Source: a virus. From it: a stretch of DNA of 31,854 nucleotides. Each line of letters opens with the position of its first letter. The stretch's first letter is position 1. The stretch lies in IMG/VR virus record IMGVR_UViG_3300032294_001333, positions 1 through 31,854 of that record; one strand, given 5' to 3'. Both the position numbers and the translations under genes were made by a program. Of this stretch, positions 1 through 31,854 are shown piece by piece. The notes beneath the pieces were generated by a model, which had not been told where the DNA came from, ran no database searches, and saw nothing but the letters and a program-made list of their open reading frames with translations.

Positions 1-10
1 AGGCGAGGCT

Positions 11-1243
11 GTGAGCGATCAAAGCGACCTCCTCAACCTCGACAGCCCGACTCTCCAACGCGTCGCCGAGGAACACGGCCACACTGCAGCTGTCAACGTT
101 GCGAAGCTGGCCGCCGTCGCCGCACCCGTCGCCGACGAGCGCGAACGCCTACCTTCCGCATCCGGAATGGAGCGCCTAGCCCTGTGCCCCGGCTCGTTCC
201 TGCTGGAGGTTCAGCACGGGGAACGCACGGACACGGAGGACTCGACGCTTGGGGACCGCATCCACGATTGGCTTGCGTGGCGCAAGGTCGCCCTCACCCC
301 CGAGGAGCAGGAGATTGCCGACGCGTGCGAGGCGCACGCCAAGCGCGTCTATGACGAGTGGGAGGGCAGCCACCGGTGCGCGGTCAACACCGACACCATC
401 CGCGAGCAACGGATATGGGCGCGCGAAGCCGACGGGTTGGGCCGCACGTGGTCCGGCAAGCCCGACCTTGTCGCCATCATCGAATGCGCCGACGGCAAGC
501 GCCGCGCCCTCGTGGTAGACTACAAGACGGGCCGTGGCGACGTCACCCAGGCCGCAGGCAACATGCAGCTCCGCGCCCTCGCCGTGCTTGTAGCCGAGGA
601 GTTCAGCGTGTCTGAGGTCCGAGTGGCCATCGTGCAGCCGCTCGCGGGGCCGCCGACGGTCTGCGACTACACGGAGACGGATCTCGCCGTGTCGCGGGTG
701 GAGATCGACACCATCGTGCGCCGCGCCACAACGCCGGGGCAGGAACGCAGGCCCAACCCGGCCGCGTGCAAATACTGCTCGGCCAAGGCCGCGTGCCCCG
801 AGGGCCGCAACCTCGCCCTCGCCATGGCCCAACCGCTTGCCCGCGACGGCGGCGTCATCCTGCTGACTCCCGAAGAGATGGCCGGGTTCTTGCACGCCGC
901 GCGCGCAGCCGAGGCCATTATCGAGAGCGTGCGCGACAAGGCCCGGCGCATGTTGGAAAAGGACGAGAAGGCCATTCCCGGGTGGCGTCTCAAGCCCGGC
1001 GTCGCCCGGGAGAGCATCACGGACCCGCAGACGGTCTTCGACCGCGTCGCCGCGCTCGGGGCCACGCCGGAGCGGTTTTTGTCCGCAGTCACGGTGGCCA
1101 AAGGCAAGCTGGAGGGCATCGTCCGCGAGCTGACGGGCGAGAAGGGCAAGGGTCTCAAGGCGCGCCTCGACGGCATCCTCGACGGGGCGACCGAGACCAA
1201 GCACGGAGCGCCGATCCTGGTGCCGGAGAAGGAGGCCGCATGA
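11..1243 (+). CDS. DUF2800-like PD-(D/E)XK nuclease with four-Cys cluster
   Basis: This is a 410-aa protein starting at GTG with the purine-rich AGGCGAGG just upstream. It reads as a RecB/Cas4-type PD-(D/E)XK nuclease of the kind annotated DUF2800 in phages. Visible parts are an early Cys in LALCPGSF (C59), the nuclease core with GKPDL (D152) and VVDYKTGRG (D170, K172), and a late CKYCSAKAACP cluster (C253, C256, C262). One early plus three late cysteines is the arrangement that holds an Fe-S cluster in AddB and Cas4 relatives. It probably trims or resects DNA during phage replication or recombination. Its stop overlaps the next ATG (ATGA), so it heads a coupled cluster with an OB-fold protein and a second nuclease-like protein. 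The fold is fairly certain; the substrate is inferred. Confidence 0.8.
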   Translation: MSDQSDLLNLDSPTLQRVAEEHGHTAAVNVAKLAAVAAPVADERERLPSASGMERLALCPGSFLLEVQHGERTDTEDSTLGDRIHDWLAWRKVALTPEEQEIADACEAHAKRVYDEWEGSHRCAVNTDTIREQRIWAREADGLGRTWSGKPDLVAIIECADGKRRALVVDYKTGRGDVTQAAGNMQLRALAVLVAEEFSVSEVRVAIVQPLAGPPTVCDYTETDLAVSRVEIDTIVRRATTPGQERRPNPAACKYCSAKAACPEGRNLALAMAQPLARDGGVILLTPEEMAGFLHAARAAEAIIESVRDKARRMLEKDEKAIPGWRLKPGVARESITDPQTVFDRVAALGATPERFLSAVTVAKGKLEGIVRELTGEKGKGLKARLDGILDGATETKHGAPILVPEKEAA

Positions 1244-1566
1244 GGGCACCGCAAGGCTGGGCCATCGGGCGCGTCATCCGCGAAGGGCGCATCCAACGCG
1301 GCGAGGGCGGCGTCACGCTCGTCGAGGCAACCATCGAGATGGAGGACGCAACGTTGTTCGACCGGGGCGAGTATCACGACCGCGTCAACATCTGCACGAT
1401 GCGCGAGGATCAGATTGCCCTCGTGGCCTTGCTCAAGCCCGGGGTGCGCGTGCGCGTCGAGGGCGACATCGACGCCACGGTCCACCAGGACCGCTTCGGG
1501 CGGCGCATCTACACCCGCACCCGCATCACCGGCAGCATCACGCTCCTGGAGGAGGCCGCGCCGTGA
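1240..1566 (+). CDS. OB-fold nucleic-acid-binding protein
   Basis: This 108-aa protein starts at the ATG that overlaps the upstream stop (ATGA); its own SD is GGAGG inside the previous gene. The sequence is mostly alternating beta strands (GRVIREGRI, VTLVEATIEM, RVNICT, VRVRVEGDI, RRIYTRTRI) and resembles the OB fold of single-stranded-DNA-binding proteins, in particular the VEGDI and RIYTRT strands. It lacks the acidic C-terminal tip seen in the clear SSB at 7061-7495, so it is unlikely to be the replicative SSB. It sits between two nuclease-like genes, and a role as a DNA-binding accessory of that cluster is inferred from context. Confidence 0.6.
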   Translation: MRAPQGWAIGRVIREGRIQRGEGGVTLVEATIEMEDATLFDRGEYHDRVNICTMREDQIALVALLKPGVRVRVEGDIDATVHQDRFGRRIYTRTRITGSITLLEEAAP

Positions 1567-1880
1567 GCGCCCTTGAACGCCAGTTCATGCTGTGCTGGCG
1601 CGCGGTTGGAGGGCCGGAACTCGTGAGGGAAATTGGCTTCGTCGAAACGCGCCGGTGGCGCTTCGACTTCGCTCATCCCGCGACCATGACCGCCATTGAG
1701 ATCGAGGGCGGGACGTGGTCCGGCGGGCGGCACACGCGCGGGGCCGGATTCGTTAAGGACGCCGAGAAATACAACACCGCCGCAGAGCTGGGGTGGACGG
1801 TGTTCCGCCTTCCGTCGCCGCTCGTCGGCGTCGCGTGGGCAGAACGCATCCGCGACCATATCCGCCGCAGGATGAAGTGA
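1563..1880 (+). CDS. Small endonuclease-like protein (PD-(D/E)XK/DUF559 type)
   Basis: This is a 105-aa protein with GTG start overlapping the preceding stop by 4 nt (GTGA). The core RWRFDFAHP...AIEIEGG (D35; E49 and E51 of IEIEGG) followed by a KDAEKYNTAAELGWTVFRL segment matches the small Vsr/DUF559/VRR-type nuclease layout, where a conserved Asp, an E-x-E/K pair and a Lys/Asn helix form the active site. The family replaces the classic E-x-K with E-x-E in some members. It could nick, resolve or repair DNA. The last of a three-gene coupled set, it is followed by a 176-nt non-coding leader. Assignment rests on motif recognition only. Confidence 0.6.
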   Translation: MSALERQFMLCWRAVGGPELVREIGFVETRRWRFDFAHPATMTAIEIEGGTWSGGRHTRGAGFVKDAEKYNTAAELGWTVFRLPSPLVGVAWAERIRDHIRRRMK

Positions 1881-2056
1881 CCACCACCGGGGGCGCGCAT
1901 CGGCACCACGCGCAAAAGTCCATTGGAAACGGGGCCGCGTTTTTCCACGAAGATTCCATTGCAATGAAATGCAAACGGGATAGGTTGTTGGCGTCGCGAG
2001 TGAGACCGCGACACCGACCGCGAGGAACGCGGGAATGCAGAGAGAAAGACAAAGAC
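1881..2056 (+). promoter_or_regulatory. Leader with palindrome and tandem hairpins
   Basis: This 176-nt gap is the longest space between confidently called genes in the window and is locally A/T-richer. It holds a perfect 10-bp palindrome CATTGCAATG (1957-1966) and a TTGGAA...TTCCA imperfect dyad (1923-1928, 1954-1958). Two adjacent hairpins follow: GTCGCG/CGCGAC with an 8-nt loop (1993-2012) and CCGCG/CGCGG with a 5-nt loop (2018-2032). TTGCAA (1959-1964) followed 16 nt later by TAGGTT (1981-1986) is a weak sigma70-like pair. These look like an operator/promoter and an mRNA leader for the gene at 2057, but no element is proven. Confidence 0.35.
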
Positions 2057-2341
2057 ATGAGCAAGACGATCAACTACAAGCGCGACGAGATGGCAAACCT
2101 GAAGCCGACCCAAGACCGGTCGCTGTGGTACTGGCGTAAGCAGGCGATGGAGATTTTTGAGCGGGACGCATCGGTTGACACGATCGAGATCGTCCGAAGC
2201 GGCAACAAGATGGATTCCTCCATCATTGCCCGCGGCTCCAAATACGCTCCGGCTGGAAAGTACGTCATCGTCGCGAGCACGGGCGGGGCGTGGGGAAAGA
2301 GCCGCAGGGACTTCGCACCGGTCACGGCTGCGGCACGCTAA
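2057..2341 (+). CDS. Hypothetical protein, 94 aa
   Basis: No family is recognised. The 94-aa product is basic and mixed alpha/beta, with WYWRKQAMEIFERD near residues 25-38 and a C-terminal strand-rich GKYVIVAST segment. The ATG is preceded by a purine-rich AGAGAGAAAGAC stretch rather than a strict SD. It is less GC-biased than its neighbours and is the only early gene with its own long leader (1881-2056), so it may be expressed separately, for instance as an early regulator or anti-host factor. That role is only inferred from position. Confidence 0.65.
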   Translation: MSKTINYKRDEMANLKPTQDRSLWYWRKQAMEIFERDASVDTIEIVRSGNKMDSSIIARGSKYAPAGKYVIVASTGGAWGKSRRDFAPVTAAAR

Positions 2342-2347
2342 CCCGCC

Positions 2348-2390
2348 GCCTGCCGTCTCCCCATCGGCAACGGTGCGGGAGCAGGCAGGC
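2348..2390 (+). other. Intergenic hairpin
   Basis: In the 85-nt gap between 2341 and 2427, GCCTGCC (2348-2354) pairs with GGCAGGC (2384-2390), and an inner CTCCC pairs with GGGAG, separated by a 2x2 mismatch. No U-tract follows, so it is not a standard intrinsic terminator. It could be an mRNA processing or stability element. Confidence 0.35.
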
Positions 2391-2426
2391 CGGGCATGGT
2401 GCCGGGCCGAGAGAGACAGGAGAGAC

Positions 2427-2570
2427 ATGAGAGACGAAGAACGGATCGGAAAACTCGAGCGCGACGTCGCAGAGATGCGGCGCGAAGTGCAAAAAACGGG
2501 CTGGTGCCTCGTCGGCTTCACCCTGCTGCTGCTGTTGGTGCAGCTAGTCCACGCGGGGGTGGCGCGATGA
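2427..2570 (+). CDS. Small coiled-coil plus membrane-anchor protein (XhlA-like topology)
   Basis: This 47-aa protein has a well-placed SD (AGGAGA 6 nt before the ATG). Residues 1-22 form a charged heptad-like helix (RIGKLERDVAEMRREV) and residues 25-43 a single hydrophobic transmembrane segment. That order, amphipathic helix then membrane span, is the topology of XhlA-type holin accessory proteins and of some phage membrane anchors. Its stop overlaps the ATG of the lysozyme-like gene at 2567, which supports a lysis-related role. Topology is seen; function is inferred. Confidence 0.6.
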   Translation: MRDEERIGKLERDVAEMRREVQKTGWCLVGFTLLLLLVQLVHAGVAR

Positions 2571-2920
2571 ACTCCGCCCTCCTCGCCGCCCTCCTCACCG
2601 TCGAATCCGGAGGCAACGACCACGCTGTCGGCGACCACGGCCGGGCCATAGGTGCCCTCCAGATTCACGCCGCCGTCGTGGCCGACGTGAACCGCATCCA
2701 CGGGACCCGCTACACCCACGCGGGCATGGCGCGACGCGCTGACGCGGTCGCCGTGGCGACGCTGTACCTGGGCACCTACGCCACACGCGAACGCCTCGGG
2801 CGACCCGTGACCGATGAGGACCGGGCGCGCATCTGGAACGGTGGGCCGAGCGGGTGGAGGAAGGCCGCGACGCTGGGATATTGGGCCAAGGTGCGGCGCG
2901 AGATGGGGGGTGCGCGATGA
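2567..2920 (+). CDS. Lysozyme-like (SLT/transglycosylase fold) protein
   Basis: This 117-aa product carries the transglycosylase signature TVESGGNDHAVGDHGRAIGALQIH: catalytic-type Glu13 in ESGGN, then the G-x-x-QIH segment and a helical remainder ending in a WNGGPSGW motif typical of lytic transglycosylase/lysozyme-like phage proteins. It would cleave peptidoglycan between MurNAc and GlcNAc. No signal peptide is visible. Coupled (ATGA) to the membrane peptide at 2427 and to the gene at 2917. It is the best endolysin candidate in the window, although it sits 20 kb from the holin cassette. It could alternatively be a virion-associated or accessory muralytic protein. Confidence 0.7.
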   Translation: MNSALLAALLTVESGGNDHAVGDHGRAIGALQIHAAVVADVNRIHGTRYTHAGMARRADAVAVATLYLGTYATRERLGRPVTDEDRARIWNGGPSGWRKAATLGYWAKVRREMGGAR

Positions 2921-3222
2921 GTGAAATCTACGGGACATTCTCCAAGGCCTACGTGGAGGCCATGAGGCTCCGCCTGTCTGCATTGGAGCCCGAGAACAAG
3001 GACCTGCTCGCCCGCCTCGCCGCGCTGGAGGCCCAGGCCAAGCAGGCCCGGGAGGAAGAAGAATGGGCGAACGAGAGGACCGTCCTCGTTGATTTCGCGC
3101 CGCTCGAAAACGGGTGGAATGCGTCCGTGTGGGATGGCGAGAAGGTCATCACCACCCTCGCCCCCACAATCCACGCCGCCCTCCGCGCCCTCCGGGCCAA
3201 GGTGGAAGGAGGTGCGCGATGA
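2917..3222 (+). CDS. Hypothetical protein with coiled coil, 101 aa
   Basis: No family is recognised. Residues 10-50 are a long charged helix (AYVEAMRLRLSALEPENKDLLARLAALEAQ) likely to be a coiled coil. The C-terminal half (residues 55-95) looks like a small alpha/beta unit with GWNASVWDGEKVITT. The ATG overlaps the stop of the lysozyme-like gene (ATGA), and its own stop overlaps the next gene, so it belongs to a translationally coupled string. Function unknown. Confidence 0.65.
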   Translation: MSEIYGTFSKAYVEAMRLRLSALEPENKDLLARLAALEAQAKQAREEEEWANERTVLVDFAPLENGWNASVWDGEKVITTLAPTIHAALRALRAKVEGGAR

Positions 3223-3452
3223 ACCCCGAGGAGAAGATTGCCCGCGAGGTGGCGATGTCATTTGCCGATGTCATCGGCATAGCATCGATTCGGGCCGCAA
3301 AGTCCGCCCTCAAGCAGGCGAAGGAATCCGAGACGGCCAAGCTCGCCGCCATCCTCGCCGCCGGGAACGCCCTCGCGCGCCACGTCGCCGAGGAAACGCG
3401 GGGCCAGACCGCGCGCAAGCTCGTCCAGGCGTGGGAGGAGGCTGCCCGATGA
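3219..3452 (+). CDS. Hypothetical helical protein, 77 aa
   Basis: An almost entirely alpha-helical, Ala/Lys/Glu-rich 77-aa protein with no recognised motif. The SD (GGAGG, inside the previous gene) lies 6 nt upstream of the ATG, and the start overlaps the previous stop by 4 nt. It begins with MNP, as does the next product (MNPEE and MNPAL), which may only reflect a shared start context. Function unknown. Confidence 0.6.
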   Translation: MNPEEKIAREVAMSFADVIGIASIRAAKSALKQAKESETAKLAAILAAGNALARHVAEETRGQTARKLVQAWEEAAR

Positions 3453-3721
3453 ACCCCGCCCTCGCCTCCCTCATTCCGCGCCGCGAGACGGTCGCCAAGA
3501 TGATGCCAAAGGCCCCACCATCCAAGCCTCGCGGGCGCATCGCCCCGCTGTCAGACGAGGACGTCACCCGAATCGTCGCCATGCGGAACGGGGGCATGGC
3601 ATTGCAGGACATTGCCGATGCTACGGGACGCCACCTCAACACCGTCTGTAAGCACGTCTCTCGCGCCGTGGCGCGCGGGGAATGCAGGGGCGGGAGGATG
3701 ACCAGGAGGGCCAAGCCATGA
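3449..3721 (+). CDS. Small HTH (resolvase/Hin-type) DNA-binding protein
   Basis: This 90-aa basic protein contains a clear helix-turn-helix in residues 37-75: a first helix DEDVTRIVAMRNGG, then MALQDIADATG and the recognition helix RHLNTVCKHVSRAV. This is the Hin/resolvase or sigma-like HTH found in many small phage regulators. The N-terminal 35 residues are Pro/Lys-rich and probably disordered. Coupled by 4-nt overlaps on both sides. Likely a transcription regulator or DNA-binding accessory. The target is unknown. Confidence 0.65.
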   Translation: MNPALASLIPRRETVAKMMPKAPPSKPRGRIAPLSDEDVTRIVAMRNGGMALQDIADATGRHLNTVCKHVSRAVARGECRGGRMTRRAKP

Positions 3722-3864
3722 GCAACACGCCAAGGACGGATGACCAGGAAAGATGGATATTGAGCGAAGGCGGACGGTATTCGGTTGTCGGATCACACTT
3801 CGCCCGCGACCTGGAGCGCGAGCTCGCCGCCGCCAACGAGCGCATCCGGAGGCTGGAGCCGTGA
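3718..3864 (+). CDS. Small hypothetical protein, 48 aa
   Basis: No family is recognised. The C-terminal half (DLERELAAANERIRRLE) is a strong coiled-coil helix. The gene is coupled on both sides: ATG overlaps the previous stop. Its TGA at 3862-3864 is used twice, overlapping the GTG of the methyltransferase (3861) and directly abutting an ATG at 3865 that opens the nested reading frame. Two SD-like runs, GGAGG (3848-3852) and GGAG (3855-3858), lie inside its last codons. Confidence 0.55.
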   Translation: MSNTPRTDDQERWILSEGGRYSVVGSHFARDLERELAAANERIRRLEP

Positions 3865-4874
3865 ATGAGCTGGCATTATTTGCAGGGGCAGGAGGCGGCA
3901 TCTTGGGAGGGCACCTGCTTGGATGGCGCACCGTCTGCGCTGTCGAGTTTGATGCCTACGCCCGCAACGTCCTACTCGCCCGCCAACGTGACGGATGGCT
4001 CCCGCGATTCCCAATCTGGGACGACGTGCGAACATTCGACGGCAAGCCGTGGCGAGGCCGCGTTGACGTCGTCTCCGGAGGCTTCCCATGTCAGGACATT
4101 TCCGCCGCAGGAAAGGGCGCTGGAATCAAAGGGAAGCGATCCGGGCTGTGGCGGGAAATGGCGAGAATCATCGGCGAGGTACGACCTGACTACGTGTGGG
4201 TGGAAAACTCACCGATGCTTGTGGGTCGAGGACTTGCTGTGGTCCTCGGTGACCTTGCCGAAATGGGGTATGATGCGCGCTGGGGTATTGTGGGAGCGGA
4301 CGATGCCTGTGCTCCTCATAGGCGGAAACGGATCTGGATTCTGGCCGACTCCAAGCGTGTGCGGGAACTACAACCGCAAAGGAGCATCGGAGACGAGCGG
4401 GGACGGGCTTGCGACCGCTGTGAAGCTGTGGCCGACTCCAACCGCCTTCGATTCCACGACATGCACGAAGGGGGAGCAGGCGGTTCACAAGGACAAGAAT
4501 CGGCGAGCCATGGGCGGGAACGGTGGTCCGTCGCGCAACCTTCGGGAGGCAGTCATGCTGCCAACCCCGTGTGCAACCGAGGCGAGGCAAGGATTTCAGG
4601 ACCGGAGCCGAGGCAAGAGGGGCAGTCAGGAGAGCCTTTCGACGGTCATTCAGGGAGCCCGGGCACGGGAGGCTGGTGGCAGTCTGAACCCCAGTTGGGT
4701 CGAGTGGCTGATGGGTTGGCCGCTGGGCTGGACGTCCACGGAACCCATGCCGGAATCGACGTGGGACGCGTGGCAACAGGCATTCCGAAGCGAGCCCATC
4801 GCCTCCGGTGCATCGGGAACGGACAGGTCCCGGCCGCAATGACCCTCGCTTGGAACGAACTCACCAAACCATGA
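3861..4874 (+). CDS. C5-cytosine DNA methyltransferase
   Basis: This 337-aa enzyme transfers a methyl group from S-adenosylmethionine to cytosine C5 in DNA. Motifs in order: I, LALFAGAGGG (residues 4-13, cofactor binding); IV, GGFPCQDIS with catalytic Cys77; VI, WVENS with Glu115; VIII, HRRKRIW (153-159); a long variable target-recognition region (about 163-300); and IX/X, RLRCIGNGQVP near the C-terminus. The GTG start has GGAGG 8 nt upstream and overlaps the previous stop. No cognate restriction enzyme is nearby, so it most likely protects phage DNA as an orphan methyltransferase. The variable region has weaker codon bias in this frame than the overlapping frame does (hand count about 59% versus 73% GC3 over about 55 codons from 4340). 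Confidence 0.92.
   Translation: MNELALFAGAGGGILGGHLLGWRTVCAVEFDAYARNVLLARQRDGWLPRFPIWDDVRTFDGKPWRGRVDVVSGGFPCQDISAAGKGAGIKGKRSGLWREMARIIGEVRPDYVWVENSPMLVGRGLAVVLGDLAEMGYDARWGIVGADDACAPHRRKRIWILADSKRVRELQPQRSIGDERGRACDRCEAVADSNRLRFHDMHEGGAGGSQGQESASHGRERWSVAQPSGGSHAANPVCNRGEARISGPEPRQEGQSGEPFDGHSGSPGTGGWWQSEPQLGRVADGLAAGLDVHGTHAGIDVGRVATGIPKRAHRLRCIGNGQVPAAMTLAWNELTKP
3865..4842 (+). CDS. Nested alternate-frame ORF inside the methyltransferase gene
   Basis: A 325-codon open frame lies in the +1 register wholly inside the methyltransferase. It starts at ATG with GGAG 6 nt upstream, immediately after the stop of the 3718 gene. Unlike the Arg/Pro-rich shadows elsewhere, it reads like a protein: SSVTLPKWGMMRAG, then FWPTPSVCG (W160), LWPTPTAFD (W189), NLREAV-LPTP, and LNPSWVEWLMGWPLGWTS (E280). 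I recall the WPTP...EWLMGWP pattern in many phage and prophage proteins found at methyltransferase loci. It lacks the PCQ and ENV motifs, so it is not itself a complete methyltransferase. It may be a genuine overprinted gene, a specificity partner, or a by-product of methyltransferase conservation. Confidence 0.5.
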   Translation: MSWHYLQGQEAASWEGTCLDGAPSALSSLMPTPATSYSPANVTDGSRDSQSGTTCEHSTASRGEAALTSSPEASHVRTFPPQERALESKGSDPGCGGKWRESSARYDLTTCGWKTHRCLWVEDLLWSSVTLPKWGMMRAGVLWERTMPVLLIGGNGSGFWPTPSVCGNYNRKGASETSGDGLATAVKLWPTPTAFDSTTCTKGEQAVHKDKNRRAMGGNGGPSRNLREAVMLPTPCATEARQGFQDRSRGKRGSQESLSTVIQGARAREAGGSLNPSWVEWLMGWPLGWTSTEPMPESTWDAWQQAFRSEPIASGASGTDRSRPQ

Positions 4875-5110
4875 CCCAACACGAACACCAAGGCCTCGGC
4901 ACCACCCAATGCGGGGCCATCCTCGCGCGCCTAAAGGCCGCAAAGGGCGATTGGGTGCCCATGCCCGAGCTAGCCGTTGCCTCGGGGGCGTTCGCCGTCC
5001 ATTCCCGCGTCTCCGACCTCCGGAGCTGGGGTCACGTCGTCGAGCAGCGGAGCGAGCGGCTCGGGCGCAGGGTGCTGTCGTTCTACCGGCTGGTGGAGGT
5101 GGAGGCATGA
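4871..5110 (+). CDS. Winged-helix-like small protein
   Basis: This 79-aa protein resembles phage winged-helix domain proteins: CGAILARLKAAKGDWVPMPELA (helices 1-2), then AVHSRVSDLRSWGHVVEQR (recognition helix and turn), and a wing RRVLSFYRLVEVE. Such proteins occur near replication genes and probably bind DNA. The ATG overlaps the methyltransferase stop by 4 nt. The domain is moderately well supported; the role (regulator or replication accessory) is inferred. Confidence 0.65.
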   Translation: MTQHEHQGLGTTQCGAILARLKAAKGDWVPMPELAVASGAFAVHSRVSDLRSWGHVVEQRSERLGRRVLSFYRLVEVEA

Positions 5111-5472
5111 GGCACCCATCCCAAACCCCAAACGCCATCAAGGCTCGCCTCCGCCGCCTCCACGACCCGGCATGGGCCGAGCGCGAGGCCGCGAGGCACC
5201 TGCGGGTCTCCAACGCGCGCAAGGCAAGCAGGATGGCCAAGGTCGCGGCCACGAACGCCAGCCTCCGCCCAAGCCGCCCCTGGAAGCCAACCAAGGCCAT
5301 GCAGGACCGCGTGCGCCGCCACCTCGCCAAGGGTCGCGACGTAGGCGACATCGCCGTGCGCGAGGGCATCATGCTGAGCGTCGCGCAACGCATCGTGCAG
5401 CATGTTCGGGGTGGACATCAGGCCGACCCCGCGCAAGATTCACGCCGCCCGCGCGAAGCGGGCCGGGCGTGA
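5107..5472 (+). CDS. Hypothetical basic protein with C-terminal HTH-like segment
   Basis: A 121-aa, strongly basic protein. Residues about 63-100 (AMQDRVRRHLAKGRDVGDIAVREGIMLSVAQRIVQHV) look like a helix-turn-helix of the kind found in phage regulators and terminase small subunits. The N-terminal half is Arg/Ala-rich and probably helical. The ATG overlaps the previous stop (ATGA). The last about 20 residues are low complexity. Nucleic-acid binding is inferred. Confidence 0.55.
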   Translation: MRHPSQTPNAIKARLRRLHDPAWAEREAARHLRVSNARKASRMAKVAATNASLRPSRPWKPTKAMQDRVRRHLAKGRDVGDIAVREGIMLSVAQRIVQHVRGGHQADPAQDSRRPREAGRA

Positions 5473-5489
5473 GAACCCGACATTGACCG

Positions 5490-5624
5490 ATGAAAATCAG
5501 AACCTCCAAGGCTGCCCACGCTCGACACCGAAAGGTGGCGGGTCTCTCTAGCCGCGCAACGCGGCGTCGTGTCTCCCCGTTTCTCACCGGGCGCGGGCAG
5601 CCTTGGGGGGTCAGGACCCCATGA
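5490..5624 (+). CDS. Candidate 44-aa basic peptide
   Basis: A short frame fills the gap before the DUF1376 gene. ATG at 5490, stop TGA at 5622-5624 overlapping the next ATG at 5621 (ATGA), the same coupling seen throughout the operon. The product is very basic (about ten Arg plus Lys and His in 44 residues) without recognisable domain, and the ATG has only a weak GAGAA upstream. The frame coincides almost exactly with the structured element at 5503-5609, so either the peptide is real and structure-controlled, or the open frame is a by-product of a structured RNA. Confidence 0.3.
   Translation: MKIRTSKAAHARHRKVAGLSSRATRRRVSPFLTGRGQPWGVRTP
5503..5609 (+). promoter_or_regulatory. Cloverleaf-like structured RNA candidate upstream of DUF1376 gene
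   Basis: A 15-bp closing helix (5503-5517 with 5595-5609; one G-U pair, the inner 12 bp perfect, CCAAGGCTGCCC/GGGCAGCCTTGG) encloses three local hairpins. These are CACC-GAAA-GGTG with a GNRA tetraloop (5526-5537), GCCGCG-CAA-CGCGGC (5551-5565), and CCCG/CGGG with an 8-nt loop (5576-5591). The 3' strand of the closing helix contains the G-run that lies about 11 nt before the DUF1376 ATG, so folding could control its translation. It does not match tRNA (no T-loop, wrong D-loop) or any riboswitch I recognise. A cis-regulatory leader or small RNA is inferred. Confidence 0.5.
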
Positions 5625-6478
5625 GCGACACCCCGCAACCGCCCCAGCCGAAGCCGCCCAAGCGCGACCCGGCGTTCCCCCTGTACGCCGACGATTTCCT
5701 CTCCGGGACAGCCGACATGTCCGCCGAGGAGGTCGGGGCCTACATCCGCCTGCTGTGCCACCAATGGGCCAAGGGCGGGCTGCCGAACGACGAGCCAAGG
5801 CTGGCGCGCATGGCAGGCCTAATAGGGTCGCCATCGCTTGGCTATGTCCTCGCCAAGTTCACGCCATGCCCGGACGGATACCTCCGCCATCCGCGCTTGG
5901 AGGCCATCCGCGCCGAACGGGAGGCCTACAGGACCCGCCAGGCTGATTCGGGGGCAGCCGGAGCCAGGAGAAGGTGGGGAACAAAGCGAAACGATGGCGA
6001 GCCTATGGCAACCCCATTGGCAACCCCATTGGCGAACGCATGGCCAGAAGATAGCTCTCCATCTCCATCTCCATCTCCATCTCCAAGTAGTACTCAGGGA
6101 GAGAGTGTGGGCGACAAGCCGAAGGCTGCCCGCTTCACCCCGCCCACCCGCGAGGAACTCGACCTTGCTGCCGCCAAGATCGGCATGGCCTCCGTTGAGG
6201 TGGACAAGTTCGTGGCTTACTACGGAAGCAACGGCTGGAGGGTCGGCCGGAACCCGATGAAATCCTGGCAGCACGCACTCACCCGCTGGCACATCACTTC
6301 TCATGAACACACCCACGCCCGAACTGGTAGCGCAGGCTATGGGGGCCTTACCCCCGCCGAGCGCCGAAACGCCACCCTCGACCCCGCCGACGTCGCCGCC
6401 GTCCGCGCCAACGCCGCCGCCTCCGCTGAGCGCGACCGGCTCCGCCTCGAAGAGGACCCTGACTACATTCCTATCTGA
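5621..6478 (+). CDS. DUF1376 domain phage replication protein
   Basis: This 285-aa protein opens with the DUF1376 signature: DPAFPLYADDFLSGTADMSAEEVGAYIRLLCHQWAKGGLP (residues about 16-55), seen in phage proteins that sit beside helicase loaders and are regarded as replication initiators. The middle is a low-complexity linker with MATPLATPLA and a run of Ser-Pro dipeptides encoded by tandem DNA repeats. The C-terminal part (about 170-230, with FVAYYGSNGWRVGRNPMKSWQHALTRW) is the second domain typical of these proteins. ATG chosen over the TTG at 5603 because AGGA lies 4 nt upstream. Followed, with overlap, by the DnaC-like gene. DNA binding at the origin is inferred from family context. Confidence 0.82.
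   Translation: MSDTPQPPQPKPPKRDPAFPLYADDFLSGTADMSAEEVGAYIRLLCHQWAKGGLPNDEPRLARMAGLIGSPSLGYVLAKFTPCPDGYLRHPRLEAIRAEREAYRTRQADSGAAGARRRWGTKRNDGEPMATPLATPLANAWPEDSSPSPSPSPSPSSTQGESVGDKPKAARFTPPTREELDLAAAKIGMASVEVDKFVAYYGSNGWRVGRNPMKSWQHALTRWHITSHEHTHARTGSAGYGGLTPAERRNATLDPADVAAVRANAAASAERDRLRLEEDPDYIPI
6007..6030 (+). repeat. Tandem 12-bp repeat, two copies
   Basis: GGCAACCCCATT occurs twice head-to-tail inside the DUF1376 gene, and a third unit begins and then diverges. It is in frame (ATPL repeats) and lies in the interdomain linker. Confidence 0.8.
6056..6085 (+). repeat. Tandem hexamer repeat TCTCCA, five copies
   Basis: Five perfect in-frame copies of TCTCCA encode a Ser-Pro run in the DUF1376 linker. 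Hexamer length means copy-number changes keep the reading frame, so this is a likely site of linker-length variation. Confidence 0.9.
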
Positions 6479-7064
6479 GCGCGAAAGCCCGGAGTTCCGG
6501 AAGCTCGTCCTCGGCATGGACGAGGAGACGCCGGGAGCCCGCAAGATCGCACGATATGCAGAGCGATGGATCAAGGCCGCAGCAACCAACGACACCGGGG
6601 CCAAGACGCGTTGGCTCGTCCTCTCCGGTGCCACGGGCGTGGGCAAGACGCACGCACTGCGCAAGGCGTACCAGTTCCTGCGCAACCACTCCGGCGACCT
6701 GTGGCCGAGGCCCTACGCGACGCCGCCCGGGGTCGTCTCCTACACGTGGTCGCGCGTGGTGCAGTTGGAGCGGTTCCAGTGGGATGACATCGAGGTCGAG
6801 ACCCAGCGGGCGCGCATGGTCCTCATCGACGACGTGGGTAGCGAGGTGGACCGCTACAAGACCGGCGAGCCTGCCGAGCGGCTGCGCGTCATCCTCGACC
6901 TGTGCGCGGGGAAGTGGCTCTTGGCCACCACGAACGTGCCCAAGACCCGGTTCGCCGACGTTTTCGACGCGCGCGTTGCCTCGCGGCTGGAGCGCGCCGT
7001 TGTCCTCGACCTCGTCGGGGTGCCTGACTACCGGCCGCGATTGATAAAGGACACTCAGCAATGA
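6303..7064 (+). CDS. DnaC-like AAA+ helicase loader
   Basis: This 253-aa AAA+ ATPase has Walker A GATGVGKT (residues 109-116), Walker B MVLIDDVG (about 172-179) and a sensor-1-type LLATTN (about 207-212), the DnaC/IstB pattern. It should load the host or phage replicative DnaB helicase onto origin DNA marked by the DUF1376 protein. The first 50 residues are Pro/Ser/Thr-rich and overlap the DUF1376 gene by 176 nt. This N-terminus may be a composition artefact, but no SD-preceded ATG or GTG lies downstream before the conserved region (next ATGs at 6339 and 6516). The start is therefore uncertain, the function well supported. Confidence 0.85.
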   Translation: MNTPTPELVAQAMGALPPPSAETPPSTPPTSPPSAPTPPPPLSATGSASKRTLTTFLSERESPEFRKLVLGMDEETPGARKIARYAERWIKAAATNDTGAKTRWLVLSGATGVGKTHALRKAYQFLRNHSGDLWPRPYATPPGVVSYTWSRVVQLERFQWDDIEVETQRARMVLIDDVGSEVDRYKTGEPAERLRVILDLCAGKWLLATTNVPKTRFADVFDARVASRLERAVVLDLVGVPDYRPRLIKDTQQ

Positions 7065-7495
7065 ACCACGTGACCCTGTTGGGCAACCTGACCGCCGACC
7101 CGGAACGCCGGGCGACAAGCACCGGAAAGGCCGTCGTCGAGTGGACGCTGGCGGTGAACGAGCGGTGGAAGACGGCATCCGGCGAGGAGAAGGAGCGGTG
7201 CAGCTTCATTTCCTGCTACGCGTGGGGGCCGAAGGGGGAAGCGTTCGCGCGATTCCATCGCAAGGGACAGAAGGCCCTCGTCGAGGGCAAGCTGGTGCAG
7301 GAGACGTGGGAGGACAAGCAGACCGGCAAGAAGCAGAGCAAGACCCGCGTCAACGTGAGCGAGTTTCACTTCGTCGGCGGACCTCGGTCCGACGCCCCGG
7401 AGACGCCCCGGCCCGCGCCAAAGAACCACCCTGGCCTTGCGCTCGACGAGGCCAAGCCGTCCGATGCCGAGGTGGAGGACGACGTTCCGTTTTGA
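7061..7495 (+). CDS. ssb: Single-stranded DNA-binding protein
   Basis: A 144-aa SSB. The N-terminal OB fold begins MNHVTLLGNLTADPE and continues with strands around VVEWTLAVNERW, CSFISCYAWG and the K-G-x-x-A-L-V-E-G-K-L strand, in the order typical of bacterial and phage SSBs. A Pro-rich linker leads to the acidic tip EDDVPF at the C-terminus, the peptide that recruits SSB-interacting proteins. It coats ssDNA exposed during replication and recombination. ATG overlaps the helicase-loader stop by 4 nt. A synonymously diverged copy of the tail codons appears out of frame at 8896-8922. Confidence 0.95.
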   Translation: MNHVTLLGNLTADPERRATSTGKAVVEWTLAVNERWKTASGEEKERCSFISCYAWGPKGEAFARFHRKGQKALVEGKLVQETWEDKQTGKKQSKTRVNVSEFHFVGGPRSDAPETPRPAPKNHPGLALDEAKPSDAEVEDDVPF

Positions 7496-7514
7496 ACCAC
7501 AACCAAGGAAAACC

Positions 7515-8114
7515 GTGAGCTATCGAATCCGATTCAAGCTGCCTGACGGCCGCACCGGCCTATGGAATCACAATTATTCAACCCGGGAGGATGCCCAGAA
7601 GGCGATTGACGACCGCCTTGCCGACACGGGTTTCACCTACACCGTCGAGGAGGTCCCCGACGCGCCGGAGCCCGGTTCCACGGCCGCGCACCACGTCGAG
7701 ATTCTGAGGGAGCGGGTCAAAGAGCTGGAGAAGGTCCAGAACGCCATGAGCCGTGACCTCGCGTTTGCCCTCCAGCTCGGGGGCGCCATGCGCGAGGCCA
7801 TGCGGACCGGGGAATGGCGCGCCGGGCATGACCGGAGCATGGCCCACTCCGCCATCGCAGGTTGGGACCGATTCAAGCGGAGCCTCGCCGCCGCGCCAGG
7901 CGTGCCCGTAGGCGCGTCGGAGGCGCCCGGGGAGGGTGGAGATAGCGACCGGAGGCGGCTGGAGGCGCTGAGGGCGTTCCTGGATGGCAACGAGGATGCG
8001 TCGATTACGTGGTGGGAGGGCGAGTTCAGCGCCGTTGCCGAGGGCGGGGCCGTAATGGCCCCAACCCTCGCCGCCCTCGCCGACAAGCTGGCCGAGAGGG
8101 AGGCCAGGCCATGA
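7515..8114 (+). CDS. Hypothetical protein, 199 aa
   Basis: No family is recognised. GTG start with AAGGAA 5 nt upstream. Residues 1-50 form a small alpha/beta unit (YRIRFKLPDGRTGLWNHNYSTREDAQKAIDDRLA), followed by a helical region (about 58-90, possible coiled coil ILRERVKELEKVQN), a helical middle and a C-terminal segment with DASITWWEGEFSAV. It follows the SSB with a 19-nt gap and is coupled to the next gene, so it probably belongs to the replication operon. Confidence 0.65.
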   Translation: MSYRIRFKLPDGRTGLWNHNYSTREDAQKAIDDRLADTGFTYTVEEVPDAPEPGSTAAHHVEILRERVKELEKVQNAMSRDLAFALQLGGAMREAMRTGEWRAGHDRSMAHSAIAGWDRFKRSLAAAPGVPVGASEAPGEGGDSDRRRLEALRAFLDGNEDASITWWEGEFSAVAEGGAVMAPTLAALADKLAEREARP

Positions 8115-8308
8115 CTATCGACCAACTCATGCGCCGCGTCGCTGTGCAGCTTCGCACCATCCGGGAAGCGCTGGAGCATCCGGGTGGGGGCGTGAGCCTC
8201 AAGGATGCCGCCGTGCTGACGGAGTCGGCGCTCGCAAATCTACACGACGCCGCCGCAAAGCTCCGGGCTGTGAGGCGGGAGATTGGAGAACCGGAGGCCA
8301 AGCCATGA
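8111..8308 (+). CDS. Hypothetical helical protein, 65 aa
   Basis: No family is recognised. The 65-aa product is predicted all-helical, with two long amphipathic helices (LMRRVAVQLRTIREALEH and TESALANLHDAAAKLRAVRR). ATG overlaps the previous stop (ATGA) and the stop overlaps the next ATG. Function unknown. Confidence 0.6.
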   Translation: MTIDQLMRRVAVQLRTIREALEHPGGGVSLKDAAVLTESALANLHDAAAKLRAVRREIGEPEAKP

Positions 8309-8502
8309 CCGAGCCTGTTGAGCATATCCTGTGGTGCTTGCAGACCCGAATGGAGGAAATCGTGAAGCTGGCCAACTCACCGGAGGACAAGCGGGGTTGC
8401 ATCACCCGCGAGGCCAACGGGGCGATCAAGGACATCTTGGACGCCCAATACCAGCTCCGTGAGGCCAAGCGAGCCCTGTTCAACCTGGAGGTGTCGCCGT
8501 GA
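8305..8502 (+). CDS. Hypothetical helical protein, 65 aa
   Basis: No family is recognised. The product has the same length (65 aa) as its upstream neighbour and a similar two-helix look (EHILWCLQTRMEEIVKLA and IKDILDAQYQLREAKRAL), so the two may be diverged paralogues, though identity is not obvious by eye. Coupled by 4-nt overlaps on both sides. Confidence 0.6.
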   Translation: MTEPVEHILWCLQTRMEEIVKLANSPEDKRGCITREANGAIKDILDAQYQLREAKRALFNLEVSP

Positions 8503-8693
8503 CCTGCGCCCACCAACCCGAGGACACCGTCGGCGCCGTCGCCGCGCGCTACTGCCGACACTGCGGCGCGGAGATCGTGCCCGCAGCGTGCGCGGAGTGC
8601 CACGGCATGGAGTATGTCACGGACGACCAAGGCCGCGAGATTGACTGCCCGGACTGCAATGGGACCGGGTGCGAGGGATGGAGGAAGGCATGA
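8499..8693 (+). CDS. Small zinc-ribbon protein
   Basis: This 64-aa product carries three CxxC pairs: CRHC (19/22), CAEC (31/34) and CPDC (50/53), the last extended as CPDCNGTGC like the DnaJ zinc-binding repeat. Two zinc sites are likely, for protein or nucleic-acid contact. GTG start overlaps the previous stop (GTGA), with GGAGG upstream. Small Cys-rich proteins of this kind are common in phage early regions and their function is generally unknown. Confidence 0.65.
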   Translation: MTCAHQPEDTVGAVAARYCRHCGAEIVPAACAECHGMEYVTDDQGREIDCPDCNGTGCEGWRKA

Positions 8694-9055
8694 GCGACCA
8701 TTCCGCCGACGCCGGGAAGATGGCGTGTCAAAATGAGAGCGTCAGGTGGATCGTGACCATGCAATATCGAATCAAAGGCAAGTGGGTTGACCCACTGGAC
8801 GGCATGGACCGCCTCCACGCCACATGCTGGACCCGCGCGGATGCGCGCGCGTTGGTCAAAGCGATGCTAAAGCCAAGGCCGTGCCCGCCCAAGCAGAGGC
8901 CGAGGATGACGTCCCATTCTGACATGACAATCGCCGCCATCTGCCTCGCCGCCGTCGTCCTCGCGTGGTGCCTCGCGCGACACGTGGACCGGGCCACGGA
9001 GGAGAGGGAGCAAGTCTGGATGCAGCGCAACAACGACAGGAGGATCGAGCCATGA
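8690..9055 (+). CDS. Hypothetical protein with C-terminal membrane segment; possibly two genes
   Basis: As read, a 121-aa protein: residues 15-60 form a soluble part (RWIVTMQYRIKGKWVDPLDG), then a Pro/Arg-rich stretch (residues about 61-75), then one transmembrane segment (MTIAAICLAAVVLAWCLARHV, about 79-98) and a charged tail. GGAAGG upstream supports ATG 8690. The middle is suspicious: in another frame here the codons spell an SSB-type tail ending at a TGA (8920-8922), and an ATG follows one base later (8924) that would begin a separate 43-aa membrane protein ending at 9055. Two genes with a frameshift between them is a real alternative. Confidence 0.5.
   Translation: MSDHSADAGKMACQNESVRWIVTMQYRIKGKWVDPLDGMDRLHATCWTRADARALVKAMLKPRPCPPKQRPRMTSHSDMTIAAICLAAVVLAWCLARHVDRATEEREQVWMQRNNDRRIEP
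8824..8922 (+). CDS. Out-of-frame ORF ending in an SSB-type acidic tail
   Basis: In the -1 register relative to the 8690 ORF, codons 8863-8922 read DAKAKAVPAQAEAEDDVPF then TGA. The last nine residues differ at only one position (A for V) from the tip of the SSB at 7061-7495. Five of the nine codons differ only at the third base (GCA/GCC, GAT/GAC, GTC/GTT, CCA/CCG, TTC/TTT), as expected if this frame is under protein selection. ATG 8824 is the nearest start (32 aa), but the tail may belong to the 8690 protein through a frameshift or an assembly indel. It could also be a remnant. Confidence 0.35.
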   Translation: MLDPRGCARVGQSDAKAKAVPAQAEAEDDVPF

Positions 9056-9768
9056 GTCTCATGAGCTGGTGGATACGGGTCTGGACACGACCCGATGACG
9101 GCCCGCACCCGGGTGGCGGGCTGGAAGAGGAGGCCGCGCCCATAACGCCCAAGGCGCCGCTAGGCGATCGAAGCGCGCTGGGGGGTATGGATACCGCCCA
9201 AACGGTGCCAGACGCGCCTACGGGGCGATTAGGCCCGATTACAGACGTTCACGCGGCCGATACACCCCCCCATACGGGGACCCTCCGCCCTGATTTTACC
9301 AACGCCGGGTCCGTGGTGCGCCGATCGTTACCCGCGCGTAAACCTTTGGAAACTCAGGAAACCATTCCAATGGACCCCACCCCAAAACCACCCCCAGCCC
9401 TGCCCATGGTTGGAGCCGACGCCTACCGCTGGGCATGGCTCCGGCACGGCCCCCTGCTGCCCTACGTCCGCGCGCAAACGCTGGACCTGTACGCAGCGCA
9501 ACTCTACCCGCGAGGGGTGGAGGGATGGGTCAACGGTCGGTTGACGATCCGGGCCGGTGCCTACTGGGCGCAGCGCGCGACGACGGAGGAGCTGGCACAG
9601 GCAGAAGCCCAGGCCATCGACGAGGCACCGGCCCACTTGCTGCCGCACCTGTGCCCCGCCTGCGACGGGATGCCGCTCAAGGACCCCGCGCGCCCATGCC
9701 TCCCGTGCTTCGGTACCGGCCTTCTACACGCCCTCCAGCCGCAGCCCATCCTTCGCCCACTGCCATGA
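9052..9768 (+). CDS. Hypothetical protein with C-terminal CxxC pairs; start uncertain
   Basis: One open frame of 238 codons whose halves look different. Residues 1-106 are low-complexity (Pro/Thr/Asp-rich) with poor GC3, as in non-coding DNA. Residues 107-238 look like a real globular protein: ADAYRWAWLRHGPLLPYVRAQ, WVNGRLTIRAGAYWAQ and a Cys-pair element CPACDG...CLPCFGTG near the C-terminus. An ATG at 9370, with AGGA 10 nt upstream, would give a 132-aa product. The ATG at 9052 overlaps the previous stop, so a short gene could begin there too. The 9370 start is my preference. No family recognised. Confidence 0.5.
   Translation: MSLMSWWIRVWTRPDDGPHPGGGLEEEAAPITPKAPLGDRSALGGMDTAQTVPDAPTGRLGPITDVHAADTPPHTGTLRPDFTNAGSVVRRSLPARKPLETQETIPMDPTPKPPPALPMVGADAYRWAWLRHGPLLPYVRAQTLDLYAAQLYPRGVEGWVNGRLTIRAGAYWAQRATTEELAQAEAQAIDEAPAHLLPHLCPACDGMPLKDPARPCLPCFGTGLLHALQPQPILRPLP
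9346..9374 (+). promoter_or_regulatory. Dyad around the 9370 start
   Basis: TTGGAA (9346-9351) and TTCCAA (9365-9370) form an inverted repeat separated by 13 nt that contains the AGGA SD, and the smaller dyad CCATT-CC-AATGG straddles the ATG at 9370. TTGGAAAC followed by ATTCCA also occurs in the 1881-2056 leader. This may be an operator or a start-site hairpin. Confidence 0.25.
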
Positions 9769-10439
9769 CCCAGTCCGAATACATCCGGCACTCCGGCCTA
9801 TCGAAGGGCCAGGTATCCAAGCTCGTGGCCAAGGGCATGCCGTTGACCTCGCCCGAGGCCGCTGACCAATGGCGCGGGATGGGAGCCAAGCGCAGGCCCG
9901 GGCCGACGCCACCGCCGGCGCCCGAGGACTCCGGGCCATACCGCGCCCCCGAGGCGAAGGAACCGGGCGACCCGTCGAGCATTGTCGCCGACACTCCGCA
10001 GGGAGCCTACGAGCGGATGCGGAACCTCGAACGCGCCACCTACGCGCTCGCCGTCAACGCCCTCAAAGCCCGCCAACCCGACGCGGGCCAGCTCGTCAGC
10101 ATCCACGCCAGGCACACGTCCAACCTCATCACCGCCAGGATCCAGGTCCTGGAACTCGCGCAGAAGGAACGCGAGTTGGTGAGCGGCGACTGGGTGCGGC
10201 AGCAAATGGTGAAGCACGACGGAGCGGTTGCGACCTTGCTCCGCGCCATGCCCAAACAACTGGCATCGCGCATCGCGCCCCACGATCCAGCCCACGCCGA
10301 ACAGGAGCTTGAGCGTTGGGTGCAGGAGGTCGCATTGAAAACGCTCAACAGCACCAGCCCATGGCCCGAGGAGAGCGTTGCTGCGGCGGCGGCACCGAAG
10401 GCAAAGCGGCCGAAGGCGAAGGAGCAAGGCGCGACATGA
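9765..10439 (+). CDS. terS: Terminase small subunit
   Basis: This 224-aa protein lies immediately before the large terminase, with a 4-nt overlap. N-terminal residues 3-35 (QSEYIRHSGLSKGQVSKLVAKGMPLTSPEAADQW) form a winged-helix-like DNA-binding unit typical of TerS. A Pro-rich linker (45-75) leads to a long helical oligomerisation region (about 85-200), and the C-terminus is Lys/Ala-rich and basic. It recognises the packaging site and regulates the large subunit. Position and domain order support the call. A pac or cos site was not identified. Confidence 0.8.
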   Translation: MTQSEYIRHSGLSKGQVSKLVAKGMPLTSPEAADQWRGMGAKRRPGPTPPPAPEDSGPYRAPEAKEPGDPSSIVADTPQGAYERMRNLERATYALAVNALKARQPDAGQLVSIHARHTSNLITARIQVLELAQKERELVSGDWVRQQMVKHDGAVATLLRAMPKQLASRIAPHDPAHAEQELERWVQEVALKTLNSTSPWPEESVAAAAAPKAKRPKAKEQGAT

Positions 10440-12256
10440 CCGACCTGCAACGGAGCCTCCTGGACTTCCGGCGCGAGCTTTACCGCCCGACGCCGAAGCA
10501 AACCGTTGTGGAGTGGTGCGAGGCCAACCTGGAGCTGACCCAACGCCAGACGGAGAGCCCCGGCCCGTTCAGGACCTCGAACCGCCCGTACATGCGCGAG
10601 CCGTTGGAGAACTGGAAGGACTCGAACGTGCGCGAGACAGTCCTTTGCTGGGGTTCGCAGACGGCCAAGACGACGACGATCATGGCCGGGTTGGCTTGGC
10701 TCATCGGCAACCAGCCGAGCCCGTGCCTGTGGCTCATGCCCAACGCCGATTTGGCGCGGTCGTTTTCAAAGGGCCGATGGATGCCGATGCTCGAAGACTG
10801 CCCGGCGCTCGTCGCCAAGTTCCCGGCCGACCGGGACAAGATGACGAACCTGGAGCAGCAGTTCACCGACTGCACGCTCACGTTCATCGGCTCGAACTCA
10901 CCAGCCAACCTCGCCAGCCGTCCGGTGCGAACGCTCATCGCGGACGAGGTGGACAAGTTCGCCGAGGCGACCGCAAAGGAAGCCGACGCCCTCGACCTGG
11001 CAGAGCAACGTCTGAAGGCGTTCTCGTCATCCATCGCGTTCCTGACATCGACGCCCACAACGTCCGAGGGCCGCATCTGGCAACGGTTCCTGCGCGGCGA
11101 CCAGCGGCGGTTTTTCATCCCGTGCCCGCACTGCCACGAGCCGATCAAGCTCCTCTGGGAACAGGTGCGATGGACGGACCCTGCCACCGGCGCCACGGCC
11201 AAGGACGAGGACGGCAAGTGGGACTTCCGGCGCGTCATGGCATGGGCGCGCTACGAGTGCCAACTCTGCAAGGGGGCCATCACGGACTCGCACAAGGTCG
11301 CCGCGTTGCGCCATGGCGAGTGGCGCGCGGAGAACCCCAACGCCATGCCCGGCGTGCGGTCCTACCATCTGTCGTCCCTGTACTCACCAGACCGGTCCTG
11401 CACGTGGGGACGCCTCGCCGCCAAGTTCATCGAGGAGCAGGAGAGCATCCTCGGGCTCCAGGGCTTCATCAACGGCATGTTGGCCGAGCCGTGGGAGAAC
11501 CAATCGGCACCGAAGACCCGCGAGGAAGTGGTGGTTGGCGACGACGTGGAGCGCAAGGCCGACGTCGTGCGGTTCCTCTGCGTGGACTACCAAGCCGCAG
11601 CGCCGTTCTTCTGGTACGCGGTGCGCGAGTTCGACCAGGAGGGCAACTCCTTGGGCATCGACGCCGGGCACCTCGACACGTGGCAGGACGTCCGGGACAA
11701 GCAGTTGGAGCACGGTGTCAAGGACCACCACGTCCTGATTGACTCGGGCTTCGAGGCCACGACGGTGTACGCCGAGTGTCTGCGATGGGGGAAGCTGGCG
11801 CCACGCATCGGCAAGGTCCCAATGTGGGTCGGATGGATGCCCGCCAAGGGCGAGTCCCGCACGGGATGGCGCGACCCGAAAACCAACCTGGAGGTGCCCA
11901 CGTTCCTGCGCGCCTTGGACCCCAAGGTCGGCAGCGTCATGCAGGGCAAGCTGCAACTGAACCTCCTGGAGTTCGCCACGGACACGGTGAAGGACATCCT
12001 GGAGCGACTGAGCAAGGGCAAGGTCGCGACGCGGCACGAGGTCATGGCCAAGGTCGCCACGCCCGAGTACTGGCACCACCGCGATTGCGAGCGGAAGGTT
12101 GCGGAGTATTCCGCCAGGACCGGAAGGACGACATGGACATGGAAGCCGCGAAGCAAGCGCTGGCCGAACCACATGAACGACTGCGAAGTCATGGCCATCG
12201 CCGCCGCCATCTTCCATGGGCGGTTGAAGATCCGACCGAATGAAGACCGAGGGTGA
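10436..12256 (+). CDS. terL: Terminase large subunit (lambda GpA type)
   Basis: This 606-aa packaging motor/nuclease starts at the ATG overlapping the terS stop. The ATPase domain shows a Walker A-like VLCWGSQTAKTT (about residues 69-80) and Walker B TLIADEVDKF with D170/E171, followed by a TSTPTT coupling-type motif. A zinc-binding loop CPHC...CQLC follows, as in GpA-type terminases. The C-terminal nuclease contributes acidic residues in LCVDYQ, HVLIDSGF and NDCEVMA. Length and domain order match the GpA family of lambda-like phages. It cuts concatemers and pumps DNA through the portal. Confidence 0.95.
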   Translation: MTDLQRSLLDFRRELYRPTPKQTVVEWCEANLELTQRQTESPGPFRTSNRPYMREPLENWKDSNVRETVLCWGSQTAKTTTIMAGLAWLIGNQPSPCLWLMPNADLARSFSKGRWMPMLEDCPALVAKFPADRDKMTNLEQQFTDCTLTFIGSNSPANLASRPVRTLIADEVDKFAEATAKEADALDLAEQRLKAFSSSIAFLTSTPTTSEGRIWQRFLRGDQRRFFIPCPHCHEPIKLLWEQVRWTDPATGATAKDEDGKWDFRRVMAWARYECQLCKGAITDSHKVAALRHGEWRAENPNAMPGVRSYHLSSLYSPDRSCTWGRLAAKFIEEQESILGLQGFINGMLAEPWENQSAPKTREEVVVGDDVERKADVVRFLCVDYQAAAPFFWYAVREFDQEGNSLGIDAGHLDTWQDVRDKQLEHGVKDHHVLIDSGFEATTVYAECLRWGKLAPRIGKVPMWVGWMPAKGESRTGWRDPKTNLEVPTFLRALDPKVGSVMQGKLQLNLLEFATDTVKDILERLSKGKVATRHEVMAKVATPEYWHHRDCERKVAEYSARTGRTTWTWKPRSKRWPNHMNDCEVMAIAAAIFHGRLKIRPNEDRG

Positions 12257-12431
12257 ACTACTCACGACGAAGCAGTTGGCGCGCATGCTCAAGCGGCACC
12301 CCAACTACGTCTATGCGATGCGATCCCTCGGGTTCCCGATGCCCGGTGGCACGGCGACCGTTGACGAGGCCCGCGAATGGCTGCGCAAACACCCAAGGCC
12401 CCGCTCGGTGAAACATGGTGGAAGCCGGTGA
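12240..12431 (+). CDS. Small MerR/excisionase-like HTH protein
   Basis: A 63-aa protein overlapping terL by 17 nt. LLTTKQLARMLKRHPNYVYAMRSLGFPMPGGTATVDEAREWLRKH is a single MerR/Xis-type helix-turn-helix with wing: TTKQLA, recognition helix HPNYVYAMRSLG, then the turn P-G-G. Such 60-70 aa HTH proteins often occur next to terminase genes in phages, as packaging accessory or regulator. The family is reasonably clear; the job is not. Confidence 0.65.
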   Translation: MKTEGELLTTKQLARMLKRHPNYVYAMRSLGFPMPGGTATVDEAREWLRKHPRPRSVKHGGSR

Positions 12432-12476
12432 AACGCATGGATTGAACCACGCTGGCACGCGCGCCCAGCCTGAACC

Positions 12477-12863
12477 GTGGCCGCGTCAACGCCATGGGTT
12501 CGAGGTTACCTCCGGTGGGTCTGGGCAACGGCCCAGTCCGCCAACCTGTCCCTGCTGAGCCAGTTGACAGCGCTCAACACGTCGGCCGTCGCAGGCCAGT
12601 CCACGGGCCAGACCATCCAGAGCACGAGCGGCAACGGCCGCATGGTTGCGTTCGCGGGCGGCGCGACCAACAGCAAGTTCCCGAGCGAAGGCGTGACCCC
12701 AGGTGAGATTGTCGAAGTGCTCGACCGCCTCCTCTCCCTGTACGACCTCGCCGTTGCCGCTGGCCAGACCACGGACGCCGCGCGCGTGACGTGGATGCTC
12801 GGACGTCTTCAGCCGGTTCGGCGGGTGCAGCACAACTTCAACCTCGTGGGGGTGGACCGGTGA
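12477..12863 (+). CDS. Head-tail region protein (position of gpW), unrecognised
   Basis: This 128-aa protein (GTG start) occupies the slot between terL and portal where lambda-like phages encode the small gpW connector, but the sequence does not obviously match it. Residues 1-75 are Ser/Thr/Ala/Gln-rich. Residues 76-128 (GEIVEVLDRLLSLYDLAVAAGQTTDAARVTWMLGRLQP) are helical, compatible with a short structural protein. The GTG lacks a clear SD. Its stop overlaps the portal GTG by 4 nt. Role inferred from position only. Confidence 0.6.
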   Translation: MAASTPWVRGYLRWVWATAQSANLSLLSQLTALNTSAVAGQSTGQTIQSTSGNGRMVAFAGGATNSKFPSEGVTPGEIVEVLDRLLSLYDLAVAAGQTTDAARVTWMLGRLQPVRRVQHNFNLVGVDR

Positions 12864-14320
12864 ACTTCCGCGCCCGCATCGCCGCCGCCACGAGGGTCTT
12901 GCTTGGAGCCAAGGCGCGCTACGAAGGCGCGTTTCCGTCGCGCAACCGGACGATGGTCCCGGCCGCGCTGACGTATCCGCGCGTCGATTCGACGGCCATG
13001 GTGCGCGCGGAGTTGCAGCGCAAGTCCCGCTACTTCGAGCGCAACAACGGCTTCTACAACAGGGCCGTGGACCTCTTCGAGCAGTACGTCGTGGGACAGG
13101 GGCTTCACTTGTTCCCGGCGACTGCCAACGAGCCGTGGAACCAGCGGGCCCTCGCCTATTGGGAGTCCTGGCAACCGTTCGCCGACATCGCATCCCGCCA
13201 GCACTGGACCACGTTGCAGGGCCTCATCGCCCGCGCGTGGTTTGTGGACGGGGAAGTGTTCCTGCTCAAGACCTACGGCAGCACGGGCAACCCGCGCGTC
13301 CAGCTCATCGAGGCGCATCGTTGCAAGACGCCGGCCGGAGTGGACACGGCGGGCACCATGATCCATGACGGTGTCGAGGTGGACGCGAACGGTCGCCCCA
13401 TCGCCTACTGGTTCGAGACCGACGACTGGAAATCCGCAAGCCTTGCGCCCCGCACGTCTTCGCAGCGGGTCGATGCCGACTCGGTCGTCCACGTCTTCGA
13501 GCCGTCTCGCCCTGGCCAGCTTCGAGGGCTGCCCTTCTGCTACCCCGTGCTGAACGCCCTGCACGACCTCGACGACCTGGAGACGTTCGAGATGCTCGCG
13601 GCAAAGGCCAACGCCAGCACCACCACGATCGTCAAGACGGCGGCCGGCGAAGTGTCCGACGAGGACCTTGCGCGCGGCACGGTGACGGCCTCCGACGACA
13701 CGGAGCGCACGGCCTACTACCGCGACGTGTTCGGCGGCACGGAGCGCGTGCTGAAACACGGCGACGACGCGCAGCAGTTCCCTGGCGAACGCCCGAGCGA
13801 ACGCACGGCGGCCTACTGGGACTACTTGCTCAACAAGTTCTGCGTCGGGGTCGGCATCCCTCGGGAGCTCATCCTCCCCACGTCGATGCAGGGCACGAGC
13901 CAACGGGCCATGCTGGACGTTGCCGCGGCGTGGTTCCGCGTCCGCTGCGGTGTGCTCGCCGACCACTGCGGGCGCATGTACGAGCACGTCATCTCCTACG
14001 GAATCGAGCGTGACGGCCAGTTGCGCGGGGCCCCCGGCGACTGGCGCTCGTTCGACTTCGTGCCCCCGAAGGGCCCGGACGTTGACGTGGGCCGCAACAC
14101 CGACGCCGCCATCAAGGAGTTCAAGGCGGGCATGACCACGCTCCAAGAGTTGTACGGGCAGAAGGGCCAGCAATGGCGCCGTGCCATCACGCAACGCGCA
14201 GCCGAGGCCGCGTTCGTCGAGGAGGCCGCGCGGGCCGCAGGCGTGGAGCCTGCCCGCGTGCTCATGCTGGATCCCAACGAGATCGCCTCCAACAACGCCA
14301 ACCAAGGAAACCAACCGTGA
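12860..14320 (+). CDS. Portal protein (lambda GpB type)
   Basis: This 486-aa protein begins at a GTG overlapping the previous stop. It matches the lambda-type portal family: the N-terminal RNNGFYNRAVDLFEQYVVGQGLHL, then LIARAWFVDGEVFL, LIEAHRC, and a late QGTSQRAMLDVAAAWF helix. It forms the dodecameric ring at the capsid vertex through which TerL drives DNA and to which the head-tail joining proteins bind. Length is typical of the family. It is coupled to the protease gene by a 4-nt overlap. Confidence 0.93.
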   Translation: MNFRARIAAATRVLLGAKARYEGAFPSRNRTMVPAALTYPRVDSTAMVRAELQRKSRYFERNNGFYNRAVDLFEQYVVGQGLHLFPATANEPWNQRALAYWESWQPFADIASRQHWTTLQGLIARAWFVDGEVFLLKTYGSTGNPRVQLIEAHRCKTPAGVDTAGTMIHDGVEVDANGRPIAYWFETDDWKSASLAPRTSSQRVDADSVVHVFEPSRPGQLRGLPFCYPVLNALHDLDDLETFEMLAAKANASTTTIVKTAAGEVSDEDLARGTVTASDDTERTAYYRDVFGGTERVLKHGDDAQQFPGERPSERTAAYWDYLLNKFCVGVGIPRELILPTSMQGTSQRAMLDVAAAWFRVRCGVLADHCGRMYEHVISYGIERDGQLRGAPGDWRSFDFVPPKGPDVDVGRNTDAAIKEFKAGMTTLQELYGQKGQQWRRAITQRAAEAAFVEEAARAAGVEPARVLMLDPNEIASNNANQGNQP

Positions 14321-15384
14321 ACCGCTGGTACGACATCAAAGCCCAGGCCAACGGCCGAGCCCAGGTCCACATCTACGGCGATATCGGCGCGTGGGGAATC
14401 ACGGCCGACCAGTTCCGCCGCGACGTGCTGGCGCTCGGGTCCGTGCCCATCGACGTCCACATTTCCTCTGGCGGCGGGTCGGCCAACGACGGCATCGCAA
14501 TGCACACGATCCTGGCGAGCCTTCCCGACGTCCACACCTACGCGGACGCGGGCGTCGCATCCGCCGCGACCCTGCCTTTCGTGGCAGGGAAGAAGCGCTA
14601 CATGGCGACCGGTGCCGCGCTGATGATCCACAACCCGTGGGACATCGTCGCCGGTGACGCCGAGACGCTCCGCAAGCAAGCGGACATGCTCGACGTCGCG
14701 ACGAACAGCCTTGCCGCCATCTACGCCAAGGCCACCGGCAAGACCATGGATGCCATCAAGGCGCTCATGCAGGCGGTGACGTGGTTCGAGTCGGACAAGG
14801 CTATCGCCGAAGGTTTCGCCACGGACAACGCGCCTGGCTCGACCGCGCAAGCCAACATCGCCCCGGGCCGATACGCTGGGACCCCGAAGAATCTCATCCG
14901 CGCGGACCAACCCCCGGGCGGAGACAACCAACCGAAGACCAACACAATGAAGACCCTGACCGCAGCCCTCGCGAAAGCCGGGCTTATCGCCTCCGCTGAC
15001 GTCGCGGAGGACGCTGCCGTCGCGCAGTTGACCGCCAACCTCAAGGCCACCGGCGACGCCAAGGCCAAGCTCGACGGCGACCTTGCCGCCGCGCAGAAAG
15101 AGGCCGCTGATGCCAAGGCTTCGCTGACCTCCGCGCAGGCCTCCATCAAGGCGCTGGCCAAGCAGGTCGTGGACGGAGCCGTCAAGGCTGGCCAGATCAC
15201 CGACGGCGTGCGCGCCAAGTGGGAGGAGTCCATCGTGGCCAACCCGCAGGCCTCGCTCGACCTGCTCGCCGGAATCACCCCGCGCGCACATGGCCACGCC
15301 CCGCTCCCGGCTTCCGGCGGCGCGCCCGGATCCAAGAACCTCACCGAGCTGTGCAAGGCGGCCAAGGCCTCCAACACCCGGTAA
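14317..15384 (+). CDS. ClpP-type prohead protease with C-terminal scaffold-like region
   Basis: This 355-aa protein has GTG start with AAGGAAA upstream, overlapping the portal stop. Residues 15-180 are a ClpP/SppA-type serine protease: HISSGGGSANDGIAMHTI, then the nucleophile Ser82 in DAGVASAATLPF and His105 in ALMIHNPW. This is the lambda GpC-type maturation protease. The C-terminal about 145 residues are Ala/Lys-rich and helical (coiled-coil AKLDGDLAAAQKEAADAKASL), like a scaffold. In lambda the scaffold Nu3 is nested at the 3' end of C, and an in-frame ATG at 14947 marks the corresponding point here. Confidence 0.9.
   Translation: MNRWYDIKAQANGRAQVHIYGDIGAWGITADQFRRDVLALGSVPIDVHISSGGGSANDGIAMHTILASLPDVHTYADAGVASAATLPFVAGKKRYMATGAALMIHNPWDIVAGDAETLRKQADMLDVATNSLAAIYAKATGKTMDAIKALMQAVTWFESDKAIAEGFATDNAPGSTAQANIAPGRYAGTPKNLIRADQPPGGDNQPKTNTMKTLTAALAKAGLIASADVAEDAAVAQLTANLKATGDAKAKLDGDLAAAQKEAADAKASLTSAQASIKALAKQVVDGAVKAGQITDGVRAKWEESIVANPQASLDLLAGITPRAHGHAPLPASGGAPGSKNLTELCKAAKASNTR
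14947..15384 (+). CDS. Possible nested scaffold (Nu3-like) start inside the protease gene
   Basis: The in-frame ATG at 14947 lies exactly at the junction of the protease domain and the helical tail. It is preceded by an A/C-rich stretch (CCAACCGAAGACCAACACA) that resembles the leaders of the capsid and tail genes in this window. A protein starting here would be 145 aa, helical, with a coiled coil and an acidic/basic mix suited to a scaffold. No SD is present; the nearest GGAGA is about 22 nt away. Based on analogy with lambda C/Nu3. Confidence 0.4.
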   Translation: MKTLTAALAKAGLIASADVAEDAAVAQLTANLKATGDAKAKLDGDLAAAQKEAADAKASLTSAQASIKALAKQVVDGAVKAGQITDGVRAKWEESIVANPQASLDLLAGITPRAHGHAPLPASGGAPGSKNLTELCKAAKASNTR

Positions 15385-15421
15385 CCCGCTCAACAACCGC
15401 AACACCCACCACTGACACACC

Positions 15422-16468
15422 ATGCCCGCCACACTCATCTCCGACCTCTGGACGCCCGCCATCTGGGTGCCCGGCGTTGACGAGGCCGCCCGGTCTCTTC
15501 CAGCGCTGATCACCTCAGGGGCCGTTATCCAAAACCCCGACTTGGACGCCATCGCGTCCGGGCCCGGGACCGCCGCCAACCTGCCCTTCTTCCGCGACTT
15601 CACCGACGCGGCTGACGTCATCCAGGTCCAAGCGCAGGCCGCTACGGTCAACGCCATCACCGGCGCGAATAACATCGCTCCGATTCTCAACCGCGAGTAC
15701 GGCATCGGCGTCGAGGCGCTGGCCGCTCAGGTTCCGACGCTGCCCGGCCAGAACGACCCCGTGCAGGCGATTCTCAATCGCCTCGGTGTGCATCGCCAGA
15801 AGCGCGCGCAGGCCGTCCTGCTGAACATCCTTCGAGGTCTGTTCCACACCGCGAGCACCCCGAACGCCGCCACCGGAACGTTGGCAGCAGCGCGTTTCGA
15901 TGCGTTCCTTGAGGCTGGCGCGTCCCCGGCGTCCGGCCAGCTCATGGACCGGTCGAAGTTCGTGCGCGCTCTCGCCCTCCTCGGCGAGCTGCTCGACAAC
16001 GTGCGCGGTGGCGTCATCTGGATGCACCCGGTTGTCCGTCAGGCCCTCGCCGACGCTGACTCCACCGGGTTCTCCACAGTCAAGCTGTCCGGGCAGGACA
16101 TGACGATCGAGACCTATCAGGGCATTCCGCTGCGGACGAGCAATCTGCTCAGCCGCGCGGGCGCCACGTCCGGAACCGTTTACGACACGTACGTGCTAGG
16201 CGCAGGCACCGTGGGCTGGGGCCAAATGCCGCAGGTGGGCGACGAGATCGGGGTTGCCAGCCTCCAGCTCGACCGCGTGAAGTCCACCAACACCACCGCC
16301 ATCTACGACCGCACGCGCCAACTCCTGCACATCAACGGCACGCGGTTCACCGGCACTCCTGCCGGACAGTCCGCGACCAACGCCGAGCTGGCCACGAACA
16401 CCAACTGGGCTCTGTCGTTCCAGTCCGCAGACCGCTGCGGCGTGGTCTGCATCAGGACCAACGGCTAA
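15422..16468 (+). CDS. Major capsid protein
   Basis: This 348-aa protein follows the protease and is the expected major head protein. It begins MPATLISDLWTPAIWVPGV and has the mixed alpha/beta, Ala-rich look of HK97-fold capsid proteins, including an N-terminal arm, a domain with AAQVPTLPGQNDPVQAILNRLGVHRQKRAQAVLLNIL, and a late strand region QTYQGIPLRT-type (IETYQGIPLRTSNLL). It packs as pentamers and hexamers around the scaffold. The 37-nt leader (15385-15421) is A/C-rich with no SD, striking for what should be the most abundant product. Confidence 0.85.
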   Translation: MPATLISDLWTPAIWVPGVDEAARSLPALITSGAVIQNPDLDAIASGPGTAANLPFFRDFTDAADVIQVQAQAATVNAITGANNIAPILNREYGIGVEALAAQVPTLPGQNDPVQAILNRLGVHRQKRAQAVLLNILRGLFHTASTPNAATGTLAAARFDAFLEAGASPASGQLMDRSKFVRALALLGELLDNVRGGVIWMHPVVRQALADADSTGFSTVKLSGQDMTIETYQGIPLRTSNLLSRAGATSGTVYDTYVLGAGTVGWGQMPQVGDEIGVASLQLDRVKSTNTTAIYDRTRQLLHINGTRFTGTPAGQSATNAELATNTNWALSFQSADRCGVVCIRTNG

Positions 16469-16482
16469 CCACGGAGGACGCC

Positions 16483-16728
16483 ATGGACGACGCACCGGAC
16501 AACAGCGAACAGCAACCGCAGGAACCGCATGTGCATGGCATGTCCATGTCTGAGTTCCGCGCGCTGTCGGACGCCCAGGCCGCGCACGCTCGCGGCATGC
16601 AGCTCGCCGCATTGGAGCGCACTCAACCGGTTGTCGCTGAACTCATCGGCGAGAACGAGGTCATGAAAACTCGCGTCGCCGAACTCGAGGCAAAGATTGC
16701 CGAGCTCGAGTCCAAGAAGCGGAAGTAG
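16483..16728 (+). CDS. Small coiled-coil protein, 81 aa
   Basis: No family is recognised. N-terminus Gln/Pro/His-rich; residues about 45-78 (LERTQPVVAELIGENEVMKTRVAELEAKIAELESKKRK) form a clear coiled coil. A real SD, GGAGG, lies 5 nt before the ATG, unlike the flanking capsid and tail genes. Between capsid and head-tail joining genes, it could be a decoration or head-completion accessory. Confidence 0.65.
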   Translation: MDDAPDNSEQQPQEPHVHGMSMSEFRALSDAQAAHARGMQLAALERTQPVVAELIGENEVMKTRVAELEAKIAELESKKRK

Positions 16729-16746
16729 CCTCCCCACAACCCAACC

Positions 16747-17061
16747 ATGCCCAACGCGGCCGACACGGCTCTTGCTGCTGGATTCACGGCGCTCCGCTCC
16801 ATCGCGGGCGACGCCGTGACATTTCGCGGCTCGACCGTGTCGGCCGTCGTCAACTGGACGCCCGGGGCCGAAGCCCCACCCGGTCCCGGGCTCCCCGACC
16901 TCGACCGCCGCGCCAAGTCCCGCATCGAGTTTGTCGCGGGTGCCGTGTCCCCTGACCCGCGCGTGGGCGAGATCGTCACCATTGGCACCACCTACCACCG
17001 CATCGCCATCGCCACGTTCACGGGCTTGGGGTGGCAACTCGACTGTGAGGTGACGACGTGA
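16747..17061 (+). CDS. Head-tail joining protein (gpFII-like)
   Basis: A 104-aa beta-rich protein in the position of lambda gpFII. The segment SPDPRVGEIVTIGTTYHRIAIATF resembles the conserved GEIVTI-GTTYHR region of phage head-tail joining proteins, and FRG-VSAVVNW forms an N-terminal strand pair. It would connect the head ring to the tail tube. Leader CCTCCCCACAACCCAACC has no SD. The stop overlaps the next GTG by 4 nt. Confidence 0.72.
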   Translation: MPNAADTALAAGFTALRSIAGDAVTFRGSTVSAVVNWTPGAEAPPGPGLPDLDRRAKSRIEFVAGAVSPDPRVGEIVTIGTTYHRIAIATFTGLGWQLDCEVTT

Positions 17062-17927
17062 ACATCACCGTGGACGCCGGGCAGCTGAGCAAGCTGCGCC
17101 AGACCCTGAACCGCTACGCCGAGGTGTCGCGGAAAGGGTGGGAGGACATCCTGGCCAAGGAGGGGCGCGAGGTAGCGTTCGGGCTCTACTCCCAGTTGAA
17201 GAAGATTTCGCCCACGCCGCAGGGCCTGCTCGCATCAGCGCAGGCTCGCAAGTGGCGCATGGGCCGCGTCGGGAACCGATTCACCCCCGACGTTGCGGGA
17301 TGGGTTTCGCGCAAGGCACACGACCGCGCCGAGGAGCTTCTGTCCGGACAGCCAAGCGATTACTTCCGCGTGCGCACCACCGGACAGGGAACGCTGATCG
17401 TCCGGCGCGTCCGGTTCTCACAGCGTAGGCAGAACAAGCGCCGGACCCAGTTGTCGCGCGTGCTGACTGGCGGGCGGAAGAACAACCGCTACGCCGCTGG
17501 CGCGTTGCGCGCCAAAGACGTCTCCAAGTTCGAGCTTTACCGCGCGTTGAAAGGCAACGCCGAGATCAAGCGGTTGAACCTCGGGAGCCTTGCCGCGGCG
17601 ATCGAGCTAAGCTACCGGCAGCGTGCTGCCTCTGGCGGAACGACTGCCTACCAGTGGTTGCCGAAGGTGTACGCCCGCCGGTCGTCCAAGCTGGTGAAGC
17701 GCGGGCCCCTCATCGTCAACGCACGAGGCGGCTACCAAATGGGCCGCGTTGACTTCGTCCAAGGAAAGGCCGGGCTGGAGGGCATCTCGCTCATGGGCCG
17801 CGTGCCGGGCACCGACAAGGTGCTGCAACGCCACGACATCCTTTCCGCCGTGTTTTCGGCACGCATCGCCGACCGGCAAGCCTACATCGCCCGCAAGCTC
17901 CGAGAGGCTAAGGAGGCCATCCGCTGA
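17058..17927 (+). CDS. Tail completion protein (gpZ/HK97 gp10-like position)
   Basis: A strongly basic 289-aa protein, with many Arg/Lys clusters (for example RRVRFSQRRQNKRRTQL), lies between the head-tail joiner and the tail terminator, the slot of lambda Z and HK97 gp10-type minor tail proteins. The N-terminus (ITVDAGQLSKLRQTLNRYAEVSRKGWEDILAKEGRE) is helical and similar in character to that family. GTG start is coupled to the previous stop. Length exceeds a typical gp10, so an added central domain is likely. Assignment mainly positional. Confidence 0.65.
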   Translation: MNITVDAGQLSKLRQTLNRYAEVSRKGWEDILAKEGREVAFGLYSQLKKISPTPQGLLASAQARKWRMGRVGNRFTPDVAGWVSRKAHDRAEELLSGQPSDYFRVRTTGQGTLIVRRVRFSQRRQNKRRTQLSRVLTGGRKNNRYAAGALRAKDVSKFELYRALKGNAEIKRLNLGSLAAAIELSYRQRAASGGTTAYQWLPKVYARRSSKLVKRGPLIVNARGGYQMGRVDFVQGKAGLEGISLMGRVPGTDKVLQRHDILSAVFSARIADRQAYIARKLREAKEAIR

Positions 17928-18379
17928 TGCTCGCCTTAGGATCCATGCAGACGACGGTCTCAAACGCCATCGCGGCCAAGGCTTACATCACGCAGGCGCC
18001 CAACGTGCCCGTGGTGGTGGACGATGGCCTCCAAGACTCCGTCATCGAGGGGCACCTTCGGACACGCGGGGCCGTCGTCGTCGTCCCTCCTGTTGTCCGG
18101 GCCGCGCGTCGCGACATCGGCGCGGGTCGGCTCGCCTTCGACGCGGAGGTTGTCGTCCGCGTCCTCGTGAGCCCGCAGGCAAACGGATCGGCCGGCGGTG
18201 CCGCGCGCAACGTCTATGCTCTCGTCGGTGCCGTGGCCGAGGCTGTGCTTGGGTGGTCGCCCTCGACGCCCGGCGACCGCAAGTTCGAGACATCGGACGA
18301 GTTCCTCCAACTCATCACGAACGACCCTGGCCTGATCGCCTACGAACTCAGCTTTTCCAAACTCTCAACCCTCAACTGA
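17927..18379 (+). CDS. Tail terminator-like protein (gpU position)
   Basis: This 150-aa protein starts at the ATG sharing one base with the upstream stop (TGATG). It has alternating strands (VVVVPPVV, LAFDAEVVVRVLVSP, LIAYELSFSKL) and a helical middle, and lies directly before the tail tube gene, where gpU/tail terminator proteins are encoded. It would cap the tube at its final length. Function from order and fold character. Confidence 0.62.
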   Translation: MLALGSMQTTVSNAIAAKAYITQAPNVPVVVDDGLQDSVIEGHLRTRGAVVVVPPVVRAARRDIGAGRLAFDAEVVVRVLVSPQANGSAGGAARNVYALVGAVAEAVLGWSPSTPGDRKFETSDEFLQLITNDPGLIAYELSFSKLSTLN

Positions 18380-18388
18380 ACAAACACC

Positions 18389-18928
18389 ATGGGACTCGCT
18401 ACCGCCCCAAAAATCGTCGGCAACCGCTGCTTCTTCTTCCGCGACGGTGCCGCCTTCACTGTGCCCTCTGCTGGCACCGCATCCAGAACCTCCAAGCCCG
18501 GAGCCGCTGACACCGGATGGATTGACCTCGGTATTGTCCGGGAGCTCTCTGTCGATCACCAACGCGAAGAGATCGAAATCTTCGCGCCGACCCCTGGCAT
18601 CAAGCGCCTGTACGACGTGCTCGAAGCCAAGCGCCAGCTCAACGTCACGTTCACCACGGAGGACTTCAGCGCGTTCGCGTTCGAGCTCCTGTTTGGCACG
18701 CTGGCGTTGACCGCTGCGTCCACCCAGTTCAACCCGCTGGAGGGAGCCGTGAAGAAGGGCTGGCTCAAGTTCCAGCAATACGACCAAGCCGACGCGCAGG
18801 TCAGCACCGTTGACGTGTTCACCTACATCAAGATCGGCGGCGAGCTGAACTTCGGCGACGGCCTCGTGGCGCCTCAGTTCGCCTGCCGCACCCTGCACTC
18901 CACGCTGAACACCGGCGCGCTCAGCTAA
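18389..18928 (+). CDS. Major tail tube protein
   Basis: A 179-aa protein of tube-protein character: beta-rich, with TGWIDLGIVRELSVDHQREEIEIFAPTPGIKRLYDVLEAKRQLNVTFTTEDFSAFAFELLFGT. The pattern of a DLG strand followed by a T-P-G turn and a late tail ending with GDG is common in phage tail tube proteins. It forms the hexameric rings of the tube. The leader (ACAAACACC) lacks an SD. It is followed not by the tail chaperones but by a 4-kb accessory block. Confidence 0.75.
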   Translation: MGLATAPKIVGNRCFFFRDGAAFTVPSAGTASRTSKPGAADTGWIDLGIVRELSVDHQREEIEIFAPTPGIKRLYDVLEAKRQLNVTFTTEDFSAFAFELLFGTLALTAASTQFNPLEGAVKKGWLKFQQYDQADAQVSTVDVFTYIKIGGELNFGDGLVAPQFACRTLHSTLNTGALS

Positions 18929-18941
18929 CCAACATCATCCC

Positions 18942-19709
18942 ATGTCATTGCCCATCACGAACCCATTGGCGGCGGCGTGGGACAATACCGCGCCAGGAGC
19001 CGCGACCAACGCGGATGCGGCGGCGTTCAGCAACAACCCGCCCGCGTCCGCCGCAAACGCCGCACGCGTGTCATGCATCGCGCGCGCCACGTCCAACGTC
19101 GCCTCGTTCTCCATCTGCCCGTCCACGTTCGACGGGGTGTCGATGCAGGGGACTGGGTCCACATCCAACCTACGAAGGGTCCTGCTGCACCAGCAGACCA
19201 ACGCCGTCCAAAACGGCATCTACGTCGCCGCGCCCAACGGCAACACGGTGTCCGTCACGGGAAACTTCACGGCGGGCGTGTACACGAAGACCGGGTTGAC
19301 CGTTGGCAGACTCTACTACTTTTTGCTGAACACGGCCGGCAACAGCATCAGCAATGGCACGATCACGCTGACCGAGTCGGGCTACATCGCGCCGAACGGA
19401 TCGGGTGCTCTCACCATCTACGGCACCGGCAGCAACGCGCAACTCAACTACTTGGTCGAGGCGTCGCTTGAGCGAGCGCTGGAATTCAACGAGCCCAACG
19501 AGTTCCCGGCAGACTTGCTCGTCCGCGTCGAGGCTGGCACACCAGCGGCGTCCTATCCGGACTGGTGGCGACTCACCGCTCGCGTTCCTGTCATCGGCAC
19601 GTCACCCGTCATCTTCGAGGAAATCACCATCGGCGGCCTATCATCCGACACGTTCGGGATGGGTGCTTTCTCCAACACGCCACCCGAGACCAAAACGTTC
19701 ACCGTCTGA
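18942..19709 (+). CDS. Unrecognised structural-type protein, 255 aa
   Basis: No family is recognised. The protein is Ser/Thr/Asn/Ala-rich and beta-type, with repeats of short strands and turns (GNFTAGVYTKTG, GTITLTESGYIAPNGSGALTIYG) as in virion surface proteins. Residues about 85-125 (LRRVLLHQQTNAVQNGIYVAAPNG) are reminiscent of domains in phage tail/decoration proteins. Leader CTAACCAACATCATCCC has no SD. It opens the accessory block between tail tube and tail chaperones. Confidence 0.6.
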   Translation: MSLPITNPLAAAWDNTAPGAATNADAAAFSNNPPASAANAARVSCIARATSNVASFSICPSTFDGVSMQGTGSTSNLRRVLLHQQTNAVQNGIYVAAPNGNTVSVTGNFTAGVYTKTGLTVGRLYYFLLNTAGNSISNGTITLTESGYIAPNGSGALTIYGTGSNAQLNYLVEASLERALEFNEPNEFPADLLVRVEAGTPAASYPDWWRLTARVPVIGTSPVIFEEITIGGLSSDTFGMGAFSNTPPETKTFTV

Positions 19710-19713
19710 CATC

Positions 19714-20004
19714 ATGCCCAACCCAACCCAAACCGTCGGCACGACCGCCGTTCAAATTCTCGCCGCAGGCCAACGCGAGGTTGTAGCCGTAACCAACCTG
19801 TCCTCGTCCGCTGACCTGTTCATCGGGTGGGACGCGAGCGCGTCGAACGTCACGACGTCAGCAGGAGCCAACGCGGGGACGCTGATTCCTCCGCGCGGAA
19901 CGTTCACGCTCGGGTCAACGTTCCAGGAGCTTCGTGTCAGTCGCAATGCCATCTGGGCCATCGCAAGCGCGGCGGGCACGCCCGTAGCCATTCAATTCTT
20001 TTGA
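19714..20004 (+). CDS. Small beta-rich structural-type protein, 96 aa
   Basis: No family is recognised. The 96-aa product looks like a single beta-sandwich: VGTTAVQILAAGQREVVAVTNLSSSADLFIGW then TLIPPRGTFTLGSTFQELRVSRNAIWAI. Small proteins of this form occur as phage surface or tail-decoration modules. The ATG follows the previous stop by 4 nt without SD. Probably expressed with its neighbours as virion accessories. Confidence 0.55.
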   Translation: MPNPTQTVGTTAVQILAAGQREVVAVTNLSSSADLFIGWDASASNVTTSAGANAGTLIPPRGTFTLGSTFQELRVSRNAIWAIASAAGTPVAIQFF

Positions 20005-20006
20005 CC

Positions 20007-21578
20007 ATGGGACCAATCGAAATCTTTGGGGCAGCTTCTGGCGGCGGAGGTGGTGGATCTCCAGCCGATTACAGACTCGGCTCCGTGATTCCAGGCGTTG
20101 AGTTCTTTTCCGCCGGAAGTCCTCGAGTGCTTTCGACTTTGGTTGACCCCGGGATCGCCCTGAACCAAGACATCGGCTCCGGCGATTTCACTTGGTGGAT
20201 TCGGCTCTTGGTTCCCGCGTCGCTTTCAGGAAACGCCGGCGTGGCATCGCTCGGGCCCAACAACACGTTCTGCCTCCCATCGGCCGACAACGCGGTAGCC
20301 CTCCTCCAGCAGAACAGCGACATCCAGTTGGTGTTTGGAAACACCACGAACAACACCCGGTACGGGCTCGGTCTGTCCGGCAGCACGGGACAAATCGTGG
20401 ACATCACGATCACCCGCACGGCCGGGACGCTCGCGGTGTACATCGACGGCGCGCTTGCAACGGTCGCCGGAACCAACACCGGCACGGGCGCGTTTCCGAG
20501 CGTGACGCTGAACACCGACTTCGCGTTGACGGGCGGGGCGCACTCGTCCGGAAACCCGAATGCGTTCGCCGGGATTGTGTTCCGGCATGCGGGCTTCAAC
20601 TACGCGCTGACCGCCGCCCGCGTGCTCGACCTCGTCAGGTTCGGGGTGGACATCTCGGACCAATGGGGGAGCAAGACTCCAATCATGAGCCCGACGGTCG
20701 CAAACGGCGGGTTCGAGACGGCTGGAACGGGTGGGGCGGACGTGTTTGCGAGCTGGACTGAAACCGTCTCCGGAACGTCCACGATCAACCGCGACACCGT
20801 TGTTTTTGCCAGCGGGGTGGCGTCGTGCCGGTTTGATGTTGATTCGTCCGGGTCGTCAACCAGCGTCGGGTCGCAATCGGTGCACATGGTTTCGGGGCGC
20901 AGATACAGGTTTGCGTGTGTTGCGAGGGGAACCGGCACGAATCCGGCGCTCCAGATCAGCACGGGTAACCAATTCTTTCAGCCGGTCGGACCCATTTTGA
21001 ACAACGGCTCTTGGCAATCGTGTTCCCTTGATTTCGTCGCTCAAGACCCCGCATTCGGCGCGTTAGGTACGGTTCTTAACGTCCAGATTGGCCGAAGGTC
21101 CGGGACAACCAGCGCGTCAATCTGGGTCGACGACGTGACCGTCACAAGACTGGGCGCGTTCTTCGACCTTTCGTTCGATCGTATTTACGGATTTCAGGCG
21201 GACGACCTTTCGACCAACGAGTTGAACGGCATCCTTATCGACGGGTGCGCGCCTACGTTGCCCGGAAGCAAGAACGGCATGGCGCAACAGAGCCTTGATT
21301 CCAACGGAGGCGAGCAGCTGTTCGGCAGTCAGTGCATCCCGACAAACGCGCTCATAAGGTCCATCCTCGTCGAGAACGTGAACGTCACGGGAACCCCGAC
21401 GGTCTCGATTGGCACGACATCCGGCGGCACGCAGATTGCAAACGCTGTCACGATTGGTGCGGCCGGGACAACGACGCAGATCGTTCCATCGGTGCTGTTT
21501 TCATCGACCGGCAACCTTTGGTTCGCTTGGTCGGCGTCGGGCGTCATTCGGGTAACCGTCTTGTTTGAAAGGATTTGA
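20007..21578 (+). CDS. Lectin/carbohydrate-binding surface protein, 523 aa
   Basis: A large protein with two sugar-binding-like regions. After a Gly-rich start, residues about 25-220 resemble a concanavalin/LamG sandwich (DFTWWIRLLVPASLSG...QIVDITITRTAGTLAVYIDGALA). Residues about 230-385 resemble a CBM4/9-type module (NGGFETAGTGG...SASIWVDDVTVTRLG), and the C-terminus is beta-rich. GC at third codon positions is only about half in the first 55 codons by hand count, well below the flanking tail genes, so recent acquisition is likely. Probably a tail- or capsid-displayed adhesin or fibre binding host polysaccharide. Starts 2 nt after the previous stop, no SD. Confidence 0.7.
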   Translation: MGPIEIFGAASGGGGGGSPADYRLGSVIPGVEFFSAGSPRVLSTLVDPGIALNQDIGSGDFTWWIRLLVPASLSGNAGVASLGPNNTFCLPSADNAVALLQQNSDIQLVFGNTTNNTRYGLGLSGSTGQIVDITITRTAGTLAVYIDGALATVAGTNTGTGAFPSVTLNTDFALTGGAHSSGNPNAFAGIVFRHAGFNYALTAARVLDLVRFGVDISDQWGSKTPIMSPTVANGGFETAGTGGADVFASWTETVSGTSTINRDTVVFASGVASCRFDVDSSGSSTSVGSQSVHMVSGRRYRFACVARGTGTNPALQISTGNQFFQPVGPILNNGSWQSCSLDFVAQDPAFGALGTVLNVQIGRRSGTTSASIWVDDVTVTRLGAFFDLSFDRIYGFQADDLSTNELNGILIDGCAPTLPGSKNGMAQQSLDSNGGEQLFGSQCIPTNALIRSILVENVNVTGTPTVSIGTTSGGTQIANAVTIGAAGTTTQIVPSVLFSSTGNLWFAWSASGVIRVTVLFERI

Positions 21579-21579
21579 C

Positions 21580-21831
21580 ATGGAAGAGGAGAATGAGATT
21601 CAGACACCGGAAACGGTGCAGTTTCAAACCCCACTCAGGGTTCGCAAGGCAAGGATCGCTGGCGCGCCGAGGATCGGTCGGGTCATTGTTAGGGTCAGAT
21701 ATCGGGACCGTTTCGAGGTTGAGCTGCCGGACTACAGGGCCGGGAGCGTCATCTCCGTGCCGCGCACAAGCCTAGGACAAAACCACCGACAGGCAATTCA
21801 GGCGTATCTTGCCGATGGGGGTGCCCAATGA
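21580..21831 (+). CDS. Hypothetical protein, 83 aa
   Basis: No family is recognised. Acidic N-terminus (MEEENEIQTPE), then a basic strand-rich core (RVRKARIAGAPRIGRVIVRVRYRDRFEVELPDYRAG). ATG 21580 has AAAGGA 7 nt upstream, preferred over the TTG at 21565. Codon use is less GC-biased, as in the preceding adhesin gene, so it belongs to the same acquired block. Coupled to the next small gene by ATGA. Confidence 0.55.
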   Translation: MEEENEIQTPETVQFQTPLRVRKARIAGAPRIGRVIVRVRYRDRFEVELPDYRAGSVISVPRTSLGQNHRQAIQAYLADGGAQ

Positions 21832-21983
21832 GGAAACACGTCAACCCGGAGCTGATCGGCGAATCGGTGTTCGGGCCCCACTTCGTCCGCGTCTCGGCGC
21901 GAGTCGCCGGAGCGTCGTTCACGATCACCTCGGCAAGTGGAAGCGACACAGCCAACGTGGACTGGATGATCGTCGAGCCATGA
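21828..21983 (+). CDS. Small hypothetical protein, 51 aa
   Basis: A 51-aa product coupled on both sides by ATGA overlaps, with start at 21828 and TGA at 21981-21983. No family recognised. It reads MRKHVNPELIGESVFG, then a beta hairpin-like VRVSARVAGASFTITSASG and an acidic end. The coupling is the main argument that it is real. Confidence 0.5.
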   Translation: MRKHVNPELIGESVFGPHFVRVSARVAGASFTITSASGSDTANVDWMIVEP

Positions 21984-22246
21984 GCAAAGACCAAGTGAAG
22001 GAGACGGCATGGAATGCGGGCAAAGTGTCGGCATCCGTTGCTGTCATCACGCTGTTGACCGTTATGACAAAAGGCGTTTGGACCGTCGCTCAGGACTGGG
22101 GGACGTTTTCCGCGCGCGTTTTGTCCATCGACGAACGACTGCAAGAGCACATCCGTCAGACTCAAGAGGCCCAGAAATCCATTGATGAGCGTCTTCGCAG
22201 GCTGGAAAACAGGATTGGGCTCGGTGGAGAAAAGGCATGGAAATGA
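21980..22246 (+). CDS. Membrane plus coiled-coil protein (Rz/spanin-like topology)
   Basis: An 88-aa protein: residues 15-33 form an N-terminal transmembrane helix (KVSASVAVITLLTVMTKGV) and residues 48-80 a coiled coil (SIDERLQEHIRQTQEAQKSIDERLRRLENRIG). An inner-membrane anchor with a periplasmic coiled coil is the layout of Rz-type i-spanins and of some holin accessory proteins. It lies two genes before a holin candidate and three before a lipoprotein. Topology seen; spanin function inferred. Confidence 0.6.
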   Translation: MSKDQVKETAWNAGKVSASVAVITLLTVMTKGVWTVAQDWGTFSARVLSIDERLQEHIRQTQEAQKSIDERLRRLENRIGLGGEKAWK

Positions 22247-22344
22247 GCAAGCCCAAGACGACCGCGCACCCGAGGCCGAAGGAATCGCCAGGGAAGCCAA
22301 AGCCCACGACCCCAATCGCGGACCCCAAGCCGCAAATCGCATGA
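22243..22344 (+). CDS. Tiny Pro/Lys-rich peptide, 33 aa
   Basis: A 33-codon frame with ATGA overlaps at both ends (start at 22243 in the previous stop, stop overlapping the ATG at 22341). The product is a low-complexity Pro/Lys/Thr peptide (SKPKTTAHPRPKESPGKPKP). GGAGAAAAGG lies just upstream. Exact coupling at both ends supports translation, possibly mainly to hand ribosomes to the holin gene. Confidence 0.45.
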   Translation: MSKPKTTAHPRPKESPGKPKPTTPIADPKPQIA

Positions 22345-22580
22345 CGCTCGCTGAATCAATCCCCGCCGCCACCATGGTAGCCCTCGGAATCGGGGGCCTT
22401 GCCAAGCAATGGCAAGCGTTCCCTGACCGCTACATCCCCACGCTTGTCGCCGTCGTAGGGGCTGTCATTGTTCCCGCGCTGTCCGGATGGACGGCGCAAA
22501 ACCTCGTCGCCGGGCTGTCTGCCGGGCTCGCTTCCACGGGCGCAAACCAAGCATTCAGGCAGATCCAGAAAGACCAATGA
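22341..22580 (+). CDS. Holin candidate
   Basis: A 79-aa protein with hydrophobic segments at about residues 7-21, 31-49 and 52-68 (YIPTLVAVVGAVIVPALSG and NLVAGLSAGLASTGA) and a short charged C-terminus ending in KDQ. The VPALSG and NLVAGLSAGLASTGAN pattern resembles small phage holins of the r1t/phage-holin families, which form lethal membrane holes at a set time. Coupled to the tiny peptide upstream and the lipoprotein downstream by ATGA overlaps. Confidence 0.7.
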   Translation: MTLAESIPAATMVALGIGGLAKQWQAFPDRYIPTLVAVVGAVIVPALSGWTAQNLVAGLSAGLASTGANQAFRQIQKDQ

Positions 22581-22981
22581 AATACATCCGCTCCATCCTC
22601 GCCGCGGCATTCATGCTGTGCGCGATGCTCGCCCCCGCAACCGTCTTCGTCGGCTGCCAGTCCACGCCCGCCCAGGTCGCCTACAAAACCGCCGACGCCA
22701 CCGTCTCCACCGTGGACGCTGCGATGAAGGCGTGGGCGGACTACGTCGTCGCCGAGCGTGCGCGCATTGCCAAGCTGCCGGCCGGCGAACGCATGGACGC
22801 CAACGCCGCTCTCCTTCGACGAGAGGGCAAGGTTGCAACCGCGTTCGGGCGCTACCAAGATGCCATCCGAGCCGCGCAGGCCGGGGTCAAGACCGCGTTG
22901 TCCACGGGTGGACCTTTGCCGCCCGAAGTGACTGGAGCCGCCGCCGCATTGCTCGAAGTGCTCCGATCCATCAAAGGCTGA
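22577..22981 (+). CDS. Lipoprotein (possible outer-membrane spanin partner)
   Basis: A 134-aa protein with a signal peptide: basic MKYIRS, hydrophobic ILAAAFMLCAMLAPAT, then the lipobox VFVGC with Cys27 as the acylated residue (Phe at -3 is unusual). The mature part is helical and Ala-rich, with an amphipathic long helix (AAMKAWADYVVAERARIAKL). Following the holin, it could be an Rz1-type o-spanin, though it is longer than most. Otherwise it is a phage-encoded exclusion lipoprotein. Membrane lipidation is likely; role inferred. Confidence 0.62.
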   Translation: MKYIRSILAAAFMLCAMLAPATVFVGCQSTPAQVAYKTADATVSTVDAAMKAWADYVVAERARIAKLPAGERMDANAALLRREGKVATAFGRYQDAIRAAQAGVKTALSTGGPLPPEVTGAAAALLEVLRSIKG

Positions 22982-22984
22982 ACC

Positions 22985-23176
22985 ATGGAACTCGCCATCC
23001 TCATCACGTCCGCATTGGTCAAGTACGGGCCGGACGTCGCCGCGTCCATCCAGCGCATGTTCGCCACGGGCCAACAGCCCACGCAGGCCGACTGGGACGC
23101 ATTGTTCGCCAAGGCCGCAGGCAAGACTTACGACGACTACATCCGCGAGGCCCAAGCCCGCGTGGACGGTCGTTGA
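22985..23176 (+). CDS. Hypothetical protein, 63 aa
   Basis: No family is recognised. A small helical protein (ELAILITSALVKYGPDVAASIQRMF, then DWDALFAKAAGKTYDDYIREAQ) with a fairly hydrophobic N-terminus. It starts 3 nt after the lipoprotein stop without SD, and closes the lysis-type cassette before the tail chaperones. Confidence 0.55.
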   Translation: MELAILITSALVKYGPDVAASIQRMFATGQQPTQADWDALFAKAAGKTYDDYIREAQARVDGR

Positions 23177-23198
23177 AACACCAACCAAGGACATCCCC

Positions 23199-23552
23199 AT
23201 GACTGACAGCATGGACACCATCACCGGGGGCCGCGAGATCACGGCCCGGCTCGCCAACGGAACCACCGAGGCCGTGCGCCTCCGGCAACTGCCGGTGCGC
23301 CTCCTCCCGAAGTACCTGGAGACGATCGACGACGAGCCCGCGCGCATCGAGCTCGTGGCCGACAAGCCCAAGGGCTGGGCCGACGGGCTGACGCTCGCAT
23401 CCCACGAGGAGCTTCTCGCCGCGGCGGAGGCGCTGAACTCCGACACTTTTTTCGCGTGGCTGCGCCGTCGCGTCGAGCGACAGGAGCGGCTGGCGCCGGG
23501 AAGCTCGGGAGAGCTGGGCAAGCATCTGCTGTCAGGCTCGAAGACTGGGTAG
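23199..23552 (+). CDS. Tail assembly chaperone G-like
   Basis: This 117-aa protein precedes the tape measure, in the lambda G position. It starts MTDSMDTITGGREITARLANGTTEAVRLRQLPVRLLPKYLETI and is alpha/beta with a helical C-terminal half, as in GpG-type chaperones. It coats the tape measure during tail assembly. ATG has AAGGA about 7 nt upstream (ACCAAGGACATCCCC). A canonical slippery heptamer near its 3' end (23447-23453) allows a longer fusion product. Confidence 0.8.
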   Translation: MTDSMDTITGGREITARLANGTTEAVRLRQLPVRLLPKYLETIDDEPARIELVADKPKGWADGLTLASHEELLAAAEALNSDTFFAWLRRRVERQERLAPGSSGELGKHLLSGSKTG

Positions 23553-23779
23553 CGGAGTGCGCGGTCCGCTGCGGTCTGACGCTCGCCCAGGCGGCGGACC
23601 ACTCCCCGGCGCAACTGCGCCTTCTCGCGCGGGCCGCGTCTCGCATCGAAGCGGGGCGCGGTCTGTTGGCGATGCACGGCACCTACGCGGCCAGCGCGGC
23701 GGTGCAAGTGAAGGAGGGGCGGCAGGTGTTCGAGCGGATGCAACGGAAGCTGGCGAAGGAAGCGCAAGGCAATGGCTGA
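23199..23779 (+). CDS. Tail assembly chaperone GT-like frameshift product
   Basis: Ribosomes that slip -1 at T_TTT_TTC (23447-23453) leave the G frame after residue 85 and continue in the -1 frame to 23779. This gives a fusion of about 193 aa ending in helical segments LTLAQAADHSPAQLRLLARAASRIEAG and RMQRKLAKEAQGNG. The -1 frame is open from the slip site to the stop. The layout (G, slippery site, T, tape measure) is the conserved lambda arrangement, where a small fraction of G becomes GT. Confidence 0.8.
23447..23453 (+). other. -1 programmed frameshift heptamer T_TTT_TTC
   Basis: In the G frame the codons read ACT TTT TTC, so the heptamer is correctly phased (X_XXY_YYZ with X=Y=T, Z=C). 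The -1 frame continues through the T region to 23779. G/C-rich sequence downstream could fold as a stimulator. Confidence 0.85.
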
Positions 23780-26273
23780 CACGACGGTCACAATCAAGCT
23801 GGGGCTGCAAGGCGCGGCCGGGGTCAAGGTCGGGCTGGAGCAAATCGGGGCAGCGGCCTCGTTGCTGAAGTCAAAGCTCCTGCCCATTGGCGCGGCGCTC
23901 GCCGGTGCGGCCGGGCTGGGTTCACTCGCCGCAGCTGCAGTTAACACGGCCAAGCTCGGGGGCGAGTTGTCCGACCTGTCCGCGAGGACCGGCATCGGCG
24001 TGCGTGCGCTCGTCACGTTGCGCCAGGCTTTCGCCGACGCCGGGGCTGGTGCCGATGCAGTCGGTGCGACTATCAATCGTCTGCAACGCTTGATCCTGGA
24101 CGCGGCCGAGAACGGCGGCGAGGCGTCGCGAGCATTCACGGACATCGGCCTGTCCGCCCAGGCGTTGTCCGGCCTCGCGCCCGAGGACCAGTTCCGCGCC
24201 GTGTCGGAGGCAATCAGTGGCATCGAGAATCCAGCCCAACGCACGGCCGCAGCCATGGCCATCTTCGGCAAATCTGCCGGGGAACTCCTGCCGCTGTTCG
24301 CTGACGGCGGGGCACTGGCCAATGCCGAGCGGGTCCTCGGCAAGATGCCCGAGGTTCTGGCGCGCAACGTCGGAGGGCTCGACGCCATCGCGGACTCGTT
24401 CGACCGGCTACCGGCCAAGGCGACGCAGCTTTTCGCGGGAATCTACGACCAGTTGGCCCCGACGGTGCAGGCCATGCTCGACGCATTCGAGGGCATCGAC
24501 TTTACCGCCATCGGCCAACGCATCGGCGCGTTTGTCGGCGTGGCCATCGACGAGTTCAAGGCCGGGCGGTTCTCGGAGTTCATCGGGGTGGCCATCGCGG
24601 CAGGCTTCGAGTACGGCGTCGAGAGGGGAGAGATCCTGCTTCGCGGGCTTGTTGACACGATCAGCACGCCGTCGTTCTGGGCGGGGCTCGGAAACGCATT
24701 GGTGACCATCGTCAACAACACGCTGGCATCCATCGCCCGCTTGTTCGCCCAGCTCCAAGCGCCGGTCATCGCGTTTCGGCAGTTCCTCTTCGAGTCGATG
24801 AGGTGGGCGTTCCTGTCAGCAGTTGACGCGCTTCTGAACGCGCTGGGCTGGCTCCAGTCCATCCCCACGCTCATCTCGGACCTGATGTTTGGAACGAACG
24901 AGTTCGGGGCCGGTAACCCGACTGCCAGCGGAACGACCGTGTTCTCGGGCTCGCTGGCGGGTGCGGCCCCGAGCATCGCGGATGCCTTCAAGAACGCCGA
25001 GAAGGCGGCGTCGGCAATGTCGTCGTTTGCCGACGATTTCTTCAAGGCTTCGACGGGCGCGTATCGGGAGCTGACCGGGACCGGAACTTTGTCATCTGCG
25101 GGAACGGAACGTGCAAGGCTCGCCGCCATGATGGAGGGCAGGCTCGTTGAGCGAGAAGTCCGGGCTGCGGCCGAAGCTCCAACGCGCCAAGTCATCACGG
25201 CCGAGCCGCTGCGCAACATCCGCGCCGAGATGCAGGCCGCCGAACTGGCCTACCAGGAACGCATCCTCGCGTTGCGCAACCAGGCCGGGGCCGTGGAGAG
25301 CAACTGGCTCCTCACGAACAACCAGAAGCGCGAGCGCACGCTGGCCATCCTCGACCAGGAGGTCCGCGCCATCGACGAGCAAATCAGCAGGCTCGAAGAG
25401 CTTCGCACGATCGGCACGCCCGAGGAACAACTGGCCATCGACCGACAGATGGCCGGGCTCCGCGGCCAGCAAGGCGGGCTCCGCAACCAGATGCTCGGGG
25501 CCGGGCCGGACCCGAACTCCTACGCCGACCAGTGGAGCGCCGCGTTGACCCGCATCCAGAACGAGTTCCTGACGGCGGCGCAGTGGATGGCCAAGTCCTT
25601 CGAGGACGCCTTCACGGCGGCGACCGGGGCCATCTCCAACGGCATCCAGGGGCTCATCTACGGCACGATGACCTGGGGCCAAGCCTTGATGAACATCGGG
25701 CAATCCATCGTGCAATCGCTGGTGAAGTCCTTCGCCGACATGGTGGCGCAGTGGATCATGTCGCACGTCATCATGAAGAGCGTCTCGACCGCGTGGGCCG
25801 CGTTCACCTCGACGATGCGAGCCAAGGACATTGCCGAGGCCAACGCCACGGAGGCCGCCAAAATGCCAGCCCTCGCCGCGAATGCGACGCTGGCCAGCAT
25901 CGGCTCGTGGGGCATCGCCGCCGTGGTCGGCGTCGCCGCCATCGCCGGAATCCTCGCGAGCCTAGGGGCCTTCCGTGAAGGTGGGTACACGGGCGACGGA
26001 GACCGCAACGACGTGGCGGGCATCGTCCACCGTGGCGAGTTCGTGGTGCCGGCCGATGCCGTGGACCGCATTGGCGTTGGGACCCTGGAGGCCATGACCG
26101 CCTCGGGAACCGTCGGCCCGGCCGTTGTGTCCAGCACGTCCACCGCCAGCCCGATCACCCTCAACATGGGCGTGTTCGACGACCCGCGCCGGATGGGTGA
26201 CTGGGCCCGCAGCGTCGAGGGCCGCGCCGTCATCATCGACATCGTCCGCCAGTCGGCCCACGAGATTGCATGA
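23772..26273 (+). CDS. Tail tape measure protein
   Basis: An 833-aa protein starting inside the T stop region. The largest helical tail protein, it sets tail length and passes through the channel at ejection. N-terminus MADTTVTIKLGLQGAAGVKVGLEQIGAAASLLKSKLLPIGAALAGAAGLGSL leads into TMP-type helices. Hydrophobic segments occur near residues 35-55, 255-275 and 710-735. Central coiled coil around 490-570 (RTLAILDQEVRAIDEQISRLEELRT). The end YTGDGDRNDVAGIVHRGEFVVPADAV is a motif common at the C-termini of lambda-like tape measures. Confident by position, length and motifs. Confidence 0.93.
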   Translation: MADTTVTIKLGLQGAAGVKVGLEQIGAAASLLKSKLLPIGAALAGAAGLGSLAAAAVNTAKLGGELSDLSARTGIGVRALVTLRQAFADAGAGADAVGATINRLQRLILDAAENGGEASRAFTDIGLSAQALSGLAPEDQFRAVSEAISGIENPAQRTAAAMAIFGKSAGELLPLFADGGALANAERVLGKMPEVLARNVGGLDAIADSFDRLPAKATQLFAGIYDQLAPTVQAMLDAFEGIDFTAIGQRIGAFVGVAIDEFKAGRFSEFIGVAIAAGFEYGVERGEILLRGLVDTISTPSFWAGLGNALVTIVNNTLASIARLFAQLQAPVIAFRQFLFESMRWAFLSAVDALLNALGWLQSIPTLISDLMFGTNEFGAGNPTASGTTVFSGSLAGAAPSIADAFKNAEKAASAMSSFADDFFKASTGAYRELTGTGTLSSAGTERARLAAMMEGRLVEREVRAAAEAPTRQVITAEPLRNIRAEMQAAELAYQERILALRNQAGAVESNWLLTNNQKRERTLAILDQEVRAIDEQISRLEELRTIGTPEEQLAIDRQMAGLRGQQGGLRNQMLGAGPDPNSYADQWSAALTRIQNEFLTAAQWMAKSFEDAFTAATGAISNGIQGLIYGTMTWGQALMNIGQSIVQSLVKSFADMVAQWIMSHVIMKSVSTAWAAFTSTMRAKDIAEANATEAAKMPALAANATLASIGSWGIAAVVGVAAIAGILASLGAFREGGYTGDGDRNDVAGIVHRGEFVVPADAVDRIGVGTLEAMTASGTVGPAVVSSTSTASPITLNMGVFDDPRRMGDWARSVEGRAVIIDIVRQSAHEIA

Positions 26274-28294
26274 TCACCACGACCTTCGGCGGCGCAACGG
26301 TCGCCATCCTGAATGACGCCCCGGACTGGGGCACGTTCGGCGCCACGTTCGAGGCCGTGACCCAATGGGACGCCGGGCTCTCTGGTCGCGAGGCTCGCCG
26401 CCCGTTGGCGTCGTCCATCCGCGCAAAGGTCCGGCAATCCATCGTTGCCGACGGCACCGCAGCGCTTGCCCTCGCCGCGTTCCTCCGCACCTACACGACC
26501 GGCAACGTGGTGCTCCCCATGTGGCCCTTGGCAACGACCTGGGCGCAACGGGCCAACATCCAGACCACGGGCGGGCTCAAGGTCGCCTATCGGTCAGACT
26601 GGTCCCAGTGGGAGCTCTACACGACGACGGAGCCGACATGGCCGACGGCATCGGACAACGTCGCCCCGGTCGTGTGGGGCATGCTCGACGAGCCGTCCCT
26701 GTCCTGGGTGACGCCATCTACTGCCCGCGCGGACTTGCTCCTGGTGGAGGACGGGCCCATCGACTACCAGCTCCAGCCCGCGACCGTGGGATTCGGCGCT
26801 GGCCCGAGCCTGTCCGGGTACGCCACCGCCCCGCGCCTCTGGCCGTTCGCCTTGAATTGGTCAGCCGACATCCCCGAGGCCTTCCGGGTCCGCATCCTGG
26901 ACGAGCAGATCGGGTTTGGCCGGTCGCGCATGGAGACCGTGTACGAGACGCCCGCGCGCACGTCCACGTTCGCGACCTACACGCAGTCCCAGTCCGAGCT
27001 GTGGCAGCTCCTGGCCTTCTTCTACCAGCACGCCGGAGGCTCGTCCTTTTGGTGCCCCGTCTGGCGGTCGGCCGTCGTCATGGCATCGGACCTCGCGGCG
27101 GGGTCAACGTCACTCGCGACGACGTCGGCGGCTGGCATCTCCGCAGGCGATTACCTCGCGTTCATCACTGGCAACACGGTCGCCGCCACGGCCCGCGCTT
27201 CGTCCATCGCTGGCAGCACCGTCACGCTGTCGGCAGCACCCGGGGCATTCGCCGCGTCGCAAACCGTGGTGTGCCCGCTGGTCCTGTCGCGCCTCGACAA
27301 GCCACGGCTGTCCATCGGCTGGGAGTCGGGCGACGTCGCAACGGTGGACGTGTCCATCTCGGAGCTTCCGCCCGAGTACGCGCCAGCATCCGACGAGACG
27401 CTCGGGACCACGCTGGGTGCATTGCCAACCCGGGCGTGGGTGTACGACCTGGTACAGACCGTCGGCGGTGTCACGACGACCACGCGCCTGACGTCCTACG
27501 AGGCCAACCTGACCGTGGACGCCAACACCTACACGGCGCGCAAGATCGGGCATGGCGTCATCCGCTCGTCCCTTTTCATCGACCGCGACGAGGTGACGCT
27601 GGACTCTGAGGTTGTCGCGAACGACCCGCTCCTGCTGCTCGCCACAGGCAAGAGCGAAGCCCCGGTCCGGCTCGTCATCACCACGGTCAACGTGTCTGGC
27701 ACCACGGGAAGCGGGTCCGCCGTGGTCTTCACCGGCGACATTGTCAGCGTGCAGGTGCGGGGCAGCAAGCTCACCGCGCGTGCCGTGTCTGCTGGCTCTG
27801 TCTTCGACCGAATGTTCCCGCGCTTCCGCATGCAGGTCGGGTGCAACCACGCGTTGTTCTCCGTCGGGTGCGGGCTCGCCGCGGCCAACTGGCGATTCAC
27901 TGCCAACATTTCCGGCACGCCTGCGGGCGGCTACCCGTACACGTTCAACCTCACTGGGCTTGCCCGAACGATCGGCACCATTCCGAGCATCGGCGCGGGT
28001 TGGTTCGCGGGCGGATGGATCGAGTTCGGAAGCGGGTCCAACATGATCCGCAGGGCCATCGTGAACAGCACGGCCAACGTCTCGGGCGCGCTGTCCGTGA
28101 CGATTGCCAGGGACCCGTCCACGCTTCCAGCGGCCGGGGCGAGCGTGGCACTTTACCCGGGATGCGACGGCGCATTCGCAACGTGCTCGGCCAAGTTCGC
28201 GAACCAGCTGAACTTTGGCGGGCATCCGTACTTGCCCGCGACGAATCCGTCGCTGGTGAAAATCTCGAGCAACGTGGGAGGCGGGAAGAAATGA
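26270..28294 (+). CDS. Fused distal tail / DUF2163 (BR0599-type) baseplate protein
   Basis: A 674-aa protein after the tape measure. The N-terminal about 370 residues look like distal-tail/baseplate domains (DWGTFGATFEAVTQWDAGLSGREARRPLASSIR and PRLWPFALNWSADIPEAFRVRILD), with an inserted Ala/Ser/Thr beta segment near residues 270-330. The C-terminal half carries the DUF2163/BR0599 pattern: DEVTLDSEVVANDPLLLL, RMQVGCNHALFSVGCGL and the Cys/Gly end CDGAFATCSAKFANQLNFGGHPYLP. In many phages these are separate genes, so this is a fusion. It would form the ring at the tail tip. The following NlpC/P60-like gene overlaps by 4 nt. Confidence 0.82.
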   Translation: MITTTFGGATVAILNDAPDWGTFGATFEAVTQWDAGLSGREARRPLASSIRAKVRQSIVADGTAALALAAFLRTYTTGNVVLPMWPLATTWAQRANIQTTGGLKVAYRSDWSQWELYTTTEPTWPTASDNVAPVVWGMLDEPSLSWVTPSTARADLLLVEDGPIDYQLQPATVGFGAGPSLSGYATAPRLWPFALNWSADIPEAFRVRILDEQIGFGRSRMETVYETPARTSTFATYTQSQSELWQLLAFFYQHAGGSSFWCPVWRSAVVMASDLAAGSTSLATTSAAGISAGDYLAFITGNTVAATARASSIAGSTVTLSAAPGAFAASQTVVCPLVLSRLDKPRLSIGWESGDVATVDVSISELPPEYAPASDETLGTTLGALPTRAWVYDLVQTVGGVTTTTRLTSYEANLTVDANTYTARKIGHGVIRSSLFIDRDEVTLDSEVVANDPLLLLATGKSEAPVRLVITTVNVSGTTGSGSAVVFTGDIVSVQVRGSKLTARAVSAGSVFDRMFPRFRMQVGCNHALFSVGCGLAAANWRFTANISGTPAGGYPYTFNLTGLARTIGTIPSIGAGWFAGGWIEFGSGSNMIRRAIVNSTANVSGALSVTIARDPSTLPAAGASVALYPGCDGAFATCSAKFANQLNFGGHPYLPATNPSLVKISSNVGGGKK

Positions 28295-28740
28295 GAACCT
28301 GGTGGACAGACGAACGCGTGGCCCGGCTGGCAGCCGAGGCAGACGCATGGCGCGGGACTCCGTTCGCGCCCAACTCATCAGCCAAGGGCCTTGGCGTGTC
28401 GTGCCAGATGCTCGCTGGCGAGCTGTTCCGCGCGGCTGGGTATCCTAACCCGCTGGAGATCCCCGACGTGCCGATTGCCCACGCCAGATTCTCGACCACG
28501 TCCTTTGTCACGGCGTGGTTCGAGACGCGCGCGGACTTCGTGCCGGTGCCGATTGTCGGGCCGCTCGTGCCGGGTGACGTGCTCGGGTTTCAGATCGGGC
28601 GCTCTGTCCACCACCTGGGCGTCATGCTCCCCGGCAACCAGTTCGTTCACGTGCTCGAAGGGTTGGGCGTCGTGGTGAACAGTCTCGCCGATGCGACGTG
28701 GTACAGCAGGTTGGCCAACGCCTGGAGGCCCCAGCCATGA
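28291..28740 (+). CDS. NlpC/P60-like tail peptidase
   Basis: A 149-aa protein matching phage NlpC/P60 tail peptidases: WRGTPFAPNSSAKGLGVSCQMLAGELFRAAGYP with the catalytic-type Cys38, and VHHLGVML with the His pair 107/108. It would cut peptidoglycan peptides or process tail-tip proteins during DNA entry. Start overlaps the previous stop (ATGA). It matches the K-type gene of lambda-like tails in order (distal-tail protein, NlpC, small protein, J), lacking the JAMM half found in lambda K. Confidence 0.83.
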   Translation: MRTWWTDERVARLAAEADAWRGTPFAPNSSAKGLGVSCQMLAGELFRAAGYPNPLEIPDVPIAHARFSTTSFVTAWFETRADFVPVPIVGPLVPGDVLGFQIGRSVHHLGVMLPGNQFVHVLEGLGVVVNSLADATWYSRLANAWRPQP

Positions 28741-28934
28741 AGGGCGGATCGATGCCCAAGCCGGACGCCGAGCAGGACATGGCGAACACGGAGCCGGAGG
28801 ACTACAGCACGAACCAGGAGGCCGTTGTCCTGCCATGGCTGGCGGGCGAGCAGAAGGTGGCGGTGAGGTGGATCAGCCCCGTTTACAACCAGTTCACGAA
28901 GCAGGCCCCCGTCGAGAGGCCGGGCAAGAAGTAG
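28737..28934 (+). CDS. Small tail protein preceding the J-like protein
   Basis: A 65-aa protein, coupled by ATGA to the NlpC/P60 gene and ending 7 nt before the tip protein. MPKPDAEQDMANTEPEDYSTNQEAVVLPWLAGEQKVAVRWISPVYNQFTK resembles a short conserved element I recall in tail-tip modules, where it precedes or forms the start of the receptor-binding protein. It probably belongs to the tip complex. Function not established. Confidence 0.6.
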   Translation: MKGGSMPKPDAEQDMANTEPEDYSTNQEAVVLPWLAGEQKVAVRWISPVYNQFTKQAPVERPGKK

Positions 28935-28941
28935 GACGACC

Positions 28942-31833
28942 ATGGGAAAAGGAGGCAGCGGCGCGGGCAAGGTGTACGACTACTATGGGACGATCGCGGG
29001 CGCGGTGTGCGCTGGCCCCGTGGACGAGCTCGTCGCCATCATCATCGACAGCAAGACCGTCTGGCCCAAGGCCGCGTCATGGGAGGTCAAGGCCTACAGC
29101 GTGGGCAACCTCGCGATGTGGAATGGCGTCGTGTACCAGTGCATCACGGCGCACACGTCCGTTGCTGGTAGCCCTCCCCCGAACGCCGACTGGGAACGCT
29201 ACACGGTTCTGCGCTCGGCATCCCCCAACCCGCTGCCCATCACCGTCGAGGACTACGGCGCGGCCTACTTCTACTGGGGCACCTCGACGCAGAACCTCGA
29301 CACCGCAGGCGAGAAGACGCTGAGCCAGAAGGGCCACCCGCCCTACCGCCGCCAGGCCGTGCTCGTGCTCAAAGACTTCCTGTTCGGGCGCGAGCGAACC
29401 AGCGCACCAAACCTCGAAGTCGTTGTTCGTCGAAAGGCAAACCAGTCTGTCATCACCGGCGATCCTGCCACGCTCGACGATGGCCAAGTCAACCCGGCCA
29501 CCGCTCTTGCTGAGATCATGACCGACCCGGTCTTCGGCGCTGGCTTGCCCGTCGATGAGTCGGGCGGGATTGACTCGACGACCTGGGCGAGCGTGTCCGT
29601 CAACCTCGACACCAACGCGGCGACAACCTACGCGAGCCCGATTCTTACCGGGGCCAAGAGTCTTCGGCAGATCACGTCCGAAGTGCTCGGCTACTTCGAC
29701 GGGTGGGCGAGGTTCAACGCTGGCGGCGAGATCGAGCTGGGATACTTCCCGCACAACGCCGCGCCCCCGACATTCACGGCCGCGAACACGATCGACTTCC
29801 ACGACCTCATCGACGAGGTGCAATTCACGGCGGGCGGGTGGGCTGAGACATTCGGCCAGGTGCAGCTGCGGTTTGCCGACCGCGAGCGCGGGTTTAAGCC
29901 TGCGGGCGTCGTCAGCGTGAGTGGGTACAACGTCGCCGTCACGGGCGAGACCCGCACCACCACCGTGGACCGGCAATGGATCACCCGGCGACAGCAGGCC
30001 ACGGCGCACGCTGCCGAGTGGGGGAAGATCCTCGCCGAGCCCAAGGTTTCCGGGTCCCTCGTCGTCCGCGCCGAGAAGGCCACGAGCATCAGGCCCGGCG
30101 ACCTGTTCCTCCTGACCCACGATGCCGTCTTGTCGTCCATCGTCTGCCGTTGCCTTGGCAAGGACCTCGCCGCGCCTCCTGCGGGCCGCGTCACAATTCG
30201 CTTCGAGAGCGACCGCGCCTCGGCTGCGATTCCCTACCAGCCCACCGCCGCAGCCGATCCCGGGTCCGCGTTCCCGGACAACGAGACGCTGAGCCTCCAG
30301 CAGTTTTTCCAGCCTCCGCCGACGATGCTGGACGAGTCCAACGATGCGACCGTGGTGCCGCTCATCGCCCGCACTTCACCGCTGACCGTTGGGGCCAACG
30401 TGTGGATCCAGCAGGCCGACCTTTCCGGCTTCTACCTGCTCGGCTCCGTGCGCCAGTTCGCCATCCACGGCACGTTGCAAACGGGCTACAATCCCACGAT
30501 GACGTACGCCACAACGAGCCGGGCGCGCACGTCAAACGTGGCCACGATCACAACGTCCACGGCGCACGGGCTGACGCCGGGCATGACGGTCACCGTCTCC
30601 GGAGTTGGTGGCACTGGCTACAACGGCACATTCGTCATTACGTCCACGCCCGCCTCAACAACTTTCGCGTACGCGAGCACGGGAACCGACGAGACCACGG
30701 CAACCGACACGGGCGGCACTGTTGACCCGGGCAACGACGACGTGACCGAGGCCTTGCGCGTGACCCTCGACGCCGGGACCGATGCGTCGGACCTATCCAA
30801 GATGCTCCTGACCCAGACGGAGGACGCGATTGGCGACAACGCGGTCTATGTCGTCATCATGGACGCGAGCAACCGCAAGGTGTTCGAGGTGCTTACCCTC
30901 CGCGCCATGCGCATCGTTGCAGGCGAAACCTTCTACCGGGTCAAGGCTCGCCGCGCGCGCTACGGGACGAGCCGACGCACCGGGGCCACGGGTGACAAGG
31001 TGTGGATCGGATACCGCGACGACCTCGTGGCGCTGTACTCGGAGCAGTTCGTTGGGTTCCTGACCAACCTTTCGACGGCAACCTTTAGGTTGCAGGCCGT
31101 CAACGCGGAGTCCGTCGCCGACCTCGCCAACGCCACGTTGTGCCCGGACATTTCCTACACGTTCGCCGACCCATATGCCCCGTCGTTTACCTTCAACAGT
31201 GTGAAGGCCGACGGCACCGAGGTTACCAACTTCGCGACCAACTACGCCCAGACGGTCCTGTGGTCCGTCGAGGCCACCGTCACCGACGCGAGCGCAGACC
31301 TTGTTGAGGCCCGCCTTTTCGCGCGCAACGGGACGCAGGAGCTCACCATCTGGTCGCAGACGTTCACACCGTCGTCGGTGCAGCGGCTGGCGACGTCGTG
31401 GAAGTTCGGGGCCAACGGGACTTGGCTGGTGTACCTGTCCGGTATGGACCGCTCTGGCCGCGTGCGCCAGAAGCAGCTGACCGCCGGGGGCGGGACGTCG
31501 AGCGTCTCGATTCAGGTCCGCGCGAACAACGACACCGCGACCCCGACGGCGAGCCCTGCGGGCGGTGGGTTCTTCAGCGGCTGGCCTCGGTCCGTCACGT
31601 TGTCCACGTCCACGGCCGGAGCCCATATCGAGTACCAGATTGTCAACCTCGGGGCCGCAGCGGGGGCGACGTGGACGACGATCGCGGCGACGTCCGGATC
31701 CGTGTCCGTGGCCAAGGACAAGCGCCTGTACGCGCGCGCCCATGTCAGCGGCCAAAACTACAGCACCGTGGCATACTGGGATTTCTGGCAGGAGACATCC
31801 GATTATCTTCCGCCCGGCACGCAACCGCCGTAG
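28942..31833 (+). CDS. J-like tail tip / receptor-binding protein
   Basis: The 963-aa last gene of the window, complete at TAG 31831. The N-terminal part has lambda J-like features (GKVYDYYGTIAGAVCAGPVDELVAIIID, then YRRQAVLVLKDFLFGRERTSAPNLEVVVRR). Inserted at residues about 46-90 is a CBM5/12-like module (AMWNGVVYQCITAHTSVAGSPPPNADW). Residues about 522-595 carry a HGLTPGMTVTVSG...YNGTFVI repeat-type domain common in phage fibres. The C-terminal about 90 residues (PAGGGFFSGWPRSVTLST, YARAHVSGQNYSTVAYW) resemble a chitobiase-type CHB_HEX_C domain. Such appended sugar-binding units fit receptor recognition. Assignment of J-like role is firm; ligands unknown. Confidence 0.88.
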   Translation: MGKGGSGAGKVYDYYGTIAGAVCAGPVDELVAIIIDSKTVWPKAASWEVKAYSVGNLAMWNGVVYQCITAHTSVAGSPPPNADWERYTVLRSASPNPLPITVEDYGAAYFYWGTSTQNLDTAGEKTLSQKGHPPYRRQAVLVLKDFLFGRERTSAPNLEVVVRRKANQSVITGDPATLDDGQVNPATALAEIMTDPVFGAGLPVDESGGIDSTTWASVSVNLDTNAATTYASPILTGAKSLRQITSEVLGYFDGWARFNAGGEIELGYFPHNAAPPTFTAANTIDFHDLIDEVQFTAGGWAETFGQVQLRFADRERGFKPAGVVSVSGYNVAVTGETRTTTVDRQWITRRQQATAHAAEWGKILAEPKVSGSLVVRAEKATSIRPGDLFLLTHDAVLSSIVCRCLGKDLAAPPAGRVTIRFESDRASAAIPYQPTAAADPGSAFPDNETLSLQQFFQPPPTMLDESNDATVVPLIARTSPLTVGANVWIQQADLSGFYLLGSVRQFAIHGTLQTGYNPTMTYATTSRARTSNVATITTSTAHGLTPGMTVTVSGVGGTGYNGTFVITSTPASTTFAYASTGTDETTATDTGGTVDPGNDDVTEALRVTLDAGTDASDLSKMLLTQTEDAIGDNAVYVVIMDASNRKVFEVLTLRAMRIVAGETFYRVKARRARYGTSRRTGATGDKVWIGYRDDLVALYSEQFVGFLTNLSTATFRLQAVNAESVADLANATLCPDISYTFADPYAPSFTFNSVKADGTEVTNFATNYAQTVLWSVEATVTDASADLVEARLFARNGTQELTIWSQTFTPSSVQRLATSWKFGANGTWLVYLSGMDRSGRVRQKQLTAGGGTSSVSIQVRANNDTATPTASPAGGGFFSGWPRSVTLSTSTAGAHIEYQIVNLGAAAGATWTTIAATSGSVSVAKDKRLYARAHVSGQNYSTVAYWDFWQETSDYLPPGTQPP

Positions 31834-31854
31834 GCCGCGCGCGGGGTAGCCGCC

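Follow-up and report, generated by a model that had tools for sequence, protein, structure and literature searches.

A +1 frame overprinted on a phage cytosine methyltransferase gene is under selection and probably encodes the recognition subunit of a split enzyme

Does the methyltransferase gene of this virus encode a single protein, or does the same stretch of DNA specify a second one in another frame? The question arises from the virus record IMGVR_UViG_3300032294_001333, whose 31,854 bases (about 66% GC) were analysed over their whole length and are called the window below. The methyltransferase gene lies in the company of genes for an exonuclease, a primosomal protein, a helicase loader and a single-strand binding protein, after which come those for head and tail proteins. 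A preliminary description had placed two overlapping frames at this locus, and its coordinates were correct. The first frame, which we call M, is the catalytic chain of a C5-cytosine DNA methyltransferase as judged by PF00145 and PHROG_363; it occupies positions 3861–4874 of the plus strand, starts with GTG and encodes 337 amino acids, with an additional in-frame ATG at 3753. The second, which we call W, occupies positions 3865–4842 of the same strand in the +1 frame, so that its ATG lies 4 nt past the M start, and encodes 325 amino acids. Both starts have their own ribosome-binding signals exactly where these had been claimed, namely a Shine-Dalgarno sequence GGAGG (3848–3852, plus strand) 8 nt upstream of the M GTG and a Shine-Dalgarno-like GGAG (3855–3858, plus strand) 6 nt upstream of the W ATG. 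The GC content of third codon positions, earlier counted by hand, comes close to the values computed over positions 4341–4505, which are 60% for M and 75% for W. Finally, the words WPTP, LPTP and EWLMGW that had been picked out in W are indeed there and are part of a real protein family, PHROG_1008, to which W is matched with E=7.8e-22 and which is matched by all 66 W proteins.

Openness of the +1 frame and selection on it

We chose the best 80 viral loci for M alone, so W was not selected for, and in 79 of them W proved to be open along 85% or more of M; this holds also for those loci that have only 46–52% GC. As a null, the synonymous codons of M were permuted 300 times per locus, keeping the M protein and its codon usage, and under this treatment W acquired a mean of 5.9 stops in the related loci. 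At 55 of the 80 M-selected loci, none of the 300 permutations matched the observed open length of W. Canonical chromosomal C5-methyltransferases behave otherwise, as their +1 frame was longer than in shuffles in 0 of 25. A composition artefact as the cause of the open W frame was thus rejected on the basis of both the shuffles and the chromosomal controls.

The search was also made from the side of W. Scanning viral contigs gave at least 599 matches to the W pattern, at least 598 of them encoding a relative, and in species genomes 82 stretches fit the pattern and likewise code for a relative. Of the best 80 W matches, almost all keep both frames open for about 900 nt, with some 8 to 27 stops in the third. 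No W that had escaped from its partner was found among 154 W-selected loci; at almost all of them the -1 frame holds the catalytic motifs. Besides phages, the pair is seen in contigs of bacteria and archaea from many phyla, and in 14 control genomes PF00145 was present in 10 and PHROG_1008 in none. One nested pair is carried by Leptospira interrogans plasmid p2 (L335), where the annotation reads DNA cytosine methyltransferase only.

If homologous loci carried stops in the +1 frame while keeping M intact, the idea of an overprinted gene would have been refuted, as the preliminary description had pointed out. Among the M-selected homologues such a broken W was not seen, the one exception among the 80 being L150, whose two frames are joined through a pentanucleotide repeat. 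There, nine copies of CCAGA just past motif VIII (L150:2494-2538) join the catalytic domain in frame with the PTP/motif IX domain of W; this repeat is possibly a phase-variable switch or a slip of assembly. At another locus (L181:3001-3961) a small indel swaps both frames within the catalytic region, and it is either a frameshift mutation or a sequencing error. We rejected both as counterexamples to a conserved pair, since the frames switch there via an indel or a repeat. A different kind of change occurs at L196 and L198, where one in-frame stop just past motif VIII shortens M, the downstream motif X stretch is open and W is intact.

The start codon of W is conserved as well. ATG or GTG is found at +4 from the M start in 172 of 180 distinct loci. 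Residue 2 of M is usually Asn, and its codon is then AAT in 157 of 157 cases, although Asn codons elsewhere in the same proteins are AAC 1051 times versus AAT 599 times (AAT 36%). Where residue 2 is His, Asp or Arg, the codons are mostly CAT, GAT and CGT, which again yield ATG or GTG for W. The fixation of AAT points to ribosomes starting W at this position, as it would otherwise be hard to explain.

A similar signature extends through the catalytic region, where the fourfold-degenerate third bases of conserved M residues are frozen exactly beneath conserved W residues (Gly as GGG in 99% against 23% expected, Ala as GCC in 100% against 32%, Val as GTG in 98% against 23%) and are near expectation under unconserved ones. 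An example in the window is the W segment TLPKWGM over LAEMGYD of M (4252–4272, plus strand), with its Ala GCC at 100% and Gly GGG at 99%. Altogether, 25 of 62 fourfold sites of M reach z >5, the highest being 14.9, with the caveat that some of the excess identity across the catalytic region is owed to common descent and that the fourfold excess vanishes for the most distant well-sampled pairs. Among 36 chromosomal C5-methyltransferases no fourfold site exceeded z of 5, the maximum being 3.9. Synonymous constraint beyond the needs of M, which had been suggested as a check, is strong.

The balance between the frames changes along the gene. In the stretch between motifs VIII and IX, the identity of W is 0.302 as compared to 0.145 in a null with permuted M codons, every pair lying above its null, whereas that of M is 0.171 as compared to 0.155 with permuted W codons. 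Here W is clearly selected, and M behaves much like a passenger linker with no detectable selection. Around motif IX both frames are selected. Selection thus acts on each frame beyond the demands of the other, and the gene that had been put forward as possibly overprinted is real and selected, as its openness, its kept start and the frozen fourfold sites attest.

Division of motifs between the two chains

M matches PF00145 with E=9.8e-30, the match being limited to residues 5–165, and PHROG_363 with E=3.7e-63. Its translation and our alignment A2 place, all on the plus strand, motif I (FAGAGGG) at 3879–3899, motif IV (FPCQ) with the catalytic cysteine at 4083–4094, motif VI (ENS) at 4203–4211 and motif VIII (APHRRKR) at 4311–4331. 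Motifs I, IV (PC), VI (EN) and VIII (RxR) are near-invariant among 58 relatives, and in A2 the F-P-C of motif IV is invariant and its Q almost so. Motif X (GNGQVP), located by translation and by the survey described below, is at 4815–4832 of the plus strand, which in the window is in the M frame. M had been credited with every C5-methyltransferase motif, and this stands for motifs I–VIII and X but fails for motif IX; a motif-IX-like block lies in W. By its signature motifs and motif X, M is a PF00145 C5-methyltransferase, while both motif IX and a recognisable target-recognition domain (TRD) are absent from the chain, as seen in the translation and in the end of the PF00145 match at residue 165.

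What, then, does W encode? Searches of W against Pfam and NCBIfam gave no match, and a PDB profile search gave chance matches only. Two regions of W can be described nevertheless. The PTP-repeat region (4339–4680, plus strand, with WPTP at 4342 and 4429 and LPTP at 4558) is a putative TRD by its homology to single-chain methyltransferases. It is followed by a motif-IX-like block, LNPSWVEWLMGWPLGW (4684–4731, plus strand), of the general form LNPxWVEWLMGWPxGW, in which L274, N275, P276, W278 and E280-G284 are invariant in our alignment A1.

The link to known enzymes is provided by actinophage proteins in which everything is in one chain. Mycobacterium phage Hamulus gp68 and Propionibacterium phage B22 gp50 have the same domain as W, with LPTP repeats, LxxxFxEWMMGxPxGW and GNGVxPQQA, but they carry it behind the catalytic domain in a single frame and a single chain. 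W aligned with 18 such single-chain actinophage methyltransferases (hhalign 98.9%, E=3.9e-17) across the PTP repeats, motif IX and motif X. An AlphaFold2 model of a single-chain enzyme (pLDDT 73, pTM 0.76) aligns end to end with M.HhaI (Z 21.1, 250 residues aligned, 3.4 A). The IX-X segment of W-type chains, taken alone, falls in register with the canonical RKLTPRE..RLQGFPD...GN (local hhalign 52%, E=1.5e-4), and the C-terminus of B22, a relative and not W itself, matches PF00145 positions 271–321 with E=0.017, which is below the cut-off. AlphaFold2 prediction of W alone from 66 sequences, which does not address its fold in a complex, gave a mean pLDDT of 57 and a pTM of 0.29, with no fold match found for this model; for this reason the TRD assignment of the window W rests on homology. 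It thus appears by homology that the C-terminal half of W corresponds to the TRD and motif IX that M is without, the identity of the block as motif IX being moderately supported. We infer that W is a target-recognition subunit; the idea that it might be a partner conferring target specificity, raised in the preliminary description, remains the best-supported role.

Another indication comes from motif X. A pattern-based survey of 235 loci found it in M only at 215, in W only at 9, in neither at 11 and in both at none. Where it is in W, M mostly ends soon past motif VIII. Mapping the X-in-W state onto a tree built from the catalytic domain takes 12 changes, and well-supported branches force at least 9 of these. 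As an essential motif is passed between the chains, M and W are most likely one enzyme.

In Streptomyces, Gordonia and Mycobacterium phages this split with X in W occurs under the labels of two ‘DNA methylases’ or ‘may be inactive’. For instance, phiBT1 gp9.1 (L002:1359-1859) is labelled ‘DNA methylase may be inactive’, and an unannotated +1 frame behind it holds PTP, IX and X. Two mycobacteriophage loci, one single-chain (Hamulus, L256) and one frame-split (L266), have almost identical catalytic domains.

A proposed split enzyme and its rivals

We consider it quite likely, judging by the sequence comparisons above, that M and W together make up one split C5-methyltransferase, as its two subunits, and that the gene for the recognition subunit is overprinted on the catalytic one. 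In this proposal, one mRNA with two overlapping frames would give two chains of a single C5-cytosine DNA methyltransferase, and the two starts, which lie close together and are each preceded by a Shine-Dalgarno sequence, would lead to the joint production of both. M would be the catalytic subunit that binds AdoMet and holds the catalytic cysteine; W would be the recognition subunit, its PTP repeats serving as the TRD and its motif-IX block holding it in place. Docking of W on M would complete the DNA cleft, and the sequence to be methylated would be set by W. The resulting methylation would probably protect the phage genome against host restriction.

A different route to the same enzyme would be a programmed +1 frameshift just past motif VIII, by which the C-terminal half of W would be fused to M and the upstream part of W would stay untranslated. 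The single-chain actinophage enzymes show exactly this order in one frame, the two frames of L150 are fused through its repeat, and the close likeness of the catalytic domains of Hamulus and L266 fits such a fusion too. We nevertheless regard it as unlikely, because the W start at +4 is conserved independently of M residue 2 and because frozen fourfold sites lie beneath conserved W residues all along the catalytic region, none of which a downstream shift would need. By-product status of the open frame, in which GC-rich codon usage and conserved M residues alone would keep it free of stops, is hardly credible: although long chance frames are common at the GC content of the window, which contains several additional long frames, the pattern persists at 46–52% GC, shuffles that keep the M protein and codon usage break W, canonical chromosomal enzymes do not have it, and the start-codon and fourfold-site data contradict it.

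One could also assume that W is a protein in its own right with a different function, for instance to inhibit host restriction or to regulate M, and that it came to be overprinted by happenstance. The N-terminal half of W, which lies over the catalytic domain, is conserved and has no assigned role, and in Firmicutes phages, methyltransferases equipped with a TRD and a motif IX of their own nevertheless bear a shorter constrained +1 frame (see below); both would suit such a protein. The idea seems quite improbable to us, as the C-terminal half of W shares homology with the TRD-IX-X portion of the single-chain enzymes, a portion absent from M, and motif X moves from one chain to the other.

If the split-enzyme proposal is true, it describes an overlap of two genes that is nearly complete, with about 975 nt used in two frames, and very widespread among tailed phages. 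It would explain why many phage ‘DNA cytosine methyltransferases’ seemingly have no target domain, and why actinophage methylases have been annotated as two genes or as ones that may be inactive. It predicts that M expressed alone will be inactive or will misread its target, and phage methylome work should therefore include W. The nested, split and fused forms of the W domain would then constitute a natural experiment on the gain and loss of overlap.

Known two-chain systems and the Firmicutes phage enzymes

Two-chain C5-methyltransferases are known. M.EcoHK31I recognises YGGCCR, and its smaller chain, of 176 amino acids, is read from an alternative frame inside the larger gene; M.AquI recognises CYCGRG and consists of alpha and beta chains. 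In M.EcoHK31I, motifs I–VIII and X are in the larger chain, in which the predicted TRD was also placed, and motif IX is in the smaller one, while in M.AquI one chain has I–VIII and the other IX–X (PMC3404938). Judged by this described partition, the window resembles M.EcoHK31I, with I–VIII and X in M and IX in W, the identity of the latter being moderately supported. It differs in that its TRD-like region is in W and the VIII–IX stretch of M is unselected, and in that W, with its 325 amino acids and its start 4 nt past that of M, spans nearly all of M, the small chain of M.EcoHK31I being shorter. The partition of M.AquI is not that of the window, whose M retains motif X and whose second chain also reaches back over the catalytic gene. 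It is found in relatives (L056, L087, L179, L218, phiBT1, Upyo and others), where M ends past motif VIII and motifs IX and X are on a second chain in another frame. Here, in contrast to both systems, the recognition chain overprints nearly the entire catalytic gene, and forms that are nested, split or fused occur side by side.

Records of the W frame already exist, namely PHROG_1008 (‘DNA methyltransferase’) and the Paenibacillus phage Diva ‘g49 internal gene’, whose annotators recorded a nested gene; these are without a motif assignment or a split-enzyme explanation, and other records annotate M alone (e.g. L003 and L005). A literature search that covered subscription journals poorly found no account of the M/W pair across phages. 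The ShiLan element, an out-of-frame gene in actinophage methylases, was considered and rejected, being an HNH homing insertion and not W (PMC11855218).

An unexpected result came from those Firmicutes phage methyltransferases whose own chain includes both a TRD and motif IX. A full-length W was found in 0 of 65 of them, and direct hhalign comparison of W with these enzymes gave nothing, although the IX-X segment compared alone did align in register. Even so, their catalytic domain is overlain by a constrained +1 stretch that runs for about 160 codons, as against 60 expected, and ends in SLSDILEENVPEKYFLS; z reaches 15.5 in this part, whereas most of the TRD region shows little of the constraint. 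The split-enzyme model alone does not explain this constraint. A tentative reading, which we hold to be possible rather than probable, is that +1 overprinting is a general and old feature of phage-type C5-methyltransferases including the Firmicutes enzymes, that the TRD duty is one outcome of it and that recognition domains hop between frames. Were this true, W-type proteins would form a broad, unrecognised class of phage proteins. In the Firmicutes loci L340-L418, the +1 frame over M codons ~46-180 reads MTSQQSQM...YSLRT...WMNWGMMxNGKCLT...SLSDILEENVPEKYFLS.
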